NCBI RefSeq assembly: GCF_001050195.2
Contig: NZ_DF967965.1
Location: 742,885-806,884 of the forward strand
Origin: Anaerolinea thermolimosa
Lineage (GTDB): Bacteria > Chloroflexota > Anaerolineae > Anaerolineales > Anaerolineaceae
Length of the DNA stretch: 64,000 nt
Direction: 5' to 3'
Shown here: in pieces, positions 1 to 64,000 of the stretch
Position numbering within the stretch: position 1 is the first letter of the stretch
Layout: every line of letters begins with the position of its first letter
Notes under the pieces: model-generated
Told to the model about the DNA's origin: nothing
What the model saw: only the letters and a program-made list of their open reading frames with translations
Database searches by the model: none
Position numbers and translations under genes: made by a program

Positions 1-145
1 GGGTAGGGGTGGAAGTTGGAGAAGGGGTAAAGGTTGGGGTTGGGGTCGGCGTTGGGTTCGCCCACAATGGAAGAATGGCTGGGGCGGCGCATGCGCCGGT
101 GAGAAGGATCAGAAAGAATGAGAATGCCGCGAGTCGACGTTTCAT
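1..145 (-). CDS. Lipoprotein-like secreted protein, N-terminal fragment
   Basis: Only the first 48 codons are in the window; the gene runs off the left edge. The start codon is at 143-145 on the minus strand. The protein opens with MKRR, then a hydrophobic stretch (AFSFFLILLTG) and a cysteine in the context TGAC, which is a weak lipobox. It continues with a Thr/Pro-rich linker (NPTPTPTPTFTPSPTSTP). This arrangement, a signal peptide followed by a TP linker, is also seen in the CapA-like lipoproteins and the LysM protein of this window. The function cannot be told from the fragment. Confidence 0.6.
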   Translation of the reverse strand, partial: MKRRLAAFSFFLILLTGACAAPAILPLWANPTPTPTPTFTPSPTSTPT

Positions 146-184
146 ATCTGGCTTATACCGGATGAAGAAGATTGTGTCAATACT

Positions 185-213
185 TTGACAAAGCCGCTAA
201 GCCATGTTAAACT
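185..213 (+). promoter_or_regulatory. Sigma-70-type promoter of the mtnA-adoK-ahcY operon
   Basis: A perfect -35 hexamer TTGACA (185-190) is followed after 17 bp by TAAACT (208-213). It is the only good promoter upstream of mtnA and would give a leader of about 125 nt. Confidence 0.65.
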
Positions 214-270
214 TTGAGCGCCCACTGGCCCGGAGGATTCAGGATGAAGACGGGTCGGTCCCTTCTGGCG

Positions 271-317
271 AAAAGTACTTCAGGGATTTACTGGCCAGTC
301 CGGTAATCCCTGAGTTC
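271..317 (+). promoter_or_regulatory. Leader hairpin upstream of mtnA
   Basis: CAGGGATT (281-288) pairs with AATCCCTG (305-312), and the pairing continues imperfectly inward (ACTGG with CCAGT) and outward (ACT with AGT). The hairpin lies in the predicted leader and ends about 10 nt before the ribosome binding site (AGGAGG, 327-332). It has no T-run after it, so it is not an ordinary terminator. I could not match it to a known riboswitch. Confidence 0.4.
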
Positions 318-345
318 CTGTAACCAGGAGGACAGGTAAGGATGA

Positions 346-1404
346 ATGCGCACTGTCGACTGGGATTCTGCCAACGCTCAGGTAAAGCTCATCGATCAGC
401 GCCGGTTACCCGGTAGCCTGGTTGTGCTCTCTTTCTCACGTTATCAAGACCTGGTGGAAGCCATTCGAAATATGACGGTACGCGGAGCGCCAGCCATCGG
501 GGTGACGGCCGCTTTTGGGGTGGTTCTTGCGGCGTGGTATGCTACTCCGCCTACCCTTGAAGAAGCCAGGAGAGAAATTAAAAAAGCCATGGAGCTTCTT
601 CGAGCGTCGCGCCCTACGGCGGTCAACCTTTTCTGGGCGCTGGATCGGATTCATCAGGTTGCTGAAGCACCGTATGAAAATATGGATGCCCTGCGTCGGG
701 CTCTGCTGGCCGAAGCTCAGCGGATGGCGGAGGAAGATGTTGCAACGAATCGCCAGATGGCCATGCACGGAGCAGCACTCATTGAAGACGGTGATACGAT
801 CATTCACCACTGTAATACAGGTGCACTCGCCGCTGTGGACTGGGGAACCGCGCTGGGGTGTATTCGCATGGCGCACGAGCAGGGAAAACGCATCCATGTG
901 CTGGTGGATGAGACTCGCCCCCGGCTTCAAGGAGCCAGACTCACAGCCTGGGAGTTGGAGCAGTATGGTATTTCATACGAGATTATCTGCGACTCAGCCG
1001 CGGGGGCTTTTCTGCGGGGCGGAAAAGTTCAAAAGGTTTTCTTCGGGGCAGATCGGGTTGCGGCCAATGGTGATGTAGCCAATAAAATTGGCACGTACAT
1101 GCTTTCGCTGGCCGCGCACGCCAACGGCGTGCCGGTGATCGCAGTGATGCCCCTTTCTACGATTGATCTGCAAACCCCACACGGGGGAATGATCCCGATT
1201 GAAGAGCGCGATCCTGCTGAGGTGTTGAACCTTCAGATCAATGGGGAGCCGGTTGCTCCGAAAGGGGCGCGGGCACGGAATCCTGCGTTCGACGTGACGC
1301 CCCATACATTAATCAGTGCGTGGGTTACTGAACGAGGGGTCATTACCCCGCCTTTTGATGTGCACTTTCAGGCGATCCTTGAAGCAGGGTCGAAGCCTAA
1401 TTGA
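346..1404 (+). CDS. mtnA: S-methyl-5-thioribose-1-phosphate isomerase
   Basis: MtnA converts methylthioribose-1-phosphate to methylthioribulose-1-phosphate in the methionine salvage pathway, which recovers the methylthio group left by polyamine synthesis from SAM. The 352-residue length is normal for the family. Visible family motifs are the N-terminal VRGAPAIGV, the CNTGALA segment, DETRPRLQGARLTAWEL and GADRVAANGDVANKIGTY. The ATG at 346 has AGGAGG about 13 nt upstream; an ATG at 342 is out of frame. The gene is followed after 13 nt by adoK and then ahcY, so three enzymes that dispose of SAM by-products are co-transcribed. No MtnP or MtnK homologue is in the window to supply its substrate. 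Confidence 0.93.
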   Translation: MRTVDWDSANAQVKLIDQRRLPGSLVVLSFSRYQDLVEAIRNMTVRGAPAIGVTAAFGVVLAAWYATPPTLEEARREIKKAMELLRASRPTAVNLFWALDRIHQVAEAPYENMDALRRALLAEAQRMAEEDVATNRQMAMHGAALIEDGDTIIHHCNTGALAAVDWGTALGCIRMAHEQGKRIHVLVDETRPRLQGARLTAWELEQYGISYEIICDSAAGAFLRGGKVQKVFFGADRVAANGDVANKIGTYMLSLAAHANGVPVIAVMPLSTIDLQTPHGGMIPIEERDPAEVLNLQINGEPVAPKGARARNPAFDVTPHTLISAWVTERGVITPPFDVHFQAILEAGSKPN

Positions 1405-1417
1405 GGAGCGGGTAAGC

Positions 1418-2392
1418 GTGACGATTCTCTGTACGGGTTCGGTGGCGTTTGATTATTTGATGTCGTTTCCGGGTTATTTTAAGGATCATATCCTGCCCGA
1501 TCGGCTGGAATCGATCAGTTTATCTTTCCTGGTCGAGTCCATGATTCGTCAGCGGGGAGGCAATGCTCCAAATATTGCCTATACACTGGCCCTGTTAGGA
1601 GGGCGGCCTTCGGTGATGGCCACAGTAGGAGAAGACTTTGGTGAGTATCGGGCCTGGCTGGAAAGCCGTGGGGTGGATACTTCCAACATTCGAGAGGTGC
1701 GCGGAACATATACTGCCTCGTTTTTTGCCAACACGGATCGGGCCAACAACCAGATTTGCAGTTTCTTTCCCGGGGCGATGGCCTTTGCCGCACAGCTTTC
1801 TCTTCACGATCTGCCGGATCGCCCTGAGCTGGTGGTCATTTCACCAAATGACCCGGGGGCGATGTGCCAGCTGGTGCGGGAGTGCCATGCGTTGAACATC
1901 CCTTACCTCTATGACCCCAGCCAGCAGGTAGTGCGGTTATCACCTGATGATATTCGTGAAGGGGTAACTGGGGCCGATAGCCTGTTTGTCAATGAGTACG
2001 AGTTTGAGCTGGTGCAGAAACACACTGGAATGACCCCTGATCAAATTATTGAGCAGGTCGGTTACCTGGTTGTTACCCTGGGGGCAAAAGGGGCGGCCAT
2101 TTACGCCGAAGGCCACTGTTATGAAGTGCCGGCGGCCACCCCACGGGCAATACTTGACCCAACCGGCGTGGGAGATGCCTTCAGGGCGGGGTTCATCCGG
2201 GGCAGGCAGCTTGGGTTACCCTGGGAGACCTGTGGAAAAATGGGATCGCTGGCGGCTGCCTATTGTCTGGAAACGCGTGGCCCACAGGAGCATTCCTTTA
2301 CCCTGGCTGAATTTGTAGGCCGGTATCGGCAGCAGTTCGGTGATGATGGTCGGGTAGATGTATTGTTAGAAAACAGCCTGAGCCCCGGGTAG
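1418..2392 (+). CDS. adoK: Adenosine kinase, PfkB family
   Basis: It phosphorylates adenosine to AMP. This drains the adenosine released by the adjacent AhcY and so pulls SAH hydrolysis forward. The protein has 324 residues from the GTG at 1418 (GAGGAG nine bases upstream); an in-frame extension back to 1316 lies inside mtnA and is unlikely. The sequence strongly resembles the mycobacterial AdoK group as I remember it: TGSVAFDYLMSFPGYF near the start, SLSFLVESM, then RGGNAPNIA, a DPSQQ motif, and the anion-hole and catalytic motif DPTGVGDAFRAGF near the C-terminus. The PfkB fold is shared with sugar kinases, but these motifs and the neighbours favour adenosine. Confidence 0.87.
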   Translation: MTILCTGSVAFDYLMSFPGYFKDHILPDRLESISLSFLVESMIRQRGGNAPNIAYTLALLGGRPSVMATVGEDFGEYRAWLESRGVDTSNIREVRGTYTASFFANTDRANNQICSFFPGAMAFAAQLSLHDLPDRPELVVISPNDPGAMCQLVRECHALNIPYLYDPSQQVVRLSPDDIREGVTGADSLFVNEYEFELVQKHTGMTPDQIIEQVGYLVVTLGAKGAAIYAEGHCYEVPAATPRAILDPTGVGDAFRAGFIRGRQLGLPWETCGKMGSLAAAYCLETRGPQEHSFTLAEFVGRYRQQFGDDGRVDVLLENSLSPG

Positions 2393-2449
2393 CAACCCTG
2401 CCTGGTACAGGAGAGGGTTGATGCAGGGCCTGGATGTGTTGGAATCTGA

Positions 2450-3721
<1,272 letters not shown>

Positions 3722-3746
3722 AATGGTCTTCCGATAAGAGATAGTG

Positions 3747-3783
3747 AAGGGGTTATCCGGTGCTCGGGGATAACCCCTTTTGA
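3747..3783 (+). terminator. Rho-independent terminator after ahcY
   Basis: A 12-bp perfect stem, AAGGGGTTATCC (3747-3758) with GGATAACCCCTT (3768-3779), followed by a short T-run. It lies between the convergent ahcY and ybaK-like genes and may also serve the minus strand, though the T-run is weaker there. Confidence 0.85.
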
Positions 3784-3784
3784 T

Positions 3785-4252
3785 TTATCGCATGGAGAGC
3801 GGCGTGGCGCCGGTAATACGAATGAGTTCAGCGGGGGTGATTGGAAAGACGGCATGGGGGGTTCCCGCGGCTGCCCAAACGATCTCGTAATGCAACAGGT
3901 CTTCGTCCACGTACGTTTCCAGGGGTTTCTTGTGTCCAAGCGGAGGCACCCCGCCGATGACAAAACCGGTGTCTGCTTCTACCTGGGCAGCTGAAGCCTT
4001 ACTCAACCTGCCCCCCAGTTTTTCACCGACCGACTTTTCATTGACCCGGTTGGCGCCAGATACCAGAAGGAGGACAGTCTTTCCGGGGGGATCGAGTACG
4101 AAGACGAGTGATTTTACAATTTGTCCTACTTCACAGCCGACGGCCCGGGCGGCTTCTTCGGCAGTGCGGGTGCTGTCTGGCAGTTCACGGACAAGGACTG
4201 AACACCCTGCCTGAATCAGAGTCGTTTGAACACGTTGAGCCTGTGGATGCAT
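3785..4252 (-). CDS. YbaK/EbsC-family aminoacyl-tRNA deacylase
   Basis: A single-domain protein of 155 residues of the YbaK/ProX type, which hydrolyses mischarged aminoacyl-tRNA in trans (for example Cys-tRNA-Pro). Family signatures are VGQIVKSLVF (with the conserved lysine at about residue 48), VSGANRVNEKSV, and the glycine-rich GGVPPLGHKKPL around residue 105, followed by YVDEDLL. Substrate specificity cannot be read from sequence. It is the last gene of a minus-strand group with the M20 peptidase (20 nt upstream) and the PfkB kinase. Confidence 0.82.
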   Translation of the reverse strand: MHPQAQRVQTTLIQAGCSVLVRELPDSTRTAEEAARAVGCEVGQIVKSLVFVLDPPGKTVLLLVSGANRVNEKSVGEKLGGRLSKASAAQVEADTGFVIGGVPPLGHKKPLETYVDEDLLHYEIVWAAAGTPHAVFPITPAELIRITGATPLSMR

Positions 4253-4272
4253 AGTGTCTCCCTGAAAAGGAT

Positions 4273-5382
4273 TTAAGTCTTCCAGACTCTGGCCACAAAA
4301 TGGACGAGTGCGGCGAGTCCCTTGGCTAATGGGCTTACCTGAATGGTTTCATCGAGGGTATGGGCGTGGTGTCCGATGGTTAAACCCAGCGTGAGCGCCG
4401 GGAGCCCCAGACTGAGCGGAAGGTTGGCTTCTGTGGAGGCGATATCCAGATGAGGAGAGAGGTTCAACGAGCGCAGAATAGTAACTCCTAACTGCACCAG
4501 TGGATGACTCGCCGGGATGGATCCGGCAGGTCTCCAACCAATTCGGGTGGTTTCGATGGAAACTCCGGGGCGTTCCAGACTTTTCGCGGAACGGAGCGCC
4601 TGTGTCACAAGCTCCTCCAATGCAACCGCGCTCTCAGAGCGAAAATCAACTTCCATGGTTGCACTGGCAGCAATGGCATTGATGGAAGTGCCCCCTTGAA
4701 GGATGCCAATGTTTAAGGTGGAGCGTGGCCGGCGGGTGAGGCGTAACTTTAACAAACGATTTGCCAGGTTTACCAGTTCATGAATAGCTGAAGGAGCACC
4801 ATAATCAGACCAGGAATGGCCGCCAGCGGTTTTCACCGTGAAGCGGTACCGGTCTACTCCCAATCCGCGGTGAATTATATTTCCAAGCCCCATTCCTTCC
4901 AGTGAAAGATAGGCGAGAGGGCGATCTGTAAATTGCTCAACGAGGTGACGCATTCCGGAAAGATTCCCCAACCCTTCTTCGCCGACCGTGGCGGCCAGCC
5001 AGAGATCTCCTTCAGGGAAAATGCCGGTTTGTCGAAGGAGATGGGGAAGGTGGAGAAGGGCTGCCAGCCCTAATGCGTTGTCTCCAATTCCCGGCCCGAT
5101 GATTTGATCCTCCTGACGTTGAAGGGGGAGAGGATAACCGGGGGGAAAAACGGAATCCAGATGGGCGCTGATGATCAGTGGAGAAGCGCCGGGCTGGCCT
5201 TTCAGGCAGGCCAGAACATTCCCCACTGCATCCAGGTGGGGGTTGGTGAGGTTTTGCTGTTGAAATTGTTCCAGGACGTAAGCTGCCCGCTGTTCCTCAT
5301 GAAAGGTTGGGGCGGGGATTTGCTGAATGAGGCAGGCAGTTTCAACCACCTGCTGTGTTTGCCGGGAGTCGATCAAAATCAT
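4273..5382 (-). CDS. M20-family metallopeptidase or deacylase
   Basis: This 369-residue protein belongs to the M20 (peptidase T / ArgE / DapE) family of zinc-dependent amidohydrolases. Visible metal-site motifs are ISAHLDSVF (about residue 70), GPGIGDNALGLAALL (about 95), ATVGEEGLGNL (about 132, with the catalytic Glu-Glu) and a C-terminal TIGHHAHTLDE. The middle holds the usual dimerisation insert (GGHSWSDYGAPSAIHEL). No signal peptide is present, so it acts in the cytoplasm, probably on small peptides or N-acyl amino acids. Its start codon overlaps the stop of the PfkB gene by 4 bp (ATGA), a sign of translational coupling. Confidence 0.85.
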   Translation of the reverse strand: MILIDSRQTQQVVETACLIQQIPAPTFHEEQRAAYVLEQFQQQNLTNPHLDAVGNVLACLKGQPGASPLIISAHLDSVFPPGYPLPLQRQEDQIIGPGIGDNALGLAALLHLPHLLRQTGIFPEGDLWLAATVGEEGLGNLSGMRHLVEQFTDRPLAYLSLEGMGLGNIIHRGLGVDRYRFTVKTAGGHSWSDYGAPSAIHELVNLANRLLKLRLTRRPRSTLNIGILQGGTSINAIAASATMEVDFRSESAVALEELVTQALRSAKSLERPGVSIETTRIGWRPAGSIPASHPLVQLGVTILRSLNLSPHLDIASTEANLPLSLGLPALTLGLTIGHHAHTLDETIQVSPLAKGLAALVHFVARVWKT

Positions 5383-6398
5383 GCGCGGCGAACCATATCT
5401 CGGAGGGATTCCATGCGGGCTTGAGGAAGCCCTGGAAGCACTCCGAAAGCATAGAAAGGATCAGGGCTTTCCATAACCACTGAGGCAGAAATATTACCCT
5501 GGAGCGCGGCCTGTACAGGATCATAGGTGGTACGAAAACCGGCCAGAAAACCGCCGTTGAAGGCATCACCGGCGCCATCAGGACAACGTATTCGAGAGGG
5601 ATAGGGCGGGATGATCCAGCGGCCGTGAGATGAATGTTCATAAACCAGCTGGTTACCACCGGGACGTTTTATGACGATCATTTCACATCCCCATGAAGCG
5701 AGCATTTCTGCCAGCTCCCATAAATCTTTGACCTGATCACGAGCAAGGTTTCTCAAGGCATCTTCGGTGATGAGGAAAGCCGTTAAACCGTGAAGTAAAA
5801 CCGGGAGATCATCCCAGAAAGCAGGGTCGGTATACCCATTGCCTGTCTCCAGAGTGATGGTGTGGATATGCTTTTGCCGCAAGAGGGGGGGAACCAGGGT
5901 GTGGCTCAGGTAATCCAGGGGAGCTATGTGAGCGGCAGTGGCATCAAAGTAATCGTCTGGAAAGTCGTTGGGGCGGATCGTATACCATCTTGGGCGGATA
6001 CGGTCATCCAGAGTGCGATTGGGGGGAGTGTATCCCAGCAAGGCCGGTGGAAAAGGCCGTTGGAGGCGAGCGTAATGAGCCACTGGCTGGTCTTCCAGCC
6101 GGGTTTCCAGATCGGGATACACGATAAACTCACGCAGGTCCACAGGTTCTTCAAGCCGCCGAATTCCACGGGTATCGAGCTGGTATTGATGGCATTTTTT
6201 TATCCACTCATCAGGGTAGTCGCATCCAACCCTGCCGACCAGCCCCACGCCCGTATCCCAGACGCTAATCCCTGCCGCAGTATACAGCATGCTTCCGCCG
6301 GGAATGTCTTCCAGAACCCTGTCTTCCGGAAGGATCATGAAACGGCGGGTTAACCGACCGATGACCAGGTAGCGAATGTGGGAAGGAAATTCGTCCAT
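5379..6398 (-). CDS. PfkB-family carbohydrate kinase-like protein
   Basis: A ribokinase-fold protein of 339 residues. The start is placed at the ATG at 6398 (MDEFPSHIRYLVIG) because a terminator at 6423-6458 lies just upstream, which makes longer in-frame versions implausible. Family features are GGSMLYTAAGISVWDTGVGLVGRVG in two adjoining pieces near the N-terminus and the C-terminal catalytic motif CPDGAGDAFNGGFLAGF. The substrate is unknown; the middle is divergent from characterised sugar kinases. No clear ribosome binding site precedes the chosen start. It is the first gene of the PfkB, M20, YbaK group. Confidence 0.72.
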   Translation of the reverse strand: MDEFPSHIRYLVIGRLTRRFMILPEDRVLEDIPGGSMLYTAAGISVWDTGVGLVGRVGCDYPDEWIKKCHQYQLDTRGIRRLEEPVDLREFIVYPDLETRLEDQPVAHYARLQRPFPPALLGYTPPNRTLDDRIRPRWYTIRPNDFPDDYFDATAAHIAPLDYLSHTLVPPLLRQKHIHTITLETGNGYTDPAFWDDLPVLLHGLTAFLITEDALRNLARDQVKDLWELAEMLASWGCEMIVIKRPGGNQLVYEHSSHGRWIIPPYPSRIRCPDGAGDAFNGGFLAGFRTTYDPVQAALQGNISASVVMESPDPFYAFGVLPGLPQARMESLRDMVRRA

Positions 6399-6422
6399 AG
6401 GTTGAGAAACCCTGTGAATTCT

Positions 6423-6458
6423 AAAAAAAGAGGTTTCCAACCATGCCATGGAAACCTC
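6423..6458 (-). terminator. Rho-independent terminator of the small membrane-protein genes
   Basis: On the minus strand GAGGTTTCC and GGAAACCTC form a 9-bp stem around an 11-nt loop, followed by seven T residues (6423-6429). It ends the 7112-6481 transcript. Confidence 0.85.
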
Positions 6459-6480
6459 ATCCAAGGACGGAAGAAAATAT

Positions 6481-6693
6481 CTAACGCGCGCCCAGCTCAG
6501 CAAGGAGCTTGAGCACCGCCAGAACCCCAAGCCCGACCTTGACGCCATCTCCGGCGGTCAGTTTTGGTCGAGATTGAGCCTTATCTGCCTGTTGTACCAG
6601 AACGAGGGCACCAATGACACCAATCACCGCGCCTATCACGCCGCCGATGAGTAACGTTTTGGTTTTCCAGTTATTATCCATGAGAGGCCTCAT
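6481..6693 (-). CDS. Small single-pass membrane protein
   Basis: A protein of 70 residues if started at 6693, where ATG overlaps the upstream stop (ATGA), or 66 from a second ATG at 6681. It has one strongly hydrophobic, Gly-rich segment (TLLIGGVIGAVIGVIGALVLV) split by no charged residue, then a polar stretch and a Gly/Leu-rich C-terminal helix. This resembles small YtxH-like envelope proteins, but no family motif is certain. It is co-transcribed with the gene at 6690-7112. Function unknown. Confidence 0.6.
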   Translation of the reverse strand: MRPLMDNNWKTKTLLIGGVIGAVIGVIGALVLVQQADKAQSRPKLTAGDGVKVGLGVLAVLKLLAELGAR

Positions 6694-7112
6694 CCCCTTA
6701 GTATGAACTTTTTCCTGAGGTATTGAACTCTGGCATTCATTTGATGGACGAAGAAAACAGGTGCAACGACACGGTCAGCCAGAGACCGTGCCAGCAGGCG
6801 AAGCTGATGGAAGATCCCCTGGAGGCGAATCAACCAGCCGGCAAGTTTTTGGTGAAAGATGGATACCCCTCGAACGATAAGGAATAGAATAACCAGAGTG
6901 AACAGGCTGGTAATCAGGTTAGGAAGGATTACGAAAATGGCGGAAATATTTCCCCACCGATTAACCTCACTGCTCTGGTGGACGGTTCCAATTACAGCAA
7001 GCACTGCAAGACCCACTCCTACCAGAATACTCAACCAGAGAGGAAGCAAGATTTGGGTGAGTACCTGGCGATGGTGCTTTTGTGTGGACTCTGTGCTTTT
7101 CCAATCTTTCAT
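6690..7112 (-). CDS. Two-helix membrane protein of unknown function
   Basis: A protein of 140 residues with a basic, polar N-terminus (MKDWKSTESTQKHHRQ), two predicted transmembrane helices (about residues 22-45 and 60-83) and a basic amphipathic C-terminal region. No enzyme motif is visible. The C-terminal half may sit on the inner face of the membrane. It is translationally coupled to the small membrane protein downstream by a 4-bp overlap, so the two probably work together. I do not recognise the family. Confidence 0.6.
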   Translation of the reverse strand: MKDWKSTESTQKHHRQVLTQILLPLWLSILVGVGLAVLAVIGTVHQSSEVNRWGNISAIFVILPNLITSLFTLVILFLIVRGVSIFHQKLAGWLIRLQGIFHQLRLLARSLADRVVAPVFFVHQMNARVQYLRKKFILRG

Positions 7113-7195
7113 AGATTGATTTTAATACATTCCTGAGTTTCCGAGGAGCCCAATCCGGGGTTTGTTTTTATATACGCAACTGTTAAAATTTCAGG

Positions 7196-7201
7196 TATAA
7201 T
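7196..7201 (+). promoter_or_regulatory. -10 element ahead of the structured non-coding stretch
   Basis: A perfect TATAAT at 7196-7201 points toward the gene-free stretch and recX. No convincing -35 hexamer is found at normal spacing, so its strength is uncertain. Confidence 0.4.
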
Positions 7202-7207
7202 TGGAGC

Positions 7208-7620
7208 AACAAACGGTAAAATCGTTTTTACTGCTGCTTAAGTAAAGAAGTCAGCAGGTAGCGGTGAACTTTGGATAACAATTGGCACGTGGAACCAGGC
7301 TTTCGGGGGAGCAGGAAGGGGATGCTCACCGCCGGGCATGTTTGATGGTCTTTGTTGAAGAGGAAGGTCAGAGAGTAGAAAAGGATCGGAGTTGTGGATC
7401 GGATTCTGTCCTGGTTCATCGTTTCTAGCGATGCTGGTATGACCTTTTCGGACCTTTCTTTCAGAAAGAGGGAGAGGAACGTCCGGGTATCCTCCAGGAG
7501 GGATTACCTTCTTCTCTTGATTTGTTCGGTTTGATGCCGCTTTTAGCGGAAGGGCCGACACGTACCTGTGAAATGCCAGAGCAGCCGCTGCCTGCAGTGC
7601 AGTTCAGCGGCTGCTTGCGT
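7208..7620 (+). ncRNA. Gene-free stretch with many hairpins; candidate structured RNA or long leader
   Basis: About 500 bp between divergent genes without a convincing reading frame. On the plus strand it holds a run of potential helices: GCGGTGA (about 7260) with TCACCGC (about 7330); CATCG/CGATG near 7420-7440; CGGAC/GTCCG enclosing a CTTTC/GAAAG hairpin (about 7450-7483); GGTATCCTCC with GGAGGGATTACC (about 7484-7510); CCGCTTTTAGCGG (about 7540); and a long stem AGCAGCCGCTG (7580-7590) with CAGCGGCTGCT (7605-7615). A -10 element lies just upstream. It does not match the cores of tmRNA, RNase P RNA, SRP RNA, 6S RNA or a T-box that I can recall. It could be an independent RNA or the leader of recX. 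Confidence 0.4.
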
Positions 7621-7632
7621 TCTGGATGAGAT

Positions 7633-8280
7633 ATGGATGGCATACACAAGGTCACTGGATTAAAAGCTCAGAAAAGAAACCCGGAACGGATCAATGTGTA
7701 TCTGGACGGGGAGTATGCTTTTAGTCTGGCGCGAATTGTGGCAGCGTGGTTGTCTGTCGGTCAGGTGCTGACGGTAGAAAAAATCAACCAGCTTCGCGAG
7801 CAGGACACTCTGGAAAAGGCCTATCAGACAGCGTTGCGGTTGATCAATATTCGACCGCGGGCGGAAGCCGAGATCGAAAAAGGGCTTCTTTCTCGGGGTT
7901 ATTCTGGAGAAGATTGTGCACGGGTGATCGATCGTCTGAAGCAGGCTGGCTTGCTGGGTGATCATCAGTTTGCCCATCAATGGGCTGAGAACCGCGCTGA
8001 ACTTCATCCACGCAGCCGAAGGCTGGTAGCTGTTGAATTGCGTCAAAAAGGGGTGGCAGAAGAAGCGATCGAGCAGGCTCTTCAAGACTTACCGGATGAA
8101 AGCACCCTGGCTTACGAGGCTGCCAGGCGAGCCGCCAGGAAGCTTTATCATCTGGATCGAGAATCTTTTCGCAAACGTCTGGCGGGGTTCCTGGCACGAA
8201 AGGGCTTTTCTTACGACGTAGCCCTGGAAACCGTCAGGCAGGTGTGGAGTGAACACCTTGAAGAAAGCGGCTCATCTTAA
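7633..8280 (+). CDS. recX: Regulatory protein RecX
   Basis: RecX binds RecA and its filaments and modulates recombination and SOS induction. This 215-residue protein starts MDGIHKVTGLKAQKRNPERINVYLDGEYAF, a typical extended RecX N-terminus (given here in general form), and then has three-helix RecX repeats: RPRAEAEIEKGLLSRGY, LGDHQFAHQWAENR, SRRLVAVELRQKGV and a C-terminal ARKGFSYDVALETV. The ribosome binding site is weak (GGATGAG). It is 24 bp upstream of rny and likely shares its transcript. recA is not in the window. Confidence 0.88.
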   Translation: MDGIHKVTGLKAQKRNPERINVYLDGEYAFSLARIVAAWLSVGQVLTVEKINQLREQDTLEKAYQTALRLINIRPRAEAEIEKGLLSRGYSGEDCARVIDRLKQAGLLGDHQFAHQWAENRAELHPRSRRLVAVELRQKGVAEEAIEQALQDLPDESTLAYEAARRAARKLYHLDRESFRKRLAGFLARKGFSYDVALETVRQVWSEHLEESGSS

Positions 8281-8304
8281 TATAAGGTGAGGTAATAAGA
8301 ACCT

Positions 8305-9852
8305 ATGGGACCCAATGGAACAATTACACTGATCCTCTTCTTGTTGATTGAGCTGATCATCGGAGCGGTCATCATCTTTTTTGTGACCAGATCGCTCAAT
8401 GCACGCTATGTAAAACACCAGGAAGAACAGGATAAAAAGGCCGATAATGTAGTCCAGCTTGCCATTGAGAAGGCCAAATCTATTGAACTGGATGCCAGAG
8501 ATAAGGCTTATAAAATCCTGCAGGAGGCCGAGCAGGAACTGGGAAAGCGCAGACAGGAACTGGCCCGGGAGGAAGAACGGCTGACCAAACGGCGAGCTGA
8601 TCTGGACTTTCGAATAGAGCGGCTGGAACAGCGCGAGCAATTGATTAACAAGCGGCAAAGCGCCATCGATAAACGCGCCAATGAAGTCGAAAAGCTGTAT
8701 GAGAAAGAAATGGAAGAACTCCAGCGCATTGCCCAGATGAGCACGGAAGAAGCCCGTACGATTGTTTTACAACAGGCAGAAAAAGAAGCCCGGGCCGATA
8801 TGGCGCGCATCATCCGGCAAATAGAAGCCGAGGCGCGCCTGGAGGGCGAAAAACGCGCCCGCGAGATCATTGCCGATGCTATTCAAAGGGTGGCCTCTGA
8901 ACATGTCGCCGAGGTGACCACCTCAGTGGTGCCCCTGCCAAACGAGGAAATGAAGGGACGAATCGTTGGGCGAAACGGACGTAACATTCGCGCGTTTGAA
9001 CAGGTGGCCGGGGTGGATGTGATTGTGGATGATACCCCTGAAGCAGTGACTATTTCTTGTTTCGATCCGGTGCGGCGAGAAGTGGCACGGCGAGCCCTCG
9101 AGCGCCTCATTCTGGACGGACGGATTCACCCGGCCCATATCGAAAAGGTGCTGGCTGACGAACAGCGTCAGGTGGAAAAAGATATTGAAGAGGCAGGCCA
9201 GCAGGCCGCCTTTGATGCCAACGTAGCCGGATTGCATCCTGAAGTGCTTAAGATGCTGGGGCGCCTGCGATACCGCACATCCTACGGGCAAAACCAGCTT
9301 GCCCACGCGGTTGAGGTATCCAGGCTGGCGGCGGTCATTGCTTCAGAACTCAATGCCGATGTGGAAGTATGCAAGGCAGGCGGGCTTCTTCACGATCTGG
9401 GGAAAGCCATGGATCACAACACGGAAGGAACCCATGCCAGCATCGGCGCGGAATTTGCCCGACGTCATGGCGTCAACCCGCGGGTGGTGAACTGTATTGC
9501 ATCCCATCATCACGAAGTGGAACAGGAATCGGTTGAGGCGGTGATTGTTGAGGCCGCAGATGCGATCTCGGGAGCACGGCCGGGGGCGCGGCGTGAAGAC
9601 CTGGAGCAATATATCAAACGGTTACGAGCGCTGGAAGATATTGCCAACAGTTTCAAGGGCGTCAGCCAGAGCTATGCCATTCAGGCCGGGCGCGAGGTGC
9701 GCATTATCGTCAGGCCGGAAGATGTGGATGACCTGGCGGCGATGCGGATGGCGCGGGATATTGCCAAGAAGGTAGAAGAAACCATGCAATATCCGGGGCA
9801 AATCAAGGTGACGGTCATTCGGGAGACACGCGCTGTAGATTACGCCAAGTAA
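8305..9852 (+). CDS. rny: Ribonuclease Y
   Basis: RNase Y is a membrane-anchored endoribonuclease that starts mRNA decay. The 515 residues show the full family layout: an N-terminal transmembrane helix (about 6-28), a long charged coiled coil (about 30-205), a KH domain (GRIVGRNGRNIRAFEQVAGV around 218-235), and a C-terminal HD domain (metal-binding HDLGKAMDHNTEGTHASIG around 364, with IASHHHEVE following). Length and order match well-studied homologues. Transcription probably continues from recX; a terminator follows the stop codon. Confidence 0.95.
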   Translation: MGPNGTITLILFLLIELIIGAVIIFFVTRSLNARYVKHQEEQDKKADNVVQLAIEKAKSIELDARDKAYKILQEAEQELGKRRQELAREEERLTKRRADLDFRIERLEQREQLINKRQSAIDKRANEVEKLYEKEMEELQRIAQMSTEEARTIVLQQAEKEARADMARIIRQIEAEARLEGEKRAREIIADAIQRVASEHVAEVTTSVVPLPNEEMKGRIVGRNGRNIRAFEQVAGVDVIVDDTPEAVTISCFDPVRREVARRALERLILDGRIHPAHIEKVLADEQRQVEKDIEEAGQQAAFDANVAGLHPEVLKMLGRLRYRTSYGQNQLAHAVEVSRLAAVIASELNADVEVCKAGGLLHDLGKAMDHNTEGTHASIGAEFARRHGVNPRVVNCIASHHHEVEQESVEAVIVEAADAISGARPGARREDLEQYIKRLRALEDIANSFKGVSQSYAIQAGREVRIIVRPEDVDDLAAMRMARDIAKKVEETMQYPGQIKVTVIRETRAVDYAK

Positions 9853-9861
9853 TCTTACTCC

Positions 9862-9907
9862 AAATAAGAGGAACACGGTCGGCTTCAGTGCCGACCGTTT
9901 CTTATTG
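9862..9907 (+). terminator. Bidirectional terminator between rny and the MBL-fold gene
   Basis: A 9-bp stem ACGGTCGGC (9875-9883) and GCCGACCGT (9890-9898) with loop TTCAGT, flanked by AATAAGA and TCTTATT, which extend the pairing. It ends rny; its right arm overlaps the last codons of the convergent MBL-fold gene. Confidence 0.8.
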
Positions 9908-10541
9908 GTGAAACAAAAGGATTTTCTGTCCGTTCTTCCTGAACGGTGGTTTCCGGGCCATGGCCACAGAGCAGGCGGGTATGCAAAGGGAGTGAGAAGA
10001 TGTGCTGGCGGATGCTCTGGATGAGCTGAGCGCTGTTTGCGCCGGGCAGATCGGTGCGCCCAACCCCCCGGCGGAAAATAAGATCGCCGCAGAGCGCTAC
10101 CCCGGGATGCGGAGCATAGAAAATGACATGCCCCGCACTGTGACCTGGAGTATGGCGAACTTCCCATCGGGTTTCACCGAGGGTGAGGATTTGCCCGTGT
10201 TCAAGCCACTGGTCGGGGTCGGGAAGTGGCGGCATGGGAAGGCCAAACCACTGGCTTCCACCACCGGCTTTCCACAGGGGGTGATCGGCGGGGTGCAGGG
10301 CGAGGCTGACCGGTGATGAAAAAGCCGACTGCAAAGTGGCAACACCGGCAATGTGATCAAAATGTGCATGGGTGATCCAGATTCCCGCCAGCGACCAGCC
10401 GCGGCGATGGATCTCCTCGATGACCGTCTCAACTTCGAAGGTCGGGTCAACCACCACTACCTGGCCGGAGGACGAATCGACAAGAAGGTAGGTGTTGGTT
10501 TCCAGTGGGCCGAGGACAAAGGTGAGGATTTCCACAGGCAT
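9885..10541 (-). CDS. MBL-fold metallo-hydrolase, glyoxalase II-like
   Basis: A zinc-dependent hydrolase of the metallo-beta-lactamase fold, 218 residues from the ATG at 10541 (AGAGGG five bases upstream). A GTG at 10559 would add six residues. Ligand motifs are in order: THAHFDH (about residue 62), a metal-bridging HTPGHSAGH (about 135), the aspartate in LCGDLIF, and LCGHGPET near the end. It resembles the broad glyoxalase II / hydroxyacylglutathione hydrolase subgroup common in bacteria that lack glutathione, so the true substrate is open. It overlaps or directly follows the MFS gene and is the last gene of that operon. Confidence 0.83.
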   Translation of the reverse strand: MPVEILTFVLGPLETNTYLLVDSSSGQVVVVDPTFEVETVIEEIHRRGWSLAGIWITHAHFDHIAGVATLQSAFSSPVSLALHPADHPLWKAGGGSQWFGLPMPPLPDPDQWLEHGQILTLGETRWEVRHTPGHSAGHVIFYAPHPGVALCGDLIFRRGVGRTDLPGANSAQLIQSIRQHIFSLPLHTRLLCGHGPETTVQEERTENPFVSPIRNGRH

Positions 10542-10551
10542 GGGTTCCCTC

Positions 10552-11703
10552 TCAGACACGGTTGGAAGGAAAGGCAGGCTGGGAGGCGCGGCGAACTCTG
10601 ATGGCGCTATTGATCCCGATCAGGACGAGGATCAGGATAAGGCTGGCGAGGTAAACCGAACGGGGGTCAGCTTCGTAAAGCCTGCCGGCAAGTATGGGAG
10701 CAAGGATCACCGCCATGCCATTGGCTGTTTCGATCAAGCCAAAAGCCAGGCCGGTTTCGGTAGAGCGGATGAAATAGCGGGCATAAGCCAGCCCCATGGC
10801 CCGGGTGAGGCGGAATCCACCGACAAAGAAATATCCAATGGCGAATGCGGTTACCGACTGCCCCTGCCACATCAGGAAAGAAAAGACACCCATCAGAGCG
10901 GTGCCGGTGAGAAACCCTATGGGGGCAGAAAGATGTCCTAAACCAAGGCCGATGAGGGCGTTTCCCAGGCTCCCGATAGCCCCAAGTTGACCAATGGCAT
11001 GCAACGGCAGACCGACTTCATTTTGGAGGAAGTTGGGGGTCAGTGGCTGGGGCAGGTAGAGAGAAAAAGTAGTGAGCATGATCAGGCCGAGCAGGCCCAG
11101 GTAACGCGAATTACAGAGCAAATTGGGCCGCAGGGCGGCGGTTTCATGATGTTCATCAGCCGGGGCCTGGCGAATGAAGAAGATCATCACGGTGGAAATG
11201 AGAAAGAGGATGGCGGAAAAGAAATAAATGCGCCTGATGCCAGACCCTTCGGCAATGAACCCTCCCAAAATCGGCCCGATCACCATTCCCAGGTTAAAAA
11301 GAGCAGAAGGGAGGGTGAGGGCGCGCTCAACGCTCCAGTTTCCTCGGACACGGATCAGATAAGCGTTCATTGGCGCAATGACAAAGGAGGTCAGTCCGTA
11401 GCACAGAAGGCCGATGACGAACATTGAAAGGGAGGTGGCTGCGGCCATCAGGATGGTGGCGGCGAGGGCAAAAACCCATGACGCCCACATGACCGGACGG
11501 GGGCCAACTCGGTCAGAAAGGTAACCAGCAGGAGCCTGGGCAACGGTCATGGAAATCCCCATGGCTCCGAGGATCAGGCCGATGGTTACCGGGTTGGCGC
11601 CCCACTGCTGGAGGTAAATAGGCTGAAAATAGGTGAACATGCCTTCACCTACACCCCAGATCAACAATGAAAAGGCTACGAGGAGCAGGTCGCGGGGGAT
11701 CAA
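10552..11703 (-). CDS. Major facilitator superfamily transporter
   Basis: A polytopic membrane protein of 383 residues with about twelve hydrophobic helices. It has the MFS loop 2-3 motif in the form GYLSDRVGPRPVMWAS (about residue 60). The substrate cannot be inferred. A second family clue is the repeat-like GLGHLSAPIGF in the second half. Its start overlaps the stop of the M24 peptidase gene by 4 bp (ATGA), and the MBL-fold gene follows at once, so peptidase, transporter and hydrolase form a single operon. Export or uptake of peptides or drugs is possible but unsupported. Confidence 0.83.
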   Translation of the reverse strand: MIPRDLLLVAFSLLIWGVGEGMFTYFQPIYLQQWGANPVTIGLILGAMGISMTVAQAPAGYLSDRVGPRPVMWASWVFALAATILMAAATSLSMFVIGLLCYGLTSFVIAPMNAYLIRVRGNWSVERALTLPSALFNLGMVIGPILGGFIAEGSGIRRIYFFSAILFLISTVMIFFIRQAPADEHHETAALRPNLLCNSRYLGLLGLIMLTTFSLYLPQPLTPNFLQNEVGLPLHAIGQLGAIGSLGNALIGLGLGHLSAPIGFLTGTALMGVFSFLMWQGQSVTAFAIGYFFVGGFRLTRAMGLAYARYFIRSTETGLAFGLIETANGMAVILAPILAGRLYEADPRSVYLASLILILVLIGINSAIRVRRASQPAFPSNRV

Positions 11704-12803
11704 AGCTGTATCAACTCCCTGGGTAGATCGCTGAGAGATTCACATCCATCCGCGGTGATGACGACATCATCTTCAATGCGGACACCGCCCCGCCCGGGCA
11801 GATAAATGCCCGGCTCGATGGTGTAGGTCATGCCTGCGGTGAGCAAAAGGTCATTTTCCGAGAAGATGTAGGGGGGCTCGTGGTCTTCCAGTCCCAGCCC
11901 ATGACCCGTGCGGTGAGTGAAGTACGCACCATACCCGGCGTCGGTGATGATTTTCCGGGTTTGCCGGTCAACCTGCCCGGCGGGGATGCCGGGCCTGCCT
12001 GCCGCTCGGCCAGCCTGGTTAGCCTGCTGGACAATGTGGGCGATCTGGCTCAATTCGTCTTCTACTTTGCCGATGGCGAAGGTGCGGGTGAGGTCTGAAA
12101 AATAACCCTCACAGGTGGCGCCCCAGTCCACGACGAGCAGATCTCCCTGCTGGATGGGGCGGTCGGTTGGAGTGGCATGCGGGTTGGCGCTGTTGGGCCC
12201 GGCAGCCACGATGGGGGCAAAGGGCAGATGCGTGTCTGCGCCGTGGCGGAGAATCTGGTTCACCAGTTCAGCGGCGATCTGGTTTTCGGTGATACCGGGG
12301 CGGATGACAGGCAGAGTGGCAATGAGCGCTTTTTGGGCAATCTCGACTGCCCGACGCATGAGCGCAATCTCCTGTTCATCCTTTTGCATACGAAGAGCTG
12401 AAACGACCCCCTCAGCGTTGATCCACTGGGTCTGGGGGAAGGCCGATTCGAGGTATTTAAGTTCCAGAAACCGAAGCCAGTTTGGTTCGACACCGATCTT
12501 CTGGATGGATTTTCCCAGGAGGGCAGCTGCCCGGGAAAATGCTTCGGGCCAGGTGGCCGGGTTATCTCCATACGAAATGGCCTGGATCGGGAAGGGGGCC
12601 TGGGAGAGGCGGGAGGTTTCAAGATTGGCCAGGATGAAGACAGGCTGGTGCCCGGGAGTAAGAATCAGCACGGTTGGTCTTTCCATCAGGTGGAAGGAGA
12701 GCCCCGTAAGATAGCGCTGAGTGGGTGAGGGATTGAGCACGATGGCGTCCAGGCTGGCATCTTGCAGTGCGGCGTAAAGCTTTTGCAGGCGTTGTGAGAA
12801 CAT
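11700..12803 (-). CDS. M24-family aminopeptidase (Xaa-Pro type)
   Basis: A 367-residue pita-bread metallopeptidase of the Xaa-Pro dipeptidase/aminopeptidase group, with a creatinase-like N-terminal domain (1-125) and the M24 catalytic domain. The five metal ligands are visible: Asp in VVDWGA, Asp in YFSDLTRTF, His in RTGHGLGLEDHE, Glu in TIEPGIY and Glu in VRIEDDV. It is cytoplasmic, with no signal peptide, and probably trims proline-containing peptides. It is the first gene of the 12803-9885 operon. Confidence 0.87.
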   Translation of the reverse strand: MFSQRLQKLYAALQDASLDAIVLNPSPTQRYLTGLSFHLMERPTVLILTPGHQPVFILANLETSRLSQAPFPIQAISYGDNPATWPEAFSRAAALLGKSIQKIGVEPNWLRFLELKYLESAFPQTQWINAEGVVSALRMQKDEQEIALMRRAVEIAQKALIATLPVIRPGITENQIAAELVNQILRHGADTHLPFAPIVAAGPNSANPHATPTDRPIQQGDLLVVDWGATCEGYFSDLTRTFAIGKVEDELSQIAHIVQQANQAGRAAGRPGIPAGQVDRQTRKIITDAGYGAYFTHRTGHGLGLEDHEPPYIFSENDLLLTAGMTYTIEPGIYLPGRGGVRIEDDVVITADGCESLSDLPRELIQL

Positions 12804-12841
12804 GAATGCGCTCCAAAAGTAGAATACCCTCCGATTATAAA

Positions 12842-12868
12842 CGAAACAGGCGGCTCATCGCCGCCTGT
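12842..12868 (-). terminator. Rho-independent terminator of the arsR-like gene
   Basis: A 9-bp perfect stem, ACAGGCGGC (12846-12854) with GCCGCCTGT (12860-12868) around TCATC. On the minus strand it is followed by TTTCGTTTAT. It separates the regulator from the M24 gene downstream. Confidence 0.85.
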
Positions 12869-12876
12869 CGTTGGGG

Positions 12877-13446
12877 TTAGATTTTCCAGTAGAGGCCATT
12901 CTCGCGTGCCATCAGTTTGTGATCAATCATGTATCTTCGCAGTGATGCGAAGTCATCATGGTATCGCTTGAGGAACTCGTTGATCTCTTTCTCGGTGTAT
13001 TGCCGGTTATCTTCAAGCGCCTGATGGATGTGCCGTAAAAGAACCAGCAATTTCTTTTCCTGAGCGGGAATGGTTTTGAAGCGTCCATCCGGGGTTAGAA
13101 AATCGTGCAGGACTTTCCGATCATAGGCTTCCAGGTCGGTGTTTTGAGCCAGGCGAGCAAGATTTTCACGTTTCAAGAGCCGGCGAGACATTTGTTCCAG
13201 CTGATCGGTTTGTAAACTGTACACCGAATAGTAGCCTTCAGCCCGCGCACTCACCAGACCGGCCTCGCTCAGGCGAGAAAGATGATGGGATACGGTTGAG
13301 GCACCCAGGTTTAAACTGGCGGCAAGTTGCTCCACGGTGTGAGGACCGGTGGCCAGCAGGCCAATGATTTTGAGCCGGTTGGCATCAGAAAGGGCCTTAA
13401 AGAAGGCCAGCAGTTCTTCAATGGGGAGGTTCATTTCTGTTTCCAT
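12877..13446 (-). CDS. ArsR-type winged-helix regulator with C-terminal DUF2087 domain
   Basis: The first 95 residues are an ArsR/SmtB winged helix (FFKALSDANRLKIIGLLATG, then TVEQLAASLNLGASTVSHHLSRLSEAGLV as the recognition helix region, described in two pieces). The C-terminal part, with DFLTPDGRFKTIPAQEKKLL and a terminal GLYWKI, matches the DUF2087 type. No cysteine cluster for metal sensing is present, so the signal is unknown. The gene is alone between two terminators and sits behind its own palindromic operator (13462-13487), which strongly suggests autoregulation. SD AAAGGA precedes the ATG at 13446. Confidence 0.85.
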   Translation of the reverse strand: METEMNLPIEELLAFFKALSDANRLKIIGLLATGPHTVEQLAASLNLGASTVSHHLSRLSEAGLVSARAEGYYSVYSLQTDQLEQMSRRLLKRENLARLAQNTDLEAYDRKVLHDFLTPDGRFKTIPAQEKKLLVLLRHIHQALEDNRQYTEKEINEFLKRYHDDFASLRRYMIDHKLMARENGLYWKI

Positions 13447-13461
13447 TTTGATATCCTTTAT

Positions 13462-13513
13462 ATTAATTTGATGATAATCAAATTAATTATACGCAGTTCG
13501 ATTTGCTTGTCAA
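13462..13513 (-). promoter_or_regulatory. Promoter with palindromic operator of the ArsR-like gene
   Basis: Read on the minus strand: -35 TTGACA (13508-13513), a 16-bp spacer, -10 TATAAT (13486-13491). An 11-bp perfect inverted repeat with a 4-bp centre, ATTAATTTGAT (13462-13472) and ATCAAATTAAT (13477-13487), overlaps the end of the -10 and the start site, where a bound repressor would block transcription. Confidence 0.8.
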
Positions 13514-13556
13514 GTGGAAAAGGTTTTTTGGGGTTTTTATATACTCAGGAAGTTTT

Positions 13557-13586
13557 TAAAGAAAAGGCGGCGCGTAAAGCGCCGCC
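13557..13586 (-). terminator. Rho-independent terminator of the triple-repeat secreted protein
   Basis: Stem GGCGGCGC (13566-13573) with GCGCCGCC (13579-13586), followed on the minus strand by TTTTCTTTAAAAA. Confidence 0.85.
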
Positions 13587-13615
13587 CCATAACCATCCCA
13601 TATTTCCCTGAAAAC

Positions 13616-14638
13616 TCAAGGGTAGGTATTGTTCCAGAACCAGTTGTAGCTGTAGTATCCTGAAGTTGGGCTCTGAGTACGAATGGCGATCCGGTCGAGG
13701 CCCTTTAATCCATCTGGAATGTTGAAGGTAAAGGTGAGGGTGCCGCCCGATCCCGAATCGATGGTTGCAACTTTGTTACCTCCGATCCCTTTGGTGCCAT
13801 AGGTATTCATGTATACGTCAAAGTGATCTCCAGCCGGGAAGTTGGCAGTTTTGATGGTAACCGTAGAGTCCTTTACCACGGCGCTGATCGAAAAGGTGGG
13901 AACCACACCTGCAGGTAAGGGTGTGCCCGGGATGCCCGCGCTGGCTGGAGTGTTCCAGAACCAGTTATAGGCGTAATAACCTGAGGTGGGGCTCTGTAAG
14001 CGAATAGCGATGCGGTCGAGGCCCTTCAACCCGGTCGGGATGTTGAAGGTGAAGGTGAGGGTGCCGCCGCTTCCGCTGGAAACGGTGTCCACCTTGGTAC
14101 CACCGACCCCGCGAGTGCCGTATGTATTCATGAGCACCTCGAAGGTGTCATCCTTGGGAAAGTTGGCAGTGGTGATCGTCACTTTGCTGTCTTTTTCAAC
14201 CGAGGTGATTGAAAAAGTCGGGATGACTCCGCCAGGCAGGCTGGGAGTAACGGGGCCGCCGGTGCTCCCCCCGGTTTTGTTGGTAAACCAGTTATAGGCG
14301 TAATAGCCGGAAGTGGGGCTTTGCAGGCGAATGGCAATCTGGGCGAGGCCTTTGAGGCTATCGGGAATCGTGAAGGTGAAGGTTAAAGACCCTCCGCTTC
14401 CTGAATCCACTGTGGCGACTTTAATTCCGCCAACCCCTTTGGTGCCGATGACATTCATCGTCACATCGAAACTATCATGAGCCGGGAAGTTGTTCGTCTT
14501 CACGGTAACCGTGGAATCGACAACAACACTCACGATATCAATCGTAGGAATGACCAGGGTCGATGTTGCTGCCCGGGCTACGGGAACAAAGCCGAAAGCC
14601 AGGGCGATAACAAGAATGAAAGCCAGTAGTTTATGCAT
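13616..14638 (-). CDS. Secreted protein with three tandem repeats of about 100 residues
   Basis: The start is set at the ATG at 14638 (MHKLLAF), preceded by AGAAGGGGA; a longer in-frame extension has no signal. The 340-residue product has a Sec signal peptide (LLAFILVIALAFGFVPVARA) and then three similar units. Each runs from an IPT(F/I)(S/D)I strand through VTxKTxNFP, a GTKGVGG turn and DSGSGGTLTFTF to LKGLDRIAIRLQSPTSGYYAYNWFWN. Units 2 and 3 are almost identical; unit 1 is more divergent. Short Gly/Pro linkers separate them. The pattern is of beta-sandwich, surface-displayed modules. Function unknown; I do not recognise a named domain. Confidence 0.8.
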   Translation of the reverse strand: MHKLLAFILVIALAFGFVPVARAATSTLVIPTIDIVSVVVDSTVTVKTNNFPAHDSFDVTMNVIGTKGVGGIKVATVDSGSGGSLTFTFTIPDSLKGLAQIAIRLQSPTSGYYAYNWFTNKTGGSTGGPVTPSLPGGVIPTFSITSVEKDSKVTITTANFPKDDTFEVLMNTYGTRGVGGTKVDTVSSGSGGTLTFTFNIPTGLKGLDRIAIRLQSPTSGYYAYNWFWNTPASAGIPGTPLPAGVVPTFSISAVVKDSTVTIKTANFPAGDHFDVYMNTYGTKGIGGNKVATIDSGSGGTLTFTFNIPDGLKGLDRIAIRTQSPTSGYYSYNWFWNNTYP

Positions 14639-14827
14639 GTCTGTGTGTCCCCTTCTAAAGCGAAACAAAAGTTGTGGTCTTTTCATTGTACATTCTCGAT
14701 GGATAAAATCAAGCATTTCGAATGCGCTAATCAGAAGACGTATCGCGCCGTTGAAAGTTCCCTCTGGCGAATGGGGATTTTTATGTGCGAGCCGGTATGA
14801 CAAGAAAGGGCGTGGTGGCGGGTCTGG

Positions 14828-14833
14828 TATAAT
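14828..14833 (+). promoter_or_regulatory. Extended -10 promoter close to the L,D-transpeptidase start
   Basis: TGGTATAAT (14825-14833) is an extended -10 element. The ATG lies at 14841, so transcription would begin at or within a base or two of the start codon and give a leaderless mRNA. Confidence 0.5.
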
Positions 14834-14840
14834 TTGACCC

Positions 14841-15881
14841 ATGAAGGCATCTTTATCTCGCCGGGATTTTTTAAGGGCCTCGGTGCTGGGAGCAGGGGCT
14901 ATGCTTTTAAATCCATTCCTGCAATCTGAGGCTGACTGGCTGGGCGGAGATGTAATTCGGGTGGCAACGCACTCGGTGAGTGTGTATAGCAAGCCGAATG
15001 ATCAATCCACGATTCTGTACCAGCGACGTCGGGATGATCTGGTCAATGTTTATGGCGAAGAAGAATCCCCGGATGGCCCGGGGTACAACCCGATCTGGTT
15101 CAGGGTGTGGCGAGGGTACCTCCACAGCGGGCGGATTCAGAAGGTGCAATATCGCCTTAATCCGGTGGCAAATTCCATCCCGGAGCGGGGTCAACTCGCC
15201 GAAGTTACTGTGCCATACACCCAGTCCCTCCGTTATCTACCCTGGATGAAAAAGTGGGAGCCGGTGTACCGCTTGTATTATGAGTCAACGCACTGGGTGG
15301 TGGCCATCGATGAAGGTCCTGATGGAGAACCCTGGTACCGGTTGCATGATGAACTGCTGGAGTTTACCTATAACGTACCTGCCGCACATCTACGCTTGAT
15401 TCCACCGGAAGAGTTTGCTCCCATCTCACCCCAGGTAGAACCGTGGAAGAAGCGCATTGAAATTTCCATTGCCCGCCAGGAACTGGTGGCCTATGAGGAC
15501 ACCCAGGAAGTGCTGCGGACACGCGTTTCTACAGGGGTGCCCTCGTGGCGAAAAGATCCCAATCTCATTCCCACCGATACGCCTACCGGGGAATTCCATG
15601 TATTTTCAAAAATGGCTTCCAAGCACATGGGAAACGGCCAGGTGACCGCCGATATTGAGGCTTACGAGCTGGTTGGTGTTCCGTGGACGACCTTTTTTGT
15701 CGAGACCGGCGTTGCCATTCACGGCACTTACTGGCATCGAAACTTCGGCACACCCATGAGCCGTGGTTGTGTCAATGTTCCAACCGAAATTGCCAAGTGG
15801 ATTTTCCGCTGGACTACCCCTGTGTGTGATCCAGATGTCTGGGAACAGCGGGGTTATGGAACGCTGGTCGTGGTGAGTTGA
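14841..15881 (+). CDS. Tat-exported L,D-transpeptidase (YkuD domain)
   Basis: A 346-residue protein with a twin-arginine signal (LSRRDFLRASVLGAG). A middle region (about 45-200) looks like SH3-type modules. The C-terminal YkuD domain (about 205-345) carries the catalytic motif HGTYWHRNFGTPMSRGCVN, with the nucleophilic cysteine in SRGC. Such enzymes make or exchange 3-3 cross-links in peptidoglycan or attach proteins to it. Export by Tat rather than Sec is unusual for this class and implies folding, or cofactor loading, before export. No Shine-Dalgarno sequence is seen; a -10 element only 8 bp upstream suggests leaderless translation. Confidence 0.87.
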   Translation: MKASLSRRDFLRASVLGAGAMLLNPFLQSEADWLGGDVIRVATHSVSVYSKPNDQSTILYQRRRDDLVNVYGEEESPDGPGYNPIWFRVWRGYLHSGRIQKVQYRLNPVANSIPERGQLAEVTVPYTQSLRYLPWMKKWEPVYRLYYESTHWVVAIDEGPDGEPWYRLHDELLEFTYNVPAAHLRLIPPEEFAPISPQVEPWKKRIEISIARQELVAYEDTQEVLRTRVSTGVPSWRKDPNLIPTDTPTGEFHVFSKMASKHMGNGQVTADIEAYELVGVPWTTFFVETGVAIHGTYWHRNFGTPMSRGCVNVPTEIAKWIFRWTTPVCDPDVWEQRGYGTLVVVS

Positions 15882-15887
15882 TGCTTT

Positions 15888-17072
15888 TCAAAGAAAGGCC
15901 GAAAACACCCGGTTGCCCAGCAAGCGACCCCGTCGGGTGAGGCGGAGATGATCGTGATTCTGGCCTGCCCACTCGATCAATCCCTGTTGTTCGAGAGCGG
16001 GGAGAATGTTTCTGTAAACTTCCCGCAAATTCTTGCCGAACCGGTGTTGAAAAACCTCTTCTGAGATCCCTTCTTCTGTCAATCGCAGCCCCACCATCAT
16101 CATCTCTGCCATCTCATCCTGCACGCTCACAGGATGAAATTCATCGTTGGCTGGACTGCGCGGAAAAGGCTGGCTTTCTCCGAGCTGGCAACGTTGAATA
16201 TAATGCGGTACCGGTTTGACATTGGCTGTACGAAAGCCACCCGCATAACCATGGGCGCCGGCTCCCATGCCCAGGTACGGCAACCCCCGCCAGTATTGAA
16301 GATTATGACGACAGGAATACCATGTTCCTTCGCCAGAAGGCCTTGCCCAGTTAGAGATTTCATACTGGATAAACCCGGCCTCTCCCAGGCGATCCATGGC
16401 ATGTTCGTACATGTCTGCCGCCAGGTCATCATCGGGTATTTCCAGCAATCCCCGTGCACTCCAGCGGAAGAACGGGGTGCCTTTCTCAATCGTCAGGCAA
16501 TACAGAGAAAGATGTTCAGGGCGCAGTCCAAGAACCAGCTCCAGGGTGCGTTGCCATCGTTCCAGGGTCTGGCCGGGAAGGCCAAACATCAGGTCAAGGT
16601 TCAGGTTTTCAAAACCTGCTTCCCGGGCCCATTGCACCGAGCGAATGACATCCGAATAATCATGCAGGCGGGTCAGGATGGCCAATTCTTCAGGATGGGC
16701 TGATTGAACACCAAAACTGAGCCGGTTGACGCCAAGGCGGCGCAGACCGCGCAACGTCTCTCGGGTGACGGTTCCAGGGTTGGCCTCAAGGGTGATCTCG
16801 GCGCGGGGAGACACGTCAAAAACCGTGGCGGCTGTCTCAAGGATGGTGGCCACCTGTTCCACACTCAACAGGCTGGGGGTACCGCCTCCAAAAAACAGAG
16901 TATGAACGGGCAACCGGTAAGGCAGGCTGGCGGCTACCAGACGCATCTCACGGCACAGGGCGTTGACGTATGCCGGAATTGTGTTTTCCAGGCCAGCAAA
17001 CGTGTTAAAATCGCAATATGCGCAACGTTTCTGGCAAAAAGGGATGTGTAAATATAGACTATGGGCATCCAT
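15888..17072 (-). CDS. hemW: HemW-type radical SAM heme chaperone
   Basis: The start is placed at the ATG at 17072 (MDAHSLYLHIPFCQKRCAYCDF), giving 394 residues; a TTG at 17096 could extend it by eight. The radical SAM cluster motif CQKRCAYCDFNTF fits HemW, and the absence of extra N-terminal sequence argues against true HemN. Other motifs are FFGGGTPSLL, TLEANPGTVT, RLSFGVQS and NLDLMFGLPGQT. HemW-type proteins bind heme and deliver it to membrane targets, though many are annotated as oxygen-independent coproporphyrinogen oxidase. It is convergent with the transpeptidase gene, 6 bp away. Confidence 0.85.
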   Translation of the reverse strand: MDAHSLYLHIPFCQKRCAYCDFNTFAGLENTIPAYVNALCREMRLVAASLPYRLPVHTLFFGGGTPSLLSVEQVATILETAATVFDVSPRAEITLEANPGTVTRETLRGLRRLGVNRLSFGVQSAHPEELAILTRLHDYSDVIRSVQWAREAGFENLNLDLMFGLPGQTLERWQRTLELVLGLRPEHLSLYCLTIEKGTPFFRWSARGLLEIPDDDLAADMYEHAMDRLGEAGFIQYEISNWARPSGEGTWYSCRHNLQYWRGLPYLGMGAGAHGYAGGFRTANVKPVPHYIQRCQLGESQPFPRSPANDEFHPVSVQDEMAEMMMVGLRLTEEGISEEVFQHRFGKNLREVYRNILPALEQQGLIEWAGQNHDHLRLTRRGRLLGNRVFSAFL

Positions 17073-17209
17073 GCGTTTGCAGGATAACACCTTCAAGTTG
17101 ACTCTGTCAATATCCCACGCTCGCTCCCTGGATATATTCCTTCTCCCTCTTCCTTTGAGAATTCGCCTGTGTCGGGCTTCAGAGGCTGGATGAAGGCCTC
17201 ATCTCTTCA

Positions 17210-17241
17210 TGGTATAATCCCTCCACCGGGGAAAGCCCCGG
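17210..17241 (+). promoter_or_regulatory. Extended -10 promoter and 5'-end hairpin of the LysM gene
   Basis: TGGTATAAT (extended -10; TATAAT at 17213-17218) is followed by CCGGGG (17226-17231) and CCCCGG (17236-17241), a stable hairpin at the predicted 5' end of the transcript that could protect the mRNA. Confidence 0.5.
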
Positions 17242-17260
17242 AAATTCGGTTAAGGAATCT

Positions 17261-18394
17261 ATGAGTACGGAATCAAACCCTACGAAAATTTGTCCCACCT
17301 GTGGGACGCGCTTGAATGCCTCGGCGACGCGCTGCACGGTTTGCGGGAGCACTTTTTCGACCCCAACCGTAGCGGCCAAAGCAGTGCAGCCTTCGCGCCT
17401 GCCAGAGGTGACACTTAGCCTGCCGCTGGTCCTCGGGTTGATGATCCTGTTGATGGCCATCGGCGCCGGGGCAGTGTATTTCGTCTACAATGCCAACCGG
17501 CCCGAACAGCAGGCTTCGGTTGTGCCAACGTTCACCCCAACTCTGACTCTGACGATTACACCGACGCCAACCGATACACCGACCCCTACCCTGGAGCCAA
17601 CCTGGACGCCCCTGCCAACGCTGGAATATAAGGTGGCTCCCAATGATACGTGTATTTCAATTGCGTATGCTTTCAATGTATCGGTGCAAAGCATTGTGTT
17701 GATGAACAAGCTCCCTGCTGCCTGTGATACTCTGGTCGTTGGGCAGACGTTGTATATTCCACAACCCACGCCTACCCCCTCCCCCCAGCCTACCAATACC
17801 TTGAACCCGACCGAGCAGGCCGAAGCCAGCTGTGAAAAACTGGACGTCATTGTTAAAGACACCGACTCGTTAAGTGGGATTGCGTTGAATTATGGGGTGA
17901 GTGTTCAATCGATCAAGAACTATAATGGCTTAACCAGCGACGTCATCTTTGCAGGCCAGAAATTAATCATCCCTCTGTGTGAACGCGGCCCCAAAGATAC
18001 ACCCACACCAACCCCTATTCCGCCTTACACTGCCCCTAACCTGCTCTTACCGGCAGATGGGGCCTATTTTGGTTCGGCAAATGACGTCATCACACTGCAA
18101 TGGGCCTCGGTTGGGGAATTGCGGCAGAATGAAGCGTATGCGGTCACGATTATTGACGCCACCGATAGCAACCGGGGTAAGTTTGTAGAATATGTCACCG
18201 ACACGAAATTCATTGTGCCTGTTTCACTTCGTCCCACCGATGGCACTCTGCACATCTTCCGCTGGTCGGTTTTACCTGTCCGGCAGACTGGAACGGATCA
18301 GTCCACCGGAAAGGCGGTTTGGGAGCCAGCCGGGGCGGTGAGCGCTGAACGGGTATTCGGATGGAGCGGTGCACCCGGCCAACCTGCTCCCTGA
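17261..18394 (+). CDS. Zinc-ribbon, transmembrane, double-LysM protein
   Basis: A 377-residue protein of unusual build. Residues 10-32 form a zinc ribbon with two CxxC pairs (CPTCG and CTVCG). A transmembrane helix follows (about 51-75), then a Thr/Pro-rich linker. Next come two LysM modules (about 127-172 and 193-243), recognisable by YKVAPNDTCISIAYAF..VSVQSI and VIVKDTDSLSGIALNYGVS. A C-terminal beta domain (about 258-365) follows, of the kind seen after LysM in envelope proteins. The topology would place the zinc ribbon in the cytoplasm and the LysM modules outside, bound to peptidoglycan. Function unknown; perhaps a wall sensor or anchor. Confidence 0.82.
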   Translation: MSTESNPTKICPTCGTRLNASATRCTVCGSTFSTPTVAAKAVQPSRLPEVTLSLPLVLGLMILLMAIGAGAVYFVYNANRPEQQASVVPTFTPTLTLTITPTPTDTPTPTLEPTWTPLPTLEYKVAPNDTCISIAYAFNVSVQSIVLMNKLPAACDTLVVGQTLYIPQPTPTPSPQPTNTLNPTEQAEASCEKLDVIVKDTDSLSGIALNYGVSVQSIKNYNGLTSDVIFAGQKLIIPLCERGPKDTPTPTPIPPYTAPNLLLPADGAYFGSANDVITLQWASVGELRQNEAYAVTIIDATDSNRGKFVEYVTDTKFIVPVSLRPTDGTLHIFRWSVLPVRQTGTDQSTGKAVWEPAGAVSAERVFGWSGAPGQPAP

Positions 18395-18431
18395 TGCCTG
18401 AGCCTGAAAAGCTCTGCAACGAAAAGATTCT

Positions 18432-18468
18432 AAAAAAACAAAGCCCCCGCGTTCGAGCGGGGGCTTTG
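18432..18468 (-). terminator. Rho-independent terminator between the LysM gene and trxB
   Basis: A 12-bp stem, CAAAGCCCCCGC (18439-18450) with GCGGGGGCTTTG (18457-18468). On the minus strand it is followed by seven T residues, so it mainly ends trxB. Confidence 0.88.
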
Positions 18469-18473
18469 TGGAA

Positions 18474-19448
18474 TTATGCTTCATGCTCTTCCAGGAATTT
18501 TATTGCCTGCATGGCAGCGGCTGCGCCCATTCCCGCAGAGGTGACTACCTGGCGATAGAGTGAGTCGGCGGCCTCTCCAGCGGCGAAAACACCGGGAACA
18601 CTGGTGCGCATACGCTTGTCGACGACAATGTAGCCGTTTTCGTCAATTTCGAGCTGGCCCTGGAAAATTTGAGTGTTGGGGGTGTGCCCAATGAAAATGA
18701 ACACACCCTCGGTGGGGAACAGAGATTCCTCACCCGATTTCAGATTCTTCAGGCGCACTGCCTCAACAGCGTCCTTCCCGACGATCTCAGTTACTACGGT
18801 GTCCCAGATAAAGTGCATTTTCTCGTTGGCGAAGGCGCGAGACTGGAGAATCGCCCCGGCACGTAATTGATTGCGGCGATGAATCACGGTAACGGAAGTC
18901 GCATAACGGGTCAGGAAAAGACCTTCTTCCAGGGCGGAATCGCCTCCACCGACGACAACCACCCGTTTATCCTTAAAAAACCAGCCATCACAGGTGGCGC
19001 AATACGAAACTCCGCGTCCGGTCAGTTCCACTTCACCGGGAACCTGAAGGTGGTTAGGGCTGGCACCGGTGGCGATGATGAGGGTTTGAGCCTGGATTTG
19101 CTTGCCACCATCCGTCTGAATGACAAAGGGACGTTTGCTTAAATCCACTGCGCTGGCGCGGTCAAATTCTACCTGTGCGCCAAAGCGTTCAGCCTGTTTC
19201 TGGAAAAGCTCTCCAAGTTGAGCACCGCCTACTCCGTCGGGAAACCCGGGGTAATTCTCAATGGTGTGTGTCAGAGCGGCCTGCCCGCCGAGTTCAAGGC
19301 CGGTCAGTACCAGGGGGTTGGTTTCTGCTCGAGCGGCATAGAGAGCCGCCGACCAACCTGCCGGGCCAGAGCCGATAATCACCACTTTATACACCGAGTT
19401 GTTCTGTTCCTGTTTTCTGCTTAAAGAACCGCCCAGGTTCAATTCCAT
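18474..19448 (-). CDS. trxB: Thioredoxin reductase
   Basis: An FAD/NADPH disulfide reductase that keeps thioredoxin reduced. The 324 residues show the FAD motif VVIIGSGPAGWSAA (about 23-36), the redox-active CATC (in SYCATCDGWFF), the NADPH motif VVVVGGGDSALEEGLFL, and the second FAD motif GVFAAGEAAD near the C-terminus. In the last motif Glu replaces the common Asp (GDAxD), a tolerated change. It has 15-20 extra N-terminal residues relative to classic TrxB. The ribosome binding site GAGGAGC is well spaced. No thioredoxin gene is adjacent. Confidence 0.93.
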   Translation of the reverse strand: MELNLGGSLSRKQEQNNSVYKVVIIGSGPAGWSAALYAARAETNPLVLTGLELGGQAALTHTIENYPGFPDGVGGAQLGELFQKQAERFGAQVEFDRASAVDLSKRPFVIQTDGGKQIQAQTLIIATGASPNHLQVPGEVELTGRGVSYCATCDGWFFKDKRVVVVGGGDSALEEGLFLTRYATSVTVIHRRNQLRAGAILQSRAFANEKMHFIWDTVVTEIVGKDAVEAVRLKNLKSGEESLFPTEGVFIFIGHTPNTQIFQGQLEIDENGYIVVDKRMRTSVPGVFAAGEAADSLYRQVVTSAGMGAAAAMQAIKFLEEHEA

Positions 19449-19547
19449 ACTTTCTGCTCCTCAGTACGAAGGATTGATCAAAGTTTTCTCTTTGAGCGTG
19501 ATTGACTGTAAATACTCAGTGTATTAGACGATTTTGTTCTCAATAGG

Positions 19548-20909
19548 TTACATGGATTCGTGGGTCGTGACAGCGCTATCGGTGAGGGTCAGGGCTTCGT
19601 CGATCAGCCGAAAGCCCTCAGCAAGTTGTTCAGGGGTGATGATTAACGGTGGGATGATCAAGAGAGTGTGCCAGTGGGTATAGAGAAACAAACCACGATC
19701 CAGTAAATACTTGCGAAGGGCGATCATTTCAGGGCTGGTGCCATTAAAGGGGGCCATCGGCTCTTTCGTTTTTCGGTTACGCACCAGCTCGATCACCCCG
19801 AACAGGCCAATGGAGCGTACTTCACCCACCGAAGGATGGCGTTCCATCAAACCATGCAGAAGATTCGTCATCAACCTTCCGGTTTCTGCGGCTTTCTCCA
19901 CCAGGTGATCTTCCTGCATTACCTGAATGACCGCGGCTGCCGCCGCCAGGGAAATCGGGTGACCGTTGTAGGTTAAACCACCGACGAATTCACGCTCATT
20001 AAAGGCTGAAGCGATCTCCTCACGCATAGCTACGGCCCCCAGGGGGGCGTACCCGCTGGTTAATCCTTTGGCCATGGTCATTAAGTCGGGCTTGACATCC
20101 CAGTGGTCTACAGCGAACCAGCGGCCTGTGCGCCCGAACCCGCTCATCACCTCATCGCAGATGAGTAAAATGCCGTAGCGGTCGCAGAGCTGCCGCACTC
20201 CCTGTAGATACCCTGCCGGGGGGATGATGATTCCGTTGGTGCCGGTAACTGTCTCCAGTAAAATGGCGGCGATGGTTTCAGGACGTTCAAATTGAATGAT
20301 TTCCTCAAGGTGGGCAAGGTAATCGGCAGTAAATTGTTCTTCGGTGAGGTCGGGGCGGTTGCGGTGAAACACTGATCGGGAACGGTAAGGGTCGAGGAAG
20401 TGCACCACTCCCGGCATGGTGGTTGGTTCCCATGCGGTTCGCCGGGGGTCGCCGGTGGCGGCCAGTGCCCCATAGGTGGCGCCATGATAAGAGCGATAAC
20501 GCGCGAGAATTTTATGCCGTCCGGTAAAAGCGCGCGCCAGTTTAATGGCATTTTCGTTGGCGTCTGCTCCTCCAAGGGTATAGAGAAAGCGGGTGAGTCC
20601 CGCAGGCACAACCTGCTGGAGCAGTTTTCCGAGGAGGGCACGAGGGCGGGTAGCCATGCCTGGCCCGGCAAAGGGGAGTTCTCGTGCCTGTTGCACCATG
20701 GCTTCGATGACTCGTTCGTCTCCGTGCCCAATGTTTACACACATGACCGTGGAGTTGAAATCGAGATATCGCTTACCATGGATGTCCCAGAAGTACACTC
20801 CCTTTGCACGGGTGACCGGAATGGGGGAAACATGCGCCTGGGCTGACCATGTCCAGAAATTGGTTTTCAGACTGAGGGGAAGAATTTCGTCATCCGGAAT
20901 AGTTTGCAT
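19548..20909 (-). CDS. Class III PLP-dependent aminotransferase
   Basis: A fold-type I omega-aminotransferase of 453 residues from the ATG at 20909 (AGAGAGG upstream); a start at 20951 would lie only a few bases past a -10 element. Motifs are YHGATYGALAATGDPR, ICDEVMSGFGRTGRWFA and the PLP lysine in MTMAKGLTSGYAPLGAVAM. It is closest in general appearance to the taurine/beta-alanine/GABA:pyruvate aminotransferases, but specificity cannot be fixed. It stands alone. Confidence 0.84.
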   Translation of the reverse strand: MQTIPDDEILPLSLKTNFWTWSAQAHVSPIPVTRAKGVYFWDIHGKRYLDFNSTVMCVNIGHGDERVIEAMVQQARELPFAGPGMATRPRALLGKLLQQVVPAGLTRFLYTLGGADANENAIKLARAFTGRHKILARYRSYHGATYGALAATGDPRRTAWEPTTMPGVVHFLDPYRSRSVFHRNRPDLTEEQFTADYLAHLEEIIQFERPETIAAILLETVTGTNGIIIPPAGYLQGVRQLCDRYGILLICDEVMSGFGRTGRWFAVDHWDVKPDLMTMAKGLTSGYAPLGAVAMREEIASAFNEREFVGGLTYNGHPISLAAAAAVIQVMQEDHLVEKAAETGRLMTNLLHGLMERHPSVGEVRSIGLFGVIELVRNRKTKEPMAPFNGTSPEMIALRKYLLDRGLFLYTHWHTLLIIPPLIITPEQLAEGFRLIDEALTLTDSAVTTHESM

Positions 20910-20955
20910 TGAGTAAAAAGCCTCTCTGGCGAGTCGGATGTTCCGTGCCATGTAT

Positions 20956-20963
20956 ATTATAAT
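20956..20963. promoter_or_regulatory. Palindromic -10 shared by divergent genes
   Basis: ATTATAAT is self-complementary and gives TATAAT on both strands. It lies 43 bp from the GIN-domain start and 47 bp from the aminotransferase start, so the two genes probably share overlapping, mutually exclusive promoters. Confidence 0.5.
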
Positions 20964-21005
20964 CTTCCTGAAGAACCTTCGTTCCGGTTCTGTCCGGGAG
21001 GCGAG

Positions 21006-21713
21006 ATGGCCGATGTTCAGGTGCGCACTTTTCAGGTGCAGAATTTTGATTCAATATCCTTTCGCGCTCTTGGGCGCATGAAAATCTATCAGGGTGAGGA
21101 AGAAGGCTTGAGCGTGCAGGGAGAACCCTCTGCGCTTGAGCATATCAAAGTGGATGTCGAAAACAGGCAACTGCAGATCCGGTTGTATACCTGGTATGAT
21201 TTTTTATTCCTGCCGCGTCCGGCGAATTATGAAGTCTGGCTTAAAAACCTTCACCGATTGGATGTGTCTGGCTCGGCAGAGGTGGAAATGGCCGAGCTTA
21301 TTTCTGGTGAGTTGAAGCTTTCTACAAGTGGGTCAGGGAATGTGCATATCGGAAGCCTGGAAGCAAATCACTTCCAGATCAATGTATCCGGTTCCACGCA
21401 CCTGAGAGTGGACGAGCTGGTCAGTGAAAACATAGTGATCAATGCTTCTGGTTCCGGGCACTTTGTTCTTAAGGGGCGGGCGGATCGGCTGGAAATCCGC
21501 ACCAGCGGATCGGCTGAAGTGGATGCCATGCAACTCGATGCCAACCACGTGAAGATCAGTGTGTCGGGCAGCGGGAAGTTCATGGTGACGGCCATAGATA
21601 CGCTGGATGTATCTGTGAGCGGGAATGGCCGGGTGGGATATCGCGGAGACCCCCGAATTTCGCAGGCGATCAGTGGAAGCGGGACAATTTATCGTGTGGA
21701 TCAACCTGCATGA
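21006..21713 (+). CDS. GIN-domain (DUF2807-type) beta-helical protein
   Basis: A 235-residue protein made of repeated beta strands with the signature (V/T)SGSG or (A)SGSG at the turns (VSGSAEVEMAEL, TSGSGNVHIGSL, ASGSGHFVLKG, VSGSGKFMVTA, ISGSGTIYRV). This is the pattern of the head-GIN/DUF2807 domain, which forms a right-handed beta-helix. Homologues are often exported, but this one has no signal peptide or transmembrane helix, so it appears cytoplasmic. It is the first gene of a three-gene coupled set: its stop overlaps the DUF309 start (ATGA). SD GGAGG is well placed. Function unknown. Confidence 0.8.
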   Translation: MADVQVRTFQVQNFDSISFRALGRMKIYQGEEEGLSVQGEPSALEHIKVDVENRQLQIRLYTWYDFLFLPRPANYEVWLKNLHRLDVSGSAEVEMAELISGELKLSTSGSGNVHIGSLEANHFQINVSGSTHLRVDELVSENIVINASGSGHFVLKGRADRLEIRTSGSAEVDAMQLDANHVKISVSGSGKFMVTAIDTLDVSVSGNGRVGYRGDPRISQAISGSGTIYRVDQPA

Positions 21714-22165
21714 GTCTGGTGACGCCTGAGCCGGTGAACTGGTCACCCCAGCAAATAGAACGGGCCTGTCAGGGCGCTTTACATCCCCTTGCCTTGCGCG
21801 GGATCGCGTTGTTTAACGCCAGAGATTACTTTGGCGCACATGAAGCGCTTGAAACCGCATGGCGTGAAGAACGCGGGGCAATACGAGATGTGTACCGGGG
21901 AATTCTGCAGGTTGGGCTGGCATATTATCACATTCAGCGTCTGAACTATCGCGGCGCAGTGAAGATGTTTTGACGCTGTCGTCAATGGTTGGATCCGTTT
22001 CCAGATACCTGTCGGGGGATTGACCTGGGACAGCTTCGCTCTGATTTTTTACGTGCTGAGGAAGAGGTTTTACGGCTGGGGCCAGAGAAACTGGCTTATT
22101 TTAACCATGAATTGCTGAAGCCATTGATCTTTCACGATGGGGAGGAACTTTCGAATGAACTTTGA
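21710..22165 (+). pseudogene. DUF309 gene interrupted by one in-frame TGA
   Basis: The first 87 codons encode a DUF309 N-terminus with its hallmark segments DYFGAHEALETAWREE and GILQVGLAYYHIQRLNYRGAVKMF. A TGA at 21971-21973 then stops the frame. Beyond it the same frame continues without another stop for 63 codons and still reads like the family: WLDPFPDTCRGIDLGQL, a final helix and a normal TGA at 22163-22165, overlapping the next gene's start. The break needs only one base change, such as CGA to TGA. It is therefore a recent nonsense mutation, a sequencing error or a read-through site. The surrounding residues give no reason to expect selenocysteine. DUF309 function is unknown. Confidence 0.75.
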
Positions 22166-22919
22166 CCAGAAAATTGTCCTCGTGACCGGTTCGGGACGGG
22201 GGATTGGGCGAGCGATTGCCCTGCACTTTGCCAGAGAAGGTGCCCACGTGGTGGTGAACTATCATCGTAATGAGGCCCCGGCGAGAGAGGTTGCCGGACA
22301 AATTGAGGCGATGGGACGGCGTGCACTGGTTGTGCGGGCTAATCTGGCCAAACCGGAAGACCTGGATTTGCTATTCGACACCGTGGAACGAGAGTTCGGC
22401 GGATTGGATGTGTTGATCTCCAATGCGGCTTCTGGCTTCAACCGGCCAGCACTTCAGCAAAAGATCAGCGGCTGGGATTGGACCCTCGATGTGAATGCCC
22501 GGGCTTTTCTTTTTGCGGCTCAACGCGCGGTCCCGCTCATGGAAAAACGAGGTGGCGGGAGCATGGTAGCCATCTCCAGCCCGGGTTCGCACCGGGTGTT
22601 ACCCGATTATATTGCCGTGGGCGCCAGTAAAGCCGCGCTGGAAGCCCTGGTACGTTACCTGGCCGTGGAACTTGCTCCGAAGAATATTGTGGTGAATGCT
22701 GTCTCTCCGGGGTTGGTGCTGACTGATGCCCTGCAATATTTCTCTTCACTGCGTGATGCGGATGTCATTCCACGGGCTATTGCGCATACTCCGGCTGGTC
22801 GGCTGGTGACTCCTGAGGATGTTGCCGGGGTGGTGGCCTTTCTGTGTTCCCCTCAGGCCTTTATGATCCGAGGGCAGGTGCTCATTCTGGATGGAGGATA
22901 TACTCTGCCGGTGCCTTAA
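22155..22919 (+). CDS. fabL: FabL-like enoyl-ACP reductase (SDR family)
   Basis: A classical-length SDR of 254 residues from the ATG at 22155 (GGGGAGG just upstream). It has the cofactor motif TGSGRGIGRAIA, the NNAG-equivalent SNAASG, and the catalytic Ser/Tyr/Lys in SSPGSHRVLPDY..GASKAAL. The wording around the active site, RYLAVELAPKNIVVNAVSPG and IRGQVLILDGGYTL, is very like Bacillus FabL as I remember it, so reduction of enoyl-ACP in fatty-acid elongation is the best guess. An ordinary 3-ketoacyl reductase is the alternative. It overlaps the full-length DUF309 frame by 11 bp, so it was probably coupled to it. Confidence 0.72.
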   Translation: MNFDQKIVLVTGSGRGIGRAIALHFAREGAHVVVNYHRNEAPAREVAGQIEAMGRRALVVRANLAKPEDLDLLFDTVEREFGGLDVLISNAASGFNRPALQQKISGWDWTLDVNARAFLFAAQRAVPLMEKRGGGSMVAISSPGSHRVLPDYIAVGASKAALEALVRYLAVELAPKNIVVNAVSPGLVLTDALQYFSSLRDADVIPRAIAHTPAGRLVTPEDVAGVVAFLCSPQAFMIRGQVLILDGGYTLPVP

Positions 22920-22928
22920 AGGGAGAGC

Positions 22929-24650
22929 TTACCAGCCGCTGGCAGAAAATATTTCCTGCAGGAAGGAATTCCGTTCTTCCGGTGTCATGGGGCGGGGGCG
23001 GGCGTAGTCTTCCAGCATGGCGGTGAGAAGTTCCACTCCCAGATAACGCCCCTCATAAAAGAGATGTCGGTCGAGAAATTCTCGGCGGGTACCATTCACG
23101 GGGGTATCCATCTGGTCGAAAAAGAGATTCCCCAGCCCGTAGTGGATCAATCCGCCCTGCTCGAGGGCAAACCCTTGTGGAAAGTGAGCCTGGCTTCCGC
23201 TAACGACTACCGCCCCGGCGGCATTCATGGCTTTAAAATCCCGTGCCTGGGCTTCGGAGGGGTAGGGAACGTAAATTTCATTGTACTGGAAAGTCATCAC
23301 CGGTAAGATACCCTGCTCTCGAAGGTTTCTAATTTCGCGGGCAAAAGCTTCCAGGTCACAACGGGCTGCACCGGGTAGGGTTTCAGTCGCCCAGGCCGAG
23401 GGCGGACCGGCCAGGTTGCACCCCAAAAAGGCCAGGCGGTTCCCATGGTGTTCGATGATGAGCGGACGAGTGGCTTCATTGCTGTTGGCGCCCCCGGCAA
23501 ACCAGTGCCATCCCCGTTGTCGGTAAAGCTCTAAGGAATACAGGAATGCTTCTCTCCCCCAGTCATTGTTGTGGTTCCCGCTGAGCTCAATGATATCTGG
23601 CTGAATGGCGTCGAGCAACTGGATGTATTCCGGGCGGCTACAGAACATCAGGCTGGCCTGATAGGGGTCAGCGGGCGGGCAGTCGGGGTTAAAGGAAACT
23701 TCATTGCTAATGTGGGTGAAATCGGGTTCCAGCAGCCAATCCCGAATGTCTCTGGCGGGGTAATCCAGGCCTATACTTTCCATACGCCAGCCTGTAGCCC
23801 GAACCAGAGCGGTAGTTCCGGTCATCAATACCACAGTCAGGCGGGAGGGGTCGCGGTTGGTGGAGGGGAAGTTTCCCCCATCGTGAAGGAATTGTTCCAG
23901 GTCATGAGCACTGCCAGTTAAATGAAAACCGAAGACCAGAGGATACCCCTGGAGATCACCCCGAACGAGAGCTGAGCTTTTGTCTACCTGGAGGGCTTTC
24001 CAGCGTGGTTCCAGTTCATCAAAGGGGATTACGCTCCAGGTGCGATCCTGCCAGGCAATATCGACCAGCTCGTCCGGCCTGGCCACACGCACATCTCCGG
24101 CTGGTGCACCCCAGAAGTATTCCAGCAGCTGGTGGGTGGTCTCGACAACCCACAGAGGACGCTCATTAAAAGGAGTGTGAAATTGCCCCCGCCACGCTTT
24201 GCGCAGGTCTTCCAGAGAGATTTCATCGGTCAGGGTAGGAAAGGGGGCAACCACGACATAGACCCAACGGATGGGTGCATTTTCTACCGGGGCAGGCTCC
24301 AGGCGCAGGCGGGCTTCTTCGGGGTGGTCTACCCACTGCCAGGGGGCAGGCAGGGTCATCCGAGATTTGAGGTTTTGCGGCACTGCAGGAGCGGCCCACA
24401 CTCCCAGAATCTCAGGGGTGGAACTGGGAACAGGGGAAGGGGAGGGGGTGAGCGTGGGACTGGGAGAGGGAGTGGGGGTGAGGGTGATGGGCCTGAAAGG
24501 GGTGCGGGTAGGTGTGGCGGGGCTGAACCCTGGCAAGACCGGGGGGGTGCAGCCTGCGCACCAGAGGAAAAGCATGAGCAGGCAGACCCCCGTTCCTGTC
24601 CATCGTCGGAAAGAGCCGCCCGGATGAAGAATATCACCGGAAACTGGCAT
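22929..24650 (-). CDS. CapA-family lipoprotein (first of a tandem pair)
   Basis: A 573-residue lipoprotein with a hydrophobic signal ending in a lipobox (WCAGC) and a Pro/Thr/Ser linker (about 45-80). Residues 80-290 look like a periplasmic binding-protein-type domain (VVAPFPTLTDEISLEDLRKAW). The C-terminal 270 residues are a CapA/PGA_cap metallophosphatase-like domain with LSGNHNNDWG, FAGGANSNEA, LAFLGCNLAGPPS and VVSGSQAHFPQG. CapA proteins take part in poly-gamma-glutamate capsule export, but many relatives have other, unknown roles. No capB or capC homologue is near. The start overlaps the stop of the paralogue upstream by 17 bp. Confidence 0.78.
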   Translation of the reverse strand: MPVSGDILHPGGSFRRWTGTGVCLLMLFLWCAGCTPPVLPGFSPATPTRTPFRPITLTPTPSPSPTLTPSPSPVPSSTPEILGVWAAPAVPQNLKSRMTLPAPWQWVDHPEEARLRLEPAPVENAPIRWVYVVVAPFPTLTDEISLEDLRKAWRGQFHTPFNERPLWVVETTHQLLEYFWGAPAGDVRVARPDELVDIAWQDRTWSVIPFDELEPRWKALQVDKSSALVRGDLQGYPLVFGFHLTGSAHDLEQFLHDGGNFPSTNRDPSRLTVVLMTGTTALVRATGWRMESIGLDYPARDIRDWLLEPDFTHISNEVSFNPDCPPADPYQASLMFCSRPEYIQLLDAIQPDIIELSGNHNNDWGREAFLYSLELYRQRGWHWFAGGANSNEATRPLIIEHHGNRLAFLGCNLAGPPSAWATETLPGAARCDLEAFAREIRNLREQGILPVMTFQYNEIYVPYPSEAQARDFKAMNAAGAVVVSGSQAHFPQGFALEQGGLIHYGLGNLFFDQMDTPVNGTRREFLDRHLFYEGRYLGVELLTAMLEDYARPRPMTPEERNSFLQEIFSASGW

Positions 24651-26274
24651 GGAATAACCTCTCTACAAAGCTTTGGGCTTCATCCTCGCTCATGGGAACG
24701 GGGCGTCCATATTCTACGATGCGAATAGGGAGCAATTCTACCCCCAGATAGCGCCCTTCATAAAAAATATGACGATCGATGGTGGCCTGGCGGGTCAGTG
24801 AGGTATCGGTCTGGTCAAAAAACAGATTGCCCAGTCCAAAATGGATGTAATGATCTCCGACAAACTGGAAACCCTGAGGAACATGAGCCTGACTTCCCGA
24901 GACCACAACGGCACCAGCCTGAGCCAGGCGGACAAAACTGTTCGGTTGTTGCATGGGTGCAGGGCGGTAGTCTTCGGTCTCAAAAGCCTGCAAGGTTACT
25001 ACAGGCAGGTACCCGGCCTGACTCAACGATGCCACCCTGGCGGTGAGGGCATCAAAATCACAGGGGGCGGCACCGGGCTTTTCCTGTCCGGCCCAGGCGA
25101 TCTCCGGGCCAGCCATATTGCACCCCAGGAACACAAGCCGGTTGCCATGGTGCTCCACAAAGAGAGGGCGCTGAGCCTCTTCGAGGTTAGCACCACCCCC
25201 GTAGGTTCCCCAGCCGCGTTGACGGTAAAGTTCCAGCGAGTAGAAGTAGGCCTTTTCTCCGCGGTCGAGGTTGTGATTGCCGGTAAGTTCGATGATGTCG
25301 GTACCGACTGCGTCCAGCAGGCGGATGTAATCTGGAGGAGAACAGAAGAGTGCCTCACGCAGTGCGGCTTTTGAGGGCGGGCAGTCCTGGTTAAACGAAA
25401 CCTCGTTTGAAATATGTGTCAGGTCGGCAGACCGCAACCACTGGTCTATCGAAATGGCCGGGTAGAGAATGCCTTTCTCGTTCATCAATTCGGCAGTGCG
25501 GCGCGCCAGTGCTGTGACCCCACTCATGGCGAGTACCGTCAGGTGATCGCGATTGTAATTCTCCACGGTGAGGTTCGGGGAGGTGGATGGATTCCCTGTG
25601 GCCACAATGGGAATGGAAAGCGGGTAAGTGGAAGGTGAAAATTGGGGATCAAAGGGAGATTGTCCATTCACCCGCAGTACTCGCCAGCGTGGATCGAGCT
25701 GTTCGAAGGGCACAAGGGCCCAGGTGGCATTCTCGTTCCAGGCCTTTTGCAGCAGGTTATCGGGAGATTCTACCCGTACCATCCCTGCAACCGGCTGTCC
25801 CCACCGTGCCTTAAAGACTTCCAGAGTCTCGGATGTCATCCACAGTGGGGCAGCGGGAGCTTTTCCCTTCCAGGCCTGTTGAAGATCGTCGAGGGTTACA
25901 TGAAGAATGGGCTGAAAAAAGGGAACCACCAGCGCATACACCCATTCTCCAATCTGGGTCTGGTCGGCAGATGAAAGGTCACTTCCGCCGATTACTACCT
26001 GGATATGGGCCTTTGCAGAGGATGAGGTAACCATACCAGGCCAGGCATGAAGAATTTGTTCTCTCGCCTGCCCGGGCAGGCTGGGCGAAAGCCAGATCGA
26101 GATGGCAGAAGAAGTGGGGGCAGGCAGAGTGGGGGCTTGAGTGGTCTGAATGGGAGCGGCTGGCGAAGCCCGGTCGAGATCAGGGGCCGCTGCCGCAGGG
26201 AGAGGGGTGCAGGCTTGAAACCAGAACAGGTTGATAAGGATCCATAAAATTCCCGGGCAGTGTTGCAGTCTCAT
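24634..26274 (-). CDS. CapA-family lipoprotein (second of a tandem pair)
   Basis: A 546-residue paralogue of the downstream gene with the same layout: a signal peptide ending near FWFQAC, an Ala/Pro/Thr linker, a binding-protein-like middle (ALVVPFFQPILHVTLDDLQQAWKG split over about residues 112-136), and a C-terminal CapA domain with ELTGNHNLDRGEKAYF, YGGGANLEEAQ, LVFLGCNMAGPE and VVSGSQAHVPQG. Both have the YEGRYLGVELL segment near the end. The pair arose by tandem duplication and then diverged. The upstream region (26275-26410) holds nothing else I can recognise. Confidence 0.78.
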   Translation of the reverse strand: MRLQHCPGILWILINLFWFQACTPLPAAAAPDLDRASPAAPIQTTQAPTLPAPTSSAISIWLSPSLPGQAREQILHAWPGMVTSSSAKAHIQVVIGGSDLSSADQTQIGEWVYALVVPFFQPILHVTLDDLQQAWKGKAPAAPLWMTSETLEVFKARWGQPVAGMVRVESPDNLLQKAWNENATWALVPFEQLDPRWRVLRVNGQSPFDPQFSPSTYPLSIPIVATGNPSTSPNLTVENYNRDHLTVLAMSGVTALARRTAELMNEKGILYPAISIDQWLRSADLTHISNEVSFNQDCPPSKAALREALFCSPPDYIRLLDAVGTDIIELTGNHNLDRGEKAYFYSLELYRQRGWGTYGGGANLEEAQRPLFVEHHGNRLVFLGCNMAGPEIAWAGQEKPGAAPCDFDALTARVASLSQAGYLPVVTLQAFETEDYRPAPMQQPNSFVRLAQAGAVVVSGSQAHVPQGFQFVGDHYIHFGLGNLFFDQTDTSLTRQATIDRHIFYEGRYLGVELLPIRIVEYGRPVPMSEDEAQSFVERLFHASFR

Positions 26275-26410
26275 GAGCTCATTATACCGAATAGTCTCTC
26301 AAGTTTTCAGAATGGGGAAAGTTTTTCTGAACCACATTCCCTCTACAATTTGATCGCTTTTGATAGTCTCTGGAGATAGAATCAGAGTACACTTTTTTTG
26401 GGAGATTGGT

Positions 26411-27568
26411 ATGCGCGAAGTAGCTGTCCTTGGAATTGGCCAGACGAAAGTGGATGAACACTGGGATCGATCATTGCGTGAACTGGCCGGTGATGCGGTA
26501 CTGGCGGCTATGTATGATGCCGGGATTACCGTGGCGGAGGGCCTTTTTGTGGGGAATATGATGTCGGGATCGGCCAACCACCAGCAGCATCTGGGGGCGT
26601 ATATTGCAGACTGGGTAGGCTTACGGTATGCTGAGGCGTTGCATGTGGAGGCGGCGTGTAGTTCCGGCTCGGCGGCGTTCCGCGCAGCTCTCATGGCGGT
26701 TGCCTCTGGCGCGCTGGATGTTGCCATCGCGGTAGGTGTGGAAAAAATGACAGATTCACCCGGCGCTGAAATTACTGCAGAGCTGGCAACTGCGGCCGAC
26801 TATGACTGGGAAGCCAGCCAGGGGCTCTCTTTCGTGGCCCTTAACGCGCTGATCATGCGGCGCTACATGCATGAATACGGTTGGGAACGAGATCATTTTG
26901 CTCCATTTTCGATCAATGCTCATGCCAATGGGGCGCACAACCCGTATGCACGTTTTCAGGCTCCTATCAGCGAAGCGGCGTATCGGAATGCCCCCATGGT
27001 TGCTGAGCCGATTAACCTGATGGACGCCTCGGCGATTGGAGATGGGGCAGCCGCGGTGGTTCTTGTCCCGGCTGAGAAAATTCGGAGTGGAGGGGGAAAG
27101 AAGATCATCCGGGTGGCGGGGTCTGCCGCAGCGACTGACTCCATTGCTATTCACCATCGAAGAGATGCGCTCTGGCTCTCGGCTGCCGAGCGCTCGGCCA
27201 AACAGGCTTACGCTCAGGCCGGGATTGGACCTGAGGATGTGGACCTGTTTGAAGCTCACGATGCCTTTACCATTATGGCGGCCCTTTCGCTGGAGGCCTG
27301 CGGTTTCGCTGAGCGAGGCCAGGGGCCTCGCCTGGCATTGGAAGGTCAGATTCGACCGGATGGGCGTATTCCCATCGCTACTCGCGGGGGTTTAAAGGCT
27401 CGCGGGCACCCGGTAGGAGCAACGGGGGTGTACCAGATTGTAGAGGTGGTTCAGCAACTCAGGGGAGAAGCGGCTGGCACTCAGGTGGACGGTGCGCGCA
27501 TCGGAATGGCGCAGAATATCGGAGGGAGTGGGTCGAACATCATCACCCACATTCTCCGGGCAGATTGA
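26411..27568 (+). CDS. Thiolase-family acetyl-CoA acetyltransferase (SCPx/archaeal type)
   Basis: The ATG at 26411 (MREVAVLGIG) gives 385 residues. The active-site cysteine is in VEAACSSGSAAFRAAL, the C-terminal histidine in GGLKARGHPVGATG, and the last catalytic region is NIGGSGSNIITHIL, in which a cysteine typical of degradative thiolases is absent. That combination matches the sterol-carrier-protein-x/archaeal thiolase group, whose members in archaea feed acetoacetyl-CoA into the mevalonate pathway. Here no HMG-CoA synthase or DUF35 partner is adjacent, so pathway assignment is open. Confidence 0.8.
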   Translation: MREVAVLGIGQTKVDEHWDRSLRELAGDAVLAAMYDAGITVAEGLFVGNMMSGSANHQQHLGAYIADWVGLRYAEALHVEAACSSGSAAFRAALMAVASGALDVAIAVGVEKMTDSPGAEITAELATAADYDWEASQGLSFVALNALIMRRYMHEYGWERDHFAPFSINAHANGAHNPYARFQAPISEAAYRNAPMVAEPINLMDASAIGDGAAAVVLVPAEKIRSGGGKKIIRVAGSAAATDSIAIHHRRDALWLSAAERSAKQAYAQAGIGPEDVDLFEAHDAFTIMAALSLEACGFAERGQGPRLALEGQIRPDGRIPIATRGGLKARGHPVGATGVYQIVEVVQQLRGEAAGTQVDGARIGMAQNIGGSGSNIITHILRAD

Positions 27569-27695
27569 ACGGCGCTTTTCTTCATGCTTTGCTTTCTCCA
27601 TTTGCAGGCACATCGAGTGGTCAATCGGGCTTGTTTCCGGTAGAATTATTCAGAACGTATGTTCCTGCCTACCTTCCCCTTTCAGGATGGGTACG

Positions 27696-28559
27696 ATGGC
27701 TTTGATACCACTGGCACGACTGCATGCTTACCGCAACCGAACTTTTCGGATGGAACCTGGAACCCGACTTACCTCGCTGGATGAAGCGGTGAGTTATATT
27801 AATGAGCGGGGATTCATTTTCTTCTGGCCATACAAGGGATACCTTTTCCCCAGCCTGTGGACGGCAGTGGCGGGCGATCGACCAGTAGCCGACGAGCACG
27901 ATGACCCGGGCCACGTCACGTGGGGGTGGAAAGATTCGTTGCTGGGAAAAAGGCGGGTGTATTATGCTCGTGTGCTGCGGAAACGAAACACATTCCTCTC
28001 GCTGGACCTGTTGCCTTATTTTTATGCCCTTTCGCCCAATTATGGTTCGCCAGAGGAAGATTACCTGATCGATTATGAAGCAGGCAAGCTTACGGCCGAG
28101 GCGCGCGCGGTGTATGAGGCTCTTCTGGACCAGGGGCCTCTCGACACAGTGGCATTACGCAAAGCGGCACGCCTGACCAGCAAATCCAGCGATACTCCGT
28201 TCAACCGTGCGCTGGAAGAGCTTCAGGTTACATTCCGCATTTTACCGGTGGGAGTGGCTGAGGCGGGCGCCTGGAATTATGCTTTCATTTACGATCTGGT
28301 TCCGCGCCATTATCCAGAAGTGATTGAGCGTGCGCATCCGATCAGTGAATGGGAAGCCCGACGCGTGCTTGTACTTTATGCTTTGCGTTCTCTGGGCGCC
28401 GCCAGAGCGGTTCACCTGCAGCGTTTGTTCGGCTGGCCGACCGGGCTTTTCGATAAGGCGGTGGATAAACTGGTTCAAAATGGAGAACTCGTCAGCAATG
28501 TTACCGTAGAAGGAAGCAGTGACCCGCACCTTGCGCTGCCTGAATTAATTTCCGGGTAA
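27696..28559 (+). CDS. AlkZ/YcaQ-like winged-helix protein
   Basis: A 287-residue protein from the ATG at 27696 (alternative ATG at 27687). The central part (TWGWKDSLLGKRRVYYARVLRKRN split by no gap, about 75-100) and the C-terminal ARRVLVLYALRSLGAARAVHLQRLFGW resemble winged-helix proteins related to AlkZ/YcaQ DNA glycosylases, which unhook interstrand cross-links. The catalytic Gln-x-Asp motif of true AlkZ is not clear, so it may be a non-enzymatic relative. It follows the thiolase at 127 bp on the same strand. Confidence 0.5.
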   Translation: MALIPLARLHAYRNRTFRMEPGTRLTSLDEAVSYINERGFIFFWPYKGYLFPSLWTAVAGDRPVADEHDDPGHVTWGWKDSLLGKRRVYYARVLRKRNTFLSLDLLPYFYALSPNYGSPEEDYLIDYEAGKLTAEARAVYEALLDQGPLDTVALRKAARLTSKSSDTPFNRALEELQVTFRILPVGVAEAGAWNYAFIYDLVPRHYPEVIERAHPISEWEARRVLVLYALRSLGAARAVHLQRLFGWPTGLFDKAVDKLVQNGELVSNVTVEGSSDPHLALPELISG

Positions 28560-28640
28560 ACTCTTTTCTGGTTAGGTGATTCGCTCACAGCCGGATATAA
28601 TGAATTTAAGGTTTCGCGGTTCTCAAATGCAGGAGGTTGC

Positions 28641-31600
28641 ATGGAGTTTCACGTTTCGAGGCAGGCCCGGGATCGGTATGAATTCGATAAGGCGCTCTTT
28701 TCGTTATCGGGCAACGTGGTCTTTGCCAATTTTCATGCGGCCCGACTTTTTGCGCAAAAGATCAACCAGCAACGCGATCTGGTACATTACCCTGAACAGG
28801 CGGTACGTGCTGGCCAGATCAATGCCCTTGGTCTGATCGACGAGATTCTTCATTACATCCTGTTGTTGTATCGCCGCGAGGTGCGCCCCGGGGTGATGGT
28901 GCAGGCACTGGAAGCGTTGAAACAATCCATCGGCGATGCCGAAGTGGAGCGCGCTCTGGTACGATTTGCCGCCGAGTTTCCGCCGCTGGCGGTGTATCTT
29001 GGGCAGGTTAGCCTGGATGAATACCTGGAAGGGAGCACGGAGGGAATTCCCAACCGTGAGGTGCTCCTTGAGGAAATGATCATGCTCTGGGTAGCCAACC
29101 GTAACCCGGCATGTCAGCCGTTTTTAGAGCTTTTCGACGAGTCTCATCTTGCCACTGAGACGGCCTATCCGCGGATCATGGCTGAAATTCAGGAGTTTTT
29201 CAAAGAACAGCCTCCCTTTGGCCCTGAAAGGCAAGATTTAATCACTCTCCTGCGCACTCCTGCTATTCGCGTGCCGCATTCTCTGACCGGCCAACTGGAG
29301 TACATCCGTGAGCATTGGGCGGAGTTACTTGGGCATTTTTTATATCGCCTTCTCAGCAGTCTCGACCTGTTGAAGGAGGAAGAGAAGAGCGGTTTTATGG
29401 GGCCGGGGCCAACTCAGCTCCCGATCTACGATGCCTCGGCGCTGGCCGAGCTGGAAGTAGAAGCATTCAGCCCGGATAAAGAATGGATGCCGCGACTGGT
29501 TCTCCTGGCCAAGAATACCTACGTCTGGCTTGATCAGTTAAGCAAAAAGTATCGGCGTTCAATCACCCGTCTGGATCAGATTCCCGATGAAGAACTGGCC
29601 GATCTGGCTTCCTGGGGGTTCAGCGGCTTGTGGTTGATTGGTTTATGGGAGCGAAGCAGGGCCTCGGCACGCATTAAGCAATTATGTGGTAACCCCGATG
29701 CAATTGCCTCAGCGTATTCTCTTTACGACTATACAATTGCCGCAGATCTGGGTGGTGAAGAAGCTTTTCAGAACCTCCGTGAACGTGCCTGGCGTTTTGG
29801 TATTCGTCTGGCCTCTGATATGGTGCCCAACCACATGGGAATCGATTCGCCCTGGCTGGTAGATCATCCAGACTGGTTTATCCAGGTTGATTACAGCCCC
29901 TTCCCGGGTTACACCTTCAATGGGCCAGATCTGTCCAGCAACCCGGCAGTCAGCATTCATATCGAGGATCATTACTTCGACCGAACGGATGCGGCTGTGG
30001 TTTTCAAGATGTACGATCATCGAGACGGACGTACACGCTATGTGTATCACGGGAATGATGGCACGAGCATGCCCTGGAATGATACAGCTCAACTTAACTA
30101 CCTGAACCCTCAGGTGCGCGAGGCCGTCATTCAAACGATCCTGGCTGTGGCGCGGCGATTCCCGATCATCCGCTTCGATGCGGCGATGACTCTGGCCAGG
30201 CGGCATTTCCAGCGTTTATGGTTCCCGGAACCGGGCACCGGCGGAGCGATTCCATCGCGTGCAGAACATGCGATGACCAGAGAGGAATTTAACGCGGCCT
30301 TTCCCAACGAGTTCTGGCGTGAAGTGGTAGATCGAGTGGCACAAGAAGCCCCCGATACACTGCTCCTGGCCGAGGCTTTCTGGCTTATGGAGGGTTATTT
30401 TGTTCGGACGCTGGGAATGCACCGGGTGTATAACAGCGCTTTTATGAATATGTTACGCAATGAGGAAAATGCGAAATATCGAAGCCTGATTAAGAACACT
30501 CTGGAATTCGACCCCGAAATTCTCAAACGTTACGTTAACTTCATGAACAATCCTGACGAACGCACAGCGGTGGATCAGTTTGGTAAGGGTGACAAGTACT
30601 TTGGGGTTTGTACCCTCATGGCAACCCTGCCAGGGTTGCCGATGTTTGGCCATGGTCAGCTTGAAGGGTATGCCGAAAAATATGGCATGGAGTTCCGGAA
30701 ACCCCTTTGGGATGAACAACCCGATCCATACTTGCTGGAACGACACCGGCGGGAAATTTCTCCACTGCTGCATCGCCGTGACCTTTTTGCAGGGGTGGAG
30801 CATTTCCTTTTGTATGATTTCTACACCCCCGAAGGATGGGTGGATGAAAACGTACTGGCTTACAGCAACGGGCAGGGTCAACAGCGTGCTCTGGTGGTGG
30901 TGCATAACCGCTTTGCTGAAACCTCAGGATGGATTCGCATGTCGGCGTCGTTTATCGTCAAGGCGACGGGTGGAGACCGCCCGCTCGTTCAGCGCTCACT
31001 GGCTGAAGGACTGGAAATTCGGGATGAAGAGGGCTGGTACACGATTGCCCGTGATCAGATCACCGGGCTTGAGCATATCTTCTCGAACCGTGAATTGGCC
31101 CAAAATGGGTTATTCCTTACCCTCCATGCCTATGAATACCATGTATTTCTTGACTTTTACCAGGTGCAGGATGATTCTGGCGCCTCTTACCGCCAGCTGG
31201 CAGAGACCCTGCAGGGGAGGGGGGTTCCCAGCATCGCTGAAGCGTTACGTGAGTTAATCGTACAGTCAGTGTTGAACCCCTTCCGCGAATTAGTCAATCC
31301 CGGCTATCTTGGCTATCTTCTCGAGCATCGGGTGACCGAACCTTCGCGTGAGATTCCTGCCGGGCTTCTCTCTGAGGCGGCAACCAGGTACACCCATCTT
31401 CTGGAAGGGGCGTGTTATCAACTTGGGATTCAACGTGATGTATCTTCTCTGGCGGCTGAGTTCCGGGCCAGCCTGGAAGCCGCCCTTCACCTTCCCATTC
31501 TCGGTGAGAAGTATCCCTTGCCGGGTTCCAGAACGTATGCCAGCGGGCTGCGGTATCTTTCTTCCGGGTTGAGCCGGCAAGGTGACCAGCGCTGGCTGGT

Positions 31601-32096
31601 TTTCCTGAGCTGGTTATTTGTGCGAGGTTTGGGGAAACTGGTTAATGAGGAACAGTATGCTCCCCTTTCGCGTTCCTGGCTGGATGAGTGGCGGTTAGCT
31701 GTGACCCTTGGAGACACCTTCCGTAGCCTGGGGTTCGATGACTTTCAATCGTCGCGTTCCGTCGAGCTGGTTAAATTGCTTACAGAACACCAAAACTGGT
31801 TTTCATCTCTGGGGGGGCAACCTCTTTCAAAGGTGCTTTCGACCTGGCTCTCTGATGATGCCATCCGCCGTTTCCTTGGGGTCAATCGCTATCAGGAAAA
31901 GCTCTGGTTCAATAAAGAGGCCTTTGAAGAGTTGGTCTGGTGGATGATGTTGCTGGCGGTGTTCGAAGCTCTGATCGTCCCCGGGGCTGGAGCCAGCCTG
32001 CTCACAGAACGGGTTCTGCAGGGGTACCAGATTGCCCGGAGACTGCTCAAGGCAGGAAAGGCGAGTGGGTATCTGGTAGAACGTCTATCAGGGTAG
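28641..32096 (+). CDS. Very large GH13-type alpha-glucan enzyme (1151 residues)
   Basis: An alpha-amylase-family TIM barrel occupies about residues 290-760, between long helical N- and C-terminal regions unlike usual amylase modules. The barrel has LASWGFSGLWLIGLWER, DMVPNHMGID, the nucleophile in IIRFDAAMTLARRHF, the acid/base Glu in LLLAEAFWLMEGY, and the third Asp in FMNNPDERTA. It lacks a signal peptide, so it is cytoplasmic and probably remodels a storage glucan or maltosaccharide. It ends 9 bp inside the convergent GH57 gene; the pair is likely a glucan-metabolism unit. SD AGGAGG is strong. Exact specificity is unknown. Confidence 0.82.
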   Translation: MEFHVSRQARDRYEFDKALFSLSGNVVFANFHAARLFAQKINQQRDLVHYPEQAVRAGQINALGLIDEILHYILLLYRREVRPGVMVQALEALKQSIGDAEVERALVRFAAEFPPLAVYLGQVSLDEYLEGSTEGIPNREVLLEEMIMLWVANRNPACQPFLELFDESHLATETAYPRIMAEIQEFFKEQPPFGPERQDLITLLRTPAIRVPHSLTGQLEYIREHWAELLGHFLYRLLSSLDLLKEEEKSGFMGPGPTQLPIYDASALAELEVEAFSPDKEWMPRLVLLAKNTYVWLDQLSKKYRRSITRLDQIPDEELADLASWGFSGLWLIGLWERSRASARIKQLCGNPDAIASAYSLYDYTIAADLGGEEAFQNLRERAWRFGIRLASDMVPNHMGIDSPWLVDHPDWFIQVDYSPFPGYTFNGPDLSSNPAVSIHIEDHYFDRTDAAVVFKMYDHRDGRTRYVYHGNDGTSMPWNDTAQLNYLNPQVREAVIQTILAVARRFPIIRFDAAMTLARRHFQRLWFPEPGTGGAIPSRAEHAMTREEFNAAFPNEFWREVVDRVAQEAPDTLLLAEAFWLMEGYFVRTLGMHRVYNSAFMNMLRNEENAKYRSLIKNTLEFDPEILKRYVNFMNNPDERTAVDQFGKGDKYFGVCTLMATLPGLPMFGHGQLEGYAEKYGMEFRKPLWDEQPDPYLLERHRREISPLLHRRDLFAGVEHFLLYDFYTPEGWVDENVLAYSNGQGQQRALVVVHNRFAETSGWIRMSASFIVKATGGDRPLVQRSLAEGLEIRDEEGWYTIARDQITGLEHIFSNRELAQNGLFLTLHAYEYHVFLDFYQVQDDSGASYRQLAETLQGRGVPSIAEALRELIVQSVLNPFRELVNPGYLGYLLEHRVTEPSREIPAGLLSEAATRYTHLLEGACYQLGIQRDVSSLAAEFRASLEAALHLPILGEKYPLPGSRTYASGLRYLSSGLSRQGDQRWLVFLSWLFVRGLGKLVNEEQYAPLSRSWLDEWRLAVTLGDTFRSLGFDDFQSSRSVELVKLLTEHQNWFSSLGGQPLSKVLSTWLSDDAIRRFLGVNRYQEKLWFNKEAFEELVWWMMLLAVFEALIVPGAGASLLTERVLQGYQIARRLLKAGKASGYLVERLSG

Positions 32097-33509
32097 GCGA
32101 TTCCAGGATTCGGCGGCACGTTTCAGGTGGTTGCGGAATACTTCGTCAGCTCTCAGGCCGGTTCTCCAGCTACTTACCCTGGAAAGCGCATCTTCAGCCA
32201 GCAATGAAAGATCGGCGCCGGTGGCCTGTTTGGTTAGTAGGACGGCCTGGGCGGCATAAGCCACGTTATTGCGAGGTTCAATGCGGTCAAAGTCGTCAAA
32301 AAACCAGCCGCAAGAAGTAAACATACGCTGCCGTTCGTATTGCGCCCGGAGCATGGTGTGGATGCGCATGATGTCCTTCTCTGAAACGGAATGACCGGTC
32401 AGTTCTTTGATCAGGTCTTCAAGACCAAGCTCGGCATGAATCACGCGAATATAACGATGGCGCAACTCCCAGGGGTCTTGCATGCGGCCGTCTACCAGTT
32501 TGAGGTATTCCCCATCAATGGCATCGGCAAGCTTATCCAGGGCCTGGCGAAAGGGAGCTTTCCACTCACTGTGGGGAGTACAATTGCAAACTCCTGACCA
32601 GCGCAATACACCATGCAGACAGCTCCAGGAGGTGCCCTGCCGGATGGAAACGGTTTCGGTGACAGGATGATTTTTAAGCCAGAGCCCCGGGTAGGTCAAC
32701 TCGACGGCCCGGTTTTTTAGAGCGCCATCTGTCAGATAGGCCAGGAATTTGTCCCGGAAGGGCTGATGATGACCGTAGAGTTCACCATCCGAGGCGATCA
32801 GCACCAGTTCGTCATCTCCATCGGGTTCGCCTTCCTGGCGAAACTCCGGAAGAACCAATTCGTTGAGGAAGCGGTCGGCGTTGACAGTTGAAGCCGGGTC
32901 AAAGCTGACGCGGGTGCTCAACTCCTGGTTATAGAAAAAGACGATCATTTCCCGGCCTTTTGAAAGCGGAACCCGATAGGGTCTGCGAGTATCTATGGGG
33001 CTGAGTGTGGCCTGCCAGGGCGCCAGAATGGTGAATCGGATTCCGCAGTCAGCGAGGACTTCCAGGGTTTCGTCATCGGCGGCAGTTTCTGGCAACCACA
33101 TCCCTTCAGGAGAATGCCCAAAGCGTAGCTCGAAATCGGATATTCCCCACCGCACCTGAGTAACTTTATCGTGGTACTTTGCCAGGGGTAAAATGGTGTG
33201 GTTGTAGGCCTGGGCCATGGCATTCCCGACCCCGTGAGCTTCCAGGTTATCTCTCTCCTGTTGAATGATGTTGGCTTCGGTTTCGGGGTCGAAGTCAAAC
33301 ATCCATTCCATCAGGGTTGGCCCCATGTTGAAGCTAATACGGTTGAAATTCCTTAACAGTGCGTTGGGATAATAACACTGAGCGTGGATTCTTTCGTTCC
33401 AGTTTCGGTAAGGAGCAGCCCCTGGTTCGATGGGAATTTCACCTGTGAGGGGATCTTCTCGAGGGGGCTGGTAAAAATGGCCATGAATACAAAGAGCTCG
33501 TTGAGGCAT
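32088..33509 (-). CDS. GH57-family glycoside hydrolase (DUF3536-like C-terminus)
   Basis: The ATG at 33509 (MPQRALCIHGHFYQPPRED) gives 473 residues. GH57 signatures are HGHFYQPPR at the start, the nucleophile region GMWLPETAADDETLEVL (about 125-142) and IASDGELYGHHQPF, which carries the second acidic residue (about 250). The rest resembles DUF3536. GH57 enzymes act on alpha-glucans by a retaining mechanism and include amylases and branching enzymes. No signal peptide, so intracellular. It follows the SDR gene by 4 bp and faces the GH13 gene. Confidence 0.83.
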   Translation of the reverse strand: MPQRALCIHGHFYQPPREDPLTGEIPIEPGAAPYRNWNERIHAQCYYPNALLRNFNRISFNMGPTLMEWMFDFDPETEANIIQQERDNLEAHGVGNAMAQAYNHTILPLAKYHDKVTQVRWGISDFELRFGHSPEGMWLPETAADDETLEVLADCGIRFTILAPWQATLSPIDTRRPYRVPLSKGREMIVFFYNQELSTRVSFDPASTVNADRFLNELVLPEFRQEGEPDGDDELVLIASDGELYGHHQPFRDKFLAYLTDGALKNRAVELTYPGLWLKNHPVTETVSIRQGTSWSCLHGVLRWSGVCNCTPHSEWKAPFRQALDKLADAIDGEYLKLVDGRMQDPWELRHRYIRVIHAELGLEDLIKELTGHSVSEKDIMRIHTMLRAQYERQRMFTSCGWFFDDFDRIEPRNNVAYAAQAVLLTKQATGADLSLLAEDALSRVSSWRTGLRADEVFRNHLKRAAESWNRLP

Positions 33510-33513
33510 GTGC

Positions 33514-34434
33514 TTAATCCCTTGCAATCGATAAAATAGAGCCTTGCGGACGCAGATAGTGCAGCTGGTGAGCAAAACGTTCAGGCATCAGGCCAAAGAC
33601 ACGGGGGAGGGTATCCAGGTCACAGGTGCGGTCTGCGGCGAGATAATCGAGCCAGAAGGTGCCCATCGGAAAATTGGGATTGAGATGATCTGCCCAGACG
33701 GCCAGTAAACGTAAATAACCGGGAGAAACCGGCACCAGCCATCGACGGATCCCTGCGGCTTGAGCGACCAGCCCGGTCACCTGCCGGAAGGTCAGGTACT
33801 CCGGTCCACCCAGGGAATAGGTTTGCCCGGCGCAATGGGGGTCTTCCATGGCCAGAATCAGGGCTGTGACCAGGTCCTCAACCCAGATGGGTTGCAGGAA
33901 GGTAGCGCCTTCTCCCGGGAGGAGGAAGATTCCGGGGGACATGCGCAGAAGTTGTGCCAGAGCGGTTGTGAACCGGTCTCCCTCGCCGAAAACGACAGCT
34001 GAGCGGAAAATAGTACAGGGCACGCCACTTTGCAGGAGGAATCGTTCGGCGATTCCTTTTGCCTTGAGAATCGGGAATGCTGAAGCCCGATCGGCTCCGA
34101 GATGGCTGAGGTATAGAAGCCGTTGAACGCGCGCGTCGGCAGCGGCACGGGCGACGACCTGGCTTCCTTCGATATCAACACCCTGGAAATCAGCGCGGGC
34201 ACCGTCTCTTTCTGCACTTGCGAGATGGAACACAGCTTTTACCCCGCGCATGGCTGCTCTTAATCCCCGCTCATCGGTTAATGCACAAATGACCACCTCT
34301 ACCGGCACACTCAGCGGAAGCCTGGGGGAACGCTGGGAAGGGCGAATGAGAAGCCGCACCTGATATCCCATCTCCACCAGATGGCGGATCAATGCCTTCC
34401 CGATGAAACCTGTACCGCCGGTTACCAGAATCAT
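33514..34434 (-). CDS. Atypical SDR / NmrA-like NAD(P)-binding protein
   Basis: A 306-residue Rossmann-fold protein with an N-terminal TGGTGFIGKALI motif, FHLASAERDG, and SHLGADRASAFPILKAKGIAE, where the Tyr-x-x-x-Lys of classical SDRs is degenerate. The build matches the extended or atypical SDRs related to the complex I NDUFA9 subunit and to sugar-nucleotide or quinone-binding proteins. The substrate is unknown. It is the first gene of a two-gene set with the GH57 gene. Confidence 0.72.
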   Translation of the reverse strand: MILVTGGTGFIGKALIRHLVEMGYQVRLLIRPSQRSPRLPLSVPVEVVICALTDERGLRAAMRGVKAVFHLASAERDGARADFQGVDIEGSQVVARAAADARVQRLLYLSHLGADRASAFPILKAKGIAERFLLQSGVPCTIFRSAVVFGEGDRFTTALAQLLRMSPGIFLLPGEGATFLQPIWVEDLVTALILAMEDPHCAGQTYSLGGPEYLTFRQVTGLVAQAAGIRRWLVPVSPGYLRLLAVWADHLNPNFPMGTFWLDYLAADRTCDLDTLPRVFGLMPERFAHQLHYLRPQGSILSIARD

Positions 34435-34553
34435 GCGGTTTCATTATAACAAAGGTGCCTTTGAAAGGGCAATCTGGCACGATCCTTGCTACAGAATTGT
34501 AAGGTTTCGCATTCTGGAACCGAACTCCTCACCGGTATAGAAGGAGCATCCCC

Positions 34554-35810
34554 ATGGATCGTCCTGTTTCCCCGAAGAACCGCCTTGGCCTGCATTATCC
34601 ACCTGATGAACCTACCCGTGTGGCTGACCTGGAATGCTGGAAACCACTTCTGATTCAGACAGGTGCGAGCTGGCTTGTTCTGGAGACTGATGGTTCCCGG
34701 GCTATCCCTGAGGTGTTTCTGCGAGGTATTCTGGAAATTGGCGTCAGGCCACTGCTTCATTTCAAGCTTTCTCTCGACCCGGCTCCCAGGCCAGCCGAAC
34801 TGGAACCCCTCCTTCGGGCTTATGCACGATGGGGAGTGCGGTATGTGGTGTTCTTCGACCGCCCGAATTCGAGCGCAGTGTGGCCTCCGGCGGCCTGGAC
34901 ACAGCACGATCTGGTAGAAAGATTCCTGGATCGCTTTTTACCGCTGGCGGAGGCTGCCTGGCAGGTGGGTATGATCCCAATGCTTCCACCCCTGGAGCCA
35001 GGTGGAAGTTACTGGGATACGGCCTTCCTTCGTGCCACACTGCAGGGGGTGTTGCGCCGGAAGCCGGGGTTGGTTCAGAATGGACTTGGTGTGAGCGCCT
35101 ATGCCTGGTCGTTTGGGCGACCTGTCAGCTGGGGATGGGGGGGCGCAGAACGCTGGCCTGAGGCCCGACCCTATCTTACCCCTCAGGGTAGTCAGGATCA
35201 ACGCGGGCTGGGGATCTTTGACTGGTACCGGGAAATTTCCAGATCGACCGTGGGGCGTGAACTCCCGCTCTTCCTCTTTGAGGCCGGGTCGCCGGGCGAA
35301 CAATCGGCCTGTCCTGTAGAACTGGCAGAAAACATCGCCTGTCTCCTTCAGGGAGAACCGGTGGACGAAGCAGAAGCGCCCGAAGGTAAGTTACCACCTT
35401 TTCCGGGGTGTATTCTCGGGGGGGCCATTCGAATGGCCGGTAGCCCACGCGATGAATCGGTACAACTCCTGGGGGCTGTACTACAAAAAATCCGTGATCG
35501 GGTGGTTACTGGGGGAGCACCGGCTGGCCTGAACGGAGCCCATCCCATCCATCATTACCTGCTGTTACCGGTATACGAGTGGGGTGTTCCCGAATGGCAT
35601 TTAGACGCGATTAAACCCTTCATCCGCAAGTACCAGCCGACGGTTGGATTCTCGCTCGCCGAAGCAGCCCTGGCTGAATCGGTCACAGTGCTGGCCACTG
35701 AAGGAGAAATTCCCGAAAGCGCTCTCGATCATCTCCGTTTTGCTGGCTGTAAAGTGGAGCGCATTGAGGCTCGTGGCACAAGTCTTGCATCCTTACTGGC
35801 AGAGAGGTGA
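34554..35810 (+). CDS. Protein of unknown function, TIM-barrel glycosidase-like
   Basis: A 418-residue cytoplasmic protein. It begins RLGLHYPPDEPTR and proceeds through alternating strands and helices (WLVLETDGSRAIP, VRPLLHFKLSLDP, WGVRYVVFFDRPNS, AAWQVGMIPMLPPLEPGG, LGVSAYAWSFG, ELPLFLFEAGS), a pattern expected of a TIM barrel like those of retaining glycoside hydrolases. A possible acid is the Glu in LFLFEAGSPGE. The final 60 residues look like a separate Rossmann-like segment. I do not recognise the family. It ends 4 bp before ftsZ, so it is probably co-transcribed with it. Confidence 0.55.
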   Translation: MDRPVSPKNRLGLHYPPDEPTRVADLECWKPLLIQTGASWLVLETDGSRAIPEVFLRGILEIGVRPLLHFKLSLDPAPRPAELEPLLRAYARWGVRYVVFFDRPNSSAVWPPAAWTQHDLVERFLDRFLPLAEAAWQVGMIPMLPPLEPGGSYWDTAFLRATLQGVLRRKPGLVQNGLGVSAYAWSFGRPVSWGWGGAERWPEARPYLTPQGSQDQRGLGIFDWYREISRSTVGRELPLFLFEAGSPGEQSACPVELAENIACLLQGEPVDEAEAPEGKLPPFPGCILGGAIRMAGSPRDESVQLLGAVLQKIRDRVVTGGAPAGLNGAHPIHHYLLLPVYEWGVPEWHLDAIKPFIRKYQPTVGFSLAEAALAESVTVLATEGEIPESALDHLRFAGCKVERIEARGTSLASLLAER

Positions 35811-35814
35811 GCCA

Positions 35815-36948
35815 ATGACTACCATGATCCCGACCAGACCCGTTCAACACACTCCCCTGACAACGCGCCAGCCCATTTTAAAGATTATCGGGCTGGGTGG
35901 CGGCGGTTCGAATGCGGTCAACCGCATGATCGAACTTGATCTCAAAGGTGCCGAGTTTATTGCGGCAAACACCGACATGCAGGCTCTACAGCAAAGCCTG
36001 GCGCCGAAAAAAATATGCCTGGGCCCGCGTACCACTCGTGGGCTGGGGGCGGGCGGAAACCCCGCAGTTGGTGAGGCGGCGGCTGAAGAGAGTTTCCCGG
36101 CCCTCTGTGAAGCCCTGCGTGGTGCTGATATGGTGTTTCTCACTGCGGGGATGGGTGGCGGCACAGGTACAGGCTCCATTGCTGTGGCGGCCCGGGCGGC
36201 GCGCACGGTGGGGGCGGTAACCGTTGCGGTGGTGACGATGCCGTTCTCTTTTGAAATTGGGCGGCGACAACGCAATGCCCGGGAAGGACTGGCAAAACTT
36301 CAGCCGCATGCCGACACGTTGATCACCGTGCCCAATGATCAGCTGTTGAAAATTGCACCCCAGAACCTACCCCTGGATCTGGCTTTTCGTATGGCGGATG
36401 ACGTCCTTCGCCAGGGGGTACAGGGTATCTCTGAGCTGATTACCCAGCCGGGGCTGATCAACGTGGATTTTGCCCACATCCGCCAGGTGATGCAAATGGG
36501 CGGCGGGTCCATGCTTTCCATCGGTATTGGGGAAGGGAACAGTAAAGCGCTTAAGGCGGTTGAACACGCATTGAATCATCCGCTGTTGGATTCGATCAGT
36601 GTCGATTCAGCCACCGGTATTGTGGCCAATTTTACCGGCGGCTCGGATCTGACCTTCATGGAACTGATGGAAGCTATGACCTATCTTCAGGAGAAAACGC
36701 ACGGGCGCGCCGACATAATTCCGGGGGTGATTGCCGATGACCGGATGCGGGATCGGGCCCAGGTTATTTTGATTATCACCGGCCTGGGAGCTACCCCGCT
36801 GGTTACGTCTCAATCTCCGGCAATGCGGGTCTCAACTCCTGAAGCCAGCCACACTGCATCTTCTGTCCCCCAGGCCGTTTCTGAACATGAGGAAATGGCC
36901 GCTGTGGACCTTGACCTGCCTGCATTCATGCGGCGGCGGGTGCGCTAA
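35815..36948 (+). CDS. ftsZ: Cell division protein FtsZ
   Basis: The tubulin-like GTPase that forms the division ring. The 377 residues begin at the ATG at 35815 (AGAGAGGTGA upstream); earlier in-frame starts lie in the preceding gene. Signatures are KIIGLGGGGSNAVNRM, the GTP signature GGGTGTGS, NVDFAHIRQVM, and a C-terminal peptide LDLPAFMRR, close to the FtsA/ZipA-binding tail consensus. The C-terminal linker is short (about 40 residues). No ftsA, ftsW or mur genes are near, so it lies outside a dcw cluster. Three small genes follow on the same strand. Confidence 0.95.
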   Translation: MTTMIPTRPVQHTPLTTRQPILKIIGLGGGGSNAVNRMIELDLKGAEFIAANTDMQALQQSLAPKKICLGPRTTRGLGAGGNPAVGEAAAEESFPALCEALRGADMVFLTAGMGGGTGTGSIAVAARAARTVGAVTVAVVTMPFSFEIGRRQRNAREGLAKLQPHADTLITVPNDQLLKIAPQNLPLDLAFRMADDVLRQGVQGISELITQPGLINVDFAHIRQVMQMGGGSMLSIGIGEGNSKALKAVEHALNHPLLDSISVDSATGIVANFTGGSDLTFMELMEAMTYLQEKTHGRADIIPGVIADDRMRDRAQVILIITGLGATPLVTSQSPAMRVSTPEASHTASSVPQAVSEHEEMAAVDLDLPAFMRRRVR

Positions 36949-36963
36949 AAAGGGGGATCCTGT

Positions 36964-37182
36964 ATGGAGCGCTCATCTCTCGTTTCCATTTGCAACCAGG
37001 TGTACCGGAAGTTCCCTGAAATGAACGGGGTGCAACCGAAAATTACAACCCGTCCTGACAACCAGTTTCTCCTGGTCTTCAAGACATCGGTAGCGGTTGC
37101 CGATGGACGAAGTCTTCCGCGTGCTGTGCGTGTGGTGGCCAGCGCGGAAGGAAAAATCCTCAAGATAACGACCTCTCACTAG
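36964..37182 (+). CDS. Small protein downstream of ftsZ
   Basis: A 72-residue soluble protein, MERSSLVSICNQVYRKFPEM at the start, then a probable beta-hairpin (QFLLVFKTSVAVADGR) and a C-terminal strand (VRVVASAEGKILKI). It has no known motif. It lies 15 bp after ftsZ with a GGGGG-type ribosome binding site, and the next gene begins 13 bp later, so it belongs to the same transcript. A role with FtsZ is suggested by position only. Confidence 0.6.
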   Translation: MERSSLVSICNQVYRKFPEMNGVQPKITTRPDNQFLLVFKTSVAVADGRSLPRAVRVVASAEGKILKITTSH

Positions 37183-37195
37183 GGGAGTGATAGAT

Positions 37196-37414
37196 ATGAA
37201 TCACCGATTATCCTATCGAGCTGAATTGTTTGCCTGTCAGTTTGCCATTCAAACTTTATCGCTTGCTCGCCCGCTACGGATGGCCCTGAAAAAAGGAAGG
37301 CTAAAGGACTACCTTCAGGATTTACCTGTCTGGCTTTCTACGCTGGCGGCAAGCGGAATCTGCGGGATGCTGGCCGGTTTCACACTTTACTGCATAGTAG
37401 TCTTGATGCGGTAA
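37196..37414 (+). CDS. Small C-terminally anchored membrane protein
   Basis: A 72-residue protein from the ATG at 37196 (AGGGGAG upstream). The first 45 residues are basic and amphipathic (ARPLRMALKKGRLKDYL), and a single transmembrane helix lies near the end (LAASGICGMLAGFTLYCIVV). The N-terminus is most likely cytoplasmic. It sits between the small ftsZ-linked gene and the 217-residue membrane protein. Function unknown. Confidence 0.55.
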   Translation: MNHRLSYRAELFACQFAIQTLSLARPLRMALKKGRLKDYLQDLPVWLSTLAASGICGMLAGFTLYCIVVLMR

Positions 37415-37420
37415 CGGGAT

Positions 37421-38074
37421 ATGAAACGTACTATTTTATGGGGATCGGCCGGGTTGAGTTTTCTGGCCTTTGCGTTGATTGGCTTTCTCCTGGCCTATCG
37501 GGCTGACTCGTTATCCCGATTACCTCTGGCGCGAAGAATCGCCCTTCAGGAGCGTCAGAACAATCTTCTTCTCGTGCATGTAGATGACCTCAAGTCGCAG
37601 CAGCCCGTTTTGCGTTCGGTCTGGGTGATCTTGCGATACCGTTCGGAAAGCCAAACCGCGCTTACTTTTTTACGTTTGTACCCCGATTCTGATGTGCCTC
37701 AGCGGGGACAGAAAATAAGTCAGGCTTTTGGCCTTACCAACCGGGGAGAACCTGCGCCGGGTTTTCTCAGAAGACTGGAAGAGCAGGGGGTGAAAACCTC
37801 GGCTTTCTTTGTAGTGGATGATGAAGGCATGAGCCAGGTCGGCGCCTGGGTTCAGAGCACCTTTGGAAAAGTGAACACGTCAGAGGATGCGGACATTTTA
37901 CAATGGGGATGTGCTGTATTGAACTCAGAGCCGAAAATGAGCCTGCCCGACTTTAACTGGCTAACCTTTACCGAGCATTTGCAAACGAACCTTGCATTTG
38001 ATGATTTGATGGCCGAATGGAGTGGCCTGATTTCTTCTCATTCCCCGCTGCGTTGTGAGCTTGCAAGCCAGTAA
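37421..38074 (+). CDS. Membrane-anchored extracytoplasmic protein
   Basis: A 217-residue protein with an N-terminal membrane anchor (LWGSAGLSFLAFALIGFLLAY). The external part begins NNLLLVHVDDL and continues with LRSVWVILRYRSESQTALTFLRLYPDS. This is distantly reminiscent of the LytR-CpsA-Psr (LCP) phosphotransferase core, but the arginines that bind the pyrophosphate are not clear, so I do not assign it. It is the last gene of the ftsZ transcript, before a strong terminator. Confidence 0.5.
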   Translation: MKRTILWGSAGLSFLAFALIGFLLAYRADSLSRLPLARRIALQERQNNLLLVHVDDLKSQQPVLRSVWVILRYRSESQTALTFLRLYPDSDVPQRGQKISQAFGLTNRGEPAPGFLRRLEEQGVKTSAFFVVDDEGMSQVGAWVQSTFGKVNTSEDADILQWGCAVLNSEPKMSLPDFNWLTFTEHLQTNLAFDDLMAEWSGLISSHSPLRCELASQ

Positions 38075-38095
38075 AGAGTTTTATGAGTAAAAACG

Positions 38096-38145
38096 GACGC
38101 AACTCTGGATGAGGGGGGCATCCAGAGCTGCGTCGATTGTTATTA
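38096..38145 (+). terminator. Rho-independent terminator of the ftsZ cluster
   Basis: A 16-bp stem with one mismatch: GACGCAACTCTGGATG (38096-38111) and CATCCAGAGCTGCGTC (38119-38134), followed by a T-rich stretch (GATTGTTATTATATT). Confidence 0.85.
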
Positions 38146-38300
38146 TATTCCAATTTTCTGGTTTGTGAAGGGTTTTTGGGGGTTCTAATTCAACTCTTAA
38201 TGAGATAACAATCCTCCATTTTGAAGAGCGAACGTTCTCTGGCGTCATTTGCGTATGGATGGCTCATCTCAGAAGGGATGGGGAGAGTTCGTGGATCGCG

Positions 38301-39038
38301 TTATCTGCGGAAGACTCCCAGCAGCAGGAGGATACCGGTGGCAATGATGAAAATTGGGAAGAGAAGATTCCAATCCAGCCCGGTAAGGGCGATCACCCCG
38401 ACTACTCCAAAGGTAAATGTAGTCAGGAGGTTGCTGATGGCGGCCCATTTAAAACCGTTGCCCGATGCCAGCAGCCGAAATGCTGTGAGGATACCTCCGA
38501 AAGCCGGGATGAGGATGGCAACGGCCCACCAGTTAGGAAGAATCACAGCAGGGTTGAAAATGCCGAGCTGGTTAAGTAGAAAGCCGACGCCGAGGAACAA
38601 CGCCCCTAAACCGCTCCATCCAATCCAGGGACGATGAAGGCGAAGGGCCAGAGGACGTTCGCGTTCGGAGCTTCCCGGAAGGGGGAAGCCGTTGAGGATT
38701 AATACCATGCCTGGCACGATCACAACCAGAGGCCACCAGATCGCCCAATCCAGGTTGGCAAGGAACATGACTGCGATGGTAAGGAGAAGCAGGCTTCCAT
38801 TGAGGCTGCCACGCACACTTTCGTTAATGCTTCCGGTGTTTTGGTAGATCAGCCAGCCGGTTGAGAGGGCGCCAAGCGCAGGGATGAGAAGAAATAAAGC
38901 CCACCAGTTTCGGAACTCAAAAGCAGTAAAACGCTGTAACAGGAGCAGGAAACCAGCCAGGATCAGTATGAATCCCAAAAAGATGCGGTTTCGGCGACGG
39001 CGATTACCTGCATTGGATGGGGGAATGGCGTTGGTCAT
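38301..39038 (-). CDS. Polytopic membrane protein, DUF5668/LiaI-LiaF-like
   Basis: A 245-residue integral membrane protein with about seven to eight helices arranged as two similar halves. Each half has a WWAxxLLIP element (FRNWWALFLLIPALGAL; LPNWWAVAILIPAFGGI) and the end repeats LLFPIFIIATGILLLLG. This WWP-type pattern is typical of DUF5668 and the membrane part of LiaI/LiaF-type proteins. The DNA-exposed N-terminus is basic (GNRRRRNR). A GTG at 39044 would add two residues. Function unknown, perhaps envelope-stress related. Confidence 0.7.
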   Translation of the reverse strand: MTNAIPPSNAGNRRRRNRIFLGFILILAGFLLLLQRFTAFEFRNWWALFLLIPALGALSTGWLIYQNTGSINESVRGSLNGSLLLLTIAVMFLANLDWAIWWPLVVIVPGMVLILNGFPLPGSSERERPLALRLHRPWIGWSGLGALFLGVGFLLNQLGIFNPAVILPNWWAVAILIPAFGGILTAFRLLASGNGFKWAAISNLLTTFTFGVVGVIALTGLDWNLLFPIFIIATGILLLLGVFRR

Positions 39039-39161
39039 ATACACCTCGAAGTAGAGAACCTGAAGATCTTTTGAATGGATATACGTCTGCTTCTCTTAAA
39101 AAGTTGTATCGGTTGGATGCACATCATGTAGAATTGGATAACTCTATTTTGGGGAGTCAGC

Positions 39162-40760
39162 ATGGCTGAAGGCAAAGATGACACGACGATCAAGGCAACC
39201 CGTTTGGATGTTTTTGTAGGAGCCCTGTTATTTCTCCTCGCCAGCATTCTGTATCTCCGCACGCTGGCACCCTCGCTGCTCCTGGGAGACAGTGCCGAGT
39301 TTCAGGCGCTCTCATACACCCCGGGACTGGCCCATGCTACAAGTTACCCGATTTATCTGCTTCTGGGCAGGCTTTTTGTTTTGTTGCCGTTTGAAAGTGT
39401 AGCCTACCGGGTGAATTTGCTTTCGGCCATCATGGCCTCACTGACGCTGGTTTTCATGTTTGCCATTGGGCGAAACCTCGGCGCCGGGAGGCTGGCAAGC
39501 CTGGCAGGACCGGTGGCTTTAGGGATCAGCTTTATTTTCTGGTGGCATGCTGTTATTGCAGAGGTTTATACGGCAGGAGCGGCGTTTCTTAGTGCCGTTC
39601 TCTGGTTGGTCTTGTTGTGGAAGAATACGGGGAAGGTTCGGTTTCTGTTTCTGGCGGGATTGCTCGGGGGGTTAAGCCTTGGGGTGCATAATACCGTCGT
39701 TCTTGTAGCACCCGGAATCTTTCTCTTCTTATTACTCACCCGCTGTGACAGGCGGGGGTGGGTTGGAGCAATCGCCGGAGCGGTGGCAGGGGTGTTGCTC
39801 TTTCTGGCGGCTTTTTTTATTCTGGATTCTTACCAAACGCCGGCAACCTTTACCGAAGTGGTGCGCCCCATGAACGATCTATGGGGGTATCGATGGGAAG
39901 ATTTTAATTCGCCTCTTCGTCGCTTCGAGTATCTTTTCCTGGCCGCCCAGTGGCGCAGACAGATGTTTAGCATGTCTCCACCTGAGGTGGAGGCTCATGT
40001 ACAGGGATATTTCAGCCGGTTAACCGAGTGGTTCCCATGGCCAGTGGTGATTCTGGCGGTTGCAGGTTGGGCGGCTTTGTTCATCCGATCTCTCTGGGGG
40101 AAAAAAGGCGGCTGGCCGGAGGGTCTTCTCCTCGGGGTGGGTTGGCTTGGGATAATCGTATATATCGTTAACTACAATATTGGCGATATTGAGACGTTCT
40201 ACATCTCCAGCTACGTCCTTCTTTTCAGTCTCACAGGTGTGGGAATTTCCTGGCCGGGCGCTTGGCTGGGAAAGGCCTTAAAAAAGCCACAACTGGGAAT
40301 GCTCATAACCGGGTTCATGGGGGTGTTTGCGCTGACATTTGCTCTGTTACCGTCCATCCATCGGATAACGACGGCCTGGGAAGAAAAACGTATCAGCTTT
40401 TTGCTGGGGAGTGGGCAGGAATGGTATCCGTACCCGATTCAGTACCCGCAATCGCCGTTATGGACGGCGGAAAACATCGTGAACCATTTAGAGCCCAATG
40501 CCATCCTCTTTACAAGCTGGGACAAGCTGTACGGCGTGTGGTACGCGGCCAGTGTAAACCATAACCGCAGTGATTTGCGTATTCATGAGATGTATCCCTT
40601 TGGGAGCGATGGCAGGCTCTCTCCGCAGACTCTGGAATATCTCCGAAAGAATTTGGGTAAGCACCCCATCTACTTTACTCAAAATGACCCGGTTCTGGAG
40701 AGTCTGGGTCATCTGCAAATGGTAGATGGAGATATTCCCCTGTTTCTTTTGAAGCCATGA
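39162..40760 (+). CDS. DUF2723-family membrane protein, GT-C-like
   Basis: A 532-residue protein with about ten transmembrane helices and a soluble C-terminal domain (about 430-532). The first external loop has LAPSLLLGDSAEFQAL, in which the acidic pair matches the catalytic loop of GT-C glycosyltransferases. HATSYPIYLLLGRLF and GVHNTVV follow. DUF2723 proteins are related to protein O-mannosyltransferases. The C-terminal part carries ILFTSWDKLYGVWYA. It likely transfers a lipid-linked sugar to protein or glycan, but no substrate can be inferred. Confidence 0.78.
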   Translation: MAEGKDDTTIKATRLDVFVGALLFLLASILYLRTLAPSLLLGDSAEFQALSYTPGLAHATSYPIYLLLGRLFVLLPFESVAYRVNLLSAIMASLTLVFMFAIGRNLGAGRLASLAGPVALGISFIFWWHAVIAEVYTAGAAFLSAVLWLVLLWKNTGKVRFLFLAGLLGGLSLGVHNTVVLVAPGIFLFLLLTRCDRRGWVGAIAGAVAGVLLFLAAFFILDSYQTPATFTEVVRPMNDLWGYRWEDFNSPLRRFEYLFLAAQWRRQMFSMSPPEVEAHVQGYFSRLTEWFPWPVVILAVAGWAALFIRSLWGKKGGWPEGLLLGVGWLGIIVYIVNYNIGDIETFYISSYVLLFSLTGVGISWPGAWLGKALKKPQLGMLITGFMGVFALTFALLPSIHRITTAWEEKRISFLLGSGQEWYPYPIQYPQSPLWTAENIVNHLEPNAILFTSWDKLYGVWYAASVNHNRSDLRIHEMYPFGSDGRLSPQTLEYLRKNLGKHPIYFTQNDPVLESLGHLQMVDGDIPLFLLKP

Positions 40761-40782
40761 GCTTTTCTGTGGTGCGGTTGGT

Positions 40783-42255
40783 TTAATTGCCCGGAATGGG
40801 TCTGGCACGAAGCGCTTGACGGAGGTTCGAAGACTGCTGGATACTGAGGAAAGCAGTAACCCCGTACCCCAGCGCATAAAGGAGCAGGAAGGGCACAATT
40901 TGCGGAGCGCGATGGAGTGCGATAGAGGCTGTTCCTAACCCATAAAGGCAGAAGAACATCTCCCAGTAGGTCGCCTGGTCGAGGGGGAGGGCATAATCGG
41001 CGTGCTTCGCATTGGCGGCGGCGAATTTGGGAGTTCGAACAAATGGACTCTGCCGCCCGGTGAAGGCTTCCCAGGCTGCACGGGTAAGGGTCACGGACAG
41101 CCCTATGCTAATCAGGGAAAGCAACGGGTAATAGAGTACAAAGTTTTTCCAGTCGCGTCTCAGCGAGACCTGGGAATAGAAAATGGCGATGGGCGGGATG
41201 AAGGCGACCACGCTGAGGAAAGCCAGGTTGATAGGTAAATTGCCATGGAGGAAGATCACCGGCAGGGATAGCAGGAAGGAGAGCAACATCAAGGGGCTGG
41301 CCAGGTACATACTCAAATGAACAAGGCCACCCAATTTGTGTAGGGGTGGTCGGCGTGAGGTGATGATTTTCCAGTCCAGCTTAATCAGGGTCTGAAGGAT
41401 GCCCTTGGCCCAACGGAATTGCTGTTGCTTGAACGCCAGAATGGTGGCGGGTAATTCGCCCGGTGCGGTGACATCGGGTCGGTACACGATCTTCCAGCCC
41501 TGAAGCTGTGCTCGGTAGGACAGATCGGTGTCTTCAACGAGCGTGTCACTTTGCCACCCACCAGCCTCTTCAATACACTGCCGGCGCAAAATACACCCGG
41601 AACCATTGCTATTCATTAACATTCCACTGCGGCTGCGGGCAATCTGATCTATGGCGAAATGCAGGTCTAATCCTAAAGCAATGATGTGAGTGATGGCATT
41701 CTGATCACGGTTCAGGTGTTCCCAGCGGGCCTGAACAATGCCCACACGGGGGTCTCTTAAAAATTCAGGCACCAGGCGTTTGAGAAAATCAGACGGGGGG
41801 ATGAAATCGGCATCAAAGATTGCCACCAGATCGCCGGAAGCATGGCGTAACCCTTCGGCCAGTGCCCCGGCTTTAAAGCCAGTTCGGTTGTCGCGGTGAA
41901 GGTATTGAATGTTGATTCCGCGCTCGCGGTGAACATTGACCATCGTCTCAGCAATCAGGCTGGTCTGGTCGGTTGAATCGTCCAGCACCTGAATGGTCAG
42001 ACGGTCGCGGGGGTAATCAAGCGCGACGGCAGCATTGATGAGCCGTTCGACCACAAAACGCTCGTTGTAAACAGGCAGTTGAACCAGCACCGATGGGTAC
42101 TCGGTGAGGTCGGTGGAGGTGGGGATTTGCGGCGGTCTTCGATGGAAGATCGCCAGGATCAAGAGGATCAAAATGTTCAGGCTGAACAGCGCCAGAACAA
42201 TATTGAGCACTGCATAGACCCAGGCCAGTTTATGAAAGATGGATAACCATGCCAT
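40783..42255 (-). CDS. Membrane glycosyltransferase family 2 (cellulose-synthase-like)
   Basis: A 490-residue processive-type GT2. One N-terminal helix pair (about 10-40) is followed by the GT-A domain: VLVQLPVYNE, QVLDDSTDQT (first Asp), AIFDADFIPP (DxD), TLVEDTDLSYRAQLQGW (third Asp) and QQFRWAKG (QxxRW). Three to five transmembrane helices follow. The QxxRW motif marks polymerising enzymes such as cellulose or mannan synthases, or beta-glucan lipid synthases. It lacks a PilZ domain. It is convergent with the DUF2723 gene 22 bp away; the two may act in the same envelope polysaccharide pathway. Confidence 0.85.
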   Translation of the reverse strand: MAWLSIFHKLAWVYAVLNIVLALFSLNILILLILAIFHRRPPQIPTSTDLTEYPSVLVQLPVYNERFVVERLINAAVALDYPRDRLTIQVLDDSTDQTSLIAETMVNVHRERGINIQYLHRDNRTGFKAGALAEGLRHASGDLVAIFDADFIPPSDFLKRLVPEFLRDPRVGIVQARWEHLNRDQNAITHIIALGLDLHFAIDQIARSRSGMLMNSNGSGCILRRQCIEEAGGWQSDTLVEDTDLSYRAQLQGWKIVYRPDVTAPGELPATILAFKQQQFRWAKGILQTLIKLDWKIITSRRPPLHKLGGLVHLSMYLASPLMLLSFLLSLPVIFLHGNLPINLAFLSVVAFIPPIAIFYSQVSLRRDWKNFVLYYPLLSLISIGLSVTLTRAAWEAFTGRQSPFVRTPKFAAANAKHADYALPLDQATYWEMFFCLYGLGTASIALHRAPQIVPFLLLYALGYGVTAFLSIQQSSNLRQALRARPIPGN

Positions 42256-42510
42256 AATGTCAAAACTCCTGCTGCCGAATTATACTTCAACAGGGTAGGG
42301 TTTTAACTGGTTGGTAGATTCCACTAGCATTTGTATGTTACTCCACTTTAATATGAAATGTATTAAAAGGACTCTGGCGGAAATGCATACGAAAAGGCGG
42401 GCAGGGAATAGAGGATTCCATGGTGAATCAGATATCTGCCGGGAAACCCGGGAAGCCGGGCAGGCGAAATGAGGTACACTTGGATTAATTCCAGATAAGG
42501 AGGTGCTGAA

Positions 42511-43041
42511 ATGTCGATTGATGAAACCCGGGCAAGAATTAAGGCGAGCCTGTGGCAGGCTATCGCTCAAAGTGGGGTCAATTTATCCTCGCTGGGTGAA
42601 GAAGATCAAAATCGGCTGGTGGAGACGATCACCGATAAGATGCTTCTGGTCATCAATGATTTTCTCGACGATGCTGGGGCCGCTTTACCTTCTCAGGTGG
42701 ATTTAGGAGAAGAAGAGAAGATTTTGTGGGAGGGACGTCCGTTTCTATCTCTGGTTGAACGTTATGTGTTAACCAGTGAGCGCATTAAAGTCACCACCGG
42801 ATTGCTGGGCAGAGCGATTGAAAATTACGAGTTGATCCGCGTTCAGGATATGGATGTGCAACAGAATGCAGGAGAGCGGTTGCTGGGAATTGGCGATGTG
42901 CACATTCGGGGCGCCGACCCCTCGAACCCTGAGCTGGTATTGCGCAATATTCGCGATCCTCAGGAGGTATACGAAATATTGCGGCGGGCGTGGCTGGAAG
43001 CGCGGCGAAAATATGGCCTGATTTTCCGGGAGGAGATGTAA
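42511..43041 (+). CDS. Bacterial PH-domain protein
   Basis: A 176-residue soluble protein. The N-terminal 70 residues are helical. The rest is a bacterial pleckstrin-homology-like (bPH2/YdbS) domain: EEKILWEGRPFLSLVERYVL, SERIKVTTGLLGRAIENYEL, VQQNAGERLLGIGDVHIRG and DPQEVYEILRRAW. No transmembrane helix is present, unlike most bPH2 proteins. The SD AAGGAGGTGC is strong and a TACACT -10 lies 37 bp before the start. It precedes the adenosine deaminase gene by 20 bp. Confidence 0.75.
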   Translation: MSIDETRARIKASLWQAIAQSGVNLSSLGEEDQNRLVETITDKMLLVINDFLDDAGAALPSQVDLGEEEKILWEGRPFLSLVERYVLTSERIKVTTGLLGRAIENYELIRVQDMDVQQNAGERLLGIGDVHIRGADPSNPELVLRNIRDPQEVYEILRRAWLEARRKYGLIFREEM

Positions 43042-43061
43042 TTTCTCTTGAGGATAGCGGC

Positions 43062-44075
43062 ATGAAATGCTTTGACCCACTTTACAACACGATGCCCAAG
43101 GTTGAGTTGCACTGCCACCTGGAGGGCTCCATTCGAACGAATACACTCTTTGAGATAGCCAGAGATGCCGGGTTACCTTTGCCTGCTGAAGATGCAGACC
43201 ATCTGGAGCCTTTTGTGAGGGTGTATGAGCAGATGGATGATCTACAGTCGGTATTGAATGCTTTTGCCCTGGCACAAAACAGCTTCACGTCGCCAGCTGT
43301 GGTGGAACGAATCGCGTATGAGCTGTTTGAAGATGCGGCACGGCAGAACATCCGCCTTTTTGAGGTTCGTTTTTCTCCTGACTGGGTGTTTAGCCGTCAC
43401 CAGGTAGACTGGGATGCTGCGCTGGAGGGAATCTTGCGTGCCAGAGAACGGGCTGAGGCGCAGTTGGGAATGGCAATCGGGTTGATCGTAATCACTTCCC
43501 GCAGTCTGGGAGTTGAATCCTGTAAAAGAACGGTGGACTGGGCCATCCGACATAAAGATGTACTCTGTGGTGTTGACCTGGCTGATGGAGAACGTGAGCA
43601 TCCCATCCGTGAGTTTTCCCGAGAGATGTTGCGCGCCAGGGACGCAGGCCTGAAAATTACGGTGCATAGCGGAGAAGATACCCCGGCATCTTTTGTGATG
43701 GATACGATCCGGGCGGTGAATCCAGAGCGAATTGGGCATGGTATTCACATTATTGAGGATGATGCCGCGGTCGAAATGGTGAAAGAACGGGGTATCACGC
43801 TGGAGGTGAACCCCTGGAGCAATTACCTGACGCGTTCTGTGAAGAGCATTGAAGAACATCCACTCAAGCAGTTGTTTGATCGGGGGATCAAAGTCACGAT
43901 CAATTCAGATGATCCGGAATTATTGAATACCAATTTAAATAATGAGTATCGTATTGCGCATGAGGTGCTGGGGATGAGCCTGGAAGAGATTGCGGCCTGC
44001 AACCGTTTTGCTCTGGAGGCGTCTTTCTTGCCTGACGAGACGAAACGGATGATGATGGAGCAATGGTTTTCTTGA
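43062..44075 (+). CDS. add: Adenosine deaminase
   Basis: A zinc amidohydrolase that deaminates adenosine (or deoxyadenosine) to inosine. The 337 residues start at the ATG at 43062 (GAGG upstream). The metal and catalytic motifs are KVELHCHLEGSI, the acid/base in ITVHSGEDTPAS, RIGHGIHI, and the final Asp pair in ITINSDDPELL (written as VTINSDDPELL here). Its partner use of adenosine competes with AdoK at 1418. Some add-like proteins act on adenine or aminofutalosine, so specificity is inferred. Co-transcribed with the PH-domain gene. Confidence 0.85.
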   Translation: MKCFDPLYNTMPKVELHCHLEGSIRTNTLFEIARDAGLPLPAEDADHLEPFVRVYEQMDDLQSVLNAFALAQNSFTSPAVVERIAYELFEDAARQNIRLFEVRFSPDWVFSRHQVDWDAALEGILRARERAEAQLGMAIGLIVITSRSLGVESCKRTVDWAIRHKDVLCGVDLADGEREHPIREFSREMLRARDAGLKITVHSGEDTPASFVMDTIRAVNPERIGHGIHIIEDDAAVEMVKERGITLEVNPWSNYLTRSVKSIEEHPLKQLFDRGIKVTINSDDPELLNTNLNNEYRIAHEVLGMSLEEIAACNRFALEASFLPDETKRMMMEQWFS

Positions 44076-44167
44076 AATCGAGAAGTATTTTACTTGCCTG
44101 AAGGTGGAATAATGGCTTTAAGGGTTACTGGTTAGTTTTCACGATTGAAAAACAACCCGGTTAAGAG

Positions 44168-44200
44168 AGGCTGGCCAGACTTCTTCGGGCCAGCCTTTGT
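44168..44200 (+). terminator. Rho-independent terminator after add
   Basis: Stem AGGCTGGCC (44168-44176) with GGCCAGCCT (44188-44196) and a T-run TTTGTATT. It lies in the 254-bp gap between add and the chemoreceptor; nothing else is seen there. Confidence 0.78.
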
Positions 44201-44329
44201 ATTCCGGCAGATTGGGGCGTTTTTAGCCCATTTTTCTGGATTGTTAATGGCTATTTTATTCCTTCTCTTCCACGGAATCGGTAGACTCCCTCTGGCTTGA
44301 AAGTACATTTTTTACCTTGGGAGAAAAGA

Positions 44330-46690
44330 ATGAAATTCAAAACCAGGCTTATCCTCTTTGTGATCATTCTATTAACGGTAACGGTAGGATTAACAGCTTC
44401 ATGGCTAACGGTGAATTCACAAAATGCTTTCTACGACCAGATGAAAGAGAATGGGAGGGTTATTGCTTCTAATCTTGCTTCGGCTTCACGCTATGCGGCC
44501 AGTATTCCCAAAAAAGTAGACCATCTGGTTGGTCAACAGATGGTAGCGCAGGCTCAAATAGCGGCTCAATTAATCAAACTGGCCCAGGAGCTTCAGTACA
44601 CACCCGCTCAGACCAATAAAATTCTCCAGGAAATTACTGCAAAGTCTGATCTTGAAGAGTTTTGGATCACGGATGAACAAGGCGTGGTGGTTTTCAGTAA
44701 TTTTGATGTGCCCTTTAAGTTTTCGCCGGATCCCAAAGAACAACCGCAGGCGTATGTGTTTTACCAGCTCCTCAAAGAGGAAAACGGAGTGGTCATTCAG
44801 GATGCTATGCTGCGTGAGTTGGACGGCAAACCCTATAAATATGTGGGTGTTTCGGGGGTGGATCAGCCCCGGATTGTGCAGGTGGGGTACGAGGCCGCCT
44901 ATTTTGAAGAGCTTGACCGCGACCGGAACCTCAAACAACTCATGGATGAGATGGTGAAGAATGAACACGAGGTCATGGCAATTGTTGTAAAAAGTTCAAA
45001 CGCCGATACCCCGATTTTTGCCTCCGGTGGAGAGATAAACCTCGAAGATGCCACTGACCAGACATGGCAAAGCGAGGTGGAGGAGGCTTTGCAAAGTGGG
45101 AAAGAGCAATTTTACAAAGGGAAGGGGTATTTGAGGGTTACGGCTCCCACCCGTCTTTCAGGTGAAAATGTTGACGGGGTAATTTCGGTATACCTTTCTA
45201 CAGCCCGTGTCGAAGGGGCAGCGAAACAGATGATTGGGTCGGCCGTGGTGGTTTCGGGGGTAGTACTGGTCGTCGGGGCAGTGCTGGCTTTCCTGATCGC
45301 CCAATCGATGACCAAACCTTTGCAGTGGGTTACCCGAGCGGCGGAAGATCTGGCCAGTGGAGACCCTCAGCTTTCCAGTGTGGATTCACGAGCCTTGGCT
45401 GAAATTATCAGGCGGAGCGATGAATTGGGTCTGGTTGGCAGGGCATTTCAAGAGCTGGTGGAATATTTCAATGAGGTGGTTGCCGCTGCCGGCCGGATTG
45501 CAGGTGGGGATCTGCGGGTGGCATTTTCTGTGCGAGGAGAGAAAGATCAATTAGGAAAGGCCTTCCAGCAAATGATTACCCACCTGAGGGCAGCGGTTGA
45601 AAGTGTGGCAGTGAATTCCCGTCAGGTGAATGAGGCTTCGAATCAACTCGCTGTTGCCGCCGATCAGGCGCGTGAAGCCACAAACCAGATCGCAGTGGTT
45701 ATTTCGCAGGTGGCTCGGGGAACTGCTGAGCAGACCGAGTCTGTAACCCGTACGGCCTTTTCCGTCGATCAGATGGCAAAAGCCATCGATGGTATTGCCC
45801 GGGGGGCTCAGGAACAGAATATGGCAGTCAATCGAGTTTCTGAGATTGGTGCGTTGATCAACCAGACGATCGAACAGGTATCCGGAAACGCGGAGGCGGT
45901 GGCCCGTAACTCAGCTGAGGCTTCCCTTTCAGCCCGGGAAGGAGCCACAACGGTTAACCAGACGATTGAAGGAATGCGGGCGATACAATCCAAGGTGGGG
46001 CAATCGGCGGAAAAAGTCAAAGAAATGGGAAAACGTTCCGAGCAAATCGGGGTGATTGTTGAAACCATTGCAGACATCGCTTCGCAGACCAATTTGCTGG
46101 CATTAAATGCGGCTATTGAAGCGGCCCGGGCAGGTGAACAGGGGAAGGGATTCGCGGTGGTTGCGGATGAGGTGCGTAAACTCGCTGAGCGTTCTGCCAC
46201 TGCAACCCGCGAGATTGGAGAACTGGTAAGGGGAATTCAGGTTGCAGCCAGTGAAGCGGTCAATTCGATGGATGAAGGTGCCCATGAGGTAGAAAGTGGC
46301 GTGAGCCGCGCCAATGAGGCGGGGCTGGCACTGGAAAATATACTCAACAAATCAGAAGAAGTTTACCGTCAGGCAACCCTGGCTTCGAACGCAGTAGAAG
46401 AAATGAAACAGGCCATTCGTGATCTGGTCAGTGCGACCGAAACGGTTGCGGCAGTTGTGGAGGAAAACACGGCTGCGACGGAAGAAGTATCTGCTGGAAC
46501 GGGTGAAATTACCCGCTCTATGGAGAGTATTGCCAGTATCAGTGAGGAAAACAGCGCTGCCGTTCAGGAAGTGAGCGCGTCTACCGAGGAGATGAACGCT
46601 CAAATTGAAGAAGTAACCAACTCCGCTAAGAACCTTTCGCAAATGGCCGATGAGTTACAAAAAGTGGTAGCCAGATTTACCATCGAGTAA
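44330..46690 (+). CDS. Methyl-accepting chemotaxis protein
   Basis: A 786-residue transmembrane chemoreceptor, starting at the ATG at 44330 (GGGAG upstream). It has one helix at the N-terminus (about 8-28), a periplasmic sensor of about 260 residues with a dCache-like feel ([36 protein letters not shown]), and a second helix (about 303-325). A HAMP-like module follows, with a second HAMP around 390-440. The cytoplasmic signalling domain has its hairpin tip at [23 protein letters not shown] (two pieces, about 590-612). Long methylation helices rich in Glu/Gln end in [14 protein letters not shown]. No che gene is adjacent, so it must use a remote pathway. Confidence 0.93.
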
Positions 46691-46713
46691 AACAGGCCAC
46701 CCGAAAGAACGCT

Positions 46714-46758
46714 ACGGGAGAGAACAGGGCGTGATCAATTTGCTCTGTTCTCTCCCGT
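46714..46758 (+). terminator. Hairpin after the chemoreceptor gene
   Basis: A 14-bp perfect stem, ACGGGAGAGAACAG (46714-46727) with CTGTTCTCTCCCGT (46745-46758). There is no T-run after it, so it may be a transcript-end stabiliser or a Rho-dependent stop rather than a classical terminator. Confidence 0.5.
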
Positions 46759-46800
46759 GATTCATGCAAGAGAGGTTTGCCACTGGCAGGGACAGGAAAT

Positions 46801-46841
46801 AAAAAAGACCCCTTGTGTGCTGAGACACTGCACATAAAGGG
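46801..46841 (-). terminator. Original terminator of tRNA-Pro, now 7.6 kb from its gene
   Basis: On the minus strand CCCTTTATGTGC (from 46841) pairs with GCACACAAGGG, followed by six T residues (46801-46806). Before integration of the element this would have ended the tRNA-Pro transcript about 10 nt after the mature 3' end. Confidence 0.6.
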
Positions 46842-46848
46842 CCTCTGT

Positions 46849-46894
46849 GTCGGGGCGAAAGGATTTGAACCTTCGACCTCTTGCACCCCATGCA
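46849..46894 (-). repeat. Left attachment repeat (tRNA-Pro 3' fragment)
   Basis: Identical over 46 bp to 54475-54520. It holds the tRNA from the anticodon loop to the discriminator region but no 5' half, so it is not a functional tRNA. Confidence 0.92.
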
Positions 46895-46952
46895 TCAACC
46901 GGGACAAACGAACCTCCGGCTTCTTGCTATCGGTTTTCAGGTATGCAAGATA

Positions 46953-46964
46953 CCTGTGGTAGGC
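46953..46964 (+). repeat. Left 12-bp end repeat, candidate integrase arm site
   Basis: CCTGTGGTAGGC, found again as a perfect inverted copy at 54423-54434. It lies 58 bp inside the left attachment repeat. Confidence 0.6.
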
Positions 46965-47053
46965 GCATAAAATCAGGAAAGCAAGAGTACTACGCTTATT
47001 ATAGAAAGCCGCAAGCAGAAGTCAAGAATTTTTAAGGTTGCCATGAAAAAGCG

Positions 47054-47662
47054 TCAGGATTGGGTGGAGGGGTGCTCCCTTGACTGGCTGAACAAGTAAA
47101 ATGCCGTTGCCCCCAGCGGATACCGGCGGTGGTAATCCTCAGGACTTTCTACCATCAGGTCACCTATTGGCGGCCCGAAGAGGGCTTTCGCGAGGTGGTA
47201 AAACTCATCATTTGCTTCCTTGCTCTGCCATGCTTTTGTGGCTAAAAGTAAATGCCAATAGGTTTTATCGGGGGTATCAAAGTAGGTATTTGCCAAAATC
47301 CAGGCTAAAGCCAACGGTATATCTGGCGCGACTTTGTGTACCCAAACCAGCCGCGCGGCTAATACCTTGCTAATGATGGGTCTGGAAAAACCGTTTTGTA
47401 CAGCCCATTCAACGGAGCGCTTCCAGTGCGCCAGGATAATTCGGGCGTCCTCTGGTGGGGTTTCTTCTGGCGACCATTCATCAGTGGTTTCTTCCTTACT
47501 GAATTTGGCAAACCAATGCTCAACGGTGCGCCTGGTGGGTAAGTCGAAATCCGCAAGGCGGGTATCTCTTTCCATCTGCCGGACAGTTTCGGCGGCGGAA
47601 TAACCAAGTCTGTACTTCTCACGGGCGTAGTCGTGTACTTTGGTGTCGTAGTTTTTTGGCAT
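47054..47662 (-). CDS. Element protein of unknown function, HTH-like N-terminus
   Basis: A 202-residue soluble protein, divergent from the rest of the element. The first 70 residues (DYAREKYRLGYSAAETVRQM; DLPTRRTVEHWFAKFSKEE) look like a helix-turn-helix of the type found in transposase and terminase-small-subunit families. The remainder is helical with a Trp-rich stretch (YFDTPDKTYWHLLLATKAWQ). It is transcribed away from the replication genes out of the repeat-rich control region at 47663-47772. It might be the element's regulator or a recombination directionality factor, but neither is shown. Confidence 0.55.
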   Translation of the reverse strand: MPKNYDTKVHDYAREKYRLGYSAAETVRQMERDTRLADFDLPTRRTVEHWFAKFSKEETTDEWSPEETPPEDARIILAHWKRSVEWAVQNGFSRPIISKVLAARLVWVHKVAPDIPLALAWILANTYFDTPDKTYWHLLLATKAWQSKEANDEFYHLAKALFGPPIGDLMVESPEDYHRRYPLGATAFYLFSQSREHPSTQS

Positions 47663-47676
47663 AGTAACCCTCGTTT

Positions 47677-47753
47677 ATTTTCGCTTTATTCGCGTATTTT
47701 CGCTTTTATTTTCGCTAATATTTCTGAATACTTCGTATCATCTAGGATGATAC
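47677..47753. promoter_or_regulatory. Divergent control region with direct repeats and a palindrome
   Basis: Three direct copies of ATTTTCGCT (47677-47685, 47696-47704, 47708-47716), with a partial copy ATTCGCG at 47688. They are followed by the perfect inverted repeat GTATCATC (47735-47742) TAG GATGATAC (47746-47753). The region separates divergent genes. It looks like the operator set of the element's lysogeny-type switch; the palindrome is 20 bp from the ribbon-helix-helix start. Confidence 0.6.
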
Positions 47754-47772
47754 CACAAAAAGCGGAGATAAT

Positions 47773-47973
47773 ATGTTACGTTCCCACAAACGATTTGTTA
47801 CCCAATCCAAGCCTGTGGCGTTTCGACTGCGCCAGTTGGATATCGAAGCTCTACACGGGCTAGCCGCGCATTACAGAATTGGACGCTCGGAGGTGATTCG
47901 TCTGCTGCTGACCAGCGAGTGGGCAAAAATTCAAACAATGGGGGGAAACCATGACCGGAATACAAGACAATAG
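47773..47973 (+). CDS. Ribbon-helix-helix (CopG-like) regulator
   Basis: A 66-residue protein. The core KPVAFRLRQLDIEALHGLAA followed by HYRIGRSEVIRLLLTSEWAK is the ribbon-helix-helix pattern: one beta strand, then two helices with a G-S/R turn. Such proteins bind short palindromes, and one (47735-47753) lies directly upstream, so autoregulation is likely. It is the first gene of the plus-strand replication operon. It overlaps the next gene by 23 bp. Confidence 0.75.
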   Translation: MLRSHKRFVTQSKPVAFRLRQLDIEALHGLAAHYRIGRSEVIRLLLTSEWAKIQTMGGNHDRNTRQ

Positions 47974-48358
47974 AAAGCCCGCCGCTGGCACGGCGGGGCA
48001 AGGCAACGGCGCAAGGCAAAGCGTCCGTCAGACCTATTATAGCTCCGACGGGAAGCTTGTTGCAAGTCTTTGCGGGACGGTTTTACGAAAACGGGTGCGG
48101 GCGTCCGTCCATCAGTTACGCCAGCCGCCGGCCTGGGCGGTGGATGCGGACATACTCCGCAAGGCAATGGCGGACGGGGCGCAAGTGGTTGAAATTGAAG
48201 ATACCGAAACTGGACGGGTTTTTGTTACGGGCATTCGGGCATTTGAACTTTGCGGTTTTTGCTTCAATCGTGGTTTTGGCGAGCAGGTTGCTTTGCCCTT
48301 GAAGTTTTGGCGGGTCGAAGTTGTGGATGCCCGGCAGCCTTCGTTATTCGAGGTGTGA
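47951..48358 (+). CDS. Element protein of unknown function
   Basis: A 135-residue soluble protein. The start at 47951 has GGGGGGAAA as its ribosome binding site and overlaps the regulator gene. A central part reads LRKRVRASVHQLRQPPAWAV and IEDTETGRVFVTGIRAFELC; the C-terminus is QPSLFEV. No family is recognised. The last codon is followed after one base by the helicase ATG, so the two are translated together. It may be a replication accessory factor. Confidence 0.55.
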   Translation: MTGIQDNRKPAAGTAGQGNGARQSVRQTYYSSDGKLVASLCGTVLRKRVRASVHQLRQPPAWAVDADILRKAMADGAQVVEIEDTETGRVFVTGIRAFELCGFCFNRGFGEQVALPLKFWRVEVVDARQPSLFEV

Positions 48359-48359
48359 A

Positions 48360-49745
48360 ATGGCCGACCTGGAAGATTTGCTAAAACAAGCCACTGCCGC
48401 AGCGCAATCTCCGGCCCGGCCTGAACCGACAGGCGGGGAATATGCTATCGCCGTTGCGGTTGCTGATGAACTGCGAGGCCGACTTCGGTACGCAGAGCAT
48501 ACCCGCAGCTGGATGATGTATTCTAACGGTATTTGGCAGCCTGTCAGCGTCAACCAGGCGGCTGAATTGGTGGTCGTGGCGGCGGAAGAGCACTACTTAC
48601 GGGAAATCGCCGCAACGACCGATAAAAGCGAAAAGCAGCGATTGACGAAACTGCTTGAAGCGTCCTATCGGGCGAGGACAATTACCGGCGTTCTGTTCTT
48701 CCTTGCCGGGCAGCCGGGCATTGCCACAGGTGCGGATGAGTGGGACAGGAACGGTATGCTACTACCGGTGGCTAATGGAGTAGTTGACCTGGCGGATGGC
48801 AGCCTAAAACCGCATGACCCGGACTATCTCTTTACGAAACAAGCCGGCATAACTTACGACCCGCAGGCAAGCGCGCCGCGCTGGGTGCAATTCCTTGACG
48901 AGGTATTTTCAGGCGACCAAGACCTAATCGCCTTCATTCAGCGGGCGGTGGGCTACTCGTTGACGGCGCTGACCCGTGAACAATGTTTCTTCTTCTTGCA
49001 CGGGACAGGGCGCAACGGAAAAAGCCGCTTTATTGAAACCGTCCTTTCCTTGCTGGGCGGTTTTGGCAAGTATACGGCGTTCAGTACCTTCACCCGCGAG
49101 CGAGGCAAAAACGGGCATGAAGACGACCTGATGAACCTTGAAGGGGCGCGGCTGGTGGCTTCATCCGAAAGTAAAACGATAGGGAAACTAGCAGAAGATG
49201 TTTTGAAAACGCTGGCGGGGGAAGACCCGATAACCGGTAGCCGCAAGCATGAAAAGACCCGAACCTATCGGCCACAATTCAAAATCTGGCTGGCGGCGAA
49301 TAACAGGCCCAAAGTGGATGATGTAACTGACGGGTTTTGGCGCAAGGTCATTCTGATACCGTTCGAGGCAAAGTTTGAAGGCGCAGCGGAAGATAAGCGG
49401 CTGGGTGAGAAGTTGCGTTCTGAACTGCCAGGTATTCTCGCCTGGGCAGTAAAAGGCTGCCTGGCCTACCAGCGGGAAGGATTGAACCCGCCGCAACGGT
49501 GCATTGACGCAGCGGCGGCCTGGCGGACGGACAATGACCCACTGGCTGACTTTCTGGTGACCTGCAAAGTGGGGGCCGGCCTGGAAGTCAAGGCAAGTGC
49601 GCTGTATCAGGAATACATGCAGTTTTGCGCCACAAGTGGGATGAAGCCTATCTCTTTGACGGCGTTTAGTCCACTGATTGAAGCGCACGGCTTCAAGCGG
49701 GAAGTGCGGCGCAATGGCAAGTTTTTTGTAGGAATTGGCTTATGA
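48360..49745 (+). CDS. Phage/plasmid D5-type SF3 helicase
   Basis: A 461-residue protein of the P4/D5 primase-helicase group, but without a primase domain. The N-terminal half has the D5_N region (YSNGIWQPVSVNQAAELV; LPVANGVVDLADGSLKPHDP). The SF3 helicase follows: Walker A HGTGRNGKSRFIE (about 214-226), Walker B-like GARLVASSESK, and the sensor 1/motif C FKIWLAANNRPKV. It ends in a winged-helix-like region (LYQEYMQFCATSGMKPIS). It would unwind the element's origin as a hexamer. Its stop codon is the left edge of the nested palindrome. Confidence 0.88.
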   Translation: MADLEDLLKQATAAAQSPARPEPTGGEYAIAVAVADELRGRLRYAEHTRSWMMYSNGIWQPVSVNQAAELVVVAAEEHYLREIAATTDKSEKQRLTKLLEASYRARTITGVLFFLAGQPGIATGADEWDRNGMLLPVANGVVDLADGSLKPHDPDYLFTKQAGITYDPQASAPRWVQFLDEVFSGDQDLIAFIQRAVGYSLTALTREQCFFFLHGTGRNGKSRFIETVLSLLGGFGKYTAFSTFTRERGKNGHEDDLMNLEGARLVASSESKTIGKLAEDVLKTLAGEDPITGSRKHEKTRTYRPQFKIWLAANNRPKVDDVTDGFWRKVILIPFEAKFEGAAEDKRLGEKLRSELPGILAWAVKGCLAYQREGLNPPQRCIDAAAAWRTDNDPLADFLVTCKVGAGLEVKASALYQEYMQFCATSGMKPISLTAFSPLIEAHGFKREVRRNGKFFVGIGL

Positions 49746-49862
49746 CGGGTTTTGTGACGGGTTGTGACGACTTAAGGGGGGGTTTTAGGTTTTTCCCTAT
49801 TAACTGCGAATTAATAGAAAAAAACCTAAAAGTGGCCCTAACCCGTAACAACCCGTCACACC
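49746..49862. other. Nested palindrome with repeats; candidate replication origin
   Basis: Three concentric inverted repeats share one centre near 49807: TGTGACGGGTTGT (49753-49765) with ACAACCCGTCACA (49848-49860); TTTTAGGTTTTT (49783-49794) with AAAAACCTAAAA (49820-49831); TATTAA (49798-49803) with TTAATA (49811-49816). ACGGGTT occurs four times, two per strand, at the outer edges, like iterons. The A/T-rich middle could melt easily. The place, between the helicase and the primase, fits an origin. Confidence 0.62.
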
Positions 49863-49884
49863 TTGCGGAAAGTGAGAAAAAAAA

Positions 49885-50919
49885 ATGGAGCGTATCAGTG
49901 AAACAATCAGGCGGACGACCGACCTTCTCTCCCTTGTGGAGCGGGACACTCGCTTGGAGCGGGTTGGAACGGGCTGGTGGGCCGGCCCGTGTCCGTTCTG
50001 CGGCGGAACTGACCGCTTTGTCATCAAGCGAACCGCTGACGGCTGGAGATGGCTTTGCCGCCATTGCACGGACGGCAAATACGGGGACGCTATCGATTAC
50101 GCCCGGCGGCGCAATCGGGTGGACTTCAAAGAGGCCATTCGCGAACTGGGCGGCGAGGTATCCTCACCCTTGCGGCATGAACGGGAGCAGCCAGAGCCGC
50201 AGCCAGAGCCGCAGCCACAGCCTGAGCCGCAGACGATTGAACGGATGACCCGTTTGGCTTACCAGGCCGCAAACGAACTGGACGGTAATTCGCCGCTGGC
50301 GGCAGAGGTGCGGTCCTACCTTGACCGGAGGGGTATCATCGAGCCGACCCGTCAAAGGGCGATGCTGGGGGCGCGGATGGTTTACGACCCGAAATTGAAG
50401 CGGGAGCGGCCAGCGGTGAGCATTCCTTACTTCAATTCCAGGTTGGACGTCCGGGGAATCAAATACCGGTTTTGTGACGACCTGCCGGGTGGTTTGAGAT
50501 ATGCGATGGAGCGGGGAAGTCAGAGCGGGTTTTACTGCCTACCGGAGTGCCTGGGTGGCTTCGACCGGTTGATGATTGTAGAAGGTGAATTGAACCTGCT
50601 ATCGCTGGCGCAGGTGCTGCCGGAGCTCGACCTGATTAGCACGGGCAGCCAGAGCCTAAGCGAGGCAATGAAGCAAACCCTTTCGCGCCTTGCGGCCCGA
50701 TACCGCCGGATTTTGTGCTGGTTTGACGACCGCGAACGTGCGGCGGAAGTGGCCCGACTTGTGCGGGGCGTGCCGGTGCAATCGCCACAGGTGGACGGCG
50801 AAAAGTGGGACGCGAACAAGCTGCTTCAGGCTGACCTGTTACACAGCTTCGTCACCCGACTAACCGGTGTTCGGTGCTTCGGATGGACGCTGGAAGGCTG
50901 GAGGAATCATCATGAATAG
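49885..50919 (+). CDS. DnaG-type primase (CHC2 zinc finger and Toprim)
   Basis: A 344-residue protein that would make RNA primers for the element. The N-terminal zinc finger has Cys36, Cys39, Cys58 and Cys61 (GPCPFCGG and LCRHC). A Glu-Pro-Gln linker (about 98-113) follows, encoded by tandem 12-bp DNA repeats. The Toprim domain has the acidic motif LMIVEGELNLLSL (about 231) and the DxD-like CWFDDRERAAEV (about 276). It is shorter than a chromosomal DnaG and lacks the helicase-binding domain. A ribosome binding site is not clear. The next gene starts inside its last codons. Confidence 0.87.
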   Translation: MERISETIRRTTDLLSLVERDTRLERVGTGWWAGPCPFCGGTDRFVIKRTADGWRWLCRHCTDGKYGDAIDYARRRNRVDFKEAIRELGGEVSSPLRHEREQPEPQPEPQPQPEPQTIERMTRLAYQAANELDGNSPLAAEVRSYLDRRGIIEPTRQRAMLGARMVYDPKLKRERPAVSIPYFNSRLDVRGIKYRFCDDLPGGLRYAMERGSQSGFYCLPECLGGFDRLMIVEGELNLLSLAQVLPELDLISTGSQSLSEAMKQTLSRLAARYRRILCWFDDRERAAEVARLVRGVPVQSPQVDGEKWDANKLLQADLLHSFVTRLTGVRCFGWTLEGWRNHHE

Positions 50920-51232
50920 CACCTGGAAAGCAACGGAAAGAGCAATCGCCCGAAGGCTGGGCGGGAAGCGTGTACCGATAACGGGCCGTGCGCGTGGTTC
51001 AGCGCCGGACGTTGCCCACACATGGCTTAGCATTGAGGTCAAGCACAGGAAGCGCCTGCCGCGATGGCTGGCGGATGCCATCGACCAGGCTGTGGCTGCG
51101 GCGGTTGAGGGGCAATTGCCGATTGTCATTCTTCATGAGAGTGGACAACGGCACGATAATGATTTGGTGTTGACGCGGCTGAGTGATTTCGAAAGCTGGT
51201 TTGGCTCGATTGGAGGTGACGATGAGGACTGA
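50912..51232 (+). CDS. PD-(D/E)XK-type nuclease, Holliday-junction-resolvase-like
   Basis: A 106-residue protein that overlaps the primase stop. The pattern ERAIARRLGGKRVPITG, SAPDVAHTWLSIEVKHRKR, then PIVILHESG follows the PD-(D/E)XK core: an early Glu, the Asp of PDV, and the Glu and Lys of EVK. The size and the GxRxPxxG opening are like Hjc-type resolvases and the small phage nucleases. It might resolve replication intermediates of the element. Confidence 0.72.
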   Translation: MNSTWKATERAIARRLGGKRVPITGRARGSAPDVAHTWLSIEVKHRKRLPRWLADAIDQAVAAAVEGQLPIVILHESGQRHDNDLVLTRLSDFESWFGSIGGDDED

Positions 51233-51446
51233 AACCGATTTCGTCTTTCGCCTGGCTGAGGTGCGCGACCCGTTCGCTGTGGAAGACCCTTTCTTGCTGG
51301 CATTCATGGCCTTGCCGCCAAAGCAGCGCCGGTGGGTGGCACGTCAAACGATTTTGTTGTGCGCCGCTGTTGATGGGCTCGACACGCTGGGGGCGCTGGA
51401 ATTGTTGGCGCGGATTGCGCCGTTTGCGGAGGCGAACCGCCATTGA
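51222..51446 (+). CDS. Small element protein of unknown function
   Basis: A 74-residue helical protein. The ATG at 51222 has GGAGGTGAC upstream and overlaps the nuclease stop by 11 bp. The middle reads LAFMALPPKQRRWVARQ. No family is recognised. It ends the first plus-strand operon of the element. Confidence 0.5.
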   Translation: MRTETDFVFRLAEVRDPFAVEDPFLLAFMALPPKQRRWVARQTILLCAAVDGLDTLGALELLARIAPFAEANRH

Positions 51447-51499
51447 GGGCTGGCGACTGATAGCGGTCATAAAACCGCCTCAAAATAGAACACTTGCTC

Positions 51500-51505
51500 T
51501 ATAAT
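51500..51505 (+). promoter_or_regulatory. -10 element of the second element operon
   Basis: TATAAT at 51500-51505, 24 bp before the next start codon (SD AAAGGA). No clear -35 is present. A small hairpin GCGGT/ACCGC (about 51457-51472) lies upstream. Confidence 0.5.
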
Positions 51506-51528
51506 TCGAATAGAAAGGACTATATGGT

Positions 51529-52302
51529 ATGTTTACGCAAAAAATGTCGAACGATGATGCTCTCCGGTATGCGAAGGCGTATTTTCCAAAAAGCCTGGTA
51601 GCCGAACTTGAGCGCCTCACCTACCAGACCGAACCGGAACGGGCGCATGAGGCGCTTGCTCGATTTTCGGCGGCGATTGTGAAAGCGCGGCGAGAAATCG
51701 CAAACGGGGGTTTTCAACCGGAGGTCAAGGTTGCCATGTTTGAAATGTTGCGCCAGGAGGCGGAAAATGGGCTAAATGCCATTCGGGCGAACTTGACCAA
51801 AAAGCTGGCAAGGGAGAAAGCCGACATTGCTGACCGGCTGCGGGAGTTTGAAGATGAAGCGGCTGGCGACAATTTTCAGACTTACCTTTCAATGCGCTGG
51901 CCGTTGCTGCAACGGGCGTTGGATGCCGGGCGTTCTGTGGCTGAGGTTTTGGCCGCTTCGGGTGACCGGCGGGATGCTTACGTCTTGCGGCGAAATTTGC
52001 CGCTGCTGCTGTCAGAACGGTACACTGGCAGAGATTTTGAAATTGCCTTGCAGGGCGCGCTGGCCGAAATCGAACTCTGGGAACGCGGAAAAATGTCCGA
52101 GCAAGAATTGAAACTCCGTGACCGCCTGGGCCGCCACAATTCGGGTGCTTATCGGGTGGAGGTTTCGCTTTCTCAGGCTGAAACGGCCCTTGCTTCTGAC
52201 CCACAAAGTGGATTGCCATTCACTGGATTTGACGGTGAAGTAGTCTGGCTTCACCCTGACGGGCGGGTGAACGAAACTCCGCCACAGGGATTAGGACAAT
52301 GA
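51529..52302 (+). CDS. Coiled-coil element protein of unknown function
   Basis: A 257-residue soluble protein, mostly helical, with a charged stretch of heptad character (AREKADIADRLREFEDEA). The C-terminal 40 residues are Pro/Gly-rich (GLPFTGFDGEVVWLHPDGRV). Position just before a terminase-small-subunit-like gene recalls capsid-associated or scaffolding proteins of satellites, but no motif supports that. The next start overlaps its stop by 4 bp (ATGA). Confidence 0.5.
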   Translation: MFTQKMSNDDALRYAKAYFPKSLVAELERLTYQTEPERAHEALARFSAAIVKARREIANGGFQPEVKVAMFEMLRQEAENGLNAIRANLTKKLAREKADIADRLREFEDEAAGDNFQTYLSMRWPLLQRALDAGRSVAEVLAASGDRRDAYVLRRNLPLLLSERYTGRDFEIALQGALAEIELWERGKMSEQELKLRDRLGRHNSGAYRVEVSLSQAETALASDPQSGLPFTGFDGEVVWLHPDGRVNETPPQGLGQ

Positions 52303-52580
52303 ACTATACTGCTTTGCCACTGGCTGACCTGATAGCCGGCCTGCCGCCGGAAGTGCGGCGCGACTTCGACAGGGCCCGCTTCCGGCTGGCGCTGGAAGGC
52401 GCAACGGATGAGGAAATCACGGCGGCGCTGGTGACGTTTGGCTATCTGGTGCAATTGCTTACCGGCAAAATTCCCTTTGACTGCTGGAAATTGCGTTCAT
52501 ATCTGAACATGGGTGAAAATGACCGCAAACGACCTAACCGCAAGGCAAAAGCGCTTTATTCAGGCCCTGCTGACCAGTAA
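52299..52580 (+). CDS. Small element protein of unknown function
   Basis: A 93-residue protein beginning MNYTALPLADLIAGLPPEV, with a helical core (FDRARFRLALEGATDEEITA) and a basic tail (NDRKRPNRKAKAL). Its last 62 bases overlap the next gene in another frame, so its C-terminus or the next start could be shifted. Coupled to the coiled-coil gene by ATGA. Confidence 0.45.
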   Translation: MNYTALPLADLIAGLPPEVRRDFDRARFRLALEGATDEEITAALVTFGYLVQLLTGKIPFDCWKLRSYLNMGENDRKRPNRKAKALYSGPADQ

Positions 52581-52920
52581 GAGCGCACGGGAAGCAGCGC
52601 GCCAGGCCGGGGTGGGTGAGAAGACCGCCTACCGCTGGTTGCGCCTGCCACAGGTGCAATCTGCCCTTGCGGAAGCGGAAGCCCTGATGATGGGTGAAGT
52701 CATGCGGCGACTGCTGGGTATGCAGGGGGCGGCGGCGGATGCACTCGACGAGATTGTCTCCGACCGCCGCCTTCCTGCCGCACGGCTTCAGGCGGCTAAA
52801 ATGATTTTAGACAACCTCCTGCGTCTGCGAAGTGCGGTTGAGCTGGAAACGCGCCTGGCGGAGCTGGAGCGGAAGCTGGAGCAGGTATCCAGCCAGGGTG
52901 AGCCGCCGCACGGCGATTGA
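52519..52920 (+). CDS. Terminase-small-subunit-like HTH protein
   Basis: A 133-residue protein from the ATG at 52519 (GTG at 52513 possible). The N-terminal homeodomain-like HTH, TARQKRFIQALLTSKSAREA then GVGEKTAYRWLRLPQVQ, is the pattern of phage terminase small subunits of the phBC6A51 type. The C-terminal helices (AARLQAAKMILDNLLRLRSA; TRLAELERKLEQV) suggest oligomerisation. In phage islands a satellite-specific TerS redirects packaging to the satellite genome. No large terminase is present here. Some HTH proteins with this fold are not terminases, so the role is inferred. Confidence 0.65.
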   Translation: MTANDLTARQKRFIQALLTSKSAREAARQAGVGEKTAYRWLRLPQVQSALAEAEALMMGEVMRRLLGMQGAAADALDEIVSDRRLPAARLQAAKMILDNLLRLRSAVELETRLAELERKLEQVSSQGEPPHGD

Positions 52921-53000
52921 ACCGAAATCGGTGCAGAATGCCCTTCCAGGCGCACGTAGAGCCGCGATTTCAGGATGGGGTGATAAATGACCTGTGGCGG

Positions 53001-53372
53001 CTAATCGGCGGTTTTATAGGGGCTTTCGGCGGTAACCGCAGAATTGCCAAACTCTCCGCCATGTTTCCAAATGTGAATCGTCAGCCGACCTACACATTCG
53101 GTGAAGTCCGCGATGGTATCGTAAAGAGTTGTGCTGCCCTTAGCCGACTCATAGAGGACATAGTAAATCCAGGCGAAATCTTCAAAGAACTCTTTGAGTG
53201 AAACAGGTACTTGCCTGGCAATCAGGCTTTGGGCCTCTTCCAGTAACACCTCGACAAATTCGGGCTGGACGCCCAGGAACTCAGGCGTCAGGCTGGCCGT
53301 AACCATCTCGAAGCGGTCTGGCTTGTGTGTGGTGTCCGGGGTGGGTTGGGTTTTGCCGTTGGATTTAGACAT
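53001..53372 (-). CDS. Element protein of unknown function, preceded by a strong ribosome binding site
   Basis: A 123-residue acidic protein on the minus strand, with AAGGAGGT correctly placed before the ATG. Residues 30-90 are helical (FVEVLLEEAQSLIARQVPV; FFEDFAWIYYVLYESAKG). No family is recognised. It is transcribed in the same direction as the integrase, between it and the right end of the replication and terminase-like genes. Confidence 0.55.
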   Translation of the reverse strand: MSKSNGKTQPTPDTTHKPDRFEMVTASLTPEFLGVQPEFVEVLLEEAQSLIARQVPVSLKEFFEDFAWIYYVLYESAKGSTTLYDTIADFTECVGRLTIHIWKHGGEFGNSAVTAESPYKTAD

Positions 53373-53465
53373 GGGAAACCTCCTTTTGGGTGAAAAAAAT
53401 GGATTCTGGTTTTTTCATTGACGTAATTTGTCAACAGGGCTGATTTGCGCGTGAAAAATATATTC

Positions 53466-54407
53466 TCATCCTTTCTTCCACAGGTTATCTACCGGGCTGG
53501 CCTTACGGTGGGCGGCCCGGGTGTCAGTATCGGCAAGAGCCAGATAGTGCTCTACCATTTTCAAGGTGGAATGGCCGAGAATGCGCTGAAGCGTGAATAC
53601 ATCGCCGCCGTTACGCAGATACTGAATGGCGAAGGTGTGCCGGAAGCGGTGGGGATGGACGTTCTGAACGCCGGCGCGGTCACCCAATCGCACTAACAGA
53701 TGACGCAGCGAAACGCGGTCAAACGGTCTGCCTTCGCGGGTGAAGAACAATGCGCCGTCGTTTTCGTTGCGCCTGGCCAGATAAAGCCACAGCGCTTTTT
53801 GGGTGGCGTTGCCAATCGGAATAACGCGGGGGCGCGATTTTACGCCGGAAAGGTGAGGTCTTACGGTGATTGTGCCATTATTAAGGTCGATGTCTTTCAC
53901 GGTCAGCCGGCACAATTCAGAGGCGCGGATGCCTGTATCCAGCAGAAGCATGATAATAGCGCGGTCTCTGTGCGCTGTTGCACGCGGCATGGTGAAGGAC
54001 TTGCGCTTTCCCTGAGATGGGGTGGTGCGTTCAACGGCTTTGAGCAGAGCCTTTACTTCATCTTCCGAAAGCGGCAGTATCTCACGGTAGGCAAAGCGCG
54101 GTTTGGTGAGGGCTTTATCCGGTCTGTCGGATAATCCTTCGGAGGACGTCCATTTGAAAAGCGCACGGATGGCTTTCCAGACATGAAACACAGAAGTTGG
54201 GGAAAGGCGCGGGTTTTCCTGAACGGCGGCCAGAAAACGCCGCAGGTCATCGGTGGTGACCTGTTGAAGCGGCATATCGGAAAAGCGGATGAGCATGTCC
54301 AATGCCCATTGATACTGGTTGAGGGTTTGCGGACTGTATCCATCCGCCCGGCGAGCCATGAGGAAGCCATGAACGGCCTGTGAAAGCAAGAGGCCTGAGG
54401 TAGTCAT
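53466..54407 (-). CDS. Tyrosine recombinase (integrase) of the element
   Basis: A 313-residue site-specific recombinase from the ATG at 54407 (GGAGAT upstream). The N-terminal SAM-like core-binding domain covers about 5-95 and the catalytic domain about 105-300. The catalytic residues are visible: Arg161 (TGIRASEL), Lys190, His253 and Arg256 (HPHRFRHTF), His279 (LGHST) and the nucleophile Tyr288 (MVEHYLAL). It closely resembles XerC/D-like phage integrases. It lies 68 bp from the intact tRNA-Pro, as expected for integration at the tRNA 3' end. Its arm sites are probably the 12-bp inverted repeats at the two ends. Confidence 0.92.
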   Translation of the reverse strand: MTTSGLLLSQAVHGFLMARRADGYSPQTLNQYQWALDMLIRFSDMPLQQVTTDDLRRFLAAVQENPRLSPTSVFHVWKAIRALFKWTSSEGLSDRPDKALTKPRFAYREILPLSEDEVKALLKAVERTTPSQGKRKSFTMPRATAHRDRAIIMLLLDTGIRASELCRLTVKDIDLNNGTITVRPHLSGVKSRPRVIPIGNATQKALWLYLARRNENDGALFFTREGRPFDRVSLRHLLVRLGDRAGVQNVHPHRFRHTFAIQYLRNGGDVFTLQRILGHSTLKMVEHYLALADTDTRAAHRKASPVDNLWKKG

Positions 54408-54422
54408 GGATAATCTCCAGTT

Positions 54423-54434
54423 GCCTACCACAGG
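54423..54434 (-). repeat. Right 12-bp end repeat, candidate integrase arm site
   Basis: GCCTACCACAGG on the plus strand is the exact reverse complement of 46953-46964. It lies 41 bp inside the right attachment repeat, in the integrase leader. Confidence 0.6.
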
Positions 54435-54474
54435 CCTCATTGTCCTGATGATTCAGGAGAGCAAGTTATCTTAG

Positions 54475-54520
54475 GTCGGGGCGAAAGGATTTGAACCTTC
54501 GACCTCTTGCACCCCATGCA
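54475..54520 (-). repeat. Right attachment repeat inside the intact tRNA-Pro
   Basis: A 46-bp perfect copy of 46849-46894. It covers the anticodon loop to the 3' end of the tRNA, a usual crossover site for tRNA-targeting tyrosine recombinases. Confidence 0.92.
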
Positions 54521-54550
54521 AGCGCGCTAGCCGGGCTGCGCCACGCCCCG
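54476..54550 (-). tRNA. tRNA-Pro (anticodon GGG)
   Basis: A 75-nt cloverleaf on the minus strand: acceptor CGGGGCG with CGCCCCG, D-stem GCGC/GCGC, anticodon stem CTTGC/GCAAG with loop ATGGGGT (anticodon GGG), a T-loop TTCAAAT and a discriminator A. CCA is not encoded. Its 3' part has been supplied by the element, and its own terminator now lies at 46801-46841. Confidence 0.93.
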
Positions 54551-54607
54551 AACATCGATGGCTATTATACTCATGATCGCAAGAAATCGCAACCTTTTTG
54601 GGTCGGT

Positions 54608-55015
54608 TTATTTCGATCTTCCTGCCTGGAAGAAACCGGCGTAAGCTTTATCCTCACCAAGGATATGGTTCACCAGCCATTCTTTAAGAAAGTGAATCAT
54701 CTGCACGCTCAGGCCGATTGTCCCGTCCTGGTACTGACGTTGAAATTCAAGTACTTGTCGCGTCAGGCTTTCATGAGAGGCCTGATGCCGAGCGTACCCG
54801 GGGTACTGGTATTGCACCATCCATTCTTCCTCGCTTGCAAAGTGGACGCGGGTATACTGGATCAGTTTTTCCAGAATGCTCCCGAGTTCTTGTTGTCCTT
54901 TCCCTTCACGCATGGATTCGTGGAGCTCGTTGATTAAATCCACCAGGACGTGATGTTGACGGTCAAAGCGATCCATTCCTACTGAAAAGCGATCTTCCCA
55001 TTGAAGCAGGCTCAT
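54608..55015 (-). CDS. Bacteriohemerythrin
   Basis: A 135-residue four-helix protein with a non-heme di-iron site that binds oxygen. The ligands are visible: His in RQHHVLVDLINELHE, HFASEEEWM (His and Glu), HQASHESL (two His), and the final HILGEDKAYAGFF (His and Asp). The start at 55015 (MSLLQWEDRFSVGMDRFD) has GGAG upstream. It likely senses, stores or scavenges oxygen in a mostly anaerobic or microaerobic cell. It stands alone. Confidence 0.9.
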   Translation of the reverse strand: MSLLQWEDRFSVGMDRFDRQHHVLVDLINELHESMREGKGQQELGSILEKLIQYTRVHFASEEEWMVQYQYPGYARHQASHESLTRQVLEFQRQYQDGTIGLSVQMIHFLKEWLVNHILGEDKAYAGFFQAGRSK

Positions 55016-55097
55016 GCGTAAACTCCAAGTCAGTGTTAAAAATTTCACCCACTGTACCGTAGAGGATGAGCGTTTGCCATAAAAAAAGGGTAAAAGG

Positions 55098-55850
55098 TCA
55101 GGGGACGATCCCCATCGCGTAGAAGGTGGGAACGAAAAGAACGCGGGTGCCTTTCTTCCAGGCCTGGCGGTCTAGCTCTTCCAAAAAATTAAGGTGCTGA
55201 CCATTGACCCGATGCTGTAAATCGGAGCGAAGAACGCACCACTCGAGGTCAAGTTCCTCCCTGGCAGGGGAATCCTGCCACTGCCCCCCGATGACCCCGC
55301 TTTGAATGGCTTGTAGTCCCGCCTCGGAAAACAGGGCGCGGAGTTTTCTACCCATTAATGGGTCGGCTCCCTGTTCCTGTAACGCCCGGGCCTGCCATTG
55401 ACCCAGTTCGGCCAGAGCGTCGGGGTAATCGATGCGCCCGCCATAATCGGGCTCGGCCAGTGCAAGGAGGATTCCGCCGGGAGCGGTTACCCGTTTCATT
55501 TCCATTAGGGCGGCGGGTGCATCTACCCACATCAAGAAAAAGTGGCAAAGGGTAACATCGAAGATGCCCGTGTCGAAGGGTAGAGCGTTTGCGTCTGCCG
55601 TAACAAGATGTGCCTGCGGAGAAAACCGGGAAGCAAAGCGGGCTTTGGTTACCTCGATGTCAACGCCCACAAGCCGGGTGGGTTTCGCATAGGCGAGAAG
55701 GTCTTGAAGAATGACCCCTGTACCACAGCCCACTTCTAATACTGAGCGGGCCTCAGCCAGGTTGCATAGGTTGTACAGGTAGTTTCTCAGAGATTGTGTC
55801 CAGCCGGCCTGTTGGGTGTATCGCCGGTGCCAGTCTGGAAGAGAGATCAT
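55098..55850 (-). CDS. Class I SAM-dependent methyltransferase
   Basis: A 250-residue Rossmann-fold methyltransferase from the ATG at 55850. Motif I is VLEVGCGTGVILQDLL (about 38), followed by LVGVDIE (motif II region), DANALPFDTGIFD and HFFLMWVDAP. Its start overlaps the stop of the degenerate radical SAM gene by 4 bp (ATGA), so it is tightly coupled to the operon that runs from 60504. It is the last gene; a GGGGATCGTCCCC hairpin and a T-run follow the stop. The substrate is unknown; the modified tail of the membrane protein upstream is one possibility. Confidence 0.83.
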   Translation of the reverse strand: MISLPDWHRRYTQQAGWTQSLRNYLYNLCNLAEARSVLEVGCGTGVILQDLLAYAKPTRLVGVDIEVTKARFASRFSPQAHLVTADANALPFDTGIFDVTLCHFFLMWVDAPAALMEMKRVTAPGGILLALAEPDYGGRIDYPDALAELGQWQARALQEQGADPLMGRKLRALFSEAGLQAIQSGVIGGQWQDSPAREELDLEWCVLRSDLQHRVNGQHLNFLEELDRQAWKKGTRVLFVPTFYAMGIVP

Positions 55851-57019
55851 TCCTCCCTCTGCCGAACGTTTTTCCAGATCATTTCCCAGGAGTCGCGCAG
55901 GAGGTTGCCGAGCACCCCGGGTACCCCCTGACTCAACAATACATCTCCATCTGGTTCCACATAGATCCAGGCTTTTCCTGCACCATGAGGGATTTCGCCA
56001 TTGGTCTGAGCGAGCTCCAGCGAAACAGGATTGAATCGCGAATAGGGGACGGGTAAATCCCAAACCAGGGTTAGGCCTCGTTCTGCAATGATCTGCCTTG
56101 CCGTGGGGAGCAAATCCAGCAGTTCTCTTGAACCTGCGCTGAGCGAAACTTTTTGAACCCCCATCGAGGCCAGCCGGTCTACGATGGATGCAAACCGAGG
56201 CTCATCCCGCGAGGTAAGGGTCAGGTGGACTGCAATGGCAAGGTCTTCAGCCAGGCAGTCGCGCAGGGCTTCCCATGAGGCTTCATCCACAGGATCAAGA
56301 ATAAGCATCATGTGGTCCAGGCCGGCCTGCAGCATTCGATGGAGGTAGTCGCGTTCGGCAAAGCGCAGGCCATTGGTGATGACTCCGGTGACCATGCCAA
56401 GCTTACTTGCAAAACCAACCAGATCGGGTAAATCGGGGCGCAGGGTTGGCTCTCCGCCTGTGAAAACCACGTGAGGAATTCCGGCATCCCAGGCCTTTTG
56501 CAGAATGACTTGCCAGTCTGAGTGGGGAAGTTCGTCTTTGACTCGATCTACCGGTACATATTGCTGGTAACCAGAGTCGGGGAGGCGATAGGTGAGGGCA
56601 CAATCCAGGCGGTATGGGGCGGAGATGGCGCCTGAGTAGGGTTCCTCACGGTCGAAGTCCAGATAGGTTACCGGATCGAGATCGGGCACTTCGATCAGGG
56701 CCCGCAGGCGTTCAACCAGATTCTGGTAATCAGCCAGAGCCCGGGTTTCTTGAATGTTATACCGTCTGGCGACCTGTGCGGCGACCTGTTCAGGCGGAGT
56801 GTTGTAAATGAGATGGTAGATATACTCTGCGGCGGTTTGATTGAGATGGATGACCGTACTCCCATTGAGGATGAGTACGCCCCAGCCATCGGGCTCGATG
56901 CGAAGGTGCAGCCGGTAAGGAAACTCAGCATCAGGGGGGGCGGTGTAGGTATATACCCCGGAAGGAAGGGGCCGGTGAGGCGGGAAAAAGCGTTCGACAA
57001 GGGTGCGAAAGGCGTTCAT
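55847..57019 (-). CDS. Degenerate radical SAM paralogue lacking the cluster cysteines
   Basis: A 390-residue paralogue of the next upstream gene. Residues 30-110 match its PqqD-like N-terminal domain (HLRIEPDGWGVLILNGS). The barrel aligns closely (ALTYR, GIPHVVFTGGEPTLRPDLP, TGVITNGLRF). At the three cluster positions Cys is replaced by Leu146, Gly150 and Gln153, with spacing kept. The C-terminal SPASM cysteines are also gone, and the protein ends about 40 residues early. The frame and the SAM-binding GGEPT are preserved, so it is not decaying. It may act as a structural partner of the intact enzyme. It is 13 bp from that gene and overlaps the methyltransferase. Confidence 0.85.
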   Translation of the reverse strand: MNAFRTLVERFFPPHRPLPSGVYTYTAPPDAEFPYRLHLRIEPDGWGVLILNGSTVIHLNQTAAEYIYHLIYNTPPEQVAAQVARRYNIQETRALADYQNLVERLRALIEVPDLDPVTYLDFDREEPYSGAISAPYRLDCALTYRLPDSGYQQYVPVDRVKDELPHSDWQVILQKAWDAGIPHVVFTGGEPTLRPDLPDLVGFASKLGMVTGVITNGLRFAERDYLHRMLQAGLDHMMLILDPVDEASWEALRDCLAEDLAIAVHLTLTSRDEPRFASIVDRLASMGVQKVSLSAGSRELLDLLPTARQIIAERGLTLVWDLPVPYSRFNPVSLELAQTNGEIPHGAGKAWIYVEPDGDVLLSQGVPGVLGNLLRDSWEMIWKNVRQREE

Positions 57020-57032
57020 AGAACCTCGCAGA

Positions 57033-58418
57033 TCAGCTGAATCTCAAAGAGGCTGGTTGTGAAACAGGGATGGACGAACGAGAAAGAGGACATCCACCCC
57101 CACACATCTCAAGAATACTGCATTCCTGGCAGGCAGCCGGGAGATTACGCCGTTCTCTCAGGCTGACCGCAAGCGGGTGATTCCAGATGCCCTCCCAGGG
57201 ATCGTTGGGAAGATACCCCAGAGGCTGATAATAAGACTGGCAGGGCAGAACTGCGCCATCGGGTTCGATGCACATTGCATAAAGAGCAGCCGTGCATCCT
57301 TTCACCCCCAGATCGAGCAAAACTGGATCGAATTCACAATACCGGGTGGGGGTATACCAGATGAGGCGCTGACCGGTTTGGGCCACCCTTGCTCTGGCGG
57401 TTTGAAGCAGTGCGGGAAGGCTGGCTTCCGAAAGGCCGGTACCCACAGCGGCTCCCTTTCCAGAGTAAATCAGGGCATTTAACCCGATGGTAGGAACCCC
57501 CAGTTCGGCCAGGAAGGAGAGCGTTTGATTCAGGGTAGGACTGTTGTGGGTAAGCAGGGTGGTGTTGGTCATGACATAAAGCGGAGAGGCCAGTGCGTTG
57601 CGAATTCCCTGAACCGTCTCCTCCCAGGCTCCACGGGCGCAGACCATGGCGTCATGGATCTGTGGGTCGTGGCTTTCCAGGGTGATCTGGATGTGGTCAA
57701 GTCCGGCTTGAACCAGGGCGTGAACAAAGGCAGGGTCTTTCAATCGGCGTCCATTGGTGTTGACGCCGGTGATTTGCCCATTTTGTTCGGCATGGGCAAT
57801 GAGTTCAGGCAGGTCGGCGCGTAGAGTTGGTTCACCCCCGGTAAAAACGATGTGGGGAATGCCGATCTGCCAGAGGAGATCCAGAATGCGCTTCCATTCT
57901 GTGGTGCTCAATTCAGGGAATTGGCGGGGCCGGGCATTGTAGCAGTGAGCACATTCATTATTGCAACGGTAAGTCAATGCCAGGTCCATACGGTAGGGCG
58001 CGAAAGGCGCGGACTGGAAGGGCATGGTGGTTTCCAGATCGAGTTCACAGAGGGGGCAATGCTCGCCTGGTTCTGTGAGGAGATCGATCCGGGTGGAGAT
58101 CTGGGTGTAATCTTCCGTCAGAGTCTGGCGCGGCGCATGATACCAGTTCTGTAAGGTTTTCAATGCCTGCTGAAGGGGAACTTTTTTCAGCGCCAGGTAC
58201 GCCATACGAGCGGCTGTAGGGTTGAGCTGGTAGGCGCGGCTGGCGTTCACCAGGAGCAAACCACGCCCATCAGGTTCAATACGTAAATGGATGCGAGCCT
58301 TGCCGGCAGGTGTATCCCTTTTGAAGTGATACACCCCACTGGCTGGCGGTAATATGGCCGGATGAGGAGAAAGCCAGCGCGTTAAGCGGGAGGAGATATG
58401 AGACAGTTTTCCTATCAT
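57033..58418 (-). CDS. PqqD-like/radical SAM/SPASM maturase
   Basis: A 461-residue radical SAM enzyme. The N-terminal region (about 25-110, HLRIEPDGRGLLLVNASRAY) resembles PqqD, the peptide-recognition domain of RiPP maturases. The catalytic barrel has the [4Fe-4S] cysteines 152, 156 and 159 (RCNNECAHCYN) and the SAM motif GGEPTLR (about 194). The C-terminal SPASM part has further cysteines for auxiliary clusters (CIEPDGAVLPCQ; CQECSILEMCGGGCP). Such enzymes make thioether or carbon-carbon links in peptides. It starts 6 bp after the Cys-rich-tail gene, the best candidate substrate. Confidence 0.87.
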   Translation of the reverse strand: MIGKLSHISSRLTRWLSPHPAILPPASGVYHFKRDTPAGKARIHLRIEPDGRGLLLVNASRAYQLNPTAARMAYLALKKVPLQQALKTLQNWYHAPRQTLTEDYTQISTRIDLLTEPGEHCPLCELDLETTMPFQSAPFAPYRMDLALTYRCNNECAHCYNARPRQFPELSTTEWKRILDLLWQIGIPHIVFTGGEPTLRADLPELIAHAEQNGQITGVNTNGRRLKDPAFVHALVQAGLDHIQITLESHDPQIHDAMVCARGAWEETVQGIRNALASPLYVMTNTTLLTHNSPTLNQTLSFLAELGVPTIGLNALIYSGKGAAVGTGLSEASLPALLQTARARVAQTGQRLIWYTPTRYCEFDPVLLDLGVKGCTAALYAMCIEPDGAVLPCQSYYQPLGYLPNDPWEGIWNHPLAVSLRERRNLPAACQECSILEMCGGGCPLSRSSIPVSQPASLRFS

Positions 58419-58424
58419 GCTGGT

Positions 58425-60116
58425 TTATCGGCCACCACCGGCGCACGCGCAGGCACAGCCTGCACAGGCACAGGCGCAGGCACAGGAACGCCCACCCCCA
58501 CCACCTCCGCCTTTCCAGGTGGAAGAAGTAGTTTGAGGAACAGGGTTGGTCTTATTGGTGATATTTCCTGTGAAACTGGTGAGGTCTCCAATGACCCCTG
58601 CAGAGAAGCTCTGCACGCCGCCGACGATCGAGGCGGCAAAATCTGCTCCGGGGAGGGTAGGCATCGAGGAAGACGCGGGTGCCTGTCCGACCTGGGCGGG
58701 CGCACGGCTTACAGGGGAACTTCCGGTGGAACGACCGAAACCCGGATCGTACCTTCCCCACCACATGGGGACGACGACAGGCCCACGGCTGAGCACTTCG
58801 CGTGAGCGATCGTCGAAACGGCGGTCGAGCATCGTCCAGTCCATATTTTCGTCAAAACGCTGCATGCGTACTTCGGGCGTGTCGGCGGCCTCTACCTGTT
58901 CCCAGGCTTTTTGCATGATGTCTTTATAATAGTCAACGGTTTCCTTCCGGCTGAAGCCACGCATTTTTTCAGAAACCGAGCGTACTAAAGCGATCATCAT
59001 GTCCTGTAATTTCTGACGTCTTTCCCGCGGAGATTCCTCAGCCATGGCGGTGAGGAAGTCCTTTTCGTAAGATCTTAACTCGACTTCCGCAGGGAGTTCG
59101 TGGATTTGCAATTTCAGAGGGTCACGGCTGATGACCGTGGCGGCTCCCTTCTTGATCACTGAAAAGAGAATCATGCTGAGGATTTTATCCATCGGCTGTT
59201 CCATTAAGATGGCAGCCTCGACAGCGGTTAGGCCTCGCTTAATTCCGTTGCCTTCGAGAGATATTTTTGGTGGAAGGTACTGGAGCTTTCGCTTGCGGTT
59301 GGAGACAACGGAGGCCCAGATGACTAACCCCATAAAGCCGAAGAAACCAAGGCAGAACAGAGCTGGACACAGGCTATCCCAGACATCCTTCGTCACGATT
59401 GGTTCGGTCACCAGTGCGGCTGCGGGTACGGCACGTTGTGGGAAGGCGGCTCCAAAGATGTACTGCGTCTCGGTGTCCGCGTTATTGGCCTGCCAGCGGT
59501 AGAAGATCCGTCCTTCCTGGGTGAAACCCGAGGTGGGTTCTTCAGTACCCGGCCAGGATTGGGGAGTGAACCAGCGAGGTTCATCAGCGTTTAAACCAGG
59601 AGGCAGAATAAGAGAGACGGTTACGTCTGTTTTTCCGTGCACGAACTCACTTCCAAAGGAGTTTGGGGAAAACTGGAAGCTTGCGTACGGTTCGGGAGCG
59701 TTTTCTACTTTGTTGGTTTTATAGAGCATCTTCTGGATACCTGAGATGGTTATCCTGAAAGTGCCCTGGCCACCCGGTGGAATGGCACGTGAGCCCAACC
59801 CAATCGCAACGCCGGGTTTAACATAGGGGGATTCCTCGATGCTGGATACCGGTTGCCCATTGATATCAGCGGTGACATTGTTGAGGCTGTAACTGTAGGT
59901 CGGAAGGCCGATATCGATGTAATCAATTGGCGCCCCTGATGGATCATTCACAAACACATACAGGTAAGAGACCGTTGCCGATCCATCGGCTTCAATGAGG
60001 AGGGTGACTTCTTCACGCTCGACCTGAAAGCTCAGGTTCTGAGCCGAAGCTGGAGTGGTGACAGAAAACAGGATGAGTAAGGTGGCTAAAAAAAGCCAGA
60101 TGCGTTTTAACAACAT
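58425..60116 (-). CDS. DUF2207-like membrane protein with Cys-Ala repeat tail
   Basis: A 563-residue protein. A Sec signal (about 1-25, LFLATLLILFSVTTPASA) is followed by an external beta domain (about 26-240) and one transmembrane helix (about 249-271). Next is a cytoplasmic helical region (GLTAVEAAILMEQPMDKILS; EKDFLTAMAEESPRER), and then a Ser/Pro-rich spacer. It ends with seven glycines and a tail of Cys-Ala repeats, CACACACAGCACACAGGGR. The seven cysteines (545-558) alternate with Ala around one Gly. If the topology is right, the tail is in the cytoplasm, where radical SAM enzymes work. The fold matches DUF2207. SD GGGAGGG precedes the ATG. Confidence 0.83.
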   Translation of the reverse strand: MLLKRIWLFLATLLILFSVTTPASAQNLSFQVEREEVTLLIEADGSATVSYLYVFVNDPSGAPIDYIDIGLPTYSYSLNNVTADINGQPVSSIEESPYVKPGVAIGLGSRAIPPGGQGTFRITISGIQKMLYKTNKVENAPEPYASFQFSPNSFGSEFVHGKTDVTVSLILPPGLNADEPRWFTPQSWPGTEEPTSGFTQEGRIFYRWQANNADTETQYIFGAAFPQRAVPAAALVTEPIVTKDVWDSLCPALFCLGFFGFMGLVIWASVVSNRKRKLQYLPPKISLEGNGIKRGLTAVEAAILMEQPMDKILSMILFSVIKKGAATVISRDPLKLQIHELPAEVELRSYEKDFLTAMAEESPRERRQKLQDMMIALVRSVSEKMRGFSRKETVDYYKDIMQKAWEQVEAADTPEVRMQRFDENMDWTMLDRRFDDRSREVLSRGPVVVPMWWGRYDPGFGRSTGSSPVSRAPAQVGQAPASSSMPTLPGADFAASIVGGVQSFSAGVIGDLTSFTGNITNKTNPVPQTTSSTWKGGGGGGGRSCACACACAGCACACAGGGR

Positions 60117-60150
60117 TTTCCCTCCCGGTGTTTTTATCCCGTGCGGCCCT

Positions 60151-60504
60151 TTACCACTTTGGGTCTTCGGTCAGTTGATAAACTGTATGGCAGTAAGGGC
60201 AGGTCACCATGGGTGCCCCATTCACCACCTTGATGTTCTCAGCGGTCAGAGTGCCCCCGCAGGATTTGCATTTGATCGTGTCCATTCCCACATTGCCGGG
60301 GAGGTCGATTTTCAATGTCACCTGAGTGCCGGCCTCAGCTTTGGCTTTTCGAGATATCAGGTAAAGGATTGTGAGTCCAATGCCGGCGCTGAGCACACCG
60401 ACGACAATCCAGCCGGGTTGCGGGGTTGAGCCAAACGCCCCCCAGATGAATAAAACCCCGAAGAAAATAAGGATCGCTGCCACAATATAACCGATCGTTT
60501 TCAT
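60151..60504 (-). CDS. Zinc-ribbon membrane protein
   Basis: A 117-residue protein from the ATG at 60504 (GGAGG upstream). It has two hydrophobic helices (YIVAAILIFFGVLFIWGAF and GWIVVGVLSAGIGLTILYLI) and a C-terminal zinc ribbon with two CxxC pairs (KCKSCGG and TCPYCHTVY). It is the first gene of the operon and ends 34 bp before the DUF2207-like gene. The ribbon faces the cytoplasm if the two-helix hairpin model is right. It might help present or assemble the tail protein, but that is inference. Confidence 0.72.
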   Translation of the reverse strand: MKTIGYIVAAILIFFGVLFIWGAFGSTPQPGWIVVGVLSAGIGLTILYLISRKAKAEAGTQVTLKIDLPGNVGMDTIKCKSCGGTLTAENIKVVNGAPMVTCPYCHTVYQLTEDPKW

Positions 60505-60527
60505 CCCTGACCTCCACGTTTGAAGAT

Positions 60528-60556
60528 AGTGTAGCATCATCAAATAGGGAGTGCAA
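60528..60556 (-). promoter_or_regulatory. Promoter of the Cys-tail / radical SAM operon
   Basis: On the minus strand TTGCAC (60551-60556), 17-bp spacer, TACACT (60528-60533), about 25 bp before the first start codon. Confidence 0.55.
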
Positions 60557-60619
60557 TAAGGTGAGGCAGTGATGAACGTCATGGATTTATCAAGATTCGC
60601 CAGGAATGGTACAATTGTT

Positions 60620-63903
<3,284 letters not shown>

Positions 63904-63917
63904 CCGGGAAAGATGCG

Positions 63918-64000
63918 ATGGATTATTCGATTGTAGCCACGCTGGGTCCGGCAAGTTCTTCTGAAGAAACCTGGCTGGCCATGGCGGAAGCAGGGGCCAC
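63918..64000 (+). CDS. Pyruvate-kinase-like protein, N-terminal fragment
   Basis: Only about 27 codons are present before the right edge. They read MDYSIVATLGPASSSEETWL and then AMAEAGA. The motif IVATLGPASS is the N-terminal nucleotide and substrate-loop signature of pyruvate kinase (KIVATIGPASS type). The ATG at 63918 is preceded by GGGAAAG; a GTG at 63900 is also in frame. It follows the methyltransferase gene closely and may share its transcript. Confidence 0.6.
   Translation, partial: MDYSIVATLGPASSSEETWLAMAEAGA

Follow-up and report, generated by a model that had tools for sequence, protein, structure and literature searches.

A conserved Cys-Ala membrane-protein tail paired with a radical SAM enzyme: a candidate membrane-anchored RiPP-like modification system

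Described systems and the operon in the window

Cysteine-rich tails of membrane proteins have been placed next to RiPP-type enzymes before. TIGR04222 membrane proteins carry a Gly/Cys-rich C-terminal tail which is proposed to be the substrate of an adjoining MNIO enzyme, and one third of the genomes with TIGR04222 genes are without MNIO (PMC12452194). Other precedents come from radical SAM enzymes. QhpD introduces several thioethers into the gamma subunit of quinohemoprotein amine dehydrogenase, which is not a released peptide (PMC8172795), TvgB modifies TVGG repeats several times (PMC9062424), and SkfB is an RRE-Twitch sactisynthase (PMC6231123). On the side of the membrane protein, a DUF2207 mutant of Streptococcus mutans (SMU.243) was sensitive to acid and peroxide, and the abstract of that account mentions no maturase (PMC10457818).

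The locus studied here lies in a stretch of 64,000 nucleotides from Anaerolinea thermolimosa (referred to as the window). Re-derivation of its ORFs recovered the five minus-strand genes of the original prediction, running from 60504 to 55098 with gaps of 34, 6, 13 and -4 bp and encoding, in this order, a small membrane protein, a 563-aa tail protein, a radical SAM/SPASM maturase, a cluster-less paralogue and a class I methyltransferase (Table 1). The end of the tail protein likewise reads as had been claimed, with seven glycines followed by RS and then by CACACACAGCACACAGGGR; its C-terminus reads GGGGGGGRSCACACACAGCACACAGGGR, corresponding to (CA)4G(CA)3GGGR. Unlike sactipeptide and other RiPP loci, the operon has no short precursor peptide, its only Cys-rich candidate being the end of this 563-aa membrane protein, and no match to the MNIO family was found among its five proteins.

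By our own count, all five genes stand in window order in 35 of 50 fetched regions (some with intervening genes), the remaining 15 being contig ends, fragments or variants. In those 35 full-order regions the first operon gene is the upstream neighbour of the tail gene; its product combines a hydrophobic N-terminus with a zinc-ribbon-like CXXC...CXXC end and has Pfam matches that are weak at best. At three loci (L051, L059 and L070), the genes between the maturase and the paralogue or methyltransferase differ from one locus to another, and these genes were left out of the system.

Table 1. Features of the operon in the window, with coordinates, strand and basis of assignment
Feature	Coordinates	Strand	Basis
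Small membrane protein, zinc-ribbon-like C-terminus, operon gene 1	60151..60504	-	ORF, sequence
563-aa single-pass membrane protein with Cys-Ala tail	58425..60116	-	ORF; homologues in 49/61 relatives; predicted model
Ectodomain of tail protein, residues 26-228, beta-sandwich	59433..60041	-	predicted model and fold search (Z 17.1 to Ost1, 6ezn)
Transmembrane helix of tail protein, residues 243-278	59283..59390	-	predicted model, hydropathy
Gly7 linker of tail protein, residues 536-542	58491..58511	-	sequence
Cys-Ala tail CACACACAGCACACAGGGR, residues 545-563	58428..58484	-	sequence; conservation
Radical SAM-SPASM maturase with putative RRE, 461 aa	57033..58418	-	PF04055 E 1e-25, PF13186 E 7e-8; alignment
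Maturase radical SAM cluster motif CX3CX2C, residues 152-159	57942..57965	-	invariant in 12/12 aligned
Maturase SPASM cysteines, residues 361-443	57090..57338	-	eight Cys invariant in 12/12 aligned
Cluster-less radical SAM paralogue, PqqD-like N-terminus	55847..57019	-	PF04055 E 1.5e-10; PF05402 27.5 bits, above gathering
Class I SAM methyltransferase	55098..55850	-	PF08241 E 9e-18

Conservation of the tail and its co-occurrence with the enzyme

A protein search recovered homologues of the tail protein in 49 of 61 relatives, including 34 of the 37 members of the window's own family (window included). Among the homologues longer than 480 aa (n = 46, window included), 45 end in (CA)3-6, G or S, (CA)3-5 and GGGR, the sole exception being L082, which is cut by its contig and was kept in the count. 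Of the shorter homologue pieces outside this count, three carry the terminal tail (L078, L079 and L083) and three do not (L077, L084 and L085). Across these 46 proteins, identity to the window protein is 97% in the last 19 residues, compared with 32-60% in the other parts measured, and the Gly-rich linker ahead of the tail is variable. Synonymous sites vary in the codons of 47 tails while the residues hold, indicating that selection acts on the protein; the tail is a genuine feature under strong selection. We also considered the tail as a DNA repeat or reading artefact, and rejected this on the same codon variation. In L087, the tail is out of frame with its protein with the break at the Gly run, possibly an assembly slip.

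The DNA motif for CACACAGGG was found once per genome in 38 of 77 genomes of the order and class, a set including the genomes outside the genus from the earlier search that lacked a tail protein, and its reversed control was found in none of the 77. The occurrence of the tail is not chance. As the original prediction had proposed, the tail is tied to a radical SAM neighbour: all 38 tail genomes have the family enzyme at E 1e-115 or better, whereas of the 39 genomes without the motif four have a family member and the other 35 have none at 1e-40 (Fisher's exact p 9e-18 for tail versus enzyme, although related genomes are not independent samples). Tail and enzyme lie within 1 kb of each other in 34 of the 38 genomes and within 5 kb in 37; in the remaining genome, G057, they are 127 kb apart. 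In G057 and also in G044 (at about 4 kb), the enzyme lies away from the tail gene and adjoins a tail-less piece of a homologue. As for the four motif-less genomes with a family member, the tail-protein gene is cut by a contig end in G041, G154 retains the paralogue alone with neither tail nor active enzyme, and G193 and G433 carry a different tail type.

This second type, an ACHS/ACVHD-repeat tail with 11-13 Cys, is found on a membrane protein beside a related enzyme in three genomes: G193 and G433 belong to other families of the same class, and G070 comes from elsewhere in the phylum. G070 also holds a CACA...GGGR tail with its own enzyme on another contig, in an assembly that is 8% contaminated, so that one of the two tail-enzyme pairs may not belong there. 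In a tree of 32 chosen maturases (those from loci beyond the Anaerolineales set being trimmed to their last 430-450 residues where longer), the three ACHS enzymes formed one group (100/100) and ten clostridial enzymes another (100/100); its deep joins were flagged as long-branch and are not relied on. The tail type covaries with the enzyme clade, as expected of a substrate.

A context-blind scan for the DNA of CACACACA, (TGYGCN)4, in any frame across 84,980 species, each represented by a single genome, yielded at least 119 stretches of up to 8 kb each. All 119 were examined, the first 80 with Chloroflexota models only and the last 39 with clostridial models too. In 28 of these listed stretches the run lies inside a C-terminal tail ending in or passing through GGGR, and in the other 91 it lies in other frames or contexts, a division that likewise told against a DNA repeat. 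The 28 listed tails come from nine Chloroflexi/Anaerolineales, fourteen Clostridia-type Bacillota, four archaea (one Heimdallarchaeon, two Methanomassiliicoccales and one other Thermoplasmatota) and one Candidatus Sabulitectum (Fermentibacterota). A radical SAM enzyme of this kind is present in the genomes of all 28 and close to the tail gene in 27, whereas none of the 91 other listed stretches had a maturase match at E 1e-4. Cys tails equally frequent without a radical SAM neighbour, which would have spoken against the pairing, were thus seen neither here (28 of 28 versus 0 of 91) nor in the class (38 of 38).

Some of the 28 pairings had to be completed beyond the stretch: in L148, whose edge cuts the maturase, the genome carries it at that place, and for L177 and L196 it was found on longer pieces of the same contigs. 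In L191 and L199 the maturase is visible but cut. Near the L098 tail stands the cluster-less paralogue alone, with the intact enzyme on another contig. A control stretch (L186) gave a 20-bit match to the clostridial membrane model, which was taken as chance, and L121, L150 and L170 showed methyltransferase matches without a maturase.

The search was also run in reverse, with a Lachnospiraceae enzyme instead of the tail as query against 150 genomes of the same family. Thirteen genomes matched, query genome included, and in all 12 other clostridial loci a membrane protein with a cysteine tail adjoins the enzyme (nine tails of the CACACA...GGGRAGC type and three of the CASS/CACACACASSGRAGC type). 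In a sample of 99 from the class of another clostridial genome, the enzyme occurred only in that genome itself, and in that class the system is patchy. Within the phylum, at least 18 of 251 genomes hold a member of the enzyme family (one of them, G154, the paralogue only), a count from which members can be missed as at most six candidates were scored per genome. The system occurs widely in one order and patchily in gut and rumen Clostridia, it is also found in archaea, and the predicted co-occurrence holds far beyond the window.

Properties of the enzymes and of the membrane protein

The maturase had been described as an intact PqqD-like/radical SAM/SPASM protein. Its radical SAM and SPASM parts stood, with PF04055 at E 1e-25, PF13186 at 33 bits (cut-off 21.5), CNNECAHC at residues 152-159 and CX2CX5CX3C at residues 430-443, while the PqqD/RRE model (PF05402) reached 18.0 bits against a cut-off of 23.4, compared with 27.5 bits in the paralogue. 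The CX3CX2C motif and eight C-terminal cysteines, CX2CX5CX3C among them, are invariant in the 12 aligned maturases, and the clostridial enzyme is truncated in the SPASM region (PF13186 at 22.5 bits in L138). By sequence, the nearest solved structures are SkfB (E 8e-25, in an alignment that begins at maturase position 42) and PqqE (3e-20), others being weaker; the predicted maturase model has a mean pLDDT of 72. The ACGX maturase model TIGR04340 scored 87.5 bits in L206 against a cut-off of 400, and was absent from the best 25 of 68 families for the window enzyme. In G054, G046 and G041, a second enzyme copy retains SPASM-like cysteines.

The paralogue indeed lacks the cluster cysteines, in that CX3CX2C is absent while GGEPT is retained, and CX3CX2C appears in none of 43 paralogue rows. 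Seventeen relatives align with it over the whole length at 27-65% identity, which, together with the uniform lack of the motif, argues against a decaying pseudogene. Because it is conserved though cluster-less, we take the paralogue for a partner.

The last gene is the SAM methyltransferase that had been predicted, of class I (PF08241, E 9e-18). The Anaerolineales methyltransferase model matched all four archaeal loci (116-216 bits) and five of the nine Chloroflexi stretches, where misses say little as the stretches are short. Elsewhere it matched weakly in L136 (49 bits) and in one of the three ACHS loci (49 bits), and it found no match in L220 or in any of 26 clostridial loci. The tails at these clostridial loci extend beyond GGGR. 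The presence of the methyltransferase correlates with a GGGR tail end, and a correlation is all that we claim; neither the methyltransferase nor the paralogue is universal in the system.

The predicted model of the tail protein (22 sequences, mean pLDDT 78.5, pTM 0.43) comprises a beta-sandwich ectodomain and one long transmembrane helix, followed by a cytoplasmic domain that is largely helical and a tail modelled with low confidence. Matches in a fold search with VIA-align 2 were confined to the ectodomain, the best being Ost1 from the yeast oligosaccharyltransferase (Z 17.1, with 184 residues aligned at 2.7 A), followed by M1 aminopeptidase domains at Z about 12. In 41 of 45 Anaerolineales proteins there are more Lys/Arg after the transmembrane helix than before it, suggesting that the tail is inside, in line with the cytoplasmic location originally proposed. 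By a simple hydropathy rule, 30 of the 46 Anaerolineales proteins have a single hydrophobic segment past residue 60, 13 have two and 3 have three; in the examples inspected, the extra segments correspond to a weak segment or to the tail itself. Among 31 proteins from beyond the Anaerolineales set, 29 have a hydrophobic segment at residues 219-333 ahead of the tail; in the two exceptions (L105 and L136) the ORF start is wrong and the segment lies elsewhere. Of 22 clostridial proteins, 12 carry a zinc-ribbon-like stretch between helix and tail, which the other 10 lack.

DUF2207 proteins consist of an ectodomain, a transmembrane helix and a cytoplasmic part. The window protein shares this general build with SMU.243 but differs in having no Pfam match: no Pfam or NCBIfam family was found for it at E 0.01, and the label "DUF2207-like" of the original prediction denotes resemblance, not membership. 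SMU.243 is at best a distant relative. PF09972 (DUF2207) matched two of five clostridial/archaeal tail proteins, both clostridial (E 0.002 and 0.005, at 18.8 and 17.5 bits, under the gathering cut-off of 24.4), and none of the other tail proteins scanned, window protein included (E 0.01). Likewise, TIGR04222 (cut-off 43) gave no match in the window protein at E 0.01, and 17.5 and 16.1 bits in L145 and L205, respectively. Neither the membrane protein nor its enzyme pairing has a name in Pfam or NCBIfam as scanned.

Proposed modification of the tail and comparison with known systems

Given the pairing of tail and enzyme, the conservation of both and the covariation of tail type with enzyme clade, we read the cysteine tail as the substrate of the maturase, which we regard as very probable. 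Judging from sequence, this enzyme probably modifies the tail within the membrane protein, and the tail rather more likely stays attached than not. Thioether chemistry is a tentative guess from the enzyme's kin, falling somewhat short of an even chance. Observations that run against this reading are the remote enzyme in G057, G044 and the L098 genome, and the retention of the paralogue alone in G154.

The operon might thus represent a membrane-anchored RiPP-like modification system, in which the membrane protein would have an external ectodomain and a cytoplasmic Gly/Cys-Ala tail. The radical SAM-SPASM enzyme, with its putative RRE, would act on the alternating cysteines of this tail, perhaps with the cluster-less paralogue as its binding partner. 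The most likely product would be several intramolecular bonds from Cys sulfur to backbone carbon, with nearby Ala or Gly as partners, so that the tail would become a compact appendage held by cross-links; on tails ending in GGGR, the methyltransferase may make a further addition. The roles given here to paralogue and methyltransferase are inferred. It is conceivable, if not quite probable, that bacterial and archaeal membrane proteins, the Heimdallarchaeon's included, carry a permanent, enzyme-made, cross-linked cytoplasmic Cys-Ala appendage that is not exported and has an intracellular redox, metal or scaffold role.

Alternatively, the membrane protein might be a mere carrier, with the modified tail being cleaved from it to yield a free small peptide. 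The Gly-rich, variable linker ahead of the tail would suit such a cut, as would the continuation of the clostridial tails past GGGR into a conserved AGCxxK(D/E) segment, a possible removed follower. We nevertheless consider release unlikely, as no protease or exporter family matched among the five operon proteins and the tail is nearly invariant across an order and common to archaea, unlike fast-changing bacteriocins.

The enzyme might also leave the cysteines free and epimerise every second tail residue (alternating L/D) instead of forming cross-links, with the thiols then lining one side of a ribbon or helix. Radical SAM epimerases with every-second-residue periodicity exist, and the strict two-residue period of (CA)n would fit such a reaction; this period is broken in the ACHS/ACVHD tails and CASS variants, which retain the cysteines, and the nearest solved relative of the enzyme is a sactisynthase, making epimerisation improbable.

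A fully reduced, unmodified metal-binding tail would give the same conservation, CXC repeats bind metals in known proteins, and zinc-ribbon-like segments occur in the neighbouring gene of the window and in 12 of the 22 clostridial proteins, but a metallothionein-like array of unmodified thiols binding metals or clusters, with the enzyme modifying something else or assembling the metal site, has little probability since it leaves unexplained both the relative of radical SAM peptide maturases at 38 of 38 and 28 of 28 (listed) tails and the match of tail type to enzyme clade.

Read as a maturase substrate, the tail resembles in its setting that of the TIGR04222 proteins, where a membrane protein's Cys-rich tail is also the proposed substrate of a neighbouring RiPP-type enzyme; the enzyme is an MNIO there and a radical SAM enzyme here, and the tail is predicted to be periplasmic there and cytoplasmic here (PMC12452194). 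That a radical SAM enzyme may act on an entire protein, as proposed here, has its parallel in QhpD, whose substrate is a soluble enzyme subunit receiving Cys-to-Asp/Glu links, whereas the (CA)n tail has no Asp/Glu (PMC8172795). Repeated modification of a short repeat, equally proposed here, is reported for TvgB, there on a peptide precursor, with valine chemistry and no cysteines (PMC9062424). SkfB and other sactisynthases unite an RRE, a radical SAM barrel and an auxiliary-cluster region in one enzyme, as the window enzyme does with a putative RRE, but SkfB acts on a short exported peptide and has a Twitch domain in place of the fuller SPASM Cys set (PMC6231123).

Three elements (an enzyme acting on a protein subunit, modification of a repeat, and a membrane Cys tail as proposed substrate of an MNIO) thus have separate precedents, and no title or abstract among the papers listed in searches of the open-access literature describes their combination in a tail protein/radical SAM pairing. 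Radical SAM peptide chemistry has mostly been studied on small secreted peptides. Here, a radical SAM gene is tied, almost without exception among the loci examined, to an invariant membrane-protein tail, and if that tail is modified, this would be protein-resident chemistry on a short, repetitive and precisely placed substrate.

Maturase and tail gene arrangements in relatives

Two clostridial stretches carried two tail genes for a single maturase gene. In L142 the two flanked the maturase gene, one to each side; in L135 they formed a tandem array together with a third homologue that lacked the tail. In one genome whose maturase gene lies apart from its tail gene (127 kb away, beside a tail-less homologue piece; stretch L084), the maturase had a C-terminal Cys/Gly-rich stretch of its own (GGGCSGCSGSCGTGG). 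In one further relative (L051), the maturase and paralogue genes were separated by three genes, and these look like genes for a putative CDP-alcohol phosphatidyltransferase, an acyltransferase and a PAP2 phosphatase.

Clostridial tail extension

Beyond GGGR (or SSGR), a conserved AGC[ST]xK[DE] segment was present in 21 of 22 clostridial proteins (e.g. in L138, L142, L135 and L222-L233), the one protein without it (L126) having its end cut by the stretch edge. It may serve for recognition or as a follower.

DNA downstream of the operon

The methyltransferase gene was followed after 49 bp by a bacteriohemerythrin gene. Adjoining the operon is an apparent integrated phage-like element, with genes for a D5-type helicase-primase, a DnaG-type zinc-ribbon protein, a terminase-small-subunit-like protein and a tyrosine integrase.

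Coordinates of the features discussed (window positions unless a stretch is named)
Feature	Position	Remarks
Candidate phage-like element	47054-54550	bordered at its end by tRNA-Pro gene
Bacteriohemerythrin gene	54608-55048	same strand as methyltransferase; PF01814, E 2.5e-16
Tail protein gene	58425-60116	minus strand
Separate maturase gene	L084:4566-6206	
Three intervening genes	L051:10269-12404	

Ectodomain of the tail protein

A Heimdallarchaeon (L096) has a homologue. Among the matches listed, the predicted ectodomain (residues 26-228) aligned best with a part of the eukaryotic oligosaccharyltransferase, Ost1/ribophorin I (Z 17.1), followed by M1 aminopeptidase domains (Z about 12).
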